Source: Sphingobacteriaceae bacterium (GTDB lineage Bacteria; Bacteroidota; Bacteroidia; B-17B0; Aurantibacillaceae). From it: a DNA stretch of 64,000 bases. Within the stretch, counting starts at the first letter, position 1. Each line of letters opens with the position of its first letter. Both the position numbers and the translations under genes were made by a program. The notes beneath the pieces were generated by a model. The model was not told the origin of the DNA and ran no database searches. It saw only the letters and a program-made list of their open reading frames with translations. The DNA lies in NCBI GenBank assembly GCA_023251725.1, contig JAHEYG010000002.1, positions 17,578 through 81,577 of the forward strand, given 5' to 3'. Positions 1 through 64,000 of the stretch are shown here, piece after piece.

Positions 1-1
1 A

Positions 2-358
2 AAAAAGGCGGCTACTGATTCAATCAAAAATCAGGAAGAAATCAGAGTGCAGGATGCGAAACTAATTGCACAGGAAGCAAAATTAAAACAAGAGAAAACA
101 CAGTTCTGGTTTCTGGTTACAGGTTTCGGGTTTCTGGTTGCAGGTTTAATTTTCGTAATCAACCGTTTCCGACTTACTCAAAAACAGAAAAAAATAATTG
201 AAGAACAAAAAATTATTGTGGATGATGCTTTTGAGAAGTTACACGAAAAAAATAAAGAAGTACTGGATTCGATACAATATGCAAAAAGAATTCAAACGGC
301 TTTGATTACTAATGAGAAATATATTGAGAGGAAGTTGAATTTGTTGAATGAAAATTAA
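2..358 (+). CDS. C-terminal fragment of TPR/TM/coiled-coil protein (truncated by window start)
   Basis: Frame open from base 2 (KKAATDSIKNQEEIRVQDAKL...); near-identical to the C-termini of the three following paralogs; ends KYIERKLNLLNEN*. Confidence 0.85.
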   Translation, partial: KKAATDSIKNQEEIRVQDAKLIAQEAKLKQEKTQFWFLVTGFGFLVAGLIFVINRFRLTQKQKKIIEEQKIIVDDAFEKLHEKNKEVLDSIQYAKRIQTALITNEKYIERKLNLLNEN

Positions 359-371
359 GTTGTTAGAGAAT

Positions 372-420
372 TTTGGCAGTAGCTGTTGGCAGTTGGCTGT
401 AGCAGTTGGCAGTTGTAGGA
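372..420. repeat. Degenerate GGCAGT(A/T)G tandem repeat upstream of TPR gene 1
   Basis: ggcagtagctgttggcagttggctgtagcagttggcagttgtagg read directly. Confidence 0.85.
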
Positions 421-450
421 TTTAGAAAAAATTAATTATGATTCGAAAAT

Positions 451-2106
451 TTGAAGATGTTTATTAAATATTTATTTGTTGCCGACTGCCGCCGCCTACT
501 GCTTACTGCCTACTGCTTACTGCTACTGCCTACTTTTTCATTTTCCCAGAATAAAATAATTGATTCCTTAAAACTCGCTGTTAAAAACGCAAAGCACGAT
601 ACAACTCGATGTAATATTTTATCGCAGCTCGCCGAAACGTCTTCTGATGAAGAGTGGCCGAAGTTTAATGAGAATTTAAAAACTCTTGCCGAAACCAATC
701 TAAAAACCTGCATAGCTTCACACCCGCTTCATATAATCTTTTTAAAACACTTGGCATCTGCTTTTAACAATGTTGGATATCTCGCAGAACAAAATGGCGA
801 TATTCCAAAAGCTTTAAATTATTACAACCAAAGCATGAAAATTCAGGAAGAGATTGGAGATAAATCCGGTATCGCTACTTCTCTTAACAACATCGGGTTT
901 GTTTATCAGAACCGTGGCGACATTAAAAACAGTTTAAATTATTATGAACGTAGTTTAAAAATTAGTGAAGATATTGGCGATAAAATTCATGTCGCCTTTT
1001 CGCTAGTCAACATTGGGCTAGTATATCAAAACTATGGTGACATCCAAAAGGCTTTAAATAGGTATCAACGCGGAATGAAAATTAGTGAAGATATTGGGAA
1101 TAAAAAAGGGATGGCAACTTCGCTTCACAACATTGGAAGTATTTATAAAAATCAAGGCGATATTCAAATGGCTCTAAATTACGACGAAAGAAGTCTGAAA
1201 ATTAGAGAAGATATTGGAGATAAATCTGATATAGCTAATTCGCTCAACTCAATCGGCATTATATATAGGGAGAATGGCGACATTCAAAAAGCATTAAATT
1301 ACTGTGAACGTAGTTTGAAAATTTGGGAAGAAATTGGGCATAAAGATGGTATCGCAACCGCACTAAACAGCCTGGGATATATTTTTGAGAATCAAGGCGA
1401 CAATAATATAGCTTTAAGTTATTATGAACGCAGTTTGAAAATAAGGGAAGAAATTGATGAGAAAGAAGGCATTGCTTTTTCGCTTAACAACATCGGGGCT
1501 ATTTATTTAAAGCTCAAAAACTATAATAAAGCTTTAGAATTTTCAAAAAAGTCTTTGAATGTCAGCAAAGAAATACGATATCCTCAAAACATTAGGAATG
1601 CAGCAAAGCAGTTAAGCAATATTTACAAAGAAATGGGTAATCACGAACTAGCTTTAGAAAACTACGAGCTTTTTATTTTAATGCGAGACAGCATCAGTAA
1701 TACAGAAACAAAAAAAGCAAGTATTAAATCTCAACTTAAATACGAGTACGAAAAAAAGGCCGCTACCGACTCCATAAAAAATCAGGAAGAAATAAGAGTG
1801 CAGGATGCAAAACTAATTGCGCAGGAAGCAAAATTAAAACAAGAAAAAACACAATTCTGGTTTCTTATTACGGGTTTCGCGTTTCTGGTTTCGGGTTTTA
1901 TATTTGTCATTAATCGTTTTCGTGTAACTCAAAAGCAGAAAAAAATTATTGAAGAGCAAAAAATAAAAGTGGATGAAGCTTTTGAAAAACTGAACGAAAA
2001 AAATAAAGAAGTAATGGATTCGATAACGTATGCAAAAAGAATTCAAACGGCTTTAATTACGAGTGAGAAATATATTGAGAGGAAATTGAATCAGTTGAAT
2101 GGTTAA
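451..2106 (+). CDS. Tetratricopeptide repeat protein, signal peptide + 40-residue TPRs + TM + coiled coil; start is TTG 451 or ATG 457
   Basis: Repeated NNIGxxYxxxGDIxKALNYYxRSLKIxEEIGDK units; FWFLITGFAFLVSGFIFVINRF TM; ends at DSITYAKRIQTALITSEKYIERKLN. Confidence 0.9.
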   Translation: MKMFIKYLFVADCRRLLLTAYCLLLLPTFSFSQNKIIDSLKLAVKNAKHDTTRCNILSQLAETSSDEEWPKFNENLKTLAETNLKTCIASHPLHIIFLKHLASAFNNVGYLAEQNGDIPKALNYYNQSMKIQEEIGDKSGIATSLNNIGFVYQNRGDIKNSLNYYERSLKISEDIGDKIHVAFSLVNIGLVYQNYGDIQKALNRYQRGMKISEDIGNKKGMATSLHNIGSIYKNQGDIQMALNYDERSLKIREDIGDKSDIANSLNSIGIIYRENGDIQKALNYCERSLKIWEEIGHKDGIATALNSLGYIFENQGDNNIALSYYERSLKIREEIDEKEGIAFSLNNIGAIYLKLKNYNKALEFSKKSLNVSKEIRYPQNIRNAAKQLSNIYKEMGNHELALENYELFILMRDSISNTETKKASIKSQLKYEYEKKAATDSIKNQEEIRVQDAKLIAQEAKLKQEKTQFWFLITGFAFLVSGFIFVINRFRVTQKQKKIIEEQKIKVDEAFEKLNEKNKEVMDSITYAKRIQTALITSEKYIERKLNQLNG

Positions 2107-2165
2107 ATGGTTGAATGGTTAAGTGGTTAAATGGTTAAGTGGTTAAATGGTTAAATGGCTAAATG
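2097..2165. repeat. 8-nt tandem repeat (GGTTAAAT) spanning the stop codon of TPR gene 1
   Basis: ggttaaat ggttgaat ggttaagt ggttaaat ggttaagt ggttaaat ggttaaat. Confidence 0.9.
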
Positions 2166-3851
2166 ATTAAATTGATAAAAATAAATACATACTCTTTTAC
2201 TGCCAACTGCCTCTGCCAACTGCTTACTGTCTGCATACTGCTACTGCCTACTTTTTATTTTTCCCAAAACAAAAGCATTGATTCATTAAAACTGGAGCTT
2301 AAAAAACTTCCAGCCGGAAGCGCCGAGGCTGTCGCGAAGTATGATACCTTACACTGCAATATTTTATCTTATTTAACGGAAATAGTTTCAAATGAAGAAT
2401 TGCCAAAGTTTAATGATGAATTAAAAAATATCGCTGAAAAAAATAGCATCCTGTATCCACTTTCGCATCCTTTGCATAAGGTGTTTTTAATTCATCTCTC
2501 AACCTCATATAATAATAAAGGAATTCTGGCAAAGTGGGAAGGAAATTTTGAAATAGCTTTAGAATTTTTCCTTAAAAGTTTGAAGATATCTGAAGAATTA
2601 ATGTATAAAAAAGGCTTGGTTGGTAGCCTGATCAATATTGGAGAATTGTATCTTGATAAGGGCAATGCCCTTAAATCATTAGAATATTATGATAAAGCAC
2701 TCAAAATTGAAATTGAGGCCGGCTATGTTAGCAGGCTTGCGGATATATTTAACGGAATGGCAATTTTACAGGGCAACCTAGGTAATTTTGAGAAATCATT
2801 AGAGTATTTAATAAAAGGATTGAAAATTTCTGAAGAAGCGGGGAATAAACCTGGAATTGCAAATTCGCTAAGGTTCATAAGCACTATTTATAAAATACAG
2901 GGCGAATTGAAAGCCTCTTTAGAATACCTTAATAAAAGCCTGAAAATATCGGAAGAATTAAATGATAAAAGCGCCATTTCAAGTTGCTTTCACAATATCG
3001 GAGACCTATATTTTTTTCAAGGCGATTTTGGGAAAGCGCTTGAATACAATATGAAAGCTTATAAAATAAGAGAAGCTATAGGAGATAAAACAGGTATTTC
3101 AATTACTCTTAATAATTTAGGAAGTATTTATAAAAAACTTGGAGATTTAAAAAAAGCATTAGAATTTTATAACAAAAGTTTACTAATCCACCTAGAAGTT
3201 GGCTATAAAAAAGGAATCACTTATTCCTATAATAATATTGGAAGCATTTATTTAGCACAAAAAGATTATAACAAGGCCTTAAAATACACATTAAAATCGT
3301 TGTTAATTAGTAAGGAAATAGGTTTTCCCGAAAGTATTCGAAACGCGGCTATCCAGTTAAATACGGTTTACAAAATAAGGGGAGATTATAAAAACGCATT
3401 AGCCAATTATGAACTTTATATTTTAATGCGCGATAGTATTTCCAACGAAGTCACAAAAAAAGCCGCTATAAAATCCCAACTAAAATACGAATACGAAAAA
3501 AAGGCGGCTACCGACTCCATAAAAAATCAGGAAGAAATTAGAGTGCAGGATGCCAAATTAATTGCGCAGGATGCGAAATTGAAACAAGAGAAAACACAAT
3601 TCTGGTTTCTTATTTCGGGTTTCGGGTTTCTGGTTTCGGGTTTTATATTTGTGGTTAATCGTTTCAGACTTACTCAGAAGCAGAAAAAAATAATTGAAGA
3701 ACAAAAAATTATTGTGGATGATGCTTTCGAGAAACTGCACGAAAAAAATAAAGAAGTAATGGATTCGATACAATATGCAAAAAGAATTCAAACGGCTTTA
3801 ATTACGAGTGAGAAATATATTGAGAGGAAATTGAATGCTTTGATAAGTTGA
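2163..3851 (+). CDS. Tetratricopeptide repeat protein, paralog 2
   Basis: TPR units, TM FWFLISGFGFLVSGFIFVVNRF, same C-terminal helix as neighbours. Confidence 0.9.
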   Translation: MIKLIKINTYSFTANCLCQLLTVCILLLPTFYFSQNKSIDSLKLELKKLPAGSAEAVAKYDTLHCNILSYLTEIVSNEELPKFNDELKNIAEKNSILYPLSHPLHKVFLIHLSTSYNNKGILAKWEGNFEIALEFFLKSLKISEELMYKKGLVGSLINIGELYLDKGNALKSLEYYDKALKIEIEAGYVSRLADIFNGMAILQGNLGNFEKSLEYLIKGLKISEEAGNKPGIANSLRFISTIYKIQGELKASLEYLNKSLKISEELNDKSAISSCFHNIGDLYFFQGDFGKALEYNMKAYKIREAIGDKTGISITLNNLGSIYKKLGDLKKALEFYNKSLLIHLEVGYKKGITYSYNNIGSIYLAQKDYNKALKYTLKSLLISKEIGFPESIRNAAIQLNTVYKIRGDYKNALANYELYILMRDSISNEVTKKAAIKSQLKYEYEKKAATDSIKNQEEIRVQDAKLIAQDAKLKQEKTQFWFLISGFGFLVSGFIFVVNRFRLTQKQKKIIEEQKIIVDDAFEKLHEKNKEVMDSIQYAKRIQTALITSEKYIERKLNALIS

Positions 3852-3855
3852 TAAA

Positions 3856-3928
3856 GAACAGTTGGCAGAAGCAGGAAGCAGTTGGCAGTAGCAGGAAGCA
3901 GTTGGCAGTAGCAGGGAACAGTTGGCAA
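3856..3928. repeat. GCAGTTGGCAGTAGCAGGAA tandem repeat upstream of TPR gene 3
   Basis: agcaggaagcagttggcagt unit repeated. Confidence 0.9.
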
Positions 3929-3930
3929 TT

Positions 3931-3984
3931 TTAGGATTTAGGATTTAGGATTTAGGATTTAGGATTTAGGATTTAGGATTTAGG
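3931..3984. repeat. Perfect 7-nt tandem repeat (AGGATTT), about 7.7 copies
   Basis: taggatttaggatttaggattt... Confidence 0.95.
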
Positions 3985-4022
3985 AAAAAATTAAATCCTT
4001 TAATAAATAATGATTTGAAAAT

Positions 4023-5681
4023 TTGAAGGTGTTTATTAAATATTTATTTGTTGCCGATTGCAGCCGCCTACTGCATATTGCCTACTGCCTACTGCTACTG
4101 CCTACTTTTTTATTTTCTCAAGATAGAACCATCGATTCCTTAAAACTCGCTCTTAAAAATGCTAAACACGATACCACCCGTTGCACTATTTTAAACGCGA
4201 TGATAGAAGCGGAAGGCGATGATGCAGTTTGGCCAATTTACAACGATGAATTGAAAAAACTTTCTGAAAAAAATAACCAATCAAAAGAAATATCTCAATC
4301 CTTACATAAATTCTATTTAAAATATCTGGCATCTTCATTAAACAACATCGGCTTTCTCGCCGTACAGAAAAGCGATTTAAAAAAAGCTTTAGAATATTAT
4401 GATAAAAGTTTAAAAATACAGGAAGATATTGGAGATAAACTTGGAATCTCCACCAGCCTTAACAACATTGGGCTTGTTTACAATAAACAAGGCGACATAT
4501 TTAAATCATTAGAGTTTTATAATAAAAGTTTGAAAATATACGAGGAGATTGGTGATAAACAAGGAACCGCTATTTCCCTTAATAACATCGCACTTATTTA
4601 TTACAGTCGCGGCGACATACCCAAAGCTTTAGAATGTCATGCCAAAAGTCTTAAAATACGCGAAGCAATTGGTGATAAGAAAGGTATTGCGGGTTCGCTG
4701 AACAACATCGGATTTATTTATCAAAAACAAAACGAATTAGTAAAAGCGCTCGAATACTACAACAAAAGTTTGAAAATACAGGAAGGGGTAGGTGATAAAA
4801 ACGGAATGGCTTATTTACTTAACAATATTGGAGGTATTTATTATCTCATTGGAGATACAATTAAAACTTTAGAGTATTACCGAAAAAGTTTGAAGATTAA
4901 AGAAATGATTGGTGATAAAAATGGGATCGCCAATACACTTAACAACATCGGACTTATTTATTTCAACAGGGGCAACCTTGTAATTGCCTTGGAATATTAT
5001 CGAGAAAGCCTGAAGATTAAAGAAATTATCGGAGATAAAAAAGGCATTACTTATTCATTAAACAATATTGGAAGTGTTTTTTTTATGCAGAAAAATTACG
5101 ATAAGGCCTTAGAGTATACATTAAAAGCTTTAGCTCTTAGCAAAAGCCTTGGTTTTCCCGAAAACATAGAAGATGCGGCTTTTTATCTTAACAAGATATA
5201 CAAAATAAAAAAAGACTACAAAAACGCTTTGCAAAATTATGAGCTATACGTTTTAATGCGAGATAGCATTGCCAATGAAGCCACAAAAAAAGCCAGCATC
5301 AAATCTCAACTCAAATACGAATACGAAAAAAAGGCTGCCACTGATTCTATTAAAAATCAGGAAGAAATAAGAGTGCAGGATGCAAAACTAATTGCGCAGG
5401 AAGCAAAATTGAAACAGGAGAAAACTCAGTTTTGGTTTCTGGTTACCGGTTTCGGGTTTCTAGTTCTGGGTTTTATTTTTGTGGTTAATCGTTTTCGAGT
5501 AACTCAAAAACAGAAAAAAATAATTGAAGAACAAAAAATAATTGTGGACGATGCTTTTGAAAAGTTACATGAGAAAAACAAGGAAGTAATGGATTCGATT
5601 CGTTACGCGCAAAAGATTCAGACGGCTTTGATTACGAGTGAAAAATATATTGAGAGGAAATTGAATGAGTTGAATGGTTAG
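4023..5681 (+). CDS. Tetratricopeptide repeat protein, paralog 3 (TTG or GTG start)
   Basis: TPR units, TM FWFLVTGFGFLVLGFIFVVNRF, same C-terminal helix. Confidence 0.9.
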   Translation: MKVFIKYLFVADCSRLLHIAYCLLLLPTFLFSQDRTIDSLKLALKNAKHDTTRCTILNAMIEAEGDDAVWPIYNDELKKLSEKNNQSKEISQSLHKFYLKYLASSLNNIGFLAVQKSDLKKALEYYDKSLKIQEDIGDKLGISTSLNNIGLVYNKQGDIFKSLEFYNKSLKIYEEIGDKQGTAISLNNIALIYYSRGDIPKALECHAKSLKIREAIGDKKGIAGSLNNIGFIYQKQNELVKALEYYNKSLKIQEGVGDKNGMAYLLNNIGGIYYLIGDTIKTLEYYRKSLKIKEMIGDKNGIANTLNNIGLIYFNRGNLVIALEYYRESLKIKEIIGDKKGITYSLNNIGSVFFMQKNYDKALEYTLKALALSKSLGFPENIEDAAFYLNKIYKIKKDYKNALQNYELYVLMRDSIANEATKKASIKSQLKYEYEKKAATDSIKNQEEIRVQDAKLIAQEAKLKQEKTQFWFLVTGFGFLVLGFIFVVNRFRVTQKQKKIIEEQKIIVDDAFEKLHEKNKEVMDSIRYAQKIQTALITSEKYIERKLNELNG

Positions 5682-5706
5682 ATGGTTAGATGGTTAGATG
5701 GTTGGA
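5672..5706. repeat. 8-nt tandem repeat (GGTTAGAT) spanning the stop codon of TPR gene 3
   Basis: aatggttagatggttagatggttagatggttgg. Confidence 0.9.
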
Positions 5707-5725
5707 AAAAAAAGATAGCAAAAAA

Positions 5726-6592
5726 TTATCCTAAGTACGCTTTCAACAACTTACTTCTCGAACCGTGTTTCAATCTTCGAACACCTTTTTCTTTTATTTG
5801 ACGCACCCGCTCTCGTGTTAAATCAAATTTTTCGCCAATTTCCTCTAACGAATGAGCGTGTCCTCCGCTTAATCCAAAATATAATCTTACCACGTCCGCT
5901 TCCCTTCCCGTTAAGGTCGATAATGAGCGCTCTATTTCTAATCTTAAACTATCGGTGAGTAATTCTCTATCCGGACTAATAACATCTTTGTTCTCTAACA
6001 AATCGTACATGTTACCGCCTTCTTCGCTCGTAGATAAAGGTGCATCCATACTAACGTGACGATTATTATTTTTAAGTGTGTCTGAAATATCTTCCGGCAA
6101 AACATCCAGGGCATCGGCTAACTCATCATAGCTTGGTTCGCGCTCTAAAAATTGCTCGAGTTTCGAAAATGTTTTATTTATTTTATTGATGGCACCAATT
6201 TTATTTAAAGGTAAACGCACAATACGCGATTGCTCAGCTAATGCTTGTAAAATACTCTGCCGAATCCACCACACAGCGTACGAAATAAATTTAAATCCGC
6301 GCGTTTCATCAAAACGTTGCGCCGCTTTTATTAAACCTAAATTTCCTTCATTAATTAAATCGGGTAAACTTAAACCCTGATTTTGGTATTGCTTTGAAAC
6401 CGAAACCACAAAACGTAAATTAGATTTTACCAATTTATCCAACGCACGTTGATCACCCGTTTTTATTTTACGAGCCAAATCAACTTCCTCTTCGGCGTTA
6501 ATCAATTCAACTTTACCAATATCTTGAAGATACATGTCTAACGATGCGGTTTCGCGATTGGTAATTTGTTTGGTTATTTTTAGCTGGCGCAT
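5726..6592 (-). CDS. rpoD: RNA polymerase primary sigma factor, short Bacteroidota form
   Basis: Regions 2-4: [58 protein letters not shown]-terminal [20 protein letters not shown]. Confidence 0.95.
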
Positions 6593-6772
6593 AATGTAAG
6601 TTTTAATCTATATATTACGTTAAAAGCCATGATCGGTTACAGACTTTAGGGTAGGTTTTAAATATTTTGAGTGAAATGGCTTAACAAATGAGTGAATGAA
6701 TAACACTTTGTTGAAAATTTACAAAATAAAGAGGCATTTTAAGTCGACAATTATTCTGAAATTAGGCGGTAG

Positions 6773-8431
6773 ATGTTAAAACGTTTGCATATAAATAATT
6801 ACGCCCTTATTGAGCAGGTTAATGTTGGTTTTCCGGCTAAACTTACCGTTGTAACGGGAGAAACCGGTGCGGGCAAATCTATTTTTTTAGAAGCCTTATC
6901 CTTGGTTTTGGGAGCCAGAGCCGATTCGAATACTTTACAGGATAAAACCAAAAAATGTATTGTTGAGGCCGAATTTAATTTGAAGAATTATGGATTGAAA
7001 GATTTTTTTACCGAGAATGAATTGGATTTTGAAGACCATACTATTTTAAGAAGAGAAATTAATCCGGAAGGTAAATCGCGGGCATTTATAAATGATTCGC
7101 CCGTGGGATTAACGGTTTTAAAAAATTTGGGAGAAAAATTGGTGGATATTCATTCGCAACACGAAACATTAATGCTTAACGAAACTGCATTTCAGTTTGA
7201 TATTTTAGATTCTTATGCCGGAACACAAATTTTATTTTCGCATTACAAAAAACAATTTGCATTATTTAATTTAAAGAAAAAAGAATTAGCAGAATTACTG
7301 GCGCAGGAATTGCAGGCAAAAAAAGATTTAGACTACTATCAGTTTTTATTTAGTGAATTGGAAGAAGCTAATTTAAAACCGGGGGAATTAAAACAATTAG
7401 AAGAAGAAAGCGCCACTTTAGAAAATTCCGGATTTATAAAATCTAATTTATTGGGATCGGCCAATTTAATTCATGATGGAGAAATGAATTTATTATCGAA
7501 TCTAACAAAAATAAAACAACAGTTACAAACCTTAATTAAGTTTGGCGACTCATACAAAACTTTTTCTGAACGCGCCAACGCTTTATATATTGAAGCGAAA
7601 GATTTAGCCAACGAACTCGAAGATGCCGAAACAAAAATAATTGCTGAGCCGCATCGTCTCGAAGAAATTAATTCGCAGTTCGATCGTATTAACCGCCTCT
7701 TAAAAAAACATAATGTAAAAAGCGAAGAAGAATTGCAAATTATTAAATCGGATATTGAAAATAAACTCAGTCAATTTGGTTCGCTCGAAAACCAAATTGA
7801 AAAATTAAATAAAGAAATTTTAAACGCTACTAAAGAATTATCACAAACTGCAAACGATTTAAGCACAAAAAGAAAAGCAAACGCTTCTAAAATTGAAAAA
7901 GAAGTAGAACAAATGCTTACCGATTTGTCAATGCCCAACGCCCATTTTAAAATTGCGCTTTCTAATTTAACAGAATTAAGTTCAACAGGATTTGATACCA
8001 TTAAATTTTTATTTTCTCCTAACAAGGGCAACGATTTTAAAGAACTGCATAAAATTGCTTCGGGCGGCGAGTTATCGCGACTCATGCTGAGTTTAAAATC
8101 GCTCTTAGCAGCTAAAAAATCATTGCCCACAATTATTTTTGATGAAATTGATACGGGCGTAAGCGGCGAAGTAGCCAACAAAATCGGACAAATCTTATTG
8201 CGCATGGGCGAAAAAATGCAAGTGATAAGCATTACTCATTTACCCCAAATTGCCTGCAAAGGACAATTTCATTTATTTGTTTACAAACAAGACAACAAAA
8301 GCAAAACTATTTCTCACATTAAAGAATTAAATGCCGACGAGCGCGTAGTTGAAATTGCAAAAATGCTCAGCACCGGAAGTCCTACTCCATCGGCCATTAA
8401 AAATGCAGAAGATTTATTAAGCCGTAATTAA
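6773..8431 (+). CDS. recN: DNA repair protein RecN
   Basis: Walker A GETGAGKS, ASGGELSRLMLSLK signature, IIFDEIDTGVSG Walker B. Confidence 0.95.
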   Translation: MLKRLHINNYALIEQVNVGFPAKLTVVTGETGAGKSIFLEALSLVLGARADSNTLQDKTKKCIVEAEFNLKNYGLKDFFTENELDFEDHTILRREINPEGKSRAFINDSPVGLTVLKNLGEKLVDIHSQHETLMLNETAFQFDILDSYAGTQILFSHYKKQFALFNLKKKELAELLAQELQAKKDLDYYQFLFSELEEANLKPGELKQLEEESATLENSGFIKSNLLGSANLIHDGEMNLLSNLTKIKQQLQTLIKFGDSYKTFSERANALYIEAKDLANELEDAETKIIAEPHRLEEINSQFDRINRLLKKHNVKSEEELQIIKSDIENKLSQFGSLENQIEKLNKEILNATKELSQTANDLSTKRKANASKIEKEVEQMLTDLSMPNAHFKIALSNLTELSSTGFDTIKFLFSPNKGNDFKELHKIASGGELSRLMLSLKSLLAAKKSLPTIIFDEIDTGVSGEVANKIGQILLRMGEKMQVISITHLPQIACKGQFHLFVYKQDNKSKTISHIKELNADERVVEIAKMLSTGSPTPSAIKNAEDLLSRN

Positions 8432-8434
8432 TTT

Positions 8435-10378
8435 ATGCAGTTTATAAATTATCTCTTACAATCGCCCTTAAAATTTTTATTTAAAGTTTGGCTCTACCAT
8501 TTAATTTTATTTTTTATTTTACGATGCGTTTTTTATTTCGTAAACAACTCAGCGATAAACTCAGATGAAGCTTCGTTTAGTACCGAAGCATTTTTTATCG
8601 GCTTCAGGTTTGATAATGTAATTATTTGTTATTCGTTATTTATTCCGTTTATTTTATTAAGCGCAGGTACATTTTTAAAAACCCGAAAAAAATTAATCAC
8701 CTTAAGTTTCGTCATTTTCTGCGCAGAGTTTGCCATTGTAGAACTTATTATTTGCTCTAACATTCCGTACTTTCATCAATTTGGTGCTATTATTTCTAAA
8801 AACGCATTTTTATGGGGACAATCGCCCGGTTTAATGTTCGGACTAATTTTTTCGAGTTTCAGCTATTGGGGTTATTTGATTTTATTTTTTGGATTTTATT
8901 TTATCTCGTTTGTACTTCTTAAAAAATTATTTCGACAGGCTAAAGAAGATCTTGAGGAAGACAAACCTGTAAAATTGGGTTTTAAAATAGGCGCTTTTAT
9001 TATTGTGGGGGGATTTATTTTTTTGGGAATTAGAGGAACCGCTTCACGCAAAACAACCATTCATCAGGGCTTCGCAAGTATTTCAAACAGTAAATTCATA
9101 AACAGTTTAGGATTAAATCCGTGTTTTGTTTTTATAAAAAGTTTTGTGGAAGAAAATCCTGCTTACAATTATAAAATACCTTTTGTTATAACCGAATATT
9201 TTAAAAACGTCAAAAATTATTTAGGAATTACAAATCCGCAACCATTATCCATTGATAGAAACATAAGTTTCGGAAATGAACCGCCAACTAAACAAAATGT
9301 AGTGATTGTAGTAATGGAGAGCATGGCCATGTATAAATTGGGTTATTTGCAGGGAAAAAATCTTTGTCCCAATTTTAATTCACTAATTAAAGAATCCGTT
9401 TTTTTCGATCGTTTTTATTCTTCGGGAATGCACACGTTTAATGGTTTGTTCTCCACCGAAACGGGTTTCCCTGCCATTTACACCGAAAACAGTTTACATA
9501 ATTACACCGCGCAATCCTTTAACAGCATCGGTTCTATTCTCAATAAAAATAATTACGAAAATTATTTTTTTACTTCTCACGACCCTAATTACGATAACAT
9601 GGCAGGCTTTTTTAAACTAAACGGATACCAACATATCATAGGAGAAAGTGATTTTCCCCTTTCAGATATTGTGAGTACACTCGGTGTGCCCGATCATGTT
9701 TTATTCGACAAAGTCATCAAACAAATAAACAAAGATCATCTTACAAAACCATTTCACGCAATGGTTTTAACTTCGAGCGATCATGGTCCATGGTTTGTGC
9801 CGGATAATATTTCTTTTAAACCAACAGCCTCCGACCAAAAAGACAGATCCACACAATACGCCGATTGGTGTATTGGAGAATTCATGAAAAAAGCAAAACA
9901 ACAAACCTGGTACAACAATACTATATTTATTTTTTTAGGAGACCATGGGGTGTATTCAGAACACACCTACGAATTGCCTTTAAGTTTTCATAATATACCA
10001 TTGGTAATTCATCAGCCTTCCAAATTAAACCCCGATACTATTTCTAATCCTTCTTACCAACCCGATATCCCGGCAACGGTAATGAGTTTATTAAAAATTA
10101 ATTATGTAAACAATGGTTTTGGTGTAGATATTTTAAACCAAAAACATTCTTACATTTTTTTTAGCAGCGATGAAGAATATGGTATTATGCATGCTAACGG
10201 AAATTATTATTTTAAAGTGGTTGCTACCGACGAAAAACATTTAAAAAATGGAATTGTATTGGATAAAACTGAGTTTTATGAAACTAAAAAAAGTTTTTCC
10301 GACAGTATGGATTACAACGCCAATGCCATTATTGAAGCAGCGAGATTTTTAATACATAAGAATTATTACAATAAATAA
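8435..10378 (+). CDS. LTA synthase-like sulfatase/phosphoglycerol transferase family membrane protein
   Basis: N-terminal TM helices; NVVIVVMESMAMYKLG, TSSDHGPW, FIFLGDHG alkaline-phosphatase-superfamily motifs. Confidence 0.85.
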   Translation: MQFINYLLQSPLKFLFKVWLYHLILFFILRCVFYFVNNSAINSDEASFSTEAFFIGFRFDNVIICYSLFIPFILLSAGTFLKTRKKLITLSFVIFCAEFAIVELIICSNIPYFHQFGAIISKNAFLWGQSPGLMFGLIFSSFSYWGYLILFFGFYFISFVLLKKLFRQAKEDLEEDKPVKLGFKIGAFIIVGGFIFLGIRGTASRKTTIHQGFASISNSKFINSLGLNPCFVFIKSFVEENPAYNYKIPFVITEYFKNVKNYLGITNPQPLSIDRNISFGNEPPTKQNVVIVVMESMAMYKLGYLQGKNLCPNFNSLIKESVFFDRFYSSGMHTFNGLFSTETGFPAIYTENSLHNYTAQSFNSIGSILNKNNYENYFFTSHDPNYDNMAGFFKLNGYQHIIGESDFPLSDIVSTLGVPDHVLFDKVIKQINKDHLTKPFHAMVLTSSDHGPWFVPDNISFKPTASDQKDRSTQYADWCIGEFMKKAKQQTWYNNTIFIFLGDHGVYSEHTYELPLSFHNIPLVIHQPSKLNPDTISNPSYQPDIPATVMSLLKINYVNNGFGVDILNQKHSYIFFSSDEEYGIMHANGNYYFKVVATDEKHLKNGIVLDKTEFYETKKSFSDSMDYNANAIIEAARFLIHKNYYNK

Positions 10379-10380
10379 AT

Positions 10381-10388
10381 TATATTTG
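10381..10388 (+). promoter_or_regulatory. Candidate Bacteroidota -7 element TATATTTG upstream of fabI
   Basis: Match to TAnnTTTG; no clear -33 TTG at the expected spacing. Confidence 0.4.
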
Positions 10389-10398
10389 TATACTTATC

Positions 10399-10436
10399 CC
10401 GAAGGTCCAAAGGACTCCCTTGGAGGAAGCCTTCGG
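10399..10436 (+). promoter_or_regulatory. 5' UTR hairpin upstream of fabI
   Basis: ccgaagg (10399-10405) pairs with ccttcgg (10430-10436); inner tccaa/ttgga. Confidence 0.5.
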
Positions 10437-10450
10437 CTAAAACAAACAAT

Positions 10451-11257
10451 ATGTCGTATCAGTTATTAAAAGGAAAACGCGGAATAATTACCGGTGCATT
10501 GGATGAACATTCTATTGCGTGGAAAGTAGCGCAAAAATGTCACGAAGAAGGCGCCACTTTTACGCTCACAAATGCGCCGATAGCCTTGCGCATGGGCGAA
10601 ATAAAAAAACTGGCTGAGCAAACCGGTTCTACAATTATTCCTGCCGACGCCACTTTAGTTGATGATCTCACTAAACTTTATACCGAGAGCATGGATGTGA
10701 TGGGCGGTAAAATTGATTTTGTTTTACATTCGATTGGCATGAGTGTAAACATTCGTAAAAACATTCCTTATACCGCTTTGAATTACGATTTTTATAATAA
10801 AGGAATTGATATTTCGGCTTTGTCGTTTCATAAAATGCTGGCCACTGCTCACAAATTAGATGCTTTAAATGAACATGCTTCTGTTGTTGCCTTAAGTTAC
10901 ATTGCGGCGCAACGTGCTTATCCGTTTTATACCGACATGGCCGATATAAAAGCGATGTTAGAAAGTATTGCCCGTACATTTGGTTACCATTATGGGAAAT
11001 CAAAAAAAGTTCGGATTAATACCATTTCACAATCGCCAACAAAAACAAGCGCGGGCGGTGGTATAAAAGGCTTTGCCGAATTTTATGAATTTGCTCAATT
11101 GCAATCACCCTTGGGAAATGCAAGCGCCGATGATTGCGCAAATTTTTGCGTAGCCATGTTTTCTGATTTAACTAAAATGGTTACCATGCAAAATTTGTAT
11201 CACGACGGCGGTTACAGCACAACGGGAATAAGTCAGGAATTGATTGAGAAAATTTAA
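10451..11257 (+). CDS. fabI: Enoyl-[acyl-carrier-protein] reductase (NADH)
   Basis: KGKRGIITGALDEHSIAWKVAQ, FVLHSIGMS, RINTISQSPTKTSAGGGIKGF. Confidence 0.93.
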   Translation: MSYQLLKGKRGIITGALDEHSIAWKVAQKCHEEGATFTLTNAPIALRMGEIKKLAEQTGSTIIPADATLVDDLTKLYTESMDVMGGKIDFVLHSIGMSVNIRKNIPYTALNYDFYNKGIDISALSFHKMLATAHKLDALNEHASVVALSYIAAQRAYPFYTDMADIKAMLESIARTFGYHYGKSKKVRINTISQSPTKTSAGGGIKGFAEFYEFAQLQSPLGNASADDCANFCVAMFSDLTKMVTMQNLYHDGGYSTTGISQELIEKI

Positions 11258-11330
11258 AGCAGGTTACTCCGCTCAACAAAATAGAACGCGGATTTTGCGG
11301 ATTTACGCAGATTTCATTGGTGGAAAATAA

Positions 11331-12359
11331 ATGATTTTAACTTTCAAACCTTTTCAATTAGAATTTAAATATCCATTCGGAGTTTCTTCCAATACACGAA
11401 CTCATACACCTGCCGTTTTTACGAAATTACAACACAATGGTTTTGTTGGATACGGAGAAGCTTGTTTGCCAAAATATTTAGGTGAAACACAGGGAGAAAC
11501 TATTTTATTTTTAGAAAAAGCAAAAATAATTTTACAAAATATTTCCTATCCCACAATCAACATTTTATATGAAATTGACAAAATCTCTAATGGAAATAAC
11601 GCCGCCAAAGCTTCCATAGATATTGCGCTGCACGATTTAATTGCAAAATCTCAAAATAAAACTGTTGCTCAATTACTCGGGTTCAAAAACCCATCGTCAC
11701 AAATAACTTCCTACACAATTGGAATCGACGACGAAAAACAAACCGCAAAAAAAATTGAAGAAGCAAAACAGTTTTCTGTTCTAAAAATAAAAGCAGGAAC
11801 GGCCGATGATAAAAAATTAATTACAGAGATTAGAAAATATTCTGATAAACCAATTTACATTGATGTAAACCAGGGATGGAAAGATAAATTTTTTGTGCTG
11901 GATATGTTACACTGGATGAAAGAACAAAATGTTATTTTAGTGGAACAGCCCATGCCAATTACAATGTTAGAAGAAATGGCTTGGGTTACGGCGCAAAGTC
12001 CGTTGCCAACAATAGCCGACGAAAACATAAAACGTTTTACTGATATTGATAAAATTGCAGGATGTTTTTCGGGAATAAATATTAAGTTGATGAAATGCAC
12101 AGGAATGCAGGAAGCTTTTAAAATGATTACTTACGCGAAACAAAAAGGATTAAAAATTTTATTGGGTTGTATGGCCGAAAGTTCCTGCGCTGCTTCAGCA
12201 ATGGTGCAATTTATGGATTACGGCGATTATGTAGATTTAGACGCGCCTACCCTTTTAAAATACGATCCTTTTAGCGGAATTAGTTATGAAAACGGCAAAG
12301 TAATGGTAAATAACGGTTACGGTACAGGGGCAGTACCAAAATCGGATTTTTATATTTAA
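11331..12359 (+). CDS. Dipeptide epimerase (enolase superfamily, L-Ala-D/L-Glu epimerase type)
   Basis: LKIKAGT, IYIDVNQGW, VEQPMP, IADENI, GINIKLMKCTG, LLGCMAESS. Confidence 0.9.
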   Translation: MILTFKPFQLEFKYPFGVSSNTRTHTPAVFTKLQHNGFVGYGEACLPKYLGETQGETILFLEKAKIILQNISYPTINILYEIDKISNGNNAAKASIDIALHDLIAKSQNKTVAQLLGFKNPSSQITSYTIGIDDEKQTAKKIEEAKQFSVLKIKAGTADDKKLITEIRKYSDKPIYIDVNQGWKDKFFVLDMLHWMKEQNVILVEQPMPITMLEEMAWVTAQSPLPTIADENIKRFTDIDKIAGCFSGINIKLMKCTGMQEAFKMITYAKQKGLKILLGCMAESSCAASAMVQFMDYGDYVDLDAPTLLKYDPFSGISYENGKVMVNNGYGTGAVPKSDFYI

Positions 12360-12416
12360 ATTGCATTGTAAAATATTATTTAATTTTTTACGTTTAATAA
12401 ATAAGCAATTATAAAG

Positions 12417-13928
12417 GTGAACATCTACTCAAAAAAACAGCAATGGAAATGGGCTTTATTTATTATTGCCATTCTCATTATTATTACTTCGCTGTGGTAC
12501 ACCAATAATTTAGTAAAGCGAATTGCCAACGATGAACGTACCAAAGCCAAATTGTGGGCCGAAGCGGTTCAGAACAAAGCGAAGCTTATAAAATTTACCA
12601 ATGTATTATTTACCAAAATAAAAATTGAAGAGCGTAAAAAGGCCGAGCTCTACGCCGAAGCTGCCAAACAATTTGCTAACCTAAGTAACGATGCAGATAT
12701 AAGCTTTGTTTTAAAAGTTTTGCAAGACAATACCACTGTGCCGGTAATTCTTACCAATCAAAAAGGCGAAATAACTGCCAACCGTAATTTAGACTCGCTT
12801 AAATCGAAAGACACGGTTTATTTGCGGGAAGAGTTAAATATCATGAAAGAAAAATATGCCCCGGTTGTAATTAAGGGGTATAAAAATTTCAATAATTTTT
12901 TATATTATAAAGACAGCAAAGTTTTTACCGACATAAAATTAGTATTTGATAGTTTAACAAAACAATTTATGAATGATGTTGCCATAAACACAGCCGCCGT
13001 TCCGGTAATTTATACCGATTCGAGTAAAACAAAAATAATTGAACGCAGTAATAAAATTGATACATCAAAAGTTGGTAGTCAGGAAAAATTACAAAAAGAA
13101 TTATCGCGTTTGGCACAGCAAAATACGCCGATAGAAATTGATTTGGGCGAAGGAAGTAAAGGATATATTTTTTATGAGGAATCGACCCTACTCTCGCAAT
13201 TAAAATATTATCCCTACGTACAATTTGGTGTAATTGGATTATTTTTATTGATTGCGTATATTTTATTCAGCACCGCGCGCAAAGCAGAACAAGATCAGGT
13301 TTGGGTGGGAATGAGCAAAGAAACCGCACATCAATTAGGCACGCCGCTATCTTCTTTAATGGGATGGAACGAACATTTGCGTTCAATTAACGTGGATGAA
13401 AGTGTAGTGGATGAAATGACACGAGATATAAAACGATTGCAAACTATTACCGAACGTTTTTCTAAAATTGGTTCGCAACCCACTTTGCTGGATGAAGATG
13501 TTTGCGCAGTTATAAATAATTCGGTGGACTATTTAAAAAAACGTACTTCAAAAAATGTGGCCTACGAATTAATTCTTCCCATGAAAGAAGTTCATGTGCA
13601 AATGTCGATTGCTTTATTTGAATGGGTGATAGAAAATTTATGTAAGAATGCTGTGGATGCCATGGATGGAAAAGGCATGCTTAAAATAAAAGTAATGGAA
13701 GTACCGGAAGGAATTGCAGTGGATATAAGCGATACCGGAAAAGGAATTCCAAAATCAAAATTTAAAACTGTTTTTGAACCGGGCTTCACCACCAAACAAC
13801 GCGGCTGGGGATTAGGTTTATCCTTATGCAAACGCATCATCGAAAATTATCACAAAGGAAAAATATTTGTTTTAAGCAGCGAAACAAATAAAGGAACAAC
13901 GTTTAGAATTTTATTGAATAGATTTTGA
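12417..13928 (+). CDS. Membrane sensor histidine kinase (GTG start)
   Basis: Two TM helices; H-box KETAHQLGTPLSSLMGW; N-box ENLCKNAVDAM; DTGKGIP; GWGLGLSLCKRII. Confidence 0.9.
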   Translation: MNIYSKKQQWKWALFIIAILIIITSLWYTNNLVKRIANDERTKAKLWAEAVQNKAKLIKFTNVLFTKIKIEERKKAELYAEAAKQFANLSNDADISFVLKVLQDNTTVPVILTNQKGEITANRNLDSLKSKDTVYLREELNIMKEKYAPVVIKGYKNFNNFLYYKDSKVFTDIKLVFDSLTKQFMNDVAINTAAVPVIYTDSSKTKIIERSNKIDTSKVGSQEKLQKELSRLAQQNTPIEIDLGEGSKGYIFYEESTLLSQLKYYPYVQFGVIGLFLLIAYILFSTARKAEQDQVWVGMSKETAHQLGTPLSSLMGWNEHLRSINVDESVVDEMTRDIKRLQTITERFSKIGSQPTLLDEDVCAVINNSVDYLKKRTSKNVAYELILPMKEVHVQMSIALFEWVIENLCKNAVDAMDGKGMLKIKVMEVPEGIAVDISDTGKGIPKSKFKTVFEPGFTTKQRGWGLGLSLCKRIIENYHKGKIFVLSSETNKGTTFRILLNRF

Positions 13929-14008
13929 ATCACTCCAAAGATTGCAGATTTCCGAAATGGTACGCCCTCGTTCTGCTTCTCTAATTCTTCATTTTTAATT
14001 CTACATTC

Positions 14009-14758
14009 TTAATTTATTTTATACAACACCGGCTTACTCGGACTCGCATCATTTTCGAAACTGGCAATTTGCAGGTTTAAAAAATAAGTTCCATCTGTAA
14101 TTTCGTTGGCAACGTAAATTAATTCGGTAATTGTTTTTTGAAATTGTGTGTTGTGCGGATATTGCCAAAACATATGATGCGCTGCTAAAATCCCGCCATC
14201 AATTTCTTTATCTACGCTTGGCATGTCGAACAATAAATGTTCGACTTTTGTTTTATTTAAAAACGCCATCGCCTCTTCGGTAATATATATAGGGTTTGAA
14301 TTGGAATATTGATGACTTAATTTATCGCCAGTATTATCAAGTGTTCTTATAATTAAAGCTTCTGCGTTATCATGCGTTAAAGCCAATTCAATTTGTTTTT
14401 TAGAAATTACAAAATCACCATTTGCCAATTGCTCAGGTCTTATAGAGATGAGTTCTGCTAAAAACATAAAACGTTTAAGGCAATGATTAATGGTGATGAA
14501 TTCTTTGCTGATGTGTCCAACACATTCGGTATGCGTTCCGTTGCCATGCGGATTAAATAAAATATTTCTAAAATTTACTGAGCCGCCTTTACTTACATCG
14601 CCAATCCAATCGCCGTTACGAACCGGTTCTAAACTCATTGGCTTTACGTACCACGCACTTACGCAGTTGGTATGACTATGCAAAGGAATTGAAATATCAA
14701 TGGGTTTAGAAAAATCAACCTGAAACTCATTTTCTTTGTGAAAAATATTTGCAATCAT
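14009..14758 (-). CDS. Cyclase family protein (kynurenine-formamidase-like)
   Basis: PHGNGTHTECVGHI metal-binding motif, LLFDMPSVDKEIDGGILAAHHMFW. Confidence 0.87.
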   Translation of the reverse strand: MIANIFHKENEFQVDFSKPIDISIPLHSHTNCVSAWYVKPMSLEPVRNGDWIGDVSKGGSVNFRNILFNPHGNGTHTECVGHISKEFITINHCLKRFMFLAELISIRPEQLANGDFVISKKQIELALTHDNAEALIIRTLDNTGDKLSHQYSNSNPIYITEEAMAFLNKTKVEHLLFDMPSVDKEIDGGILAAHHMFWQYPHNTQFQKTITELIYVANEITDGTYFLNLQIASFENDASPSKPVLYKIN

Positions 14759-14769
14759 TTATTTTTATT

Positions 14770-16089
14770 TTATAATGCTTCTTTTAATATTTCCAGTTTC
14801 ATGCCGCGCGAACCTTTAATGAGAATGGTTTTGTTTTTTATTTTTTGCTCTTTTAAATAATTCAAACACTCATTTGTATTAGAAAATGTTTTGTATTTGG
14901 GAACGTTTGCTTTTATAAATTCAGAGCCAATTAAAATAACTTCGTTTAATTTATTTTCTGTAAGAAACGATATTACTTTTTTATGTTCTTCGTTCGAATA
15001 TTCGCCCAGTTCAAACATATCTCCCAAAATAATTAATTTATTATCCGCCATAAGCCCGGCAAAATTTTCAATTGCTACTTTCATACTCGACGGATTAGCA
15101 TTATAAGCATCCAGTATTAAAGTGTTATGTTCCGTTTTTTCTAACTGCGAACGATTCATTGCCGGAACATATTCGCTAAGCGCTTCATTAATCAATTTAT
15201 CTTCCACCTTAAAATAATTTCCAATACAAACGGCGCATAATAAATTAATAAAATTATAATGGCCTATAATTTTAGTTTTTATAACAGGTAATTTATTCCA
15301 GTCGTTTTCATTGTTACCGGTCGTCCATTTAAAACTTACAAATTCATTATCATTAAACTCTTTTCCAACGCAACTGCACGATTCTGAAATTCCGTAACTA
15401 ATTTTATTATTTGCTTTCGCCAATTCATTTAGCACCTCATCATCGCCATTCACGAAAATTTTCCCGGTTTTCTTTTCAATGAAACGATACATTTCGCTTT
15501 TGCCTTTTTTCACACCTTCTATCCCTCCAAAACCTTCGAGATGGGCTTTTCCAATATTGGTAATTAATCCGAAATCAGGTTCAGCAATTTTACAAAGCAT
15601 TTCAATTTCTCCCTGATGATTCGCGCCCATTTCAATAACCGCCATCTGGTGTTGTTTGGTAATGGATAATAAAGTTAAAGGAACGCCGATGTGATTATTT
15701 AAATTTCCAACGGTAGCTAAAGTTTTATATTTTTTGGAAAGCACCGCGTTAATTAATTCTTTGTTGGTCGTTTTGCCATTGCTTCCGGTAATAGCAAGAA
15801 TGGGAATTTTTAATTGCCTGCGATGATGATTACTTAAATCCTGAAGCGCCTGTAATACATCCTTTACCAAAAAAATATTATTATTCACTAAAAACTTTTC
15901 TTCATCCACAATCGCATAAGCACAACCACCTTCAATTGCTTTTGGTGCAAATTCATTCGCATTAAAATTATCTCCGCTTAACGAAAAAAATAAAGAACCT
16001 TTAATTAATTTTCGTGTATCGGTACAAACTTTTTGTTCGCACTCAATAAATAAAGCGTAAAGTTTTTCAGTTGAAGTGAAATCAGACAT
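14770..16089 (-). CDS. murF: UDP-N-acetylmuramoyl-tripeptide--D-alanyl-D-alanine ligase
   Basis: AITGSNGKTTNKELI, VIEMGANHQGEIEMLC, LILDAYNANPSSMKVAI. Confidence 0.95.
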   Translation of the reverse strand: MSDFTSTEKLYALFIECEQKVCTDTRKLIKGSLFFSLSGDNFNANEFAPKAIEGGCAYAIVDEEKFLVNNNIFLVKDVLQALQDLSNHHRRQLKIPILAITGSNGKTTNKELINAVLSKKYKTLATVGNLNNHIGVPLTLLSITKQHQMAVIEMGANHQGEIEMLCKIAEPDFGLITNIGKAHLEGFGGIEGVKKGKSEMYRFIEKKTGKIFVNGDDEVLNELAKANNKISYGISESCSCVGKEFNDNEFVSFKWTTGNNENDWNKLPVIKTKIIGHYNFINLLCAVCIGNYFKVEDKLINEALSEYVPAMNRSQLEKTEHNTLILDAYNANPSSMKVAIENFAGLMADNKLIILGDMFELGEYSNEEHKKVISFLTENKLNEVILIGSEFIKANVPKYKTFSNTNECLNYLKEQKIKNKTILIKGSRGMKLEILKEAL

Positions 16090-16097
16090 ACTGCAAA

Positions 16098-16130
16098 ATA
16101 AAAAACCCTCCCCGAATATTGGGGAGGGTT
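16098..16130 (-). terminator. Rho-independent terminator downstream of gldJ
   Basis: aaccctcccc/ggggagggtt stem, 7-nt loop, T-rich tract on the minus strand. Confidence 0.88.
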
Positions 16131-16152
16131 TGAATATTATTTATGAACACTA

Positions 16153-17823
16153 TTATTTACCACCTAATCCAACAGGACTACCAACTCTTACCATTGCACA
16201 ACGGAAACCGATATGAGCAGTAGCTTGCCTTTGGTCTAAGAAACGACGAGTACCCGGATTTAAGAAATAGGCACGATCTCTCCAGCTTCCCCCTTTATAA
16301 ACCCGCGATTTATCATTAATTAAAGATGTTTTTGCGTATTCATACATTAATTTATCTGATTTATCCGCATAAGCGTCTTCGCCCTGATCGTAATAAATAC
16401 TGGAAGTTACATCACCATCAAGGTAACTGATATAATCTGCCGATTTATAATTTCTTCTCTCATCTAAATTATCAGCAGCAACAGCCGAAGAAACTTCTCT
16501 CCATTGAACACGGCCCGGAATATCTGATTTACCCTCAGAACCTGCGTTATTATTACCGTTGGCATCAACCGTTAAAATAGTAAGTACACTATCTGTTGAT
16601 TCAGCAGTTTCACCGCTTACACCATGTGGCGAAGGAGGGTTAACTTTATGTTTAAATTTCTGATATAGCGGTCCGTCTACGTTGGTTAAAATTTCGCCGC
16701 CTAATCCGCCTATTAAAGTTGTACTATCGCGTTTTTGTGTAGTGAAAACGTTACCACGGAAAGGACGGAACTCATCAGCATCGGTAACTGTATTAGGACG
16801 ATAAACATCCATACACCATTCCGACACGTTACCTGCCATATTGTATAAACCATAATCGTTAGGCCAATAAGAATATACAGGGGAAGTTACATCAGCATTA
16901 TCATTTAAGAACCCTGCAGTACCCATGTAATCACCAGCACCGCGCACAAAGTTGGCATTGATTTGTCCGATATATTTATCAGTAGCGTTACGAACACCAT
17001 GCCCGTTCCAAGGATAAATTCTACGATCTGTAATTCGCTCACCAATTGTGTTACCAATTAAACCGTAAGAGGCGTATTCCCACTCGGCTTCAGTTGGCAA
17101 ACGGTATTTAGGTAAAAAGATACCATCTTCCATGCGAACATCACGCTCGGGGTTTTGTTCATCAAAAGAAGGTAATTTTTGTTTTAATTGACCTTGCCAT
17201 TTTCCGGCTAAATACGCTTCTGTGCTAAAATAATCTTGGTCGGAAGGATTTGGAACGTGGTCAATTAAACCTTCACGAATTAAAATAAATTCGTTTACCC
17301 TATCGGTTCTCCAGGCACAAAAATCATTTGCCTGTAACCAGTTTACGCCTACAACCGGATAATCGCGGTAAGCAGGGTGACGCAAATAATACTCAACATA
17401 AGGTTCATTATAAGCTAATTTTTCGCGCCAAACCAATGTATCCGGTAAAGCCTTATAAAATATATCCGGGAAAGTGGGACCGAAAACTCTTCCGGTCCAA
17501 AATAAATATTCTAAATAAGAGAAATTGCTAACTTCCGTCTCATCCATATAAAATGAAGAAATAGTAACACGGCGCGGAACATTGTTCCACTCATAAGTTA
17601 CATCGTGTTCAATACGGCCCATGGTAAAGGTACCACCTTCAATTAAAACAAGTCCAGGTCCGGTTTCTTGCTCCTCATAAGGTACTTTTTCAAAACCACC
17701 GTTTTCAGACATGTTATAGGCCCAACCTGAAACAGGCGAACGCTCATTTATACATGAAACCATAAAAAGCGACACAATTGCAGCTGTTAAGGTTTTGCGG
17801 TTCTTTATCGGATTTATTCTCAT
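16153..17823 (-). CDS. gldJ: Gliding motility lipoprotein GldJ-like (formylglycine-generating-enzyme/SUMF1 fold)
   Basis: Lipobox-like LFMVSC; GGTFTMGRIEHD, YRLPTEAEWEYAS, MAGNVSEWCMDVYRP, KGGSWRDRAYFLNPGTRRFLDQRQATAHIGFRCAM. Confidence 0.88.
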   Translation of the reverse strand: MRINPIKNRKTLTAAIVSLFMVSCINERSPVSGWAYNMSENGGFEKVPYEEQETGPGLVLIEGGTFTMGRIEHDVTYEWNNVPRRVTISSFYMDETEVSNFSYLEYLFWTGRVFGPTFPDIFYKALPDTLVWREKLAYNEPYVEYYLRHPAYRDYPVVGVNWLQANDFCAWRTDRVNEFILIREGLIDHVPNPSDQDYFSTEAYLAGKWQGQLKQKLPSFDEQNPERDVRMEDGIFLPKYRLPTEAEWEYASYGLIGNTIGERITDRRIYPWNGHGVRNATDKYIGQINANFVRGAGDYMGTAGFLNDNADVTSPVYSYWPNDYGLYNMAGNVSEWCMDVYRPNTVTDADEFRPFRGNVFTTQKRDSTTLIGGLGGEILTNVDGPLYQKFKHKVNPPSPHGVSGETAESTDSVLTILTVDANGNNNAGSEGKSDIPGRVQWREVSSAVAADNLDERRNYKSADYISYLDGDVTSSIYYDQGEDAYADKSDKLMYEYAKTSLINDKSRVYKGGSWRDRAYFLNPGTRRFLDQRQATAHIGFRCAMVRVGSPVGLGGK

Positions 17824-17883
17824 AATTACTAAGAGTTAATTATCGCTATAACGTAAATATTATATAAAGGTTACAATAAAAAT

Positions 17884-18831
17884 TTAGAAAGATGGGCAAC
17901 TAATGGTTCTGTATTTCTTTTTCTTAGGTTTACATTCGAACTGAACTTGTAATGAAATTTCGTGCGAACCTGCAGTGTTACCTGCTAATTTTGAAATAGT
18001 TACATCATAACTGTAACCAAATTTAAAGCTTCTTGTTTGAATTCCTATTAATGCAATTACGGCATCACTGTTACGATACCATAAACCTGCGACAAAAGCG
18101 TCCTTAACAAAATAAAGACCTAAATTAAGTTGCAAAAATTGCTGTTGTGCCTGAAATAAGATATTAGGCGAAAGGTAGGTAGCCCCGCCTTTTTCCAATT
18201 CAATTATAGCCCCACCATGAACAGTAAATTTTGCCGGTAATTTTGATACTCCCAACAACCCTTCGTCAGGCTGAGTGATATGGTTGGCGGCAAAACCAAA
18301 GAAATAACGTTTACTATATCCAATGATTCCGGCCGAAAAGTCAGCATTTTGCTTAAATTGATTAGGTACAATTTCGTTTGTATTCCAAACGAAACCGCGT
18401 CTGGGATCAATCATATCGCCAAAATTAAGTTTTGTTCGATCTAAGGTCTTTTGGAAATAGGTGGCCTGCAAACCCAGTTTTAATGAAAATTCGCGGTTAA
18501 CAGGTAAATGATAAGAATATATGAAACTGGCCGTAGTTGTTTTAAGAGTTCCTTTTGCCTGATCATCAGTAGTTATTAGAATCCCGATTCCTCCTGCCAA
18601 AGCATCAAAATGCTGGTCGTAAGAGGCACTGTAAGTTACATACGTACCAGATAAGTTGGGCCATTGATTTCGGTAATTTAAGCAGATTCGCGGACAACGA
18701 GCGGTACCGGCAAACGCAGGGTTCAAGTAAGTAGGGTTAGCGTAAAATTGCGTAAATTGAGGATCCTGCCCTTTTACATCAATAGCAATGCCCAACACAA
18801 CAATAAAAAATAAGCCTAATTTTTTAGCCAT
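17884..18831 (-). CDS. Type IX secretion system membrane protein PorP/SprF family
   Basis: Signal peptide MAKKLGLFFIVVLGIAIDVKGQDPQFTQFYANPTYLNPAFAGTARCPR; internal ATG at 18831 preferred over ORF start 18948. Confidence 0.88.
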   Translation of the reverse strand: MAKKLGLFFIVVLGIAIDVKGQDPQFTQFYANPTYLNPAFAGTARCPRICLNYRNQWPNLSGTYVTYSASYDQHFDALAGGIGILITTDDQAKGTLKTTTASFIYSYHLPVNREFSLKLGLQATYFQKTLDRTKLNFGDMIDPRRGFVWNTNEIVPNQFKQNADFSAGIIGYSKRYFFGFAANHITQPDEGLLGVSKLPAKFTVHGGAIIELEKGGATYLSPNILFQAQQQFLQLNLGLYFVKDAFVAGLWYRNSDAVIALIGIQTRSFKFGYSYDVTISKLAGNTAGSHEISLQVQFECKPKKKKYRTISCPSF

Positions 18832-18861
18832 AAACAAGATTAGAGTAACCTTATGATTATA

Positions 18862-18890
18862 CAAATTTAATAATCTATTTTTAATAACAA
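18862..18890 (-). promoter_or_regulatory. Promoter of the PorP/SprF gene: TTG-N18-TAAATTTG
   Basis: Minus-strand match to -33 TTG / -7 TAnnTTTG; 5' UTR about 25 nt. Confidence 0.62.
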
Positions 18891-18927
18891 AAAAATTATT
18901 TGAACAATATTTTTGTTTATCAATCGT

Positions 18928-18935
18928 TATTTTTG
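18928..18935 (+). promoter_or_regulatory. Candidate -7 element TATTTTTG of porU
   Basis: TAnnTTTG match; possible -33 TTTG at 18899-18902 (N25, longer than usual). Confidence 0.4.
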
Positions 18936-21900
18936 TGATGATATCCATGAAAATAAATAAAAAACTATACCTTGTTACGTTGACTTTTACCTTTGGGTTG
19001 CTATTTAGTCAGAAAAACAAGGAAATTCTCAATCAAAACAACTCAATAATTGGTGTAAATCCGGTTTCTAAAACCGTTTTTAACGAAACTCCACAAGTTC
19101 CGTTAAATTTAGAAGGCGCTCAATACGATGTTGATAAAAACAATTTCCCCTATTTTTTAACATCTAAATCTATTTCTAAAAATAATTTTGTAAAAGCGAA
19201 TTTAAAAAACGTTCAAACGGTTGTCCTATCTCCTGATATTTCAAAAAAAATTACCGGCTTTTTCAAAACACAAATTAGTAACGAATTTAATCTTGATATT
19301 CAATACGCACAAAATGGTAATGTTCAAATAGCTTATCTCAAAATAACTCCATACCGTTTAAACGATCAAAATAATATTGAAGAACTGATTACTTATGATG
19401 TGGATTGGGAAGTTATGGCAAACGAGGCCTCACTTAAACAAAAAAACCCAATCACTAATTTTAAAAACACTTCCGTTTTAGCCAGTGGAAACTGGTATAA
19501 AATTGGCATTGCAAAAACAGGTATCTATAAACTGGATAAAACATTTTTAAAAAACATTGGCCTTGATGTTAATACAATAAATCCTAAAGATATTCGAATA
19601 TACGGTAACGGCGGGCACATGGTTCCGGAAGCAAATTATGTTTTCAGATACGATGATTTGGAAGAAAATTCGATTGAAGTACTTGGCGAAGCAGATAATG
19701 TTTTAGATAATACTGATTATGTACTTTTTTACGGAGTGGGGACAGACGAATGGAAACAAGATCAAAATCATTATTTGTCATGTCTTAACTTTCATCACCA
19801 ACTAAATTACTATTCTGATACCAGTTATTATTATATCACAACTGATTTGGGTGCGGGGAAAAGAATTAATACTGTTGCTTCACTGGGAGTTGCTCCAACC
19901 AATGTGTGTTCATCTTACGATTATTACGATTTTCATGAACAAAACGGTACCAACTTTATTAAATCGGGAAGGCAATTTTATGGAGAATATTTTGACCTAG
20001 TTCCTTCTTTTAGTTTTTCCTATCCTATCAATAACCTAGTTATAGGCGACAGTGTTAGTGCCTTAGTAAGTGTTGCAGCACGGGGTGCCACTGCTACAAA
20101 TTATAATTTATCATATAGTGGCAGTTCAGTTAACTTTAGCACTACAGCTGTTAATATTAATGATTACTTGGGTGATTTTGTTTCTATCACCACCAACTGT
20201 TCAAAAACCCTTTGCAACAGTTCGTTCATTTTAAATTTTACCATTACCAAACAAACTGCTTCTTGTATTGGATGGCTCGATTACATTATGTTTAATGCCC
20301 GAAGAAATCTGGTGTTTAATAATTCTCAATTTTTCTTTAGAGATCTTCGTACATCAGGACATTTAAACATTAAAGGAATTGGTACACCTGATGCTGATCC
20401 ATTGCTTACAACTACCAAATTTATGATGAGTACAAATAATTATTCCAATATTAGCGTGTGGAATGTTAGTGATCCGTTAAATGTGAAGAATCAGGCTTAC
20501 AATTTAACAGGGTCGCAATTAGATTTTACTATTAATAACGATTCTCTAAATGAATTCGCCACATTTAGCGGAACCGATTTTTTAATTCCTGTCTTTGTAT
20601 CAAAAGTGGCCAACCAAAACCTTCACTCGGTTACACAAGCCGATTTTATTATTGTTACTCACCCCGAATTTTTATCTCAAGCACAACAAGTAGCACAGAT
20701 TCATCAGCAACACGATTCGTTAAATGTAACTGTAGTTACTACCGAACAAGTGTATAATGAATTTTCGAGTGGTAAACCTGACATAAGCGGAATAAGAGAT
20801 TTTGAAAGAATGATTTATAACCGCAATTTAAATTCAGCAAAACCACTTAAGTACGTACTTCTTATAGGTGATGGTTCATACAAAGTGAAAGACCGTAACA
20901 TTTCTTCTAACACCTCTTTTATTCCCGTTTACGAAAATGAAAATTCTTATTCTCCAACACTTTCTACAGTAAGTGACGATTTTTTTGGATGGTTAGACCC
21001 CAGTGAGGGCGCAGATTGGAGTTCGAGTTTAGTAGACGTTGGAGTGGGTCGTTTTCCGGTGAAGAATTCTTCAGAAGCATCTGCAGCAGTTGCAAAAGTA
21101 GAAGCTTATTACAAAAAAAATTATTCGTTTTCGGCTACCGATAATGAAAATTTATGTACCAGCGCTGTTAGTTTTCCTTTGGGAGATTGGCGTACTTGGG
21201 TTTGTTTTATAGCCGACGATGAAGATTATCAAACCCACATGAACGATGCCGATAACCTCGCTAAAAAAGTAAAAACCGCGCATCCCGAAATAAATATTGA
21301 TAAAATTTATGCCGATTCCTATATACAATATACGACCCCGGGAGGAGACCGTTACCCGGATGCAAATTCGGCTATTGATCACAGAGTAGATAAAGGAAGT
21401 TTAATTTTAAATTATACCGGTCATGGTGGTGAAGTTGGACTTGGTCATGAAAGATATCTCGAAAACTCCCAGATACAAGCTTATAAAAACATTAATAACA
21501 TGCCGCTTTTTATTACAGCCACTTGTGAATTTAGTCGTTTTGATGACCCGGAAAGAACTTCGGCAGGCGAATTATGTTTCTTAAACCCCGAAGGGGCTGC
21601 AATTGGTTTGTTAACCACAGTTAGATTGGCATTTTCTAATACCAATTTTGTTTTAAACAGTAATTTGTATGATGTAGCTTTTGAACCAATGAATGATGGT
21701 AAAATGCCGTCTTTGGGCGATATTTCAAAACTTACCAAGCAAAAAGCCGGCTTAAGTTTTTATTATTTAAATTTTCATTTATTGGGAGACCCTGCGTTAC
21801 GATTGGCTTATCCGCAAAAGCAGGTTTTTACAACAGAAATTAATGGGAAGTTGGTGGATCCGAGTAAAACAGATACTCTTCGAGCTTTATCAAAAGTTAC

Positions 21901-22921
21901 CATTAAAGGATTTGTTGGAAGTACGGAAGGTACTAAGACAAAAAAAATGGTGGATTTTAACGGCATTTTATATCCCACGGTATTTGATAAAGAACAAAAA
22001 ATTACTTGCCTCGGTAATGATGCTGCTTCCCTAACAGCTTCGGGTCCGTTTCAATTTTTACTTCAAAAAAACATTATTTATAAAGGAAAAGTACAAGTTG
22101 TTAATGGTGACTTTAGTTTTAGTTTTATCGTACCGAAAGACATTGCCTATAATTATGATTTTGGAAAAATAAGTTATTACTCCCATAACGGACAAACAGA
22201 TGCTATCGGTTATAATAAAAATTTTTATATAGGAGGTGCTTCCAATAATATTGTTTCTGATAATGTTGGGCCTTCAATAGCAATGTATTTAAATGATAAA
22301 AAATTTGTTTCGGGTGGTACAACCAATCAAAAACCTAATTTATATGCCGAGGTAGCCGACTCAAGCGGTATTAATACAGTAGGTACCGGAATTGGTCACG
22401 ATATAAATGCCATTTTAGATGGTAACTCGGGCAAACCAATTATTTTAAATGATTATTACGAGGCCGATTTAAATAATTATCAAAAAGGAAAAATAAAATA
22501 TCCATTTGATCAGTTAACGGAGGGAAATCATCGATTAAGTTTGAAAGTATGGGATGTTCAAAATAACTCGAATATTGTTTATACCGATTTTGTAGTAGCT
22601 CAATCAGCCGAAATGGCTCTAACACATGTATTAAATTATCCCAATCCATTTACAACGCATACTAAATTTTATTTTGAAAATAATCAGTGCTGTACAACCA
22701 TAAAAGTAAACGTTCAGATATATACTATAACCGGCAAAGCGGTTAAAACAATAAGTTTAACTTTAAAAAACGAAGGCTTCCGATCGGATGGAATTGATTG
22801 GGATGGTAAAGACGACTTTGGTGATAAATTGGCTAAAGGAGTTTACATTTATAAATTAAGCATCAGCGATCCGGAAAATAAAAAAGCCGAGAAAACCGAA
22901 AAATTAGTAATATTAAATTAG
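18935..22921 (+). CDS. porU: Type IX secretion sortase PorU (C25 gingipain-type peptidase domain); start GTG 18935, ATG 18938 or ATG 18947
   Basis: YVLLIGDGSYKVKDRN, LILNYTGHGGEVGLGHERYL (His), LFITATCEFSRFDDPERTSAGE (Cys); length and C-terminal region typical of PorU. Confidence 0.93.
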   Translation: MMISMKINKKLYLVTLTFTFGLLFSQKNKEILNQNNSIIGVNPVSKTVFNETPQVPLNLEGAQYDVDKNNFPYFLTSKSISKNNFVKANLKNVQTVVLSPDISKKITGFFKTQISNEFNLDIQYAQNGNVQIAYLKITPYRLNDQNNIEELITYDVDWEVMANEASLKQKNPITNFKNTSVLASGNWYKIGIAKTGIYKLDKTFLKNIGLDVNTINPKDIRIYGNGGHMVPEANYVFRYDDLEENSIEVLGEADNVLDNTDYVLFYGVGTDEWKQDQNHYLSCLNFHHQLNYYSDTSYYYITTDLGAGKRINTVASLGVAPTNVCSSYDYYDFHEQNGTNFIKSGRQFYGEYFDLVPSFSFSYPINNLVIGDSVSALVSVAARGATATNYNLSYSGSSVNFSTTAVNINDYLGDFVSITTNCSKTLCNSSFILNFTITKQTASCIGWLDYIMFNARRNLVFNNSQFFFRDLRTSGHLNIKGIGTPDADPLLTTTKFMMSTNNYSNISVWNVSDPLNVKNQAYNLTGSQLDFTINNDSLNEFATFSGTDFLIPVFVSKVANQNLHSVTQADFIIVTHPEFLSQAQQVAQIHQQHDSLNVTVVTTEQVYNEFSSGKPDISGIRDFERMIYNRNLNSAKPLKYVLLIGDGSYKVKDRNISSNTSFIPVYENENSYSPTLSTVSDDFFGWLDPSEGADWSSSLVDVGVGRFPVKNSSEASAAVAKVEAYYKKNYSFSATDNENLCTSAVSFPLGDWRTWVCFIADDEDYQTHMNDADNLAKKVKTAHPEINIDKIYADSYIQYTTPGGDRYPDANSAIDHRVDKGSLILNYTGHGGEVGLGHERYLENSQIQAYKNINNMPLFITATCEFSRFDDPERTSAGELCFLNPEGAAIGLLTTVRLAFSNTNFVLNSNLYDVAFEPMNDGKMPSLGDISKLTKQKAGLSFYYLNFHLLGDPALRLAYPQKQVFTTEINGKLVDPSKTDTLRALSKVTIKGFVGSTEGTKTKKMVDFNGILYPTVFDKEQKITCLGNDAASLTASGPFQFLLQKNIIYKGKVQVVNGDFSFSFIVPKDIAYNYDFGKISYYSHNGQTDAIGYNKNFYIGGASNNIVSDNVGPSIAMYLNDKKFVSGGTTNQKPNLYAEVADSSGINTVGTGIGHDINAILDGNSGKPIILNDYYEADLNNYQKGKIKYPFDQLTEGNHRLSLKVWDVQNNSNIVYTDFVVAQSAEMALTHVLNYPNPFTTHTKFYFENNQCCTTIKVNVQIYTITGKAVKTISLTLKNEGFRSDGIDWDGKDDFGDKLAKGVYIYKLSISDPENKKAEKTEKLVILN

Positions 22922-22942
22922 TACATTTGGAACTCATTTTTT

Positions 22943-24205
22943 GTGAGCGATTTTTATATGAGCAAAAAAGTTTTAGTATATAGTTTTGTTTTTAGTACTC
23001 TATTTTATGTTGTTGGGAAGGCTCAAATAAATACCGGCCAATTATCAGGCGCTATCAATCCTATTACAACTTCTGTACCTTTTCTTTTAATTGCTCCTGA
23101 CTCGCGTTCGGGAGGAATGGGAGAAGTAGGTGCCGCAACTATGCCCGATGTTAATTCTATCCATTGGAATGGCTCTAAACTGGCATTTTCAGATAAAACT
23201 ATGGGTATTGGAATTTCTTATACCCCTTGGCTCCGGCAACTAGTACCGGATATAAGTCTTATGTATGTTAGCGGATATCGTAAGATTACTAAAACCAGCG
23301 TTGTGGGAGCATCGTTGAGGTATTTCTCTTTGGGAAATATTACTTTTACAGATATTCTTGGTAATACCACCGGACAATTCAAACCAAATGAATTTGCAAT
23401 TGATGTTGCCTTTTCTCAAAAATTATCTGAAACAGTTTCTGCCGGAATTGCCGTTCGTTACATAAATTCTAATTTAACCGGCGGCGTTTCGTTAAGTAGC
23501 GGTCAGCCTACAAGAGCCGGAGAAGCTGTGGCGGTTGATATTTCGATGTTTTACAAAAGCAAAAAAAACAAGATTCAAATTGCCGGTAAAAAATCAACTG
23601 TTACATTTGGTTTAGCCTTTACTAATATTGGTACTAAAATTTCTTATACAACCGTTCAAAATTTTATTCCAATTAATCTTCGGCTAGGAGGAGGTTTAAA
23701 AGTTGATATAGATGATTTTAATACATTTGGTTTATATGCCGATTTAAACAAACTTTTAGTGCCTACCCCACCTATATATTTAAAAACTTCAACCGGAAAT
23801 GACTCTATTAATTTTTCAACCGGCTCAAAAATTATTAGCTCGGGTCGCGATCCTAATGTGCCGGTGGCGCAAGGAATTTTTCAATCTTTTGGAGATGCGC
23901 CCGGTGGGTTTGGCGAAGAGTTAAAAGAAATAAATATTGCCGCAGGTCTCGAATATTGGTACGCCAAGCAATTTGGTGTAAGAGCAGGTTATTTTTATGA
24001 AAATGAAACTAAAGGGGGCCGCCAGTTTTTTACTGTGGGATTAGGAGTAAGATACAGCGTTTTTGGTTTAGATATGGCTTACCTTATTCCCACCACTTTA
24101 AGAAACCCTCTTCAAAACACACTTCGTTTTACTTTAACGTTCGACTTCGATGCCTTTAAGAGTCAAAATAAAGAATCTAAAACAGAAACAGTTCCTAATC
24201 CTTAA
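22943..24205 (+). CDS. porV: Type IX secretion outer membrane protein PorV (GTG start or ATG at 22958)
   Basis: TSVPFLLIAPDSRSGGMGEVGAATMPDVNSIHWNGSKLAF; position directly after porU. Confidence 0.93.
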   Translation: MSDFYMSKKVLVYSFVFSTLFYVVGKAQINTGQLSGAINPITTSVPFLLIAPDSRSGGMGEVGAATMPDVNSIHWNGSKLAFSDKTMGIGISYTPWLRQLVPDISLMYVSGYRKITKTSVVGASLRYFSLGNITFTDILGNTTGQFKPNEFAIDVAFSQKLSETVSAGIAVRYINSNLTGGVSLSSGQPTRAGEAVAVDISMFYKSKKNKIQIAGKKSTVTFGLAFTNIGTKISYTTVQNFIPINLRLGGGLKVDIDDFNTFGLYADLNKLLVPTPPIYLKTSTGNDSINFSTGSKIISSGRDPNVPVAQGIFQSFGDAPGGFGEELKEINIAAGLEYWYAKQFGVRAGYFYENETKGGRQFFTVGLGVRYSVFGLDMAYLIPTTLRNPLQNTLRFTLTFDFDAFKSQNKESKTETVPNP

Positions 24206-25679
24206 CTTTTTGTTTAAGCAGGTTGAAAAATTTTAAACTGATTAAAGTATCCATATTACAATAACTTTTTAATTGATCATAAATTGTTTCTTTAATTATT
24301 GGATTAGATTCGTTCCACAACGATTCGTAAACATTCATTGCCACAAGGCCGCTCGAAATAGCTTCGTTATTATAATTTGAATCCTCACTCACTATTTCAG
24401 CAATAGCTTTTAACGAAAAATTACTTTTCAACTTCGGATGATAATAATAAAAGTTCTGAATGATAATTGATAAATCGGTAAGTTTAAAAATTAATTCCTG
24501 TGCTTTCGCGGAATACTCCGGAAAAAGTTTTTTCAAATTATTTAAAATATTTACTTCCAGATTTTTATCATATACAATTATGGTTTCAAACTTAGCTGTA
24601 CTCAGTAAAATCTGTTTTAAAAACATTTCACGGTTATCGCTTTCAATTGGCTTCAAATAATTTTCAAACACTATTTCGTTATTTATTTCATAACACATTG
24701 AATATAAAAACGGAATTTGTTCAAATGGTTTTGTATTATAATATTTTGGAATGGCAGCCTGCCACACTTCCATATCTAAAAAACAATATTGCGTTTTTAC
24801 CGAATTAATAAAATTTTTAATGTTAGTCTCATCTACATATTCTTTTTCTTTGCTAATACTTTCGATTTGAATTTGAATGTTTTTATGCAATCCCATTTGT
24901 TCAGGAATTTTATCAACCGTGGTAATTCCATTGTTGTACCAATTAAATAATTGTTCTCTGTCGGTTTTACCGATATTAAAAATTGATTTTTTATGGACTG
25001 TGTTTTCCCAACAAGTTCCTAAAAAGTCGCAACTGTAAGGCGAGAAACAATGTTTTCCAATAGGTAAATTCGGAACTTTATTTTCTTCCAATGTAAGTAA
25101 GGCTTTTTCTATTTTAGATTCGCAAAATATCAAATTCTTTTCAGCGTCCTTCCTAATGCTTCTTTTTTTAAATAATTCCATCACATTTAATTCTTCCTTT
25201 AATTCATAATCTGCGTTTAATGTTACCAGGTAAAAATCATTAAATTCGGCTAACGAATTCTTTAAAACATAATACTGAAGGCAGGCATCTTTTATATAAA
25301 CATCACTAATTTTAAGAGAACTTTTTACTTCGTAGGCCTCCCAAAATTTTCCATTAAAATTTAAGATATCAACCATTACAAGGGTTTGTTTAAATACAAA
25401 CGTGGCTTCATAAATTACAGATTGTTTTTTTTCGATAAGTTGTTGCGTTAAATAATACGCTTCTTCCAAATTTTTTGTTTCCAAAGAAACATTTATTCCG
25501 CCCGGAAAAAGATGTTGCGCCAAATTACCCACTTCGTGGCCCCTTTTAAATGTCATTTGTTTTTCTTTTGAAATAGGATCTTTTAATTGGGGCGATTTTT
25601 TATGTAGGAAAAAAGCTTTTGGGCATTGATCAAACTTTAAAAAAGAAGTTTTATTTATCGAGTAAAAAGTGGTTTTCAT
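24195..25679 (-). CDS. DUF2779-type protein (nuclease-like N-terminus plus RNase H-like region)
   Basis: SFLKFDQCPKAFFLHK N-terminus; CYSCDFLGTCW-like Cys region; YCFLDMEVWQAAIPKY. Confidence 0.75.
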   Translation of the reverse strand: MKTTFYSINKTSFLKFDQCPKAFFLHKKSPQLKDPISKEKQMTFKRGHEVGNLAQHLFPGGINVSLETKNLEEAYYLTQQLIEKKQSVIYEATFVFKQTLVMVDILNFNGKFWEAYEVKSSLKISDVYIKDACLQYYVLKNSLAEFNDFYLVTLNADYELKEELNVMELFKKRSIRKDAEKNLIFCESKIEKALLTLEENKVPNLPIGKHCFSPYSCDFLGTCWENTVHKKSIFNIGKTDREQLFNWYNNGITTVDKIPEQMGLHKNIQIQIESISKEKEYVDETNIKNFINSVKTQYCFLDMEVWQAAIPKYYNTKPFEQIPFLYSMCYEINNEIVFENYLKPIESDNREMFLKQILLSTAKFETIIVYDKNLEVNILNNLKKLFPEYSAKAQELIFKLTDLSIIIQNFYYYHPKLKSNFSLKAIAEIVSEDSNYNNEAISSGLVAMNVYESLWNESNPIIKETIYDQLKSYCNMDTLISLKFFNLLKQKVKD

Positions 25680-25715
25680 CTAAAAATAAAGCGTTTTTCT
25701 AAAAACTGCATTTCG

Positions 25716-25746
25716 TTTGTTTTTTAATAATTATTCCATAAATTTA
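25716..25746 (+). promoter_or_regulatory. Candidate promoter TTTG-N19-TAAATTTA upstream of micro-ORF and secreted-protein operon
   Basis: 7/8 non-N match class to TAnnTTTG with canonical spacing. Confidence 0.5.
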
Positions 25747-25757
25747 CGGTAACAAAA

Positions 25758-25853
25758 ATGGGCTTACTAATTTTAAATGTATGTTCCTTCATTTTAATAA
25801 GTTTAGTGATTGTTTTTAACAAAGTAAGTATTAAATCGTTTAAAATTTTTTAG
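25758..25853 (+). CDS. Candidate 31-aa hydrophobic micropeptide MGLLILNVCSFILISLVIVFNKVSIKSFKIF
   Basis: ATG 25758 to TAG 25851-25853; stop is 1 nt before the next ATG; not in supplied ORF track. Confidence 0.35.
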   Translation: MGLLILNVCSFILISLVIVFNKVSIKSFKIF

Positions 25854-25854
25854 A

Positions 25855-26265
25855 ATGAAAAAAAAATTACTTTTAGTTTTATTAATTTTATCCATAAAAT
25901 TAGTTTCAGTTAATTCCACTTGTTTACAAAATAAACTCATTTCCCCGTCATTTGATTCTTTAGAACTTTTTGTTTCCATTAGCGGGCACGATTACGATGC
26001 TTACGTTTCCATCAAAACAATTATCAAATCTTTAAGCGGCACTATCTATCTTTCTTACTGTACAAACCACGCTGTTTTTATGGTTTATATTGATAGAAAT
26101 GTGTATCTTACAAAAAACGATTTCTTATTGGCTTTGCAAAAAGCAACACCTACTTACTCTTCCAGAATTATTTTGAAAGACGGGCCTTTAATAAACTTAA
26201 TCCCATTTTGTGATGCCACTGACCCGAGCGATAACACTTCCATTAAAAATAGTTTAGGAAAATAA
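25855..26265 (+). CDS. Small secreted protein of unknown function
   Basis: Signal peptide MKKKLLLVLLILSIKLVSVNS; 7 nt before a T9SS cargo gene. Confidence 0.75.
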   Translation: MKKKLLLVLLILSIKLVSVNSTCLQNKLISPSFDSLELFVSISGHDYDAYVSIKTIIKSLSGTIYLSYCTNHAVFMVYIDRNVYLTKNDFLLALQKATPTYSSRIILKDGPLINLIPFCDATDPSDNTSIKNSLGK

Positions 26266-26272
26266 TTTTATT

Positions 26273-28921
26273 ATGAAACACATTTATAAAATCATTGTTA
26301 TACTTTTTTTAGCAGCCAATTGGTGTCAAGCTCAAATTGGATATAATTTTACCCCTGTTGCAGGTGCTTTTGTTACAGTTTCAGGCGCCGCCACCACTTT
26401 ACACGGATCTCTTATTGATGACGCTATCGCTGTTTCTACACCCATAGGATTTACTTTTCAATTCGGCTGTGTAAATTATACTTCTTTTCAAGCGAGTTCA
26501 AATGGAGTTTTGTTTTTAGGAACCGCTGGTGCCTTTTCAAATGCTTTTAATAATCTTAACACCAGTAGCGACCGGCCTGCAATTGCGCCTTTATGGGATG
26601 ATTTAAAAACCTCCGGTACCGGTAATGTAAGATACGAACTTACTGGAGTTAATCCAAACCGAGTTCTTAAGGTTGAATGGTTAAATATGCTCTGGGCTTA
26701 TACTGCAGCTAGCCCTGCAATTTCATTTCAAGCAATTCTTTACGAAACCAGTAACAGGATTGAATTCGTTTATCGTCAGGAGCCGGGAGCAATCGTTGTT
26801 AACGGCGCTTCCATAGGAATTTCAGGAACAGCTTCCGGCGATTTTTATTCGCTTAACGGAACCGGCGGAGCGCCTTCTGCCTCAAAACTTGTTGAAACTA
26901 CTAGCTTGGTAACAAAACCTGCTACCGGACAAATTTATCGTTGGGATCCCATTTTATGTGCCGGTGCGCCAACACCAGGTACTGCAGTAGCATCTCCTAC
27001 AATAAGGTGTACAACTTATACAACATCGTTGTCATTAGTTGGTACGACTTCTGCTTGTGGATTAACTTACCAGTGGCAATCCGGTCCGTCGGGGGTAGGG
27101 CCATGGACTAATATAGGCGGAGCAACCTCTAATACTGCTGCCCCTACAGTTACCGCCACAACGTATTACCGGTGTGTCCTCGCTTGTGGGGCTTCTACTG
27201 CTGCCAGTACTCCTGCCACAGCAAGTTTAACTTCTGTAGGGGCATGCGGAATATGTAACGTAATTGGGGTCACTCTACCTTACTCCAATACAGGGCAAAC
27301 CACTTGTGGTTCTATAGATGATGTAACCTCGCTTAATGTTACTAATGTTTGCGGTAGTGGTTCTTATTACGGAGGCGAAGATGCTGTTTATTCTTTCACA
27401 CCGAGTACTACCGGTCAAATCTCTATCACCTATTCCACAAGCGGAAGTTCGGCTGGGATTATGTTATATCAGGGTTGCCCCATTTCAGGAGGAACTTGTG
27501 TAGCGAATTTACAGGGTATATCTAGTTTTTCGGGAAATCAAACCTTATGCGCTTCTGTAACAACGGGCTTACCATATTATTTAGTAATTGATTCTTGGCC
27601 TGCTCCTACTTGCAACGGGTACGATGTTTCTATTTCAGCCCCTATTGCCACTCCAACCTGTAACCTAATATATAGTGCTTCTTCCATAGTTTACAATTTT
27701 GAAGTTTTTGTAGGAACTTCTATTGGTGTGGTTGGTGACGATGCTGTTTCTGCAGCGGCCGCAACTATTGGTTTCCCTTTTTGTTTTGACGGGATGCAGT
27801 ACTCTCAGGGATACATTGCTTCTAATGGCGCGTACATTTTTGATGCCATACCATGTAATCCTAACATTATGACAAATACTTATGTTGGACCAGGAATCGC
27901 CACAGGTTGGTCAATAACAAACCCTGCCCCAACCGCAACTACAACTATACCACGAAATGCGATTTTAGCGCCTTGGCACGATGTGTATCCTCCGGGCGGA
28001 GGTTTAATTCAATATACAACACTTGGTATTGCGCCAAACAGAAGGTTCATTGTATCTTATGAAAGTGTTCCTATGTTTTCGTGCAATACGAGCAGTCCAT
28101 CTATTTATTATTCGGCTCAAATAAAAATATTTGAAACCAGTAATACCATTGAAATTCACGTTAAAAACAAAGGTGTTTGTCCGGGTTGGAACAATGGTCA
28201 GGCAGTTTTAGGTTTACATAATTACAATGGTACAATTTATACTCCTGCCGTAAATGCAATAATACATAATGCGGTGGCTTCTCCGGGACCTTATAACCAG
28301 TGGAACATGACAAACACAGCGTATAGATTTACCACAACATGTGGTGCCGGTGCTACGTGTTTGGTTTTACCAATTAATTTCACTGCTTTTTATGCGCAGA
28401 GAATCGATAGAGTAAATCATTTGTTTTGGGAAACAGGATTAGAAGAAAACATTCAATCGTTTAGGGTGGAGCGGTCAACTGACGCAATTCATTTTTCAGA
28501 AATTGCAATTATTAAACCTAACAATACGCCTTCTAAATATCAATTTGCCGATAAAACTTCTATGCCCGGTGTAATTAATTATTATCGTATTACTTCCGTT
28601 GAAAAAAACAATCAGCGAACCAGTACTTTTATTTATCCTTTGGGAGCTAATGAAGGTGAAGTAACTGTTTTCGGAATTTATCCCAACCCAACAAATAATT
28701 CTTTTATAGTTGCCGTCGATTCAAAAATAGTAACCTCTGCCACAATTAATATTTACGATTCGTTTGGAAAAATGGTAAAATCGCTTTCGCAGGATATAGG
28801 AAAAGGAGTTAGTCAGATTACATTTAATATTAACGAACTAAGCCCCGGGGTTTATATGGTTGAAGTAACCAACACCAATAAAGAAATGATTTCGAAACAA
28901 AAATTACTGAAAATAGATTAA
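26273..28921 (+). CDS. T9SS type A sorting domain-containing secreted protein
   Basis: Signal peptide; Cys-rich beta domains; CTD FGIYPNPTNNSFIVAVDS...LSPGVYMVEVTNTNKEMISKQKLLKID. Confidence 0.9.
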   Translation: MKHIYKIIVILFLAANWCQAQIGYNFTPVAGAFVTVSGAATTLHGSLIDDAIAVSTPIGFTFQFGCVNYTSFQASSNGVLFLGTAGAFSNAFNNLNTSSDRPAIAPLWDDLKTSGTGNVRYELTGVNPNRVLKVEWLNMLWAYTAASPAISFQAILYETSNRIEFVYRQEPGAIVVNGASIGISGTASGDFYSLNGTGGAPSASKLVETTSLVTKPATGQIYRWDPILCAGAPTPGTAVASPTIRCTTYTTSLSLVGTTSACGLTYQWQSGPSGVGPWTNIGGATSNTAAPTVTATTYYRCVLACGASTAASTPATASLTSVGACGICNVIGVTLPYSNTGQTTCGSIDDVTSLNVTNVCGSGSYYGGEDAVYSFTPSTTGQISITYSTSGSSAGIMLYQGCPISGGTCVANLQGISSFSGNQTLCASVTTGLPYYLVIDSWPAPTCNGYDVSISAPIATPTCNLIYSASSIVYNFEVFVGTSIGVVGDDAVSAAAATIGFPFCFDGMQYSQGYIASNGAYIFDAIPCNPNIMTNTYVGPGIATGWSITNPAPTATTTIPRNAILAPWHDVYPPGGGLIQYTTLGIAPNRRFIVSYESVPMFSCNTSSPSIYYSAQIKIFETSNTIEIHVKNKGVCPGWNNGQAVLGLHNYNGTIYTPAVNAIIHNAVASPGPYNQWNMTNTAYRFTTTCGAGATCLVLPINFTAFYAQRIDRVNHLFWETGLEENIQSFRVERSTDAIHFSEIAIIKPNNTPSKYQFADKTSMPGVINYYRITSVEKNNQRTSTFIYPLGANEGEVTVFGIYPNPTNNSFIVAVDSKIVTSATINIYDSFGKMVKSLSQDIGKGVSQITFNINELSPGVYMVEVTNTNKEMISKQKLLKID

Positions 28922-29568
28922 ATTACTTTTAATTTTTTTATAGTGTCAATTGGATTATCACTCGAAAAAACGGTGTTTCCTGCCACCAAAACATCTGCCC
29001 CGCTCTGCAATAATTTTTTGTAATTATTTAAATCTACTCCTCCGTCAATTTCAATTAATGCTTTTGAATTTTTGGATTTTATTAATTGTTTTAAGAGCGA
29101 AACTTTGTGGTAGGTATTTTCAATAAATTTTTGTCCACCAAATCCCGGGTTCACGCTCATCACACACACCAAATCAATATCGTGAATCGTATCTTCCAAT
29201 AAATTAATTGACGTGTGAGGATTTATTGCTACGCCAGCTTTCATCCCACAATTTTTAATGTTCTGAATACTTCTGTGTAAATGTGTACAAGCTTCGTAAT
29301 GCACAGTTAAAATTTCGGCACCAACATCTTTAAAAGCTTGCGTGTATCTATCCGGATCAACAATCATTAAATGAACGTCCAAAGGTTTTTTGGCGTGTTT
29401 TTGAATGGTTTTTAAAACCGGAAATCCAAAAGAAATATTCGGAACAAAAACACCATCCATAATATCTATATGAAACCAATCGGCACTGCTTTGATTAATC
29501 ATTTCAATATCGCGCTGTAAATTTCCGAAATCGGCTGATAAAATGGAGGGGGCAATTAAATACGACAT
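28918..29568 (-). CDS. rpe: Ribulose-phosphate 3-epimerase
   Basis: APSILSADFGNLQRDIEMIN, DWFHIDIMDGVFVPNISFG, DVHLMI, MSVNPGFGGQKFI, EIDGGV. Confidence 0.96.
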   Translation of the reverse strand: MSYLIAPSILSADFGNLQRDIEMINQSSADWFHIDIMDGVFVPNISFGFPVLKTIQKHAKKPLDVHLMIVDPDRYTQAFKDVGAEILTVHYEACTHLHRSIQNIKNCGMKAGVAINPHTSINLLEDTIHDIDLVCVMSVNPGFGGQKFIENTYHKVSLLKQLIKSKNSKALIEIDGGVDLNNYKKLLQSGADVLVAGNTVFSSDNPIDTIKKLKVI

Positions 29569-29628
29569 GTTTTTATATTTGGATTAATTAGCAAACAAAT
29601 TTCATAAAAAATAAATAAAATCATACGC

Positions 29629-30069
29629 TTAGTTTTCACTACTTTTCAATTTCCGCCATTCTTCCACCGAAATAACTGAATCGGTAATAATGTTTAATAT
29701 TTTAATTTGAAAATTTTTCGGGTCAACATAAAAGAAATAATATACTTCAAATCGCTCATCTCCATTATACCCTACTCTTACGCCATAATCGGTTTCCCCG
29801 TTTTCGGGTTCATTTATTATTGCTGCAATTCCTTTTTTGTGCTTTGAAATGGAATCAATGTACGCATTTGCTTTTTTTACCTCCGGCAAACTCATCACCA
29901 CGTTCATTATTTTATCTTCCAGGGTTGGAATTACTGAATCGTTTTTCTTCCCGGCAACGGAATCTTGTAATCTTATTTTTTCTTCTATAGTTTCGAGATT
30001 CTGCGAACAATTACAAAATAAAAAAAGCAGAACGAAAAAAATAATTCCGATCTGCTTTTTTATTTTCAT
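29629..30069 (-). CDS. Small lipoprotein of unknown function
   Basis: LLFLFCNCS lipobox-like N-terminus. Confidence 0.65.
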   Translation of the reverse strand: MKIKKQIGIIFFVLLFLFCNCSQNLETIEEKIRLQDSVAGKKNDSVIPTLEDKIMNVVMSLPEVKKANAYIDSISKHKKGIAAIINEPENGETDYGVRVGYNGDERFEVYYFFYVDPKNFQIKILNIITDSVISVEEWRKLKSSEN

Positions 30070-30075
30070 GTTTAT

Positions 30076-31254
30076 TTAATTAAAAGCATTAATTCCGGTT
30101 ACATCCATTCCGGTAATTAATAAATGTATATCGTTAGTGCCTTCATAAGTAATAACCGATTCTAAATTCATCATGTGGCGCATAATTGGATACTCTCCAG
30201 TAATGCCCATCGCGCCGTGTATCTGCCGCGCTTCTCTTGCAATTTGCAAAGCCATGTTTACATTGTTACGTTTTGCCATCGAAATTTGTGAAGGATTTGC
30301 ACGTCCCTCGTTTTTCAAAACTCCCAAACGCCATGTTAATAATTGTGCTTTGGTAATTTCAGTAATCATTTCCGCTAATTTTTTTTGCGTTAACTGAAAT
30401 CCGCCAATAGGCTTACCAAACTGAATACGCTCTTTACTGTAACGCAAAGCGCTGTCGTAACAATCCATGGCCGCACCAATGGCACCCCAGGCAATTCCGT
30501 AGCGCGCACTGTTTAAACAACCAAGCGGGCCCTTTAATCCTTTTACATTCGGAAAAATATTTTGCTTGGGAATTTTTACATTATCAAAAACTAACTCCCC
30601 CGTTGCACTGGCACGCAAGCTCCATTTACCATGAGTTTCGGGTGTAGTAAATCCGGCCATCCCGCGCTCAACAACCAATCCTTTAATTTCTCCGGATTCA
30701 TCTTTGGCCCACACTACAGCAATATCCGCAAAGGGCGAATTACTAATCCACATTTTAGCACCATTCAATAAATAGTGGTCGCCTTTATCTTTTATGTTCG
30801 TAATCATTCCACTGGGATTAGAACCAAAATCAGGTTCTGTTAATCCAAAACATCCCATTAAATCGCCGGAAGCTAATTTTGGTAAATACTTTTTCTTTTG
30901 TTCTTCACTCCCATAAGTAAAAATAGGAAACATCACCAAAGAACTTTGTACGGAAGCCGTAGAACGCAATCCGCTATCACCACGTTCTAACTCCTGCATT
31001 ATAATACCGTATGATATCTGATCTAAACCGGCACCGCCATATTCTACCGGTATATACGGACCAAATGCGCCCACCTCAGCCAAACCTTTAATCCATTGTT
31101 TAGGGAATTTTGCGTTTTGACAAGCCTCTTCTACAATAGGCGAAACTTCTTTTTTTACCCAAGCCCTTGTAGTTTCGCGTATTAATTTATGTTCGTCCGA
31201 CAATAATTCATCCATTTGAAAATAGTCGTGCGCCTGAAAATTATCTGTTGCCAT
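30076..31254 (-). CDS. Acyl-CoA dehydrogenase (glutaryl-CoA dehydrogenase-like)
   Basis: CFGLTEPDFGSNPSGM, WISNSPFADIAVVWAK, RIQFGKPIGGFQLTQKKLAEM, YEGTNDIHLLITG. Confidence 0.92.
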   Translation of the reverse strand: MATDNFQAHDYFQMDELLSDEHKLIRETTRAWVKKEVSPIVEEACQNAKFPKQWIKGLAEVGAFGPYIPVEYGGAGLDQISYGIIMQELERGDSGLRSTASVQSSLVMFPIFTYGSEEQKKKYLPKLASGDLMGCFGLTEPDFGSNPSGMITNIKDKGDHYLLNGAKMWISNSPFADIAVVWAKDESGEIKGLVVERGMAGFTTPETHGKWSLRASATGELVFDNVKIPKQNIFPNVKGLKGPLGCLNSARYGIAWGAIGAAMDCYDSALRYSKERIQFGKPIGGFQLTQKKLAEMITEITKAQLLTWRLGVLKNEGRANPSQISMAKRNNVNMALQIAREARQIHGAMGITGEYPIMRHMMNLESVITYEGTNDIHLLITGMDVTGINAFN

Positions 31255-31264
31255 TTTTTTAAGG

Positions 31265-31355
31265 GTTATCGGTTATACGTTATAAAGTTATCGGTTATCG
31301 GTTATTTTTAAACCATTAACGTTATAACGGATAACGGATAACGGATAACGTTTAT
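31265..31355. repeat. Imperfect inverted array of GTTATCG / CGGATAA heptads
   Basis: gttatcggttat...aacggataacggataacggataacg. Confidence 0.85.
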
Positions 31356-31465
31356 AGTTTAAAATTTTAGCAAATGTACTAATTTAACAATTTACACCGT
31401 TGAAAAATCATTTAATCATTTAATCATAGTATAAATTCGGTTGTAAATAATTATATTTGTTATGG

Positions 31466-32488
31466 ATGATTTTTAAGAAAACATACTTTCTTTTTTTATT
31501 TTTGGTTTCCGGTCTTTTTACTTCGGTTAAAAGTCAGGATATACATTTTTCGCAATACAATGGTTCAGTATTAAATATGAGTCCTGCCTTCACCGGTTTT
31601 TTTGACGGCGATTACCGAATCGGCGCAATTTACCGAAGCCAATGGCAAAATGTACCTGTACCTTATAAAACTTTTTCAATTGCAGGTGATGCGCGGTTTA
31701 AACCTAAAACTATGAAAAGCGATTGCATTGGCGCTGGAATTTTATTTAACAACGATGTGGCAGGTGACGCAGCTTACTCTATTAATCAGGTTTATCTTAG
31801 CGGTTCATTTATTCATAAAATTCTTAAAGATTCCAGTTTACTCATTAGCGCCGGTTTAACAATGGGAATTAGCAGTTTGGGATTTAATTATAATAAAATG
31901 ACTTTTGATAATCAGTACGACGGGTACGCTTATAATAGTTCATTCGGAACCGGCGAAAATTTTTCTCAAACTCAAACAACTTACTTCGATTTTAGTATTG
32001 GATTAGCTGCCCAGTATTCTTTTTCTCAATTTACAAAAATCGTTTATGGTTTTTCTTATAGTCATTTTGCGAATCCCACAATATCTTACCAAAATAATTC
32101 AAACAGCAAACTCGATTCAAAATCGGTTAACTTCATTAGTTTTTCGACTCCGCTCGGCAAAAAATTTTACGTCATCCCCGAATTAATTTTCTTGAATCAG
32201 GGAAAGTATAATGAGTTTGTTCCGGGTGCCAATTTAAAATTTGTTATGGATGGTGATAAAAACCATACTGTATCGCTTGGTATTTATTATCGAACCGATG
32301 ATGCGGTTATTAGCCGATTGGGATATACCTTTAAATCAACAACTGCAGGAGTAAGTTACGACATAAATACCAGTAAATTTATGGCGGCTACCAACAACAG
32401 AGGTGCGTTCGAAATTTACGTAACACACATCATCAAAAGAATCCGTCCTTTTATTCCTAAGAAACGGGTTTGTCCGGTCTTTATGTAA
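31466..32488 (+). CDS. Type IX secretion system membrane protein PorP/SprF family (ATG 31466; TTG 31457 possible)
   Basis: VKSQDIHFSQYNGSVLNMSPAFTGFFDGDYRIGAIYRSQWQNV; C-terminal KKRVCPVFM. Confidence 0.9.
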   Translation: MIFKKTYFLFLFLVSGLFTSVKSQDIHFSQYNGSVLNMSPAFTGFFDGDYRIGAIYRSQWQNVPVPYKTFSIAGDARFKPKTMKSDCIGAGILFNNDVAGDAAYSINQVYLSGSFIHKILKDSSLLISAGLTMGISSLGFNYNKMTFDNQYDGYAYNSSFGTGENFSQTQTTYFDFSIGLAAQYSFSQFTKIVYGFSYSHFANPTISYQNNSNSKLDSKSVNFISFSTPLGKKFYVIPELIFLNQGKYNEFVPGANLKFVMDGDKNHTVSLGIYYRTDDAVISRLGYTFKSTTAGVSYDINTSKFMAATNNRGAFEIYVTHIIKRIRPFIPKKRVCPVFM

Positions 32489-32494
32489 TTATTT

Positions 32495-34477
32495 GTGAAC
32501 ACCAAAACTGCGCTACATATTTTTTTTATAATTGTTGGATTATTAATTCTTCCCAATAAACTTTCTTCTCAATCCAAAAAAACACTTTATGCCGATGGCC
32601 AAAAAAGCATCGATGCTAAAGATTATTTTGCGGCCGCCCAATATTTTAGTCAATTAATTTTACTCGATTCAAGTCAGATTATTTATCAATACAAATACGC
32701 CGAAGCGTCGCGCTTAAATTATGATTTTGATATTTCTTATTATTGGTACGATAAGGTAATGAAAGAAGATAACGCAAAAATGTATCCCGAAACTCCTTTT
32801 TGGATGGCCACTATTTTAAAAAGCAAAGCCCAATATAAGGAGGCGAAAAAATTATTTGATAAGTTTTATAAGAAACAAAAAATAAATAAAGACAAGCAAA
32901 GAGTTCAACTAACCAATAAAGCAAAACAGGAAATTGATGCCTGCGATCTTTCTCTTATTCTCATTAGCAATCCTGTAAACGTAATCGTAAATCATCTCGA
33001 CAGCAACATTAATAGCAAGGTAAGTGAATATGCGCCCTTTGAATTAGATACCGTTTTGTTTTTTTCTTCGCTGCGCAACACCGGCAAAAAAAAACGCGAT
33101 ATCAATAATGTAGGATTTAATAAATTATTTTCGTCGAGTAAAAAAGAAGAATTATGGCAAAAAGCAAAAGCTTTGGATAGTTTGTTTAACTCGAGCAATA
33201 TTCATAATGCCAACACCTCTTTCAATGAAGATTTTACAAAAATATTTGTTTCGCGATGCACCGCTGTTAATTCTGTGGATTATACCTGTCAGATTTTTTA
33301 TTCGGAATATAAAAATAAAAACTGGTCGGTTTTAAAAGCATTGCCACCGCCTATTAATCTTTACAATTCAAATACCACCCAACCTTGCGCCACCAAATTA
33401 AATGGTAAAGATGTTTTATTTTTCAGTAGTAATCGTGGGGGAGGCCTGGGCGGTATGGATATTTGGTATTGTTTTTTCGACAGCCTATTAAAATTTGAAA
33501 TGCCGGTTAATGCCGGGAAAAATGTGAACACTTCCGAAAATGAAATTACACCTTGGTTTGTAAAAGAAACCAATTCGCTATTTTTTAGCAGTACCTGGCA
33601 CAAAGGATTAGGTGGTTTCGACATTTTTAAAAGTGAGTTAAAAGACCATCAATTTGCCGAGCCGCAAAATTTAGGTTATCCCATTAACAGCAGCTACAAT
33701 GATATTTATTACAGTGTAAATTCTAAAAAAAATAAAGCCTACATTTCTTCCAACCGAATTGGTTCTTACTTCGAGGAAAAACAAAGTTGCTGTAACGACA
33801 TTTACAGTTTCGCTATTGAACCTTTAACTGAACCTCAAAAACCTGTAACCATTGATACTACAAAATTTATAATGGACCAATTAAAAGTATTGGTGCCTCT
33901 TACACTGTATTTTCATAACGATGAGCCCGAGCCTCGTTCAAAAGTTATAGTTACAAAAAAGAATTATAAAAAAACATATGAAGATTATACAATTCTTAAA
34001 CCAAAGTATTTATTAGAATATCCGGGCGGATTAAAAGACAAAGAAAAAGAACAAGCAGAAAACCGAATTAATAATTTTTTTGAAGACAGCGTTGATGCCG
34101 GAATGCATGACCTGGATAAATTTGCCGTTTTATTGGAAGAAGTTTTATTACGTGGCGAAAAAGTAAAAATTACCATGAAGGGATATTGTAGCCCATTGGC
34201 CAGTACCGATTACAATGTTAATTTGGCAAAACGCCGAATAAGCAGTTTGCGAAATTATTTTTTAGAATATAAAGCCGGGATATTTGTAAAATACGTAGAA
34301 AACCCGGATTCAACTCAAGGTAAAATTGTTTTTACGGATGAAGATATTGGAGAGTTACCCATAAGTAAAGTGAGCGATAATGTGAAGGATGTAAAAAATT
34401 CGGTGTACAGTCCTTTTGCAGCAGCCGAACGTAAAATTCAAATTATTGCAGTAAGTAGTTTTAGTGAGATAAAATAA
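32495..34477 (+). CDS. TPR / PD40 / OmpA-family envelope protein (PorE-like)
   Basis: TPR N-terminus, FFSSNRGGGLGGMDIWYC PD40 motifs, C-terminal GYCSPLASTDYNVNLAKRRISSLRNYF OmpA-like. Confidence 0.82.
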   Translation: MNTKTALHIFFIIVGLLILPNKLSSQSKKTLYADGQKSIDAKDYFAAAQYFSQLILLDSSQIIYQYKYAEASRLNYDFDISYYWYDKVMKEDNAKMYPETPFWMATILKSKAQYKEAKKLFDKFYKKQKINKDKQRVQLTNKAKQEIDACDLSLILISNPVNVIVNHLDSNINSKVSEYAPFELDTVLFFSSLRNTGKKKRDINNVGFNKLFSSSKKEELWQKAKALDSLFNSSNIHNANTSFNEDFTKIFVSRCTAVNSVDYTCQIFYSEYKNKNWSVLKALPPPINLYNSNTTQPCATKLNGKDVLFFSSNRGGGLGGMDIWYCFFDSLLKFEMPVNAGKNVNTSENEITPWFVKETNSLFFSSTWHKGLGGFDIFKSELKDHQFAEPQNLGYPINSSYNDIYYSVNSKKNKAYISSNRIGSYFEEKQSCCNDIYSFAIEPLTEPQKPVTIDTTKFIMDQLKVLVPLTLYFHNDEPEPRSKVIVTKKNYKKTYEDYTILKPKYLLEYPGGLKDKEKEQAENRINNFFEDSVDAGMHDLDKFAVLLEEVLLRGEKVKITMKGYCSPLASTDYNVNLAKRRISSLRNYFLEYKAGIFVKYVENPDSTQGKIVFTDEDIGELPISKVSDNVKDVKNSVYSPFAAAERKIQIIAVSSFSEIK

Positions 34478-34627
34478 TTTTATTATCTTTGTTCCACTTC
34501 CCCGTATTTTTTCATTTTATTATTAATTAAAGTGTTTTCTATAATAAATATACACTTCGATAAAATAAATTGACGAATTGTTCTTAAATAATTTATTTTA
34601 TTAATTTTACAAAAAAAAAATTAAAAC

Positions 34628-36742
34628 ATGAAAAAACATTTATTACTTGGAACCGCACTTTTAGTAGCTATAAGCGCCTTTCCGCAAAACAACAAACAAT
34701 CAATTCCTACTGGTGTGGTTAAACAGCAATTCAGAAAAAACATTATTGCTGAAAAAGAAGTTCAAAACACTTTACCAACAACAGTTTCTCCAATTAATAA
34801 AATTAAACCTTTTTCAAAAAGTAATCTCAATGCCAAGGTGGCGGCTATTACAGTTACGCGTTTATCAGGCTCAATAAATGCGTTTGGCGTTTTAACAGAC
34901 GAATCCAATTCACTTTGTTATAGTCCGGGTCCAAATATTGTATCCTTTATACATCGCAAAAGTAGTACCTACACCCCTGCAGCCAATGGAAATTCAGGTA
35001 CCATGGTAGCCATGCTTTCAACTAATATCGGTACTACATGGGATTCAACTTGTTTGTGGACAAGTGCCGCTAGCTTCGCACGTTATCCTCAGGGGGGGAT
35101 TTATAATCCCATCGGAAACACAACTTATACAAACGCTACTGTTGTAGGAATGGGACCTTTTCATAATGGAGGCCCTTGGGCAGGTAACTGGTATGCGAGT
35201 AAAAAAATTACTTTACCGGGCACTAATGCCTCCGGAACGGATTGTCAGGCTATTGATAATGCAGCTTTACCACCGGGAGTTAATGTGCATCACCTTTCTA
35301 GTAACGCTTTCAGCTCAATTGACGGTGGTTATGTTAGATCAATGTCATTAATTTGTAACGACGATGCTGGAGCTACCAATGTAGCATTTGGCCCGAGAGG
35401 TGCAATGATGACAAAAGGTTTATATACTGCAGGATCGTTTTCTTGGACTACTGACTCTTTTGCCCCTCCAACAACATTAAGAACAGATGGATCGAAACAA
35501 ATTAATATTAACGCTCCTTTAACTGCATGGAACGAAGCGGGAACCATCGGATATGTTGTAATGTATGGCAGCCGACTTGGTGCACCAACAGCTCAAAAAG
35601 GTTATCAGCCCATAGTTTATAAAACTACTAACAGCGGCGCCAGTTGGGTATTATTGCCTAATAATGATTTTACCACACCTGCGTTTAAAGGATTGAAGGA
35701 TCGTATTAAAGGAATTAACACTAACAGCAATGTAGTTATCCCAATGTTTACAACGCTTGAGGGTTACGATGCCGCAGTAGACGTTAATGGTAATTTACAT
35801 ATAGTTACCACTGTTCTTGGCACCTCTAGTGCAGACGTAGATTCTTTAGATTATAATTACCAGTTTACAGTTGGAGGAGAAATCTATAATTACGATTTTG
35901 CAAAATATTATGGTAAACCAACTATTTATGATTTTTATACTTTGAGTGGTGGTGGATGGAATTATTTTATTGTGGATACTATGGGAAGTGTTGGTCCTTC
36001 AGGTAATGCCGGCCAACCCGGAGTTGCAGCAAATCCTTGGGCAGCCGCAGCTCAATTATCAATTGATGCACGAATTCAAATCAGCAGAACTGCTGACGGT
36101 AAAAAAATATATTATAGCTGGACCAGTACAGATCCGGCAGTTGCAGGTAATAATTGGAATATTTTTCCAAATATTCGGGTTAAAGGATTTGATGTTCTTA
36201 CAGATAAAGTAACACCTACTTATTCAGTTACTGATGGCAGTGTTACAACTCCTCTGGGTTTATATGGGGTGGATGGTTCAGCTTTTTTTCATTATATGTG
36301 TGATAAAGCTGTTGGTTCAGGTACCGCATGTGTTGATATGTTATTTACTTCAACTAATAATGCTGCTGCTGACGGTAACGTTGATGTTGATCATTATTTT
36401 ATTAAAGGGCAATCTATTTGCGCAACTGCTTTTACACTTACACCTTGGAGACCACTTGGAGTTACAGAAGTTGCTAATTCTGAAACCTCAACAGAAGTTA
36501 ATATTTATCCTAATCCTGCCAGCGAGGCAGCAACAATATCGGTTGGTTTAAAAGATGTGAAAGATTTCGAAATAAGTCTTTATAATTCGATTGGGCAACA
36601 AGTGATTACTACAATGAAAATTAACGGTAAGCCGGGAGTTAATGATGTATTTGTTGATTTAAGCAAATTAAATTCGGGATTATATTTTTATTCTGTAAAA
36701 ACAGATAATTCAGTAGTTACAAAAAAATTAATTATCGAATAA
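34628..36742 (+). CDS. T9SS type A cargo protein, paralog 1 (Asp-box-like beta-propeller)
   Basis: YKTTNSGASWVLLP Asp-box-like motif; CTD EVNIYPNPASEAATISVGLKDVKDF...KKLIIE. Confidence 0.88.
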   Translation: MKKHLLLGTALLVAISAFPQNNKQSIPTGVVKQQFRKNIIAEKEVQNTLPTTVSPINKIKPFSKSNLNAKVAAITVTRLSGSINAFGVLTDESNSLCYSPGPNIVSFIHRKSSTYTPAANGNSGTMVAMLSTNIGTTWDSTCLWTSAASFARYPQGGIYNPIGNTTYTNATVVGMGPFHNGGPWAGNWYASKKITLPGTNASGTDCQAIDNAALPPGVNVHHLSSNAFSSIDGGYVRSMSLICNDDAGATNVAFGPRGAMMTKGLYTAGSFSWTTDSFAPPTTLRTDGSKQININAPLTAWNEAGTIGYVVMYGSRLGAPTAQKGYQPIVYKTTNSGASWVLLPNNDFTTPAFKGLKDRIKGINTNSNVVIPMFTTLEGYDAAVDVNGNLHIVTTVLGTSSADVDSLDYNYQFTVGGEIYNYDFAKYYGKPTIYDFYTLSGGGWNYFIVDTMGSVGPSGNAGQPGVAANPWAAAAQLSIDARIQISRTADGKKIYYSWTSTDPAVAGNNWNIFPNIRVKGFDVLTDKVTPTYSVTDGSVTTPLGLYGVDGSAFFHYMCDKAVGSGTACVDMLFTSTNNAAADGNVDVDHYFIKGQSICATAFTLTPWRPLGVTEVANSETSTEVNIYPNPASEAATISVGLKDVKDFEISLYNSIGQQVITTMKINGKPGVNDVFVDLSKLNSGLYFYSVKTDNSVVTKKLIIE

Positions 36743-36761
36743 AAATCTTTTAATAATGTAT

Positions 36762-36800
36762 AAAAAGTCCCGCCTCGAAAAAAAGCGGGACTTTTTGCTT
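36762..36800 (+). terminator. Rho-independent terminator after paralog 1
   Basis: aaaaagtcccgc/gcgggacttttt. Confidence 0.9.
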
Positions 36801-36999
36801 TTAAAAAAAATTTGGAAGATTGCTTTTTTTTTACTAGCTTTGATTTATCATTCCCGTGATAGTTACTTAGATGTTATCCCCTCCATCTTATTTAATTGTT
36901 AAAACCCCAATTTTGTTAAAATGTTTTTGTTACTATATGTGATTTTTTACTACTTTTATGTGCTTAATTAAAAAAATAACAATTAAACCAAATAATAAA

Positions 37000-39111
37000 A
37001 TGAATAAACATCTACTCCTAGGATCAGCGCTTTTAGTAGCTATCAGCGCGTATCCGCAAGCCGGCAAACAGGTAAAGCCTACCGGAATTATTAATGAACA
37101 AGCCAGGAAATACTCAGATTTTGAGAAAGAAGTACAAAATAGTACTACTATTTCAACAACAGCGCCTGTTAAACACGCTTCAAAAGCTAATCCAAATGCG
37201 AAAGCAAATGCTAATACTTGTATGCGTTTTACAGGTTCAATGAACGTTTTTGGTTTATTGATTTCTGAAGCAAATTCGCTTTGTTATAGTAAAGGACCAA
37301 ACATTGTATCTTTTGCTCACCGCAAAAGCCCTACTTATACTCCTGCGGCAAATGGCAATTCGGGCTCACAAGTGACTATGCTTTCTAGTAACGCTAATAG
37401 CGTAACCACTACTTGGGATTCGACCTGTACTTGGACTAATGCTACCGATTTAGCACGTTATCCTCAGGGTGGAGTTTATAATCCGCTTGGTAATACAACT
37501 TATACCAACGCCTACGTTGTAAGTATGGGGCCTATTACCAATGGTACAAACTGGACAGGTAACTGGTATTGTAGTAAAAAAATTACCTTGCCGGGTACCA
37601 ATGCTTCAGGTGTTGATCAGCAATCAATGAACAACGCCGCTTTACCTGCAGGAGTTAAAGTTCACCATTTTTCTCGTTACTCTTTTTCTTCTATCGATGG
37701 TAGTTATGTTAGATCAATGTCTACTGTATTAAACGACCCTGCCGGTGCAACAAACGTGGCTTATGGTCCTCGTGGAGCAATGATGACTAAAGGTTTATTT
37801 ACAGCCGGAACATTTAGCTGGACAACTGATTCCTTTATTCCTCCTGTTATTGCAAGAGGTGATGGTTCAAAACAAATTAATGCTAATTCGCCATTATGTG
37901 TTTGGAGTCCTACCCCATCAATTGGATATGTAGTTATGAATGGTTGCCGCTCGGGTGCCCCAACTGCTCAAAAAGGATATCAGCCTATTGTTTATAAAAC
38001 TACTACCGGCGGTGCCAGTTGGGTTTTATTACCAAGCAACGATTTTACAACACCTAATTTTAAGGGTTTAACAGATCGTATTTATGGAATTAATACTAAT
38101 AGTAATATACTTATCCCTCAATTTTCACAATCTGAAGGTTATGATGCTGCTGTTGACGTTAATGGAAATTTACATATTGCAATCACTGTTGTTGGTTCTT
38201 CTAGTCAAAATAACGACTCATTAGAATATGCTTTCCAGTTTGCGATCGGTGGTGAGAATTACGGTTTCGATTACTCTCCATTATATGGCAAACCAATAGT
38301 TTATGACTTTTTTACAATGTCTGGCGGTGGTTGGGATTACTTTCTAGTTGATTCAATGGCAGGTGAAGGTCCTTCAGGAACAACCGGACAACCCGGCTTT
38401 GCAGCTAATCCTTGGTCTAATCCGGGAGCGGTTGGAATTGACTCACGTATTCAAATGAGCCGTACTGATGATGGAAAAAAATTATATTACAGTTGGACTT
38501 CTTCTGACCCGGCAATTGCAGGTAACAATTGGAACATTTATCCGAATATCCGTGTTAAAGGTTTGGATGTTGTTATGAATAAAGTAACTCCTACTTATTC
38601 TGTTACTGATGGTCTTTTGTGTCCTGGGTTTACAGGTGTTGACGGATTAGCTTATTGGCATTATATGAGTGATAGAGCTATTGGTTCAAGTACAGCTTGT
38701 GTTGATATGCCATTTACTGCATCAAATAATGCTACTAATAACGGTAATATTGCAGTTGACCATTATTATATTAAAGGTCAACAAATTTGTGCTGCAGCAT
38801 TTACTTTAACTCCATGGAAACCGTTAGGTGTTGCTTCAATCAGCAATACTACTCCTTCTACGGATGTTAATATTTATCCTAATCCTGCGAGCCAAGCGGC
38901 AACAATTTCGGTTGGTTTAAAAGATGTTAAAGATTTTGAAATAAGTCTTTATAATTCTATCGGACAACAAGTTCTTTCAACCGTAAAAATTAATGGTAAA
39001 CCAGGACTTAATGATGTATTTGTTGATTTAAGTAAATTAAATTCAGGTGTGTATTTTTACTCGGTTAAAACTGATAACTCAGTGGTAACTAAAAAATTAA
39101 TTATTGAATAA
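37000..39111 (+). CDS. T9SS type A cargo protein, paralog 2
   Basis: Homologous throughout to flanking paralogs; start chosen at ATG 37000 (MNKHLLLGSALLVAISAYPQ) instead of 36958. Confidence 0.88.
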   Translation: MNKHLLLGSALLVAISAYPQAGKQVKPTGIINEQARKYSDFEKEVQNSTTISTTAPVKHASKANPNAKANANTCMRFTGSMNVFGLLISEANSLCYSKGPNIVSFAHRKSPTYTPAANGNSGSQVTMLSSNANSVTTTWDSTCTWTNATDLARYPQGGVYNPLGNTTYTNAYVVSMGPITNGTNWTGNWYCSKKITLPGTNASGVDQQSMNNAALPAGVKVHHFSRYSFSSIDGSYVRSMSTVLNDPAGATNVAYGPRGAMMTKGLFTAGTFSWTTDSFIPPVIARGDGSKQINANSPLCVWSPTPSIGYVVMNGCRSGAPTAQKGYQPIVYKTTTGGASWVLLPSNDFTTPNFKGLTDRIYGINTNSNILIPQFSQSEGYDAAVDVNGNLHIAITVVGSSSQNNDSLEYAFQFAIGGENYGFDYSPLYGKPIVYDFFTMSGGGWDYFLVDSMAGEGPSGTTGQPGFAANPWSNPGAVGIDSRIQMSRTDDGKKLYYSWTSSDPAIAGNNWNIYPNIRVKGLDVVMNKVTPTYSVTDGLLCPGFTGVDGLAYWHYMSDRAIGSSTACVDMPFTASNNATNNGNIAVDHYYIKGQQICAAAFTLTPWKPLGVASISNTTPSTDVNIYPNPASQAATISVGLKDVKDFEISLYNSIGQQVLSTVKINGKPGLNDVFVDLSKLNSGVYFYSVKTDNSVVTKKLIIE

Positions 39112-39131
39112 TTAATTTCTAAATTAAACTT

Positions 39132-39166
39132 AAACGTCCCACCCTAAAAAAGTGGGACGTTTTGTT
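39132..39166 (+). terminator. Rho-independent terminator after paralog 2
   Basis: aaacgtcccac/gtgggacgttt. Confidence 0.9.
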
Positions 39167-39314
39167 TAAAAAATTTAATGTTTAAAAAAATGTTTCTTAT
39201 TAGGCCTTAAAATATTCCGGTTTTTATCTTACAATTATTTTTTGTTTCTACACATTTAAATTGTATTTTTATATTAAATTAATAATTATTAAAAAACTTA
39301 AACCATAAAAAAAA

Positions 39315-41408
39315 ATGAATAAACTTCTACTCTTAGGGTCTGCGTTTATAGTAACTATAGGCGCCTATTCACAAAACGGAAAACAAACCAAACCTTCCGG
39401 TTTTATTAATAAACAAATTGAAAGAGAAATTGCGATTGAAAAGGAAGTACAAAACAATCCCCTTTCAATAACCATCGCTCGTTCTAAAAAAAATACAATT
39501 AAATCTAATGCAAAAACAACAGCCATTACTTGTATGCGTTTTACAGGATCAATGAATGCAATTGGTTTATTAGTTTCTGCTGCCAATTCGCTTTGTTATA
39601 ATCCCGGGCCAAACATTATTTCGTTTGCACACCGTAAAAGTCCTACTTACACACCTGCTGCAAACGGTAACTCCGGTTCACAAGTATTTATGCTTTCGAA
39701 TAACCTCGGTGCCACTTGGGATTCAACTTGTCATTGGGCAAATGCAACCGATTGGGCACGTTATCCGCAAGGTGGCGTGTACAATCCTGCAGGAAATACA
39801 ACTTATACTAACGCTTATGTTGTAGGTATGGGGCCTTATACACAAACAGCCGGTGGTTGGTTTGGTAACTGGTACGCCAGTAAAAAAATTACTTCACCGG
39901 GTAATAACACACCGGGTACCGATCAGCAATCGATGTTAAACACAAGTTTACCGGGTGGCGTAAAAGTTCATCATTTTTCACGGTATGCTTTTTCTTCTAT
40001 TGATGGCGGTTATGTTAGATCAATGGCCGGATTACTTAATGATCCTGCCGGTGGAGCAGCTTATGGTGCACGCGGTGGCATGATGGCAAAAGGTTTATTT
40101 ACTGCAGGAAGTTTTACATGGACCACAGATTCTTTTGCACCTCCGGTATCAGTTACTACTGCCGGTGTAAAAAATGTTCAAGCTACTCCTTTACAAGCCT
40201 GGGATGCAAACGGTGTTACCGGTTATGTTATTCTTTACGGTTGCAGAGCAGGTGTTCCTACTTCTCAAAAAGGATATCAACCTATAGTTTATAAAACTAC
40301 TAATAGCGGAGCCAGCTGGGCATTGTTGCCTAGTCAAGATTTTACGGGCCCTTCGTTTAGAGGTTTAACAGATAGAATCTATCCAACGGCCAGCAATACT
40401 AATGTAATTGTTCCTCAATTTTCGAATGGAGAAGGATGGGATGCAACTGTTGATGTTAACGGTAATCTTCATATTGTTACAACTGTTGTTGGAAGTTATA
40501 GCAGCGATACCGATTCTTTAGGTTATGCTTTTCAGTTTGCTATTGGCGGAGAAAATTATAGTTACGATTACGCTACTTATGGTTATCCAACTATTTATGA
40601 TTTTTATACAATGTCGGGTGGTGGATGGAATTATATGATTGTTGATTCTATGTTGAGTGAAGGACCTTCCGGAGCATCTGGACAACCCGGTTACGCTGCT
40701 AATCCATGGACAAGTGGTACAGCAAAACTTTATTTAGATGCGCGAATTCAAATTAGCCGTACAGCAGATGCTAAAAAAATATATTATAGCTGGACTGCTT
40801 CTGAACCTTCGGTTGCCGGTAATAACTGGAACGTTTTTCCTAATATTCGCGTTAGAGGTTATGATGTGCTTATTGATAAAGTAACTCCAACCTATTCTGT
40901 AACCGACGGAAGTACTTGTCCGGGCTTTACCGGAGTTGACGGGTTGGCTTTTTGGCATTACATGTGCGACAGAGCTATTGGCTCGAGCACTGCTTGTGTT
41001 GATATGCCATTTACAGCCTCTAATAATGTTACAAATAATGGTGATATTCCAGTTGATCATTATTATTTAAAAGGACAAACCATTTGTGCAAATGCTTTCA
41101 CCATAACACCATTCAGACCAACTGGAGTTACAGCAATTAGTAATACTTCGCCTTCAACCGAAGTTAATATTTATCCTAACCCAGCCAGCCATGCCGCTAC
41201 CATTTCGGTTGGTTTAAAAGATGCTAAAGATTTTGATATAAGTCTTTATAATTCTATCGGGCAACAAGTTATTGCCACCATCAAAATTAATGGTAAGCCT
41301 GGACTTAATGATGTATTTGTGGATTTAAGCAAATTAAATTCGGGTATGTATTTTTACTTGGTTAAAACTGATAACTCAGTGGTAACTAAAAAATTAATTA
41401 TTGAATAA
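39315..41408 (+). CDS. T9SS type A cargo protein, paralog 3
   Basis: Homologous to paralogs 1 and 2; same CTD. Confidence 0.88.
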   Translation: MNKLLLLGSAFIVTIGAYSQNGKQTKPSGFINKQIEREIAIEKEVQNNPLSITIARSKKNTIKSNAKTTAITCMRFTGSMNAIGLLVSAANSLCYNPGPNIISFAHRKSPTYTPAANGNSGSQVFMLSNNLGATWDSTCHWANATDWARYPQGGVYNPAGNTTYTNAYVVGMGPYTQTAGGWFGNWYASKKITSPGNNTPGTDQQSMLNTSLPGGVKVHHFSRYAFSSIDGGYVRSMAGLLNDPAGGAAYGARGGMMAKGLFTAGSFTWTTDSFAPPVSVTTAGVKNVQATPLQAWDANGVTGYVILYGCRAGVPTSQKGYQPIVYKTTNSGASWALLPSQDFTGPSFRGLTDRIYPTASNTNVIVPQFSNGEGWDATVDVNGNLHIVTTVVGSYSSDTDSLGYAFQFAIGGENYSYDYATYGYPTIYDFYTMSGGGWNYMIVDSMLSEGPSGASGQPGYAANPWTSGTAKLYLDARIQISRTADAKKIYYSWTASEPSVAGNNWNVFPNIRVRGYDVLIDKVTPTYSVTDGSTCPGFTGVDGLAFWHYMCDRAIGSSTACVDMPFTASNNVTNNGDIPVDHYYLKGQTICANAFTITPFRPTGVTAISNTSPSTEVNIYPNPASHAATISVGLKDAKDFDISLYNSIGQQVIATIKINGKPGLNDVFVDLSKLNSGMYFYLVKTDNSVVTKKLIIE

Positions 41409-41426
41409 TTAATTTTAAACAATAAA

Positions 41427-41463
41427 AAAAACCCGTTACGAGTAATTGTAACGGGTTTTTTGT
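41427..41463 (+). terminator. Rho-independent terminator after paralog 3
   Basis: aaaaaacccgttac/gtaacgggtttttt. Confidence 0.92.
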
Positions 41464-41567
41464 TAAAATGATATTTGACTGTTTAATTAACAAAAAACAC
41501 TTAATTATTAACAGAAGTTTTTTACTGCTAATTTTTTATCAATATTTGTTGAGATAAAATAGAAATT

Positions 41568-41909
41568 ATGGGAGAAGAATCAGAAAAGTATGAAAGAAAT
41601 GACAGAGACGATTTGTTTTCAAAAGCAGTAAGAGCGGGAAAGCGTACTTATTTTTTTGATGTGAAATCAACACGCGGTAACGATTACTATTTAACCATTA
41701 CTGAAAGTAAGAAACGGTTTGGGGAAGACGGTAAATTTACTTATGAAAAACACAAAATATTTTTATATAAAGAAGATTTTGATAAATTTTTAGACGGTAT
41801 GAATGAAGCGGTGGCTAATATTCGCGAAACCGCTCCCGTAATTTCAAATACTGAACCTGAGGAGAGCGGTAATAATGAAGATGTAAATTTTGAAGATTTA
41901 GGAAAATAA
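41568..41909 (+). CDS. PUR-alpha-like DNA/RNA-binding protein (DUF3276)
   Basis: LFSKAVRAGKRTYFFDVKSTRGNDYYLTITESKKRF...KHKIFLYKEDFDKF. Confidence 0.87.
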   Translation: MGEESEKYERNDRDDLFSKAVRAGKRTYFFDVKSTRGNDYYLTITESKKRFGEDGKFTYEKHKIFLYKEDFDKFLDGMNEAVANIRETAPVISNTEPEESGNNEDVNFEDLGK

Positions 41910-41941
41910 TTTTCTGCCTCAGTGGCTAAGGCTGTTGCAGC

Positions 41942-44173
41942 CTAATTTAATTTTTGTTCGATACTTGTGTTGTAAAGATTAGCGTATTCATTTACTTTGC
42001 CGTAATTAATCGAATCTATTATTAACGAATCGCCTTTTACTGATCCCAAATTAAAGTAGCTTACACCTTCTGCTTTAAGAAGCGTTTCCAATTTTTCGGC
42101 ATTAACATTGCTAACGCTAACAACAATTCTACTTTGAGATTCCCCAAACAAAAACGCATCTTTTCTTATTAAATTATCGGAAGTAATTTCGAAGCCCATA
42201 TTATTATAGATAGCCGATTCGAGCAAAGTAATAAACAACCCGCCTTCGCTTACATCGTGCGCACTGTTTAATAATCCTTTTTTGATTAAAGATTTTGTGG
42301 CATGTTGTAAATTAAATTCTTCCTCTAAATTAAAACAGGGCGCCGGCGAATTTTTAATTTTTTGAAAAGAAAATAAATATTCGGAGGAGGCGATATCATT
42401 TTGTGATTTTCCCAATAAATAAATAACATCTCCTTCATTCTTAAAATTTAAGGTGGTCTGAAATTTTTTATCCTCCACAATTCCAATCATACCAATTGTG
42501 GGAGTAGGAAAAACCGGACCTTCATAACTCGATTGATTATAAAAACTAACATTACCTCCCGTAACAGGCGTTTTAAATTTAGTACAGGCACTGCTCATTC
42601 CTTTAATAGCTCCCACAAACTGCCAATACACTTCAGGATTATAAGGATTTCCAAAATTTAAACAATTGGTTACAGCACTTGGCTCACCTCCGCTGCAAAC
42701 AATATTCCGGGCCGCTTCGCTCACCGCAATGGCACAACCTATTTCTGGATCAGCATTAACGTAACGACTGTTGCAGTCGACCGTTAGAGCCAATGCTTTT
42801 TTAGAGCCTTTAATATTTACAATAGCTGCATCGCTGGGTTGGTTGGTACTCATATTAATTGTGCCCACCATACTATCGTATTGATTAAATACCCATCGTT
42901 TGGAAGCAATGTTGGGATGACTAGCCAAATGCTGCATTACCGCTTTATAATCTTTTGGTTCTGACACCTGCTCAATTTTAAATTTCTTATTTTCGGCGTA
43001 ATAAGCGGGCTCTTTATATTCGCGCTGATACACCGGGGCGTCTCCTCCCAATACTAACGATGGCGCCGGAACATCGGCCACTAACTCATTATTAAAAAAA
43101 TATTTTATTCGATCGCCTTTTGTTACAACACCAATTTGTACACAATTTAAATCCCACTTATCAAACACTTTTAAAATTTTATCTTCTTGTCCTTTTTTAA
43201 CCACCACCAACATCCGCTCTTGTGATTCGCTCAATAAAATTTCGAAAGGATGCATACCGCTTTGTCGGGTAGGCACTTTATCTAACCAAATTTCCATTCC
43301 GTGTTCGCCCTTAGCACTCATTTCGCTGGTGCTGCAGGTGATTCCGGCCGCGCCCATATCCTGCATTCCAATAACGGCACCGGTAGTAATAATTTCTAAA
43401 GAAGCTTCCAATAATAATTTTTCCTGAAACGGATCGCCCACTTGAACCGCCGGCAAATCTTTTGCTGAATCTTCGGTTAAATCTTTGGAGGCAAAAGCCG
43501 CGCCGTGAATACCGTCTTTACCGGTAGATGATCCCACAATAAACACAGGGTTGCCTTCGCCATAAGAGGTGGCACTAACGGTCTCGCCCTTATGTACAAT
43601 TCCTACGCTCATAGCATTTACCAAAGGATTTACATTATAACAGTCGTCAAAAAAAACTTCACCTCCAACGGTTGGAATTCCGAAAGCATTACCGTAATCA
43701 CCAATACCTTTTACAACCCCTTTAATAAGCCATTTTGTTTTTTCGGAATTGATATCGCCAAAGCGTAACGAATTTAATTGTGCAATTGGCCTTGCTCCCA
43801 TAGTGAAAATATCTCTGTTAATTCCTCCCACCCCGGTGGCCGCTCCCTGATAAGGTTCCAATGCGCTCGGATGATTGTGCGATTCTATTTTAAAACAACA
43901 AGCTAATCCATCACCAATATCCACTAATCCTGCATTTTCTTCTCCGGCTTTGGCCAGCATGTGCGGACCATCCTTAGGTAATTTTTTTAGCCAGATAATT
44001 GAATTTTTGTACGAACAATGTTCGCTCCACATCACCGAATAAATGGATAATTCTGTAAAATTGGGAACTCGACCCAACATTGATTTTACTTTTTCAAACT
44101 CTTCGGGCAACAAACCTAATTGCTTGGCGGTTTCAATTGTTGTAAGCTGATCTTTATAGGAAATTGGTGACAT
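41942..44173 (-). CDS. purL: Phosphoribosylformylglycinamidine synthase subunit PurL (small form)
   Basis: MWSEHCSYKNS, ESHNHPSALEPYQGAATGVGGINRDIF, GGNVSFYNQS, SAHDVSEGGL. Confidence 0.96.
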   Translation of the reverse strand: MSPISYKDQLTTIETAKQLGLLPEEFEKVKSMLGRVPNFTELSIYSVMWSEHCSYKNSIIWLKKLPKDGPHMLAKAGEENAGLVDIGDGLACCFKIESHNHPSALEPYQGAATGVGGINRDIFTMGARPIAQLNSLRFGDINSEKTKWLIKGVVKGIGDYGNAFGIPTVGGEVFFDDCYNVNPLVNAMSVGIVHKGETVSATSYGEGNPVFIVGSSTGKDGIHGAAFASKDLTEDSAKDLPAVQVGDPFQEKLLLEASLEIITTGAVIGMQDMGAAGITCSTSEMSAKGEHGMEIWLDKVPTRQSGMHPFEILLSESQERMLVVVKKGQEDKILKVFDKWDLNCVQIGVVTKGDRIKYFFNNELVADVPAPSLVLGGDAPVYQREYKEPAYYAENKKFKIEQVSEPKDYKAVMQHLASHPNIASKRWVFNQYDSMVGTINMSTNQPSDAAIVNIKGSKKALALTVDCNSRYVNADPEIGCAIAVSEAARNIVCSGGEPSAVTNCLNFGNPYNPEVYWQFVGAIKGMSSACTKFKTPVTGGNVSFYNQSSYEGPVFPTPTIGMIGIVEDKKFQTTLNFKNEGDVIYLLGKSQNDIASSEYLFSFQKIKNSPAPCFNLEEEFNLQHATKSLIKKGLLNSAHDVSEGGLFITLLESAIYNNMGFEITSDNLIRKDAFLFGESQSRIVVSVSNVNAEKLETLLKAEGVSYFNLGSVKGDSLIIDSINYGKVNEYANLYNTSIEQKLN

Positions 44174-44352
44174 AAGTTTATGGGTAAAATGAAGGTTTAA
44201 ATTTACTAAATAAGAAGGCTTTTGTTTTGTTATTTAATGAACAAAATATAAGTTATTACAAGCCCTTAAAATATTTTAGCGCTTTCTTTTAAGAAAAAGA
44301 TTATTTTTGTACAAACTATTCCGTGGCTTTGCTTCGGCTAAACTATAAACTC

Positions 44353-44976
44353 ATGAAAAAAATTTACTTTATTTTATTTGCTTGTGTTGCTTTTTTAAAT
44401 TCAAAAGCAACTTCCTTTACTGTTAACATTGCAGGTTTCTCTTATTCTCCATCAAGTTTAACAGTAACTGTTGGAGATGTAATCACTATCGGAGCCAGCG
44501 GAATCCATCCTCTTGTTCAGGTCGATGCCGCTGCATATGCTGCTCCCTCTAATACCGCAATGGCCGGTGGTTGGGGAGTTCAAACTTCAACCTACACTTT
44601 TACTGTTGCTACTGTTGGTACCATTTATTATTTATGCCAAAATCATTATCTCTCGGGTATGAAAGGTTCAATTACAGTTAACGCCGCCGGTGTAGTTGAA
44701 AACACTGCATTTATTAATCAGTTTAATTTGTATCCTAATCCTGCGCAAAATAATGTGCAAGTTGGCTTCAACTTAACTAATTCTTCTAACGTAAGTGTAA
44801 AATTATTTAATTTGTTAGGACAAGAAGTTTCTATTCTTTCGCCCAACACTTTTTTAGCAGAGGGAAATTATAATTTCAATTACGAATTGCCTTCCAACAT
44901 TAGCAACGGAAGTTATTTTATGGAAGTATCTTCCAACGATAAAAAATCTACCAAAAAACTAATTGTAAATAAATAG
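44353..44976 (+). CDS. Plastocyanin/azurin-like cupredoxin with T9SS type A CTD
   Basis: Copper-site-like GIHPLVQ and YYLCQNHYLSGMKG (Cys-His-Met); CTD FNLYPNPAQNNVQVGF...KKLIVNK. Confidence 0.85.
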   Translation: MKKIYFILFACVAFLNSKATSFTVNIAGFSYSPSSLTVTVGDVITIGASGIHPLVQVDAAAYAAPSNTAMAGGWGVQTSTYTFTVATVGTIYYLCQNHYLSGMKGSITVNAAGVVENTAFINQFNLYPNPAQNNVQVGFNLTNSSNVSVKLFNLLGQEVSILSPNTFLAEGNYNFNYELPSNISNGSYFMEVSSNDKKSTKKLIVNK

Positions 44977-45034
44977 TTTCTGCAAGTTCAGCTACCATTT
45001 TCTTTCGAAAGAAATTATAAACTATAATAAAATT

Positions 45035-45069
45035 AAAAAGCCGCTCCAGCTAACAGAGCGGCTTTTTTT
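45035..45069 (+). terminator. Rho-independent terminator after cupredoxin gene
   Basis: aaaaagccgctc/gagcggcttttt then T8. Confidence 0.9.
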
Positions 45070-45133
45070 TGTAACCAACCTACCTTCCGTTACGCCAGCT
45101 AATGCTACGGCAGGCAGGCAACCAACACTATTT

Positions 45134-47311
45134 TTAATTTACTGACTTACCAAAAAAGTCAACCATAATTAATTCTTCTAAAGTATAACGTTTGCCATCA
45201 ATGAATCCTACAATCCAGGCATCCGTTTGTCCTTTTGCAATTGCTTTTTGTCTTTGCACCTCGGCGTCTTTAATAGTTTTAAATTCTAATTGTGTAAATC
45301 GTGTAATTCCATCGGGATAATCAACCACTTCGGGTTTACCATACTGAATTAAATGATTGTATTTATAATTTTCGGGGTGACGATAGGCTGCAATCTGAAC
45401 TTTAAAAATCATTTTACCCGCACAATAATTTCCGCCAATGGCCAATAATTTTTTATAAATGGCCGGATCGTTAAGTGACTTTCCTTTTAAAGCGGTAAAA
45501 TCCGGCAATGGTCCGCCCGGATCGCAAGGTTCATTTGTTACAGGATTGTCGGGATTATTCGGGTTGTTGGGATTATTTGGATTGTTTGGATTATTTGGGT
45601 TGTTGGGATTGTTTGGATTATTTGGGTTGTTGGGATTGTTTGGATTATTTGTTGCAACAGTTTCTGAAGTTGTTGTTGTAGTTTTTGTTGGATTTGAAAC
45701 TACATCGGTTGGTGTTTTACCCGAATACAAATAAATATCTTTTTTTACTTCTAAAAATTTAGCAAGACCTTCCACATCAAATTCTTCTTCTACCGGATCG
45801 TAACCGTTAGCAGTTACTTTTATTTTATATACCGAGCCCGGACTCAAAGCCAAAAGATATTTTCCGGTGGAAGAGTTAGAATAATACGGTCCAATTAAAG
45901 TAGAGGTACTCATTTTAAAAACTTCAATTTTACTTTCTATAGGTTTATCATCACCATAAATAGTACCTTTTAGCATAGCAACAATTGGTCGGTCGCCCAA
46001 AATACCGGGCGTTACCATATAAATATCTTGTTTACCTTTTCCGCCCGCCGAACCTCTGTCGGAAGAAAAGAAACCTTTATCGCCACGTGCATTAATTACG
46101 TAATAACGGTCGGCTTCCGTAGTATTGAGCGGTATGCCCATATTTTTTGGCTCTGTCCAATCGTTATCTCTTCTTACCGAAAACATAATATCATAATCTC
46201 CAATACTGGTATGACCTTTAGAACTAAAAAACATGGTGATGCCATCCGGGTGAATAAATGGCGCATCTTCGTCGTAAATTGTATTAATAGAAGGACCTAA
46301 ATTTGTAGCCGGCGCCCAATCGCCATTTATTTTTTCTGAAATCCAAATATCTCGTCCTCCTATTCCGCCCGGACGTTCGCTGGCGAAATATAAATAATGG
46401 CCGTCGGCCGATAGTGAGCAGCTTCCTTCCCAGGCATCGGTATTAATGTTTTTATTTAAATGAACCGGCGACGACCATTCGGTACCATTTAAAGTGCACA
46501 TGTATATATCACCCTTGTCTTTATCGGTACTATTAAACGTAAATAAAAATTGTCCGTCGGGCGAAATAGCAATGGCACCATCGTTACCCTTGGTATTTAT
46601 TGATTTTATTCCAATAGGTTCGCCCCATGTGGAGTCGGAAGTTTTTAAACTCATATAAACATCTTCATGAAAATAACCTTCTTCTTCATCCGGCTTCAAA
46701 TCGTCATTTTCTTTTCCCCCCATACTTTTTTTGCCAACGTAAGTAAAAATAAGCATCGATTCATCAGCTGTAATAATAGGAACGTATTCTGATTCTTCGG
46801 TATTAACAGCACCACTTATATTACTGATATCGGCTTCTACTTTTTTATCGAGTAACTCTTTACCATTTTTACAGTTTTTAAGGGCGAGATTCGCGTCAGC
46901 TATTAACGGTTTATCATCTTCATTTATTTTAGTTCCTTTTCCTGCAATAAAAGCTTCGAAGCTTCTAACGGCCTCGTCGAACCGATAATTTATATGATAT
47001 GCTTTTCCTAAATAATAATCTACTACTTTATCATGGTCCTGATTACCGCGTTTAAGATCTTCAAAGATTTCGATGGCACGCAATTTTTTTTCGGGATAAA
47101 ACAGGCAACAGTATCCTAATTTAAATTTGAAATCAAGGTTTTTAGGGTTTTTAGCAAAAAGTTTATCAAATAAAACGTAAGCTTTACTGAATTCTTTATT
47201 GTTAAACAAGAAAGTGGCCTGCTCTTCGAGGTCTTTGTTAGATTGCGACCGCACACTAAACGCCAATAAGAACAGCATTAATACCAATGAAACCGTAAAC
47301 TTATTTTGCAT
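45134..47311 (-). CDS. TPR / PD40 / carboxypeptidase-regulatory-like / (NNP)n / SPOR-like envelope protein
   Basis: Signal peptide; LYFASERPGGIGGRDIWISEK, FFSSDRGSAGGKGKQDIYMV; NPNNPNNP tract; FKVQIAAYRHPENY...DAWIVGFIDGKRYT. Confidence 0.82.
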   Translation of the reverse strand: MQNKFTVSLVLMLFLLAFSVRSQSNKDLEEQATFLFNNKEFSKAYVLFDKLFAKNPKNLDFKFKLGYCCLFYPEKKLRAIEIFEDLKRGNQDHDKVVDYYLGKAYHINYRFDEAVRSFEAFIAGKGTKINEDDKPLIADANLALKNCKNGKELLDKKVEADISNISGAVNTEESEYVPIITADESMLIFTYVGKKSMGGKENDDLKPDEEEGYFHEDVYMSLKTSDSTWGEPIGIKSINTKGNDGAIAISPDGQFLFTFNSTDKDKGDIYMCTLNGTEWSSPVHLNKNINTDAWEGSCSLSADGHYLYFASERPGGIGGRDIWISEKINGDWAPATNLGPSINTIYDEDAPFIHPDGITMFFSSKGHTSIGDYDIMFSVRRDNDWTEPKNMGIPLNTTEADRYYVINARGDKGFFSSDRGSAGGKGKQDIYMVTPGILGDRPIVAMLKGTIYGDDKPIESKIEVFKMSTSTLIGPYYSNSSTGKYLLALSPGSVYKIKVTANGYDPVEEEFDVEGLAKFLEVKKDIYLYSGKTPTDVVSNPTKTTTTTSETVATNNPNNPNNPNNPNNPNNPNNPNNPNNPNNPNNPDNPVTNEPCDPGGPLPDFTALKGKSLNDPAIYKKLLAIGGNYCAGKMIFKVQIAAYRHPENYKYNHLIQYGKPEVVDYPDGITRFTQLEFKTIKDAEVQRQKAIAKGQTDAWIVGFIDGKRYTLEELIMVDFFGKSVN
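45541..45650 (-). repeat. 9-bp in-frame tandem repeat encoding (NNP)n
   Basis: ggattgttt/ggattattt/gggttgttg units. Confidence 0.92.
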
Positions 47312-47522
47312 AATAAAGGGTTAATAACACGAAACTAAAGTTCTGTTTTTTACACGCGGTATATCACAGCAACTCAAGAACTTATTAAAAAGGGAGTCTT
47401 AATAACTCTGAGTGCCGATAATTATCAAGCTTAAATAACTTTTTACTCTTAATAATTAATTTTTTACTTACAAGTTGCCATTATTAATTTATTTAGATTA
47501 GCCTTTTTGAGGAATTATTTTT

Positions 47523-50500
47523 TTGATTAAAAATTGTATTTATATTTTCCTGATTTTTTGTGCCCTTTATAATAACAGGGCAGCTGCTTTTATTTCAGAA
47601 TCTTCAATTTTAAAATTTTCTCATCCGGTTAAAAAGCATATTAAAAAAACCAAACCTGCAATTACCGATACGCTTAAAATTTTAACAGATACAATACCTA
47701 CTAAACCGGTTTCTCAAATTAAATCAGAATCCAACAAAATACTTAATGAGGAAACTGCTTTTAAATGGGAAATAAAATTACTGGGTTTTTTATTTTTGAT
47801 GATTACTATTTTGGCGTTTGCGTTTTTTTTAAGAAAGAATCGAATTGTCAAAAACAATTTAAACAACTCTTCCAATTCTATTTTTATTAATCTTAAATCG
47901 GCCCGTTTACTTCTTTTTTTCGGAACTCTAATAATTCCAATAGCAGCTCTTTCGTTTTCGGTAATTCATAAAGACTACGATATTAAATTAAAATTATCTT
48001 TTATTTTAGGAGCCATAACATTTGTTGCAGTAGCATTTACTTATTTATCTAGAAAAAGCAGAGAACATATTTCGTTAATTTTAATGTGTGTTTACGGCTC
48101 AGTAGTGTGTTACTATATGTTTCTGGTTTATTATTCATCCCTTCATCCGTTTTTTATTCTGGCACAAATTATTTCAATTAGTTTGGGAACGGTGCTTTTT
48201 GATAAAACAAAACACCATCTTTTTTTCTCGCTTGCCGTAACATTTATCTCTTTAATAATTTCGATTGCGGTAAACCAACCGGCTTTCAGCAATATTTTAT
48301 ATTTGCTGGCTATAGTTTGTATTTTATTTGTTTCTATAATTTCTACTTACATCCGATTAAGTTTATCCGATAAATTAATTTTTGCGGATACGGTGATTAA
48401 CGACGGAAGCTCGCTGGTAATGGCGGCCAATGAAACCGGCGATGTTATTTATATCAATAAAACATTTACAAAAGTATTGGGATTTACTGAAGAAGACGCC
48501 TTAGGAAAAGGCTGGTGGAAAGTGAGAAAAGTTATTTCGAACGATAATAATCCGTACGACAAAATTAAACGGGGCGAAATTGAAAGCACCGCTACCGTTT
48601 TATTAGAAACTAAAAATAAAAGTCACCGCTGGATACAATGGAACAATACAAAATTATCTAATGGTGTGTTTGTTGGGATAGGAACTGATATTACCGAACG
48701 CCGCGAGTACGAGCAACGTTTCAGGCAATTGGTTGAAACCGCCAACGACATTATTTACACCACCGATGAGAAAGGAAAAATTAATTATATTAATGAAGTG
48801 GGAACAAGATTTACCGGTTTTAGTAAAGAAGAATTAATGAGCCAAAGTTATATGATGCTCGTTGATGAAGTTTACAAAAACAAAGTGGCCGACTTTTATA
48901 AACTTCAAATTAAAAATAAAAGTGCCGAATCGTATTTTGAATTTCCATGCAAAACAAAATCGGGTAAAATTCTTTGGGTGGGACAATCGGTGTTAAACAA
49001 ATTTAGCGAAGTTACCGGCGAGTTTACCAGCGCACAGGTAATTTGCAGAGATATTACTGAACGGGTATTTGTTGAACAAAAATTAAAACAGCACAATGCC
49101 GATTTAAATGTAATTAATCAGGTAAAAGAAATTATTTTGGGAGCCAATGATGCGGCCACTATGTACAGGGATATTTTAAAACTTTTGGGTGCTAATTCCG
49201 ACAAAAGCAGTTTTTTCAGCCTCGGCATTTTTTCGATGAATAGCAATACTTTAAAAACTATTTTTTTGGATACGTATGATAAAAACATTACCGAAAATTC
49301 CTTTCCTGTTAAAGCTGCTCACGTAAATTTTGTTGCCGAAAACAAAACTTTTATTTTAAATGTTAGCAGTAATAACGAAGCCATTAAAATATATAGTGAA
49401 TTACAACAGCCTTTTGGGAAATATAAATCGGCTGTATTAATGCCCATTGTTAATTCTAAAAAAACCTATGGCTTCGTAGGTTTCTTTTCGCTGGCCGAAA
49501 ATGTGTATCAGATGGATCATTATAATTTAGTAAAAGATATTTGCACCAGCTTAGCCGGGTTTTTTGTACAGTACGAACAGCTACAGATTATTGAAGAAAC
49601 CAATAGGCGCATACAAAATTATTCGGAGCAACTCGAAATTTTAAACGAATCAAAAGCTTTACTTATTACTTATAATAATCTCAACGATTTATATTACGGT
49701 ATGATTGGTTTGCTTTATGATAAAATTCAAAATATTTATCGTGTAAGTATTTTGGTTCATGAATTAGATAAAGGTTTAGGCACTTTGTTTTTTAGGGATG
49801 AAGAATCAAAAGAAATTGGAAGTAAAATAATTCTCACCAAAGATGTACCCAACATACCGCATCATTTAAAGGGTCGCATTTACGAAAAACAAAATTTTGA
49901 AGCCGAAGAGTTAAGCAACGAAGATAAATTTTGGCAAGCCAAAGATGTTAAATCCATTATTAGTTTACCGATAATGATTAACCGAAATTTATTTGCTTCG
50001 GTAAATTTATTGTCAAAAATTCCCAACAATTTTACTGATCGTCAAAAATTAATTATTTGCGAAATAAACGAATCGGCCGCCACCGTAATCGAACAAATTC
50101 AATTTAAAGATATTATCTCCCAAAAAAATAAAGACATCTCCGACAATATTAATTACGCTAAACGCATTCAAAGCGCCCTAATGCCCAGCGAAGATTTACT
50201 CAATAAATTATTGCCCGAATCGTTTTTAATTTTTAGTCAGCGCGACTCATTGGGCGGCGATTTTTATTGGTTCGAACAGCGCGATGATAATATTTTTATA
50301 GCCGCGGGCGATTGTACTGGCCACGGCATATCAGGCTCGCTGCTTACCATTTTAGCTTCCGATTATATTAAACAAGCCGTGGAAGTAAAAAATTTAATTG
50401 ACCCAGGATTAATTTTAGAATATTTAAATGAATCGCTGCAAGGCACTTTAAATAAATACAGCGAAGAAGATGAAATTTTAGACGGACTTGATATTTCGTT

Positions 50501-50894
50501 TGGAGTGTATAATATTAAAACCAATTTATTTTTATTTGCTTCGGCCATGCATAATTTTTATCTGGCGCGCAATAACGAATTAATCGAATACAAAGGCAAC
50601 CGCAAACCCATTGGACGAGTAAATGAAATGAGCGCTCAGGACCTTAATTTTACAACTCACGTTATTACCCTCGAAAAAAACGATGTGGTGTATTTTACTA
50701 CCGATGGTTATACCGATCAGTTTCATTTTAAAACCGAAAAACGTTTTACCCGAATTAGATTAAAACAATTACTGCTTCAAATAAATGATAAATCGGTTAA
50801 AGAACAAAAAGAAATTTTGTTGGCCGAGCATCACAAATGGCGCGGCGATTTAAGTCAAACCGACGATATTTGTTTTATTGGATTTAAAATTTAA
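47523..50894 (+). CDS. Membrane PAS/GAF sensor with C-terminal SpoIIE/PP2C phosphatase (TTG start)
   Basis: Two PAS boxes (ITERREYEQRFRQLVETANDIIYTTDEKG); DNINYAKRIQSALMPSEDLLNKLLPESFLIFSQRDSLGGDFYWF...AAGDCTGHGISGSLLT...DDICFIGFKI. Confidence 0.9.
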   Translation: MIKNCIYIFLIFCALYNNRAAAFISESSILKFSHPVKKHIKKTKPAITDTLKILTDTIPTKPVSQIKSESNKILNEETAFKWEIKLLGFLFLMITILAFAFFLRKNRIVKNNLNNSSNSIFINLKSARLLLFFGTLIIPIAALSFSVIHKDYDIKLKLSFILGAITFVAVAFTYLSRKSREHISLILMCVYGSVVCYYMFLVYYSSLHPFFILAQIISISLGTVLFDKTKHHLFFSLAVTFISLIISIAVNQPAFSNILYLLAIVCILFVSIISTYIRLSLSDKLIFADTVINDGSSLVMAANETGDVIYINKTFTKVLGFTEEDALGKGWWKVRKVISNDNNPYDKIKRGEIESTATVLLETKNKSHRWIQWNNTKLSNGVFVGIGTDITERREYEQRFRQLVETANDIIYTTDEKGKINYINEVGTRFTGFSKEELMSQSYMMLVDEVYKNKVADFYKLQIKNKSAESYFEFPCKTKSGKILWVGQSVLNKFSEVTGEFTSAQVICRDITERVFVEQKLKQHNADLNVINQVKEIILGANDAATMYRDILKLLGANSDKSSFFSLGIFSMNSNTLKTIFLDTYDKNITENSFPVKAAHVNFVAENKTFILNVSSNNEAIKIYSELQQPFGKYKSAVLMPIVNSKKTYGFVGFFSLAENVYQMDHYNLVKDICTSLAGFFVQYEQLQIIEETNRRIQNYSEQLEILNESKALLITYNNLNDLYYGMIGLLYDKIQNIYRVSILVHELDKGLGTLFFRDEESKEIGSKIILTKDVPNIPHHLKGRIYEKQNFEAEELSNEDKFWQAKDVKSIISLPIMINRNLFASVNLLSKIPNNFTDRQKLIICEINESAATVIEQIQFKDIISQKNKDISDNINYAKRIQSALMPSEDLLNKLLPESFLIFSQRDSLGGDFYWFEQRDDNIFIAAGDCTGHGISGSLLTILASDYIKQAVEVKNLIDPGLILEYLNESLQGTLNKYSEEDEILDGLDISFGVYNIKTNLFLFASAMHNFYLARNNELIEYKGNRKPIGRVNEMSAQDLNFTTHVITLEKNDVVYFTTDGYTDQFHFKTEKRFTRIRLKQLLLQINDKSVKEQKEILLAEHHKWRGDLSQTDDICFIGFKI

Positions 50895-50896
50895 AA

Positions 50897-53710
50897 TTAT
50901 TCCAGAATAATTTTTGAACTTGTGGTTCCTTCCTCATTAAATAATTTTAAAAAATAAATTCCTCTGCTCCAATTAGAAGAATTGATGATGGTAGAACCAC
51001 TCAGCTTATTTTCGTAAACCAACTTTCCGGTAGCATCGTAAATAAAAATTTGGTTACTTAATTTATTATTGATATTAATGTGAAGCTGATTAGTGGCAGG
51101 ATTGGGAAATACCAAAACTTTATTATTGGCCAAACTTATTTGTTTAACTCCCACCGTTGAAGCTACCGTATTGTATTTTATTTGCGCGTTAACGGCACTC
51201 AATTGCAAATCGGCTAAATCATCACCCCCAATTAAAGCATAGGCGGTTACAATAGTCTGCCCTGGCGCCAGTGTAAACGGACCGTTACTCATCACATTAC
51301 ACACATCATTACCCATACCTGCACCGCCGGCGTTGAACCTGTTATTTTTTAAAGTTTTATATTTTAAAATGGTGCTGTATCCTGCGGCTAAACTTATATC
51401 GTAACCTCCTCCGCCACCCGCCAAATTATCAATGGCGTAAAATGATGGAGTACTGTAATGCGTTAATAATTTTATTCCGGCATATTTGCCACCCGCATCC
51501 GTACACCAGCTGTATCCCATTGAATCGGGTGCAGAATAAGCCGATTTATTATTGGCATAATTATTTATATCCCAATCCGCAAAAATTCCCACACGTAAAC
51601 CTGTTAAACTAACTGTATTGGTATTTGTAATTTCGTATTCCCAAATAACATATTTTCTGTTGGGCGCCGTGTTCCATGCATAATTACGCTGAACAACATC
51701 CACTCCAATTATTGTAGTTGACACCGCATCGTCAAATTCAGTGTAGGTATCAAAATCACTTTTTGGGGCCACTAAAACTTTATTAATAGCATTTTGTATT
51801 CCAAAATCTGCATCATTAGTAGCACCCACTGCACGTATCACATCCGAAACCTTAGTGGTATCTGTACCAATCATTAAACCGCCATCATACAAAATACTGT
51901 TTCCATTGTAAACAAATCCTAATCCCTGAATCTGTCCATCCTGATTATAGCCAATTTTTCCTTTACTGGTAGAAGTGGTTAAAATATCGTTGATGGTAAT
52001 ATTAATATAATCGGCATTTACATAAATGGTAAAAAATTGTGAAGCTGTGTAACTTCCGTCTTTAAAATCTAATCTGAAATCAATTGGAGCATTAGAAGCA
52101 AACACACCGCTTAATTTAAATGCAAAAGGTGTAGCTGTATTGGTTTTAGTTCCCAACATATTTATTACTCCCAAATTAATGGTATTGGAAACAATTTGTG
52201 CTTGTGCCGATAAAGCCACCATCGTTGCGTTTAACGCAGAAGTTGGCGCCAGATAATTAGTAAATAACCCTCCGATAAAAATGGTATCGCCCGCCACAAA
52301 AATTCCATCGTTATGATCAACAATATTAAGGTTACTATAAACAATTGCAGGGGAAACAGGATCGGTTAGTGCACGAAATAAATTTATTCTTCCGGTTCCT
52401 AATTTATTTGGCACCGTTGCATTGGCCGCAATTCCATAAATATTATCAGCGGTTTGTTTTAATCTTTCTCCCACTTGCAAAGCCGAGTACGCAGGATAAA
52501 AACTTCTTACAATGGCCGCCGCTCCCGCAACAACAGGAGAGGCCATTGAAGTTCCTGTTTGTAAACTATACCCTGTTCCAGTCCAGGTCGAATTAATATT
52601 TGTTCCGGGCGCGCACACATCAATAAAATATCCATAATTAGAAGTAAAATTTCTGGCATCAGTATTTAATGTGTTCGCTACTGCTGTTACATATTGGTAC
52701 GCCGCCGGAAAAAATTCCTGATCCAAACCATTGTTACCGGCCGCACAAACTACTAAAACATCTTTGTTAATTGTGGCGTAGGTACAAATATCCTGACCAT
52801 ACTGTCCGCCACCAATGCCACCCCACGAACAATTAATTACTTTGCAACCATGGTCGGCAGCGTATTTAATTCCTTCATAAGCCGCCACTAAACTTCCGGC
52901 AGCGTCAGCAATTTTAACCGGTAAAAATTTACATTTAAAACCAATTCCGGCGCCGCCAATATTATTATCGGTACTTGCTGCAGCAATACCGCAAACATGA
53001 ATTCCGTGCGGACCTTGACCTGCAGCCGGAGGCCATGTTGGATCATTATCGTTGCTTCCTAAATCCCAACCGCTAAAATTATCAATGTAACCGTCACCGT
53101 CATTATCTGCTAAATCAATCGGGTCGGCATAATTATGTTTTATGTTTCCTTGTAAATCGGGGTGGGTGGGCTCCGTTCCAGTATCGGTAATTCCAATTAT
53201 TGTATTAGAATCGCCCTTACTGATATTCCAGCCGTTATAAGCATCAATTCTTCCAATGTGATATTGCGACAAGGGTGTTGACATAGGATCATTAGGAGAA
53301 TAACAGGTTTTAGGAATGAAATGCGGTTCTGCATAAACTAAAACTCCCGTTGAAAGTAAAAGGTTTATGTTTTTTTCTATTGGAGAATTGGCTGAAAATT
53401 TAATTTCATAAATTAAAGATAAATCGGCGTAAGCATATCCATCCTTATTAAATTTTTGATTAGGCGCCAATTCATATTTAAACTTTTTTGCTATTGAAAC
53501 AGATCCTAAGCTGTTTAATTTATTTTGCAAATTGGATATATTGATTCCTGTTTCATTGCAAAACGAACGGTAATTGTCTTTCACTTTAAAAATAATAGTG
53601 TTGCTTATATAATCGGAAGGGCTTATTCCTTTCGGTAATTTATAAGACGATTGTGCATTGGCCGAAAAACAAAATGCAATAATTAAACTAAGAAAATAAA
53701 AATTTTTCAT
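50897..53710 (-). CDS. Subtilisin-like (S8) serine protease with T9SS type A CTD
   Basis: IIGITDTGTEPTHPDL (Asp), GPHGIHVCGIAAA (His), GTSMASPVVAGAAAI (Ser); CTD VLVFPNPATNQLHININ...GIYFLKLFNEEGTTSSKIILE. Confidence 0.93.
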   Translation of the reverse strand: MKNFYFLSLIIAFCFSANAQSSYKLPKGISPSDYISNTIIFKVKDNYRSFCNETGINISNLQNKLNSLGSVSIAKKFKYELAPNQKFNKDGYAYADLSLIYEIKFSANSPIEKNINLLLSTGVLVYAEPHFIPKTCYSPNDPMSTPLSQYHIGRIDAYNGWNISKGDSNTIIGITDTGTEPTHPDLQGNIKHNYADPIDLADNDGDGYIDNFSGWDLGSNDNDPTWPPAAGQGPHGIHVCGIAAASTDNNIGGAGIGFKCKFLPVKIADAAGSLVAAYEGIKYAADHGCKVINCSWGGIGGGQYGQDICTYATINKDVLVVCAAGNNGLDQEFFPAAYQYVTAVANTLNTDARNFTSNYGYFIDVCAPGTNINSTWTGTGYSLQTGTSMASPVVAGAAAIVRSFYPAYSALQVGERLKQTADNIYGIAANATVPNKLGTGRINLFRALTDPVSPAIVYSNLNIVDHNDGIFVAGDTIFIGGLFTNYLAPTSALNATMVALSAQAQIVSNTINLGVINMLGTKTNTATPFAFKLSGVFASNAPIDFRLDFKDGSYTASQFFTIYVNADYINITINDILTTSTSKGKIGYNQDGQIQGLGFVYNGNSILYDGGLMIGTDTTKVSDVIRAVGATNDADFGIQNAINKVLVAPKSDFDTYTEFDDAVSTTIIGVDVVQRNYAWNTAPNRKYVIWEYEITNTNTVSLTGLRVGIFADWDINNYANNKSAYSAPDSMGYSWCTDAGGKYAGIKLLTHYSTPSFYAIDNLAGGGGGYDISLAAGYSTILKYKTLKNNRFNAGGAGMGNDVCNVMSNGPFTLAPGQTIVTAYALIGGDDLADLQLSAVNAQIKYNTVASTVGVKQISLANNKVLVFPNPATNQLHININNKLSNQIFIYDATGKLVYENKLSGSTIINSSNWSRGIYFLKLFNEEGTTSSKIILE

Positions 53711-53732
53711 GGGTATGGATTTGTAATATAAA

Positions 53733-53811
53733 CTTACGGATTAAATTCCTATAAAAAAAATTACCACTTGCATTTGCAGGAAGGTGAGAAGAAAATTTTT
53801 GCCTTTGGCAT
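53733..53811. repeat. Direct repeat copy A (79 bp) flanking the PIN module
   Basis: 72/79 identical, ungapped, to 54561-54639; minus strand encodes MPKAKIFFSPSCKCKW*. Confidence 0.95.
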
Positions 53812-53883
53812 AAATAAAAAACTTAGAGTCCACCCGCAATGCACAACTGCCCCGTGTTACCGGCTTTGCTTTACTGTCTGCAG

Positions 53884-54027
53884 CTAAGCAATTTTTATTT
53901 TTCCGTCCCGAACTTGTTTTAAGAAGTCTTTTTGTTGCTCTAAAGTCATACCAACCATTTTAGCGGCTAATTTTTCTTTAATGGCTCTAAAAAAAGCTAC
54001 GGTGTCGAAAGATTTTTTAGTCTTCAT
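53884..54027 (-). CDS. 47-aa small protein, candidate antitoxin: MKTKKSFDTVAFFRAIKEKLAAKMVGMTLEQQKDFLKQVRDGKIKIA
   Basis: ATG overlaps the 3' end of the PIN gene (aaacATGAAGACTAA); below the length cutoff of the ORF track. Confidence 0.7.
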   Translation of the reverse strand: MKTKKSFDTVAFFRAIKEKLAAKMVGMTLEQQKDFLKQVRDGKIKIA

Positions 54028-54478
54028 GTTTTAAAAATTCTAAAGGTGTCCTAATGTCAATGAGTGGATAACCCAATTTTAAATTTATTGAGTTAAACAA
54101 TTTAATTTTGTCAAAATTTACAATGTGCTTAAAGTTCCAGCTTACTAAACAGTCAAGTCTATTGACTGACGCAAGTGCAATGTGAAAAGCGTCGTTCATA
54201 CTTGATTGTCCTAACGCTTTTTCATTAACATAGGTTTCAGCAAGTTTTTTTGCTTCGGCATTAAGTTCAAGATATTTATAACAGTCTATAGGAATTAATG
54301 ATTTAAGGTCTTGAACGTGCGGAGGAGCTAAGCTTAATTCGGTTTCGTTTACTTCGGAAAAATAAATCTCAAAGTCCTTGTTTTTAATTCGGTCAAAAAG
54401 TTGCCTTGTCACTACTTCAAACTCTTCGTCAAAATAGCCGCCAATTACAGAAGTGTCTATATATATTCGTTGTCTCAT
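54017..54478 (-). CDS. PIN-domain protein (VapC-like ribonuclease, putative toxin)
   Basis: RQRIYIDTSVIGGYFDEE acidic start; SSMNDAFHIALASVNRLDCLVSWNFKHI. Confidence 0.87.
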   Translation of the reverse strand: MRQRIYIDTSVIGGYFDEEFEVVTRQLFDRIKNKDFEIYFSEVNETELSLAPPHVQDLKSLIPIDCYKYLELNAEAKKLAETYVNEKALGQSSMNDAFHIALASVNRLDCLVSWNFKHIVNFDKIKLFNSINLKLGYPLIDIRTPLEFLKHED

Positions 54479-54492
54479 TCGTTAATGTTACT

Positions 54493-54500
54493 CAAATATA
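54493..54500 (-). promoter_or_regulatory. -7 element TATATTTG of the PIN gene, inside the repeat-bounded segment
   Basis: Minus-strand exact TAnnTTTG match 15 nt upstream of the start codon; no clear -33 TTG. Confidence 0.45.
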
Positions 54501-54560
54501 AGAAATTTTTTCATAGGTAAAATGTCATAAAAAAGGCGGGGGACCAAGCATTGCCGATAT

Positions 54561-54639
54561 CTTACGGATTAATTTCTGATAAAAAAAATTACCACTTACA
54601 TTTGCAAGAAGGCGAGAAGAAAATTTTTGCTTTTGGCAT
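54561..54639. repeat. Direct repeat copy B (79 bp), covers the 3' end of the LRR gene
   Basis: Ungapped alignment with 53733-53811. Confidence 0.95.
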
Positions 54640-55221
54640 TAGTTCCTGTAAATGATTTTGCTGCTCATCGCTCAATAAAATATTTCTTAAATCTAATACT
54701 TTTAAAGCTTTTAAATTAATCAGCGTTTCCGGAAAATCTGCTAAATTATTGCTCCACATATCCGCAATTTCTAAACTTGCTAAATTTCCGAATTGCGGCG
54801 GCAAACCCTCTAATTCGTTTTGATTGATGTTGATGTATCTTAAATTTTTTAATAATCCTATTTCTTTGGGAAGGCGCTCGAGTCCGGTTTTATTACAGGT
54901 AAAATATTGCAGTTGTATTAATTCGCCTATGCCTTCCGGAATTTCCTTAATGCTGTTTTTACTCACATCTAAATACTGCAGATTTTTAAATTTAAAAATT
55001 TCGGGCGGGAAAGTTTTTAAATGTTTTCGTTTTAAATTTAATTTAATCACCTTATCGGGATTTTTTAAAGCCGAATCCAAATTAGTAAATGCTTCCATTT
55101 TCCAAATGGTAACCGAATCCAATAATTGTGCATCTAATTGTTTTGAAAAAACAAAAGATAAAAAGCAAATCAAAACTGATCTGCTAAAAACTCTTAAAAT
55201 TATTTTATTAAACTTTTGCAA
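54589..55221 (-). CDS. Secreted leucine-rich-repeat protein
   Basis: Signal peptide; LQYLDVSKNSIKEIPEGIGELIQLQYFTCNKTGLERLPKEIGLLKNLRYI. Confidence 0.85.
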   Translation of the reverse strand: MQKFNKIILRVFSRSVLICFLSFVFSKQLDAQLLDSVTIWKMEAFTNLDSALKNPDKVIKLNLKRKHLKTFPPEIFKFKNLQYLDVSKNSIKEIPEGIGELIQLQYFTCNKTGLERLPKEIGLLKNLRYININQNELEGLPPQFGNLASLEIADMWSNNLADFPETLINLKALKVLDLRNILLSDEQQNHLQELMPKAKIFFSPSCKCKW

Positions 55222-56129
55222 AATTTTTCGTCGTTTTTAATGGCTTCAATTAATTCTTCAATCGAGTTAAATTTTTTCTCGTCTCTTACTCTTTCTATAA
55301 ACTCAATTTTTACGTTTTTATTATAAATATCCTGTTCAAAGTTAAAAATATTTACTTCTAATTTTAATTCGGGCGTATTATCTGTTGTGGGATTTGTGCC
55401 GATGTTCATCATACCATGCCCATTAAACCCATTCACCTCAACTTTTACAAAGTAAACACCCTTGGAGGGAATTAGTTTATCGGGGTTTTCAACTTTTAAA
55501 TTAGCGGTAGGAATTCCAATGGTTCTTCCCAGCTTTTTACCGTGCACAACCAATCCGCTTAAAAAATAATTATATCCTAAAAATTGCGCGGCCGTTTTTA
55601 CATCGCCTTCAAAAAGCGCTTTTCGTATTTTAGTGGAGCTGATATTTATTTCGTTAATTTCCTGAGCGGGAATTTCTTCAACTTCAAATCCAAATAATGT
55701 AGAAGCATTTTTAAACGTTTCAATATTTCCGCTCCTGTTTTTCCCGAATTTATGATCGTATCCTATCACCAAAATTTTTGTATTTAATTTTTCAACTAAA
55801 ATTTCCTTAATAAATTTTTCAGGCTCAATCTGCGAAAATTCATTGGTAAAAGGATAAACAACCGTAAAATCAACTCCCGCCTTTCTTAATAATTCGGTTT
55901 TTTCATTTAAATCACTTAATAATTGTAAATCGTTTTGATTAGGAAATAATATTTTTCGCGGATGCGGATCAAAAGTAAACGCTATGGTTTTTCCCCCTTT
56001 CTTTTCTTTGACTTCAGCTAATCTCTTTAAAATTTTTTGATGCCCCAAATGCACCCCGTCAAAAGTACCAATGGTAACAATTCCTTGCCCTTCAAAATGC
56101 AAGTCTTTAAAATCAGTAATTATTTCCAT
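55200..56129 (-). CDS. ribF: Bifunctional riboflavin kinase/FAD synthetase (ORF extends to 56144)
   Basis: VTIGTFDGVHLGHQKIL, AFTFDPHP, VIGYDHKFGKNRSG, GRTIGIPTANL. Confidence 0.95.
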   Translation of the reverse strand: MEIITDFKDLHFEGQGIVTIGTFDGVHLGHQKILKRLAEVKEKKGGKTIAFTFDPHPRKILFPNQNDLQLLSDLNEKTELLRKAGVDFTVVYPFTNEFSQIEPEKFIKEILVEKLNTKILVIGYDHKFGKNRSGNIETFKNASTLFGFEVEEIPAQEINEINISSTKIRKALFEGDVKTAAQFLGYNYFLSGLVVHGKKLGRTIGIPTANLKVENPDKLIPSKGVYFVKVEVNGFNGHGMMNIGTNPTTDNTPELKLEVNIFNFEQDIYNKNVKIEFIERVRDEKKFNSIEELIEAIKNDEKFCKSLIK

Positions 56130-56172
56130 AAAAAATTCAAACAAAAGTAAATAAACAGTTGATATATTTTAA

Positions 56173-57819
<1,647 letters not shown>

Positions 57820-57826
57820 GTTGATG

Positions 57827-57895
57827 GTTTATAGTCAATAGTTGATGGCAAAACACCGTATGTAAACTATAAACAATAAACAATAAACTATAAAC
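57827..57895. repeat. Inverted/tandem GTTTATAG ... CTATAAAC repeats between atpD and atpC
   Basis: gtttatagt 57827-57835; actataaac at 57866-57874 and 57887-57895. Confidence 0.8.
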
Positions 57896-57902
57896 TTTCA
57901 CT

Positions 57903-58139
57903 ATGAAACTGGAAATAATCACTCCCGATAAAAAACTTTACAGCGGAAATGTAAAATCTGCAACATTTCCGGGAAGTGAGGGTTCATTTGGCGTTTTAAA
58001 TAATCATGCGCCAATGATTTCAACTTTAATAGCAGGAACGATTGAACTTACAGATGATTCCAACACAAAACATAATTTCGAAATTAAAGGCGGTGTTGTT
58101 GAGGTATTAAAAAATAATGTGATTGTATTATCTGAATAA
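57903..58139 (+). CDS. atpC: F0F1 ATP synthase subunit epsilon, short form
   Basis: MKLEIITPDKKLYSGNVKSATFPGSEGSFGVLNNHAPMISTL. Confidence 0.93.
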   Translation: MKLEIITPDKKLYSGNVKSATFPGSEGSFGVLNNHAPMISTLIAGTIELTDDSNTKHNFEIKGGVVEVLKNNVIVLSE

Positions 58140-58160
58140 TTTTTAAAAAAAACATTTCAT

Positions 58161-58197
58161 AAAAAAAGGAGTTAAAAATTTAACTCCTTTTTTTTAT
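58161..58197. terminator. Bidirectional terminator between convergent atpC and bacilliredoxin genes
   Basis: aaaggagttaaa/tttaactccttt with A- and T-tracts on either side. Confidence 0.9.
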
Positions 58198-58215
58198 TTT
58201 AAGATATTTTATTCA

Positions 58216-58626
58216 TTAACAGAATTCGTCATACACCATTTTCAAATGCTCAGAAATCATTTGTGCGGTTCTTCCTTCAATGTTATGGCGCTCCACAAAA
58301 TGAACCAATTCTCCGTTTTTAAATAATGCAATTGCCGGCGAAGATGGCGGATAAGGCGCAAAATGTTTTCTTGCCTGATTTACCGCATCAGTATCAAAAC
58401 CGGCAAAAACAGCCGTTAATTTCGACGGTTTTTTAGTATTGCTTAAACTCATTTTAATTCCCGGTCGGGCTGCCCCGGCCGCACATCCGCAAACCGAATT
58501 TACAACCACCAAAACAGTTCCCTGTTGTTTAATAGCCGCCTCAACCGAATCTGTACTGATTAAATCTTCAAAACCTACAGCTGTTAATTCAGCTTTCATC
58601 GGTTTTACTAACGCTTCTGGATACAT
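58216..58626 (-). CDS. BrxA/BrxB family bacilliredoxin
   Basis: MYPEALVKPMKAELTAVGFEDL, VVVNSVCGCAAGAARPG; internal ATG at 58626 preferred. Confidence 0.92.
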   Translation of the reverse strand: MYPEALVKPMKAELTAVGFEDLISTDSVEAAIKQQGTVLVVVNSVCGCAAGAARPGIKMSLSNTKKPSKLTAVFAGFDTDAVNQARKHFAPYPPSSPAIALFKNGELVHFVERHNIEGRTAQMISEHLKMVYDEFC

Positions 58627-58824
58627 AGTATTATTTTTATTTAACACAAAGTTAAAACAATTTAATGACAATTTTGGTTATTAATTTCGGTTCAAATTAT
58701 TTAAAAAAATAAAAATCCTTCGTCAAAATACAACCTAAATGCATTAGATTTTTATGTAAATAATCATTGTAGAAGTATTGTTGAAAAATATGAGCCAAAC
58801 GCGCCTAATATTGAGTGAGTAATT

Positions 58825-58854
58825 TTGCATTCTAAATTATATAGGATAGATTTG
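58825..58854 (+). promoter_or_regulatory. Promoter TTG-N19-TAGATTTG of the small secreted protein/type B adhesin operon
   Basis: Match to both -33 and -7 consensus with canonical spacing; ATG at 58895. Confidence 0.65.
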
Positions 58855-58894
58855 AACGATACTTTTTAATTTAATCTGTGTACAATCTAAAATC

Positions 58895-59296
58895 ATGAAA
58901 AAAACATTCCCATTACGCATTTCATTTTTGGTGTACTTGTTTATTTTAGGTTTCAATTTTGCAAATGCGCAAGCTGCTAAAACACTTCCCAATAGTTTTG
59001 TAATTCACGGAAAACTAAGTGATGAACAATTAACTTTTTATACCAAAAGTATTGAAGCTGCAGATTTTGAACAATACCGTTTAAAAACCGTTTCATTAAT
59101 ATTGAAATTTAAAAATGGTTTTGTTTTAGAATTACTTTCTGCAAAAGATTTAATGGTAAAAAATAAAATTCAGAATATTGATTATAACGGTTATCCCGAA
59201 AATGTAAAAGCAATTAATTATAAATATCCACTATTTGAAATAAATAAGTCAGGATGGATAACTGCCGAAGCTGTAACCGCTACCGATACAAAATAA
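58895..59296 (+). CDS. Small secreted protein of unknown function
   Basis: Signal peptide LVYLFILGFNFANAQ; 6 nt before the adhesin gene. Confidence 0.78.
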   Translation: MKKTFPLRISFLVYLFILGFNFANAQAAKTLPNSFVIHGKLSDEQLTFYTKSIEAADFEQYRLKTVSLILKFKNGFVLELLSAKDLMVKNKIQNIDYNGYPENVKAINYKYPLFEINKSGWITAEAVTATDTK

Positions 59297-59302
59297 AATT
59301 GA

Positions 59303-62300
59303 ATGAAAATTAAATCACTATATTATAATTTATTTTTCGTTGGATTTTTATTGTTTTCCAATTCATTTTTTTCTCAAGCGCCCCTAAATGACAATTGTGC
59401 CGGCGCAATTAATATTCCTTTAGCAACTCCGCCACCATGTGGTGTAGGAAACCAAGTTGGTGCAAATACTGTTGTTAACGGAACAAATGTAAACGCCACT
59501 CCTGGAAATCCCTATATATATCAAACCGGTTGTACTGGCGCAGCCGCTACTATGAATTTTCCTGCTAATGATGTTTGGTATTCATTTGTTGCTACGGGCT
59601 ATCAATGTAACATTACTATTAATTCCACCTTCTCTACTCCAAACGTTGCTTTTTATTCGGGCAATTGTGCCGCACTCGGTGGAGGAATTGGAGGATGTGC
59701 CGTTGGAGCAGGCGGTGTAGTTACGTTAACAGTAACTCAATTGGTGCCGGGCACAACTTATTATTTACAAATAAGCGGCGCAACAGGACAATCCGGAACT
59801 TTTACAATGAATATTAATAATAGTATCAATTGCAATAACTGTTTGGTCAATTCAAATATCACAGTTAGTCCATTGCCCGTGGCAGGCGCTTACCCTCCTA
59901 ATACAACTGTACAATTTTGTTTTCACGTTGGACAATACAATACAATTAATACAAATTGGTTACATGGCGTACAACTTTCTTTCGGTTCCTGTTGGAATCC
60001 GGCTTCACTCGTTACAAATATTCCTACACCTGCAGGTGCCGCCGGAACTTGGGCTTATTATCCCGCAGGAATAGGTGTGCAAAATGCCGTTAACTGGACC
60101 GCCGGTTGGTATTTCGATTTTAATCCGCCCGACGGCAATCCTAAAAATAATTTTGGCGATTTGCCTAGCGGAGTTGTTACTGCAGGTATGTGGAATTTCT
60201 GCGCCACTCTAACATCAAAAGCTGTTTGTACCCCCGGATGTAATTTATCTGTAACTTTTAATACAAGCGGTGATGGAGAATCCGGTTCCTGGGCAAATAA
60301 TGGTTGTACCAATGATCCTCCTGCCGTTTTTCAAGCTATAGGTGCTTGTTGTCCACCAATTATGTCTTCAATTCCTGTAAAATGTTTTGGAACTGCTACC
60401 GGAACTGCTATTGCCACTCCTGTCGGTGCTGCGGGACCGTATACTTATAACTGGACCGGCCCAGCAGGTTACACCGCTACAACTGTTGGTGCTGTTGGAG
60501 CGAATACCATTACAAATGTTGTAGCCGGAATTTATACAGTTCAGGTAATTGATATAAACTTATGTTCAACTACAAACACGGTACAAGTAACACAACCTCC
60601 TGTAATTGTTTTAGTGCCTGCTTCAGTAAATGCAAGTTGTTTACTTAACGGTTCTGCTTCAGTGGTGGCTGCCGGCGGAACACCAGGATACACTTATACC
60701 TGGTCGCCCATTGGAGGAAATGCTGCTAACGCTCCTAATTTAACTCCCGGAACTTATACTGTAACAGTCGCTGATTCTAAAAATTGTTTGCAAACTGCAA
60801 CGGTAAACGTAATTTTAGTTGGGGCTGTTTCTCCTGCATTTACCACTCCAACATATACACAATGTTTAACCGGAAATAGTTTTGTGTTTACTGCGTTAAC
60901 AGCTGCCGGAACACACACTTTCAGTTTTAATCCTATTGCAGGTTCGCCCGCAAGTGGTTTTGTTACACCTTACGGACCAGTTAGTTTTACCGCACCCGGA
61001 ACTTACACTGTTACACATACTGTTTCAACCGGAAGTTGTGCCTCAACTACCAATTCAGTTATTGTTATTAATCCACAACCAACCGTTACGGCTAATAACA
61101 ATGGTCCTTTATGCATTGGTTCAAATATTGTTCTAACAGGTGGTGGCGGTACCACTTATTCATGGACCGGTCCTGCCGGATTTGTTTCTGCTTTACAAAG
61201 TCCAACAATTGTTGCAGCTACCGTAGTTAACGCCGGCGTGTATACGGTTACGGCAACACTCAATGGTTGTACGGGAACAAATACAACGCTTGTTTCATTA
61301 ACTACACCAACAGCTTCGGCAAGTAATACCGGTCCGTATTGCGCAGGAACCACTATTCAATTAAATACCCCTGCTGCCACTTCTTATACATGGTCAGGGC
61401 CAAATGTTTTCAATTCGAATTTGCAAAATCCAACCTTAACAAATTGTACAATTGCAATGGCTGGAACTTATACAGTATTGGTTACTTCAGGTGTTTGTAC
61501 TTCATCAGCAACAACAAATGTAGTTGTTAACGCCCTCCCAACACCGACAGCTAATAGTAACAGTCCGATTTGTGTTGGGCAAGCAATTAATTTTACCGGT
61601 TTGGGAGGATTAAATTATTCCTGGAGTGGTCCTTCAGGTTTTATTTCAGCCATCGCAAACCCAAATATTCCAATTGCAGCTGTTACTAATTCCGGGCCGT
61701 ACACACTAACGGTTACCGATATTAATCTTTGTAAGAACACGGTGGTAACAATTGTGGTGGTAAATCCTTTACCAATAATTATTGTAAATAATCCTACTGT
61801 TTGCGTCAATCAAACTATTAATTTAACCGCAAATGGCGGAGCCGGTTATTTATGGAATGGCCCCTTAGCTTTTACTTCCATTCTGCAAAATCCAAATATT
61901 GCAAATGCAGTGGTGGGTATGACAGGAGTTTATAATTTAACCGTAACAAGCGCTGTAGGCTGTACCAACACCGCTGTATCCAATGTATCCGTATTTCCAT
62001 TACCAAATCCTGCAATAACTTCAAATACACCTTGTGTTGGAAATACATTAAATCTTACTGGGAGCGGCGGTGCTGTTTATGGATGGTTGGGACCCAATAA
62101 TTTTATTAGTCAATCTCAAAATCCGAATATTAATTTAGTTACTTTGGCTGCTGCCGGTGTTTACACACTGTTAGTAAGTTCTGGAAGTTGTACAGCCAGT
62201 ATTACCGGCGTAATTTCAATTAACCCATTGCCAAGCCCTTTAATTGTTAGTAACAGTCCTGTTTGTATTGGGATGCCAATTAATTTTACAGGTAGTGGTG

Positions 62301-63700
62301 GTGTTTCTTATTCATGGAGCGGACCGGCAGGTTTTACTGACGCTACTCAAAATCCAACCATTGCAATTTCGGCTTTAAATAATTCAGGACAATATACTTT
62401 AACCGTTACTGATGCAAATAATTGCGTTAATTCAATTTCTTCAGGAGTTGTTGTTAATCCGCAACCTAACGTTTCCGCAACGGGGACAACTGTGTGCGAA
62501 AATGCTAATGCCAACTTAAGCGCTAATGGCGGTGTAACTTATAATTGGAGTGGCCCTGGTGGATATATTTCTATTTCACAAAATCCGATTATTATTGGTG
62601 CAACAATGGCTGCTACTGGGCAGTATACTGTTTTGGTTACTGATGTAAATACATGTACAAACTCTGCGGTTGCAAATATTATTATTAATCCTGCTCCTAC
62701 GCCAAGTATTATTACTAATAGTCCAATTTGTATTAATGACATTTTAAATTTAGCTGTCAGTGGAGGTGTTTCTTATTCTTGGACCGGACCTGGCGGGTTT
62801 ACATCAACTTCACCAAATCCAACAATTACTGCTACTTCTGTTTCTGTTGGTGGAATTTATGCAGTTACAGCAACTGGAATTGGTGGTTGCATTGGTAGTA
62901 TAAATATTAATACAATTGTTAATCCTAATCCATCTGCAAACATTATTGCTGGTCCCAATAAGGGATGTGCGCCGTTGTGCGTTACGTTTACATGTATTAG
63001 TTCAGCTTCTTTGCAAAGTTGCGATTGGAATTTTGGAAACGGTTTAACATCAACAGGGCCTTCCAACGCCGGTACTTGTTTTAATTCAACAGGAATTTAT
63101 AGTATTACTGCTTCTATTGTTGATGTTAATGGTTGTAGAAACTCTGCTACTTATACTGCGCAGGTATATCCTAAACCTATTGCTGATTTTAATTATCATC
63201 CTTATCATCCCATTGTAAACGATGGAATAACTTTTACTGATGCTTCTTTTAATGCTGCAATTACAGGATGGAATTGGTATTTTATAAGCAACGCTCAGTA
63301 TCAGTCAAATTTACAAAATCCAACTTTTATTTATACAGAAGCCGGCGAATACCCAATTACTTTAGTGGTGATAAGCGATCACGGCTGTAAGGATACAGCG
63401 ATAAAATTAATTATTGTTGGAGAAGATTTTGGGATTTTTGTTCCGAATGCATTTACGCCAAACGGTGATGGTTTAAACGATGTGTTTCAACCAAAAGGAT
63501 TTGGAATTATTAAATATGCATTAAGGATGTTTAACCGTTGGGGGGAAGAATTATTTTATACTGAAGATTTTTTCCATCCTTGGGATGGAGTCTACCAGGG
63601 CAGATTATCGCAAGACGATATTTATATTTGGAAAATTAACGTAGTAGATGTATTCAGTAAAGCTCATGAATATACAGGGCATGTAACTCTTATAAAATAA
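59303..63700 (+). CDS. Large surface adhesin with multiple Ig/PKD-like repeats and T9SS type B (gliding motility-associated) CTD
   Basis: Repeats of SPICxGxxINFTGxGGxxYSWSGPxGFxSxxxNPxI...GxYTxTVTDxNxC; CTD FVPNAFTPNGDGLNDVFQPKGFGIIKYALRMFNRWGEELF...DDIYIWKINVVD. Confidence 0.93.
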   Translation: MKIKSLYYNLFFVGFLLFSNSFFSQAPLNDNCAGAINIPLATPPPCGVGNQVGANTVVNGTNVNATPGNPYIYQTGCTGAAATMNFPANDVWYSFVATGYQCNITINSTFSTPNVAFYSGNCAALGGGIGGCAVGAGGVVTLTVTQLVPGTTYYLQISGATGQSGTFTMNINNSINCNNCLVNSNITVSPLPVAGAYPPNTTVQFCFHVGQYNTINTNWLHGVQLSFGSCWNPASLVTNIPTPAGAAGTWAYYPAGIGVQNAVNWTAGWYFDFNPPDGNPKNNFGDLPSGVVTAGMWNFCATLTSKAVCTPGCNLSVTFNTSGDGESGSWANNGCTNDPPAVFQAIGACCPPIMSSIPVKCFGTATGTAIATPVGAAGPYTYNWTGPAGYTATTVGAVGANTITNVVAGIYTVQVIDINLCSTTNTVQVTQPPVIVLVPASVNASCLLNGSASVVAAGGTPGYTYTWSPIGGNAANAPNLTPGTYTVTVADSKNCLQTATVNVILVGAVSPAFTTPTYTQCLTGNSFVFTALTAAGTHTFSFNPIAGSPASGFVTPYGPVSFTAPGTYTVTHTVSTGSCASTTNSVIVINPQPTVTANNNGPLCIGSNIVLTGGGGTTYSWTGPAGFVSALQSPTIVAATVVNAGVYTVTATLNGCTGTNTTLVSLTTPTASASNTGPYCAGTTIQLNTPAATSYTWSGPNVFNSNLQNPTLTNCTIAMAGTYTVLVTSGVCTSSATTNVVVNALPTPTANSNSPICVGQAINFTGLGGLNYSWSGPSGFISAIANPNIPIAAVTNSGPYTLTVTDINLCKNTVVTIVVVNPLPIIIVNNPTVCVNQTINLTANGGAGYLWNGPLAFTSILQNPNIANAVVGMTGVYNLTVTSAVGCTNTAVSNVSVFPLPNPAITSNTPCVGNTLNLTGSGGAVYGWLGPNNFISQSQNPNINLVTLAAAGVYTLLVSSGSCTASITGVISINPLPSPLIVSNSPVCIGMPINFTGSGGVSYSWSGPAGFTDATQNPTIAISALNNSGQYTLTVTDANNCVNSISSGVVVNPQPNVSATGTTVCENANANLSANGGVTYNWSGPGGYISISQNPIIIGATMAATGQYTVLVTDVNTCTNSAVANIIINPAPTPSIITNSPICINDILNLAVSGGVSYSWTGPGGFTSTSPNPTITATSVSVGGIYAVTATGIGGCIGSININTIVNPNPSANIIAGPNKGCAPLCVTFTCISSASLQSCDWNFGNGLTSTGPSNAGTCFNSTGIYSITASIVDVNGCRNSATYTAQVYPKPIADFNYHPYHPIVNDGITFTDASFNAAITGWNWYFISNAQYQSNLQNPTFIYTEAGEYPITLVVISDHGCKDTAIKLIIVGEDFGIFVPNAFTPNGDGLNDVFQPKGFGIIKYALRMFNRWGEELFYTEDFFHPWDGVYQGRLSQDDIYIWKINVVDVFSKAHEYTGHVTLIK

Positions 63701-64000
63701 AATTTTCCCCCATTTTATTTCCTATTTGTAAAATCTATATACTTTTCGCGAAAAGTTTTCACAAAAATCGAAGTTCTTTTTTATTGAGAATTAATTTGCG
63801 TGTATTTTGAAGCTCTATTCAAATCCAAATTAATTCCTAAATCATTACAGTGTATGAATTTATATTTATTCATTAATACTAAATAGTCGAACCTCATATT
63901 CTCTATAAGCATTGATAACATTACGTTTGTTCAAAAACTGTGTGATAAAAATCTGCCGAAAAAGCTAAAAAAAGGTTTAAAAAGCGGCAGATTTGTATAT

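Follow-up and report, generated by a model that had tools for sequence, protein, structure and literature searches.

A PIN-domain operon between diverged copies of an LRR gene end in a Sphingobacteriaceae bacterium, and its possible insertion by homologous recombination

Integrase-driven islands and prophages that enter the 3' end of a gene and restore it, such as e14 at icd, bring their own version of the gene tail and leave an orphan tail at their other end. The locus described here is organised similarly, with its own gene-tail version at one end and an orphan tail at the other. Unlike those elements, it encodes no integrase, comparable loci have different targets, and no attachment core shared among them was recognised by eye. 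Transposons and insertion sequences make a short target duplication of fixed length, whereas duplications of the type seen here are long and variable, and a search limited to inverted repeats of at least 20 nt found none spanning the cassette edges.

Another precedent is the ‘insertion with long target duplication’ of restriction-modification (RM) units (Nobusato 2000; Furuta 2010), as it is recounted in PMC3874152, PMC3031569 and PMC1643837. According to these accounts, RM units can insert unlinked to a known mobile element, with a variable target duplication on the order of 100 bp and an empty allele in a related genome. Our locus likewise combines a presumed addiction-type unit, a long and variable direct duplication and an empty allele in relatives. 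We liken it to the RM insertions as they are recounted there and do not class it with them: the cargo is a toxin–antitoxin (TA) type operon with a PIN gene, the duplicates can be diverged alleles separated by synonymous changes, and in one case a crossover appears to lie inside the duplication. In E. coli, most of the incoming plasmid DNA that has been cut and trimmed forms circles again and enters the chromosome through one crossover that depends on RecA, with products that carry duplications of 109-950 bp (PMC3240628). Such integration predicts an insertion plus duplication of a homologous gene end, as at the present locus, although the experimental system is a laboratory plasmid delivered by conjugation and here a natural TA operon and a gene tail of 30-130 bp are involved. 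Chromosomal type II TA insertions such as ccdO157, between folA and apaH, are also small islets at intergenic sites that are empty in relatives; a review calls their integration mechanism unelucidated (PMC7167474), whereas the flanks of our locus carry a record of integration.

A PIN operon between two copies of an LRR gene end

The window, by which we mean the whole 64,000-nt stretch of DNA that was analysed, belongs to a genome assembly that is 75% complete. The features of the locus, all on the minus strand, are:

50897..53710 (-), S8 subtilase with a type IX sorting domain, the native next gene, which directly follows the LRR gene in same-genus genomes
53733..53811 (-), repeat copy A, orphan tail (3' end) of an LRR allele, encoding MPKAKIFFSPSCKCKW and a stop, with 28 bp more, joined to the region upstream of the S8 protease gene
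53810..53865 (-), 5' half of an attC-like imperfect palindrome, a GC-rich patch beside copy A with a 91% match to a repeat on contig C35
53884..54027 (-), 47-aa ORF, candidate antitoxin, overlapping the PIN gene by 11 bp
53885..54500 (-), conserved core, DNA common to other PIN loci, reaching from the promoter-like motif as far as the 47-aa ORF stop
54017..54478 (-), PIN-domain protein of 153 aa, candidate toxin (Pfam PF01850, 7e-5)
54493..54500 (-), promoter-like motif TATATTTG upstream of the PIN gene, read in the sequence
54561..54639 (-), repeat copy B, end of the intact LRR gene (its final 16 codons and the stop) together with the next 28 bp
54589..55221 (-), LRR-repeat gene (Pfam LRR), the target, located after ribF

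The preliminary description had reported 79-bp ungapped repeats of which one is the real LRR gene end and the other an orphan, and alignment confirms this: the copies at 53733-53811 and 54561-54639 are 79 nt long, ungapped, 91% identical and 749 bp apart, and their flank-versus-flank match has an E-value of about 4e-28, far above chance. Copy A, to which no gene is attached, encodes the same 16 residues and stop as the LRR gene end, and it ends ~20 bp ahead of the S8 ATG, where genomes with an empty site carry their single LRR 3' end. The GC-rich patches that had been noticed near both inner edges measure 57% (53826-53885) and 71% (54535-54555), against 35% for the window. An Rfam scan of the locus gave no match. 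Elsewhere in the window, 1-5703 and 34618-41431 contain long direct repeats, about 70-86% identical, that are apparently tandem paralogous genes.

Only two ORFs, the PIN gene and the 47-aa ORF, lie between the repeats, and there is no recombinase. The PIN protein scores 23.8 bits against PF01850, barely above the cut-off of 23.6, and D8, E47, D96 and D109 are conserved in an alignment of its family. The 47-aa ORF matches no NCBIfam family and is kept beside PIN genes at other loci at 30-40% identity. The arrangement proposed earlier, of a promoter-like motif, the PIN gene and the overlapping small ORF, holds, with TATATTTG, which we take to be a putative Bacteroidota-type -7 promoter-like motif, in front of the two genes. 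From its sequence, the two-gene operon looks like a TA pair. It is VapBC-like (type II) in that it includes a PIN-domain toxin candidate, albeit one marginally over the PF01850 cut-off, but the usual vapBC order is reversed, with the candidate antitoxin ORF downstream of the candidate toxin gene. PADLOC returned one marginal match only. When the cassette was compared by blastn with other PIN loci (L054-L063), homology ended at 53885 and at about 54500; the shared DNA spans only the promoter-like motif to the small-ORF stop, so the conserved unit is just the operon. We rejected the idea that the PIN gene is carried chiefly by phages or plasmids, as 8 relatives among 2.9 million viral contigs and 5 plasmid records were found, all below 60% identity.

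The empty site anticipated by the preliminary description, with the LRR gene directly before the S8 protease gene, is present in all seven same-genus genomes searched. None of the seven has a PIN gene between the two genes or a match to the PIN protein. These genomes have just one LRR gene end in the interval from ribF, in front, to the protease, and the LRR stop and the protease start are about 50-190 bp apart. The result that the preliminary description had named as a refutation, relatives that all lack an empty site, was therefore not obtained.

Duplicated gene ends recur around toxin operons at unrelated genes

A second PIN operon in the same genome (contig C44; PIN 46% identical) has the end of an HTH gene duplicated on both sides. 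The two copies, 130 bp long, differ by 6 synonymous changes, 0 non-synonymous changes and 1 indel, and no empty site was found for this HTH/Fic locus. In other genomes, PIN operons are surrounded by duplicated ends of kdsA (G053), ispD (G044) and pheT (G098), and further duplicated ends belong to rnpB (3' end; L094, identified by eye) and probably to aspS (L096). At three loci (L098, L133 and L191) the duplicated part is instead the 5' end of the next gene. Gene names at these loci come from reading translations rather than from family searches. An empty site was found for the ispD locus as well. Across the gene-end loci the duplication measures 32-142 bp (79 bp in the window), and the repeats of different loci have no common sequence when compared by eye. 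Thirteen of the 68 PIN loci in the genome collection that could be tested have tight flanking repeats, whereas of 2345 control placements at other positions in these loci 19 have them (nominal Fisher p 5e-13, with placements that overlap and are non-independent); the 13 include some intergenic repeats rather than gene ends, L058 among them. The repeats of L058, L086, L100, L105 and L118 have an intergenic, cassette-type appearance, and were left out of the gene-end duplications. Core-gene controls had no tight repeats (0 of 28 LRR loci and 0 of 18 ispD loci). Under a looser distance limit, 5 of 29 ParE toxin loci have flanking repeats, so the phenomenon is not confined to PIN toxins. Together, the empty sites and the similar cassettes flanked by different duplicated gene ends, here and elsewhere, support the earlier interpretation of the locus as a candidate mobile cassette.

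Two assignments were reduced. The orphan of L046 had been read as a full second ispD allele (ESLLT and a stop); this was withdrawn, as the stretch may be native intergenic DNA. The first part of the L051 orphan, read as kdsA, may be attC-like sequence, and only about 30 bp of kdsA are secure. At the same kdsA end (L051 1370-1990, G053), the PIN gene is without its N-terminal half, and the small ORF is nearly identical to that of a genome of another family (G023, L045), which suggests recent transfer. The 2.8-Mb genome with the pheT case (G098, source of L102) has eight PIN-family matches; certain of these are flanked by another duplication (L195), and others lie beside attC-like ends (L184). 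Its relative G121 has the pheT 3' end twice (L216 1-1293 on C73, and L219 on C76): one copy is part of the whole gene and is followed by other genes, and one is an orphan beside native downstream DNA, that is, the same site with different cargo.

Foreign DNA within a duplicated gene tail

In a single case, a close sister genome shows which DNA is native. G005, of the same genus as the window, has a ParE-type operon at the 3' end of an SRPBCC-like gene (so judged by eye), and the sister G007, 95% identical to G005, has the empty site. Along the gene copy in G005, 56 bp identical to G007 are followed by a final 31 bp with 8 mismatches. The final 31 bp of the orphan are identical to G007 and continue into native downstream DNA. 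A gene copy that turns from native to foreign, with an orphan that is native at its end, is what entry of foreign DNA through a crossover within the duplicated tail should produce. The first 47 bp of the orphan have 5 differences from G007, where the gene copy is mostly native; the reading of this 5' part as foreign depends on one lone SNP and on a 6-bp patch at which both copies are unlike G007. Judged against G007, the foreign DNA both starts and stops within one and the same gene tail, which is the prediction of a single crossover. Events at pheT in G098 are more complex: past the orphan, identity to sister genomes drops to about 77%, against a background of about 90%, and later rearrangements can blur the pattern.

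The preliminary description also considered it probable that the two window copies had both still been coding when they diverged. The four coding differences are indeed all synonymous, with 0 non-synonymous, but for the window alone this conclusion is weak (P = 0.12 if half of the changes fell in a neutral orphan). It holds over the four clearest cases, in which 24 of 27 substitutions are synonymous, against a neutral expectation of 27% (P = 3e-11) and an expectation of about 58% under the half-neutral model just described (P = 6e-4). Pooling all eight cases tested leaves no significant surplus of synonymous changes over that half-neutral model (P = 0.51). The older orphans of L096 and L098 are decayed and retain little signal of their origin.

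Possible routes of insertion

On a narrow balance, we think it probable that a recombinase-free TA fragment was inserted at the LRR gene end by homologous recombination, perhaps by way of an end-joined circle. The starting material would be a foreign fragment in which the PIN operon adjoins the 3' end of an LRR-gene homologue. Its ends would be joined at a microhomology of a few bases, a broken attC-like repeat to the LRR tail, and the resulting circle would be unable to replicate and would contain the gene tail once. The half-site in the window meets copy A at ATGCC(A/G)AAGGCA, which is one change from the full repeats and one change from the LRR gene tail, and the junction resembles an end-joining scar between the two ends of an incoming fragment. 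One RecA crossover between the tail on the circle and the chromosomal tail would then insert the circle. The LRR gene would stay intact with a tail that is at least partly foreign, the operon would come next, and the orphan tail would abut the gene that had followed LRR before. Toxin addiction would then select for cells in which the operon is kept. We infer that the window insertion took this route. The homology in the clear gene-end cases, 32-130 bp, is short for RecA and counts against this explanation.

At these loci, the two alleles of one gene tail around a recombinase-free operon are a readable record of insertion. With this record, a route by homologous recombination can be tested from sequence comparison alone, and TA modules are linked to the RM insertions with long target duplication. 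A broader proposal is that TA operons lacking a recombinase spread from one bacterium to another as tail-plus-operon fragments that circularise and insert by single crossovers at conserved gene ends, in a general, repeatable and self-spreading cycle. This we regard as rather doubtful. If true, pop-out between the two tails would regenerate the circle, such units might still be mobile, and the cycle would explain the entry of chromosomal TA modules.

A linear foreign fragment may instead have paired with the gene on one side and been joined to the recipient's tail through microhomology on the other (homology-facilitated illegitimate recombination), which would make the orphan wholly native; we allow this a small but appreciable chance. 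Its product would be nearly the same as that of the circle route, microhomology is present at the window junction (ATGCC.AA.GCA) and at the ispD junction (GTGAC shared), and the 3' part of the G005 orphan is native. However, the 5' part of that orphan is unlike G007 where the gene copy mostly matches it, classical events of this type delete recipient DNA, and, of the 60 products of the E. coli experiment, 56 had duplications that were attributed to circles and only 4 were one-sided (PMC3240628). It is also conceivable, if improbable, that the operon was there first and that DNA from an operon-less strain recombined in later, with lethal loss ensuring that the operon was kept and a second, foreign tail was placed downstream. 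The orphan of G098 and about 230 bp beyond it do seem more foreign than the side with the operon, which G098 has in common with G120, as this order of events would have it, but in G005 and G007 it is the orphan side that is native and the gene tail that is foreign, and the empty site prevails among the relatives that were examined for the window and ispD loci. At odds with the recurrence at many genes is a local duplication of the LRR end, or the remnant of a tandem LRR paralogue, followed by drift, with separate arrival of the PIN operon. Taken singly, the window locus is compatible with this, given the P of 0.12 for its four synonymous changes under the mixed model. But TA operons at many unrelated genes show the same combination, and same-genus genomes have a single LRR end between ribF and the protease, which makes it very unlikely.

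The preliminary description had offered homologous recombination and a trans-acting recombinase side by side. Homologous recombination fits better, as the targets and repeats differ among loci and in G005 the crossover seems to fall inside the gene end. Site-specific integration by a trans-acting recombinase at attachment sites in gene 3' ends has in its favour that element-borne 3' ends which restore the target are a hallmark of integrase-driven elements. Nevertheless, we give it very little probability: the targets range over LRR, HTH, kdsA, ispD, pheT and rnpB, with 5' ends in L098 and L133, repeat sequence and length vary, and the unit contains no recombinase. Insertion of an integron cassette at a chromosomal attG by an integron integrase is the least probable of the routes weighed. 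Half an attC-like repeat does lie at the 3' side of the cassette, and the genome has an attC-like cassette array, but the site is broken mid-way rather than at the G^TT crossover point, a duplication of about 80 bp is not known from the integrase, and the best TIGR02249 score in this assembly, 75% complete, is 104 bits against a cut-off of 265. A plain integron cassette was likewise rejected as a description of the window locus, since integron cassettes have a complete attC behind the gene and here only the 5' half is present (53810-53865), with no integrase above the cut-off in the incomplete assembly.

Copies of the attC-like repeat occur on contigs C35, C70, C7, C88 and C18 of the window genome, and a complete copy, when folded, forms a long hairpin (z -3.7). 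On C35 (L008 4783-4973, 6002-6215 and 6739-6849), palindromes of about 110-215 bp lie between small co-oriented ORFs, like an integron cassette array. Lone 5' half-sites are found on C7, C70 and C18 as well as in the window. Short intergenic tandem repeats with 7-bp units (TTTCTGG; GGTTAAC-like) occur at L008 3637-3706 and L009 2431-2492.
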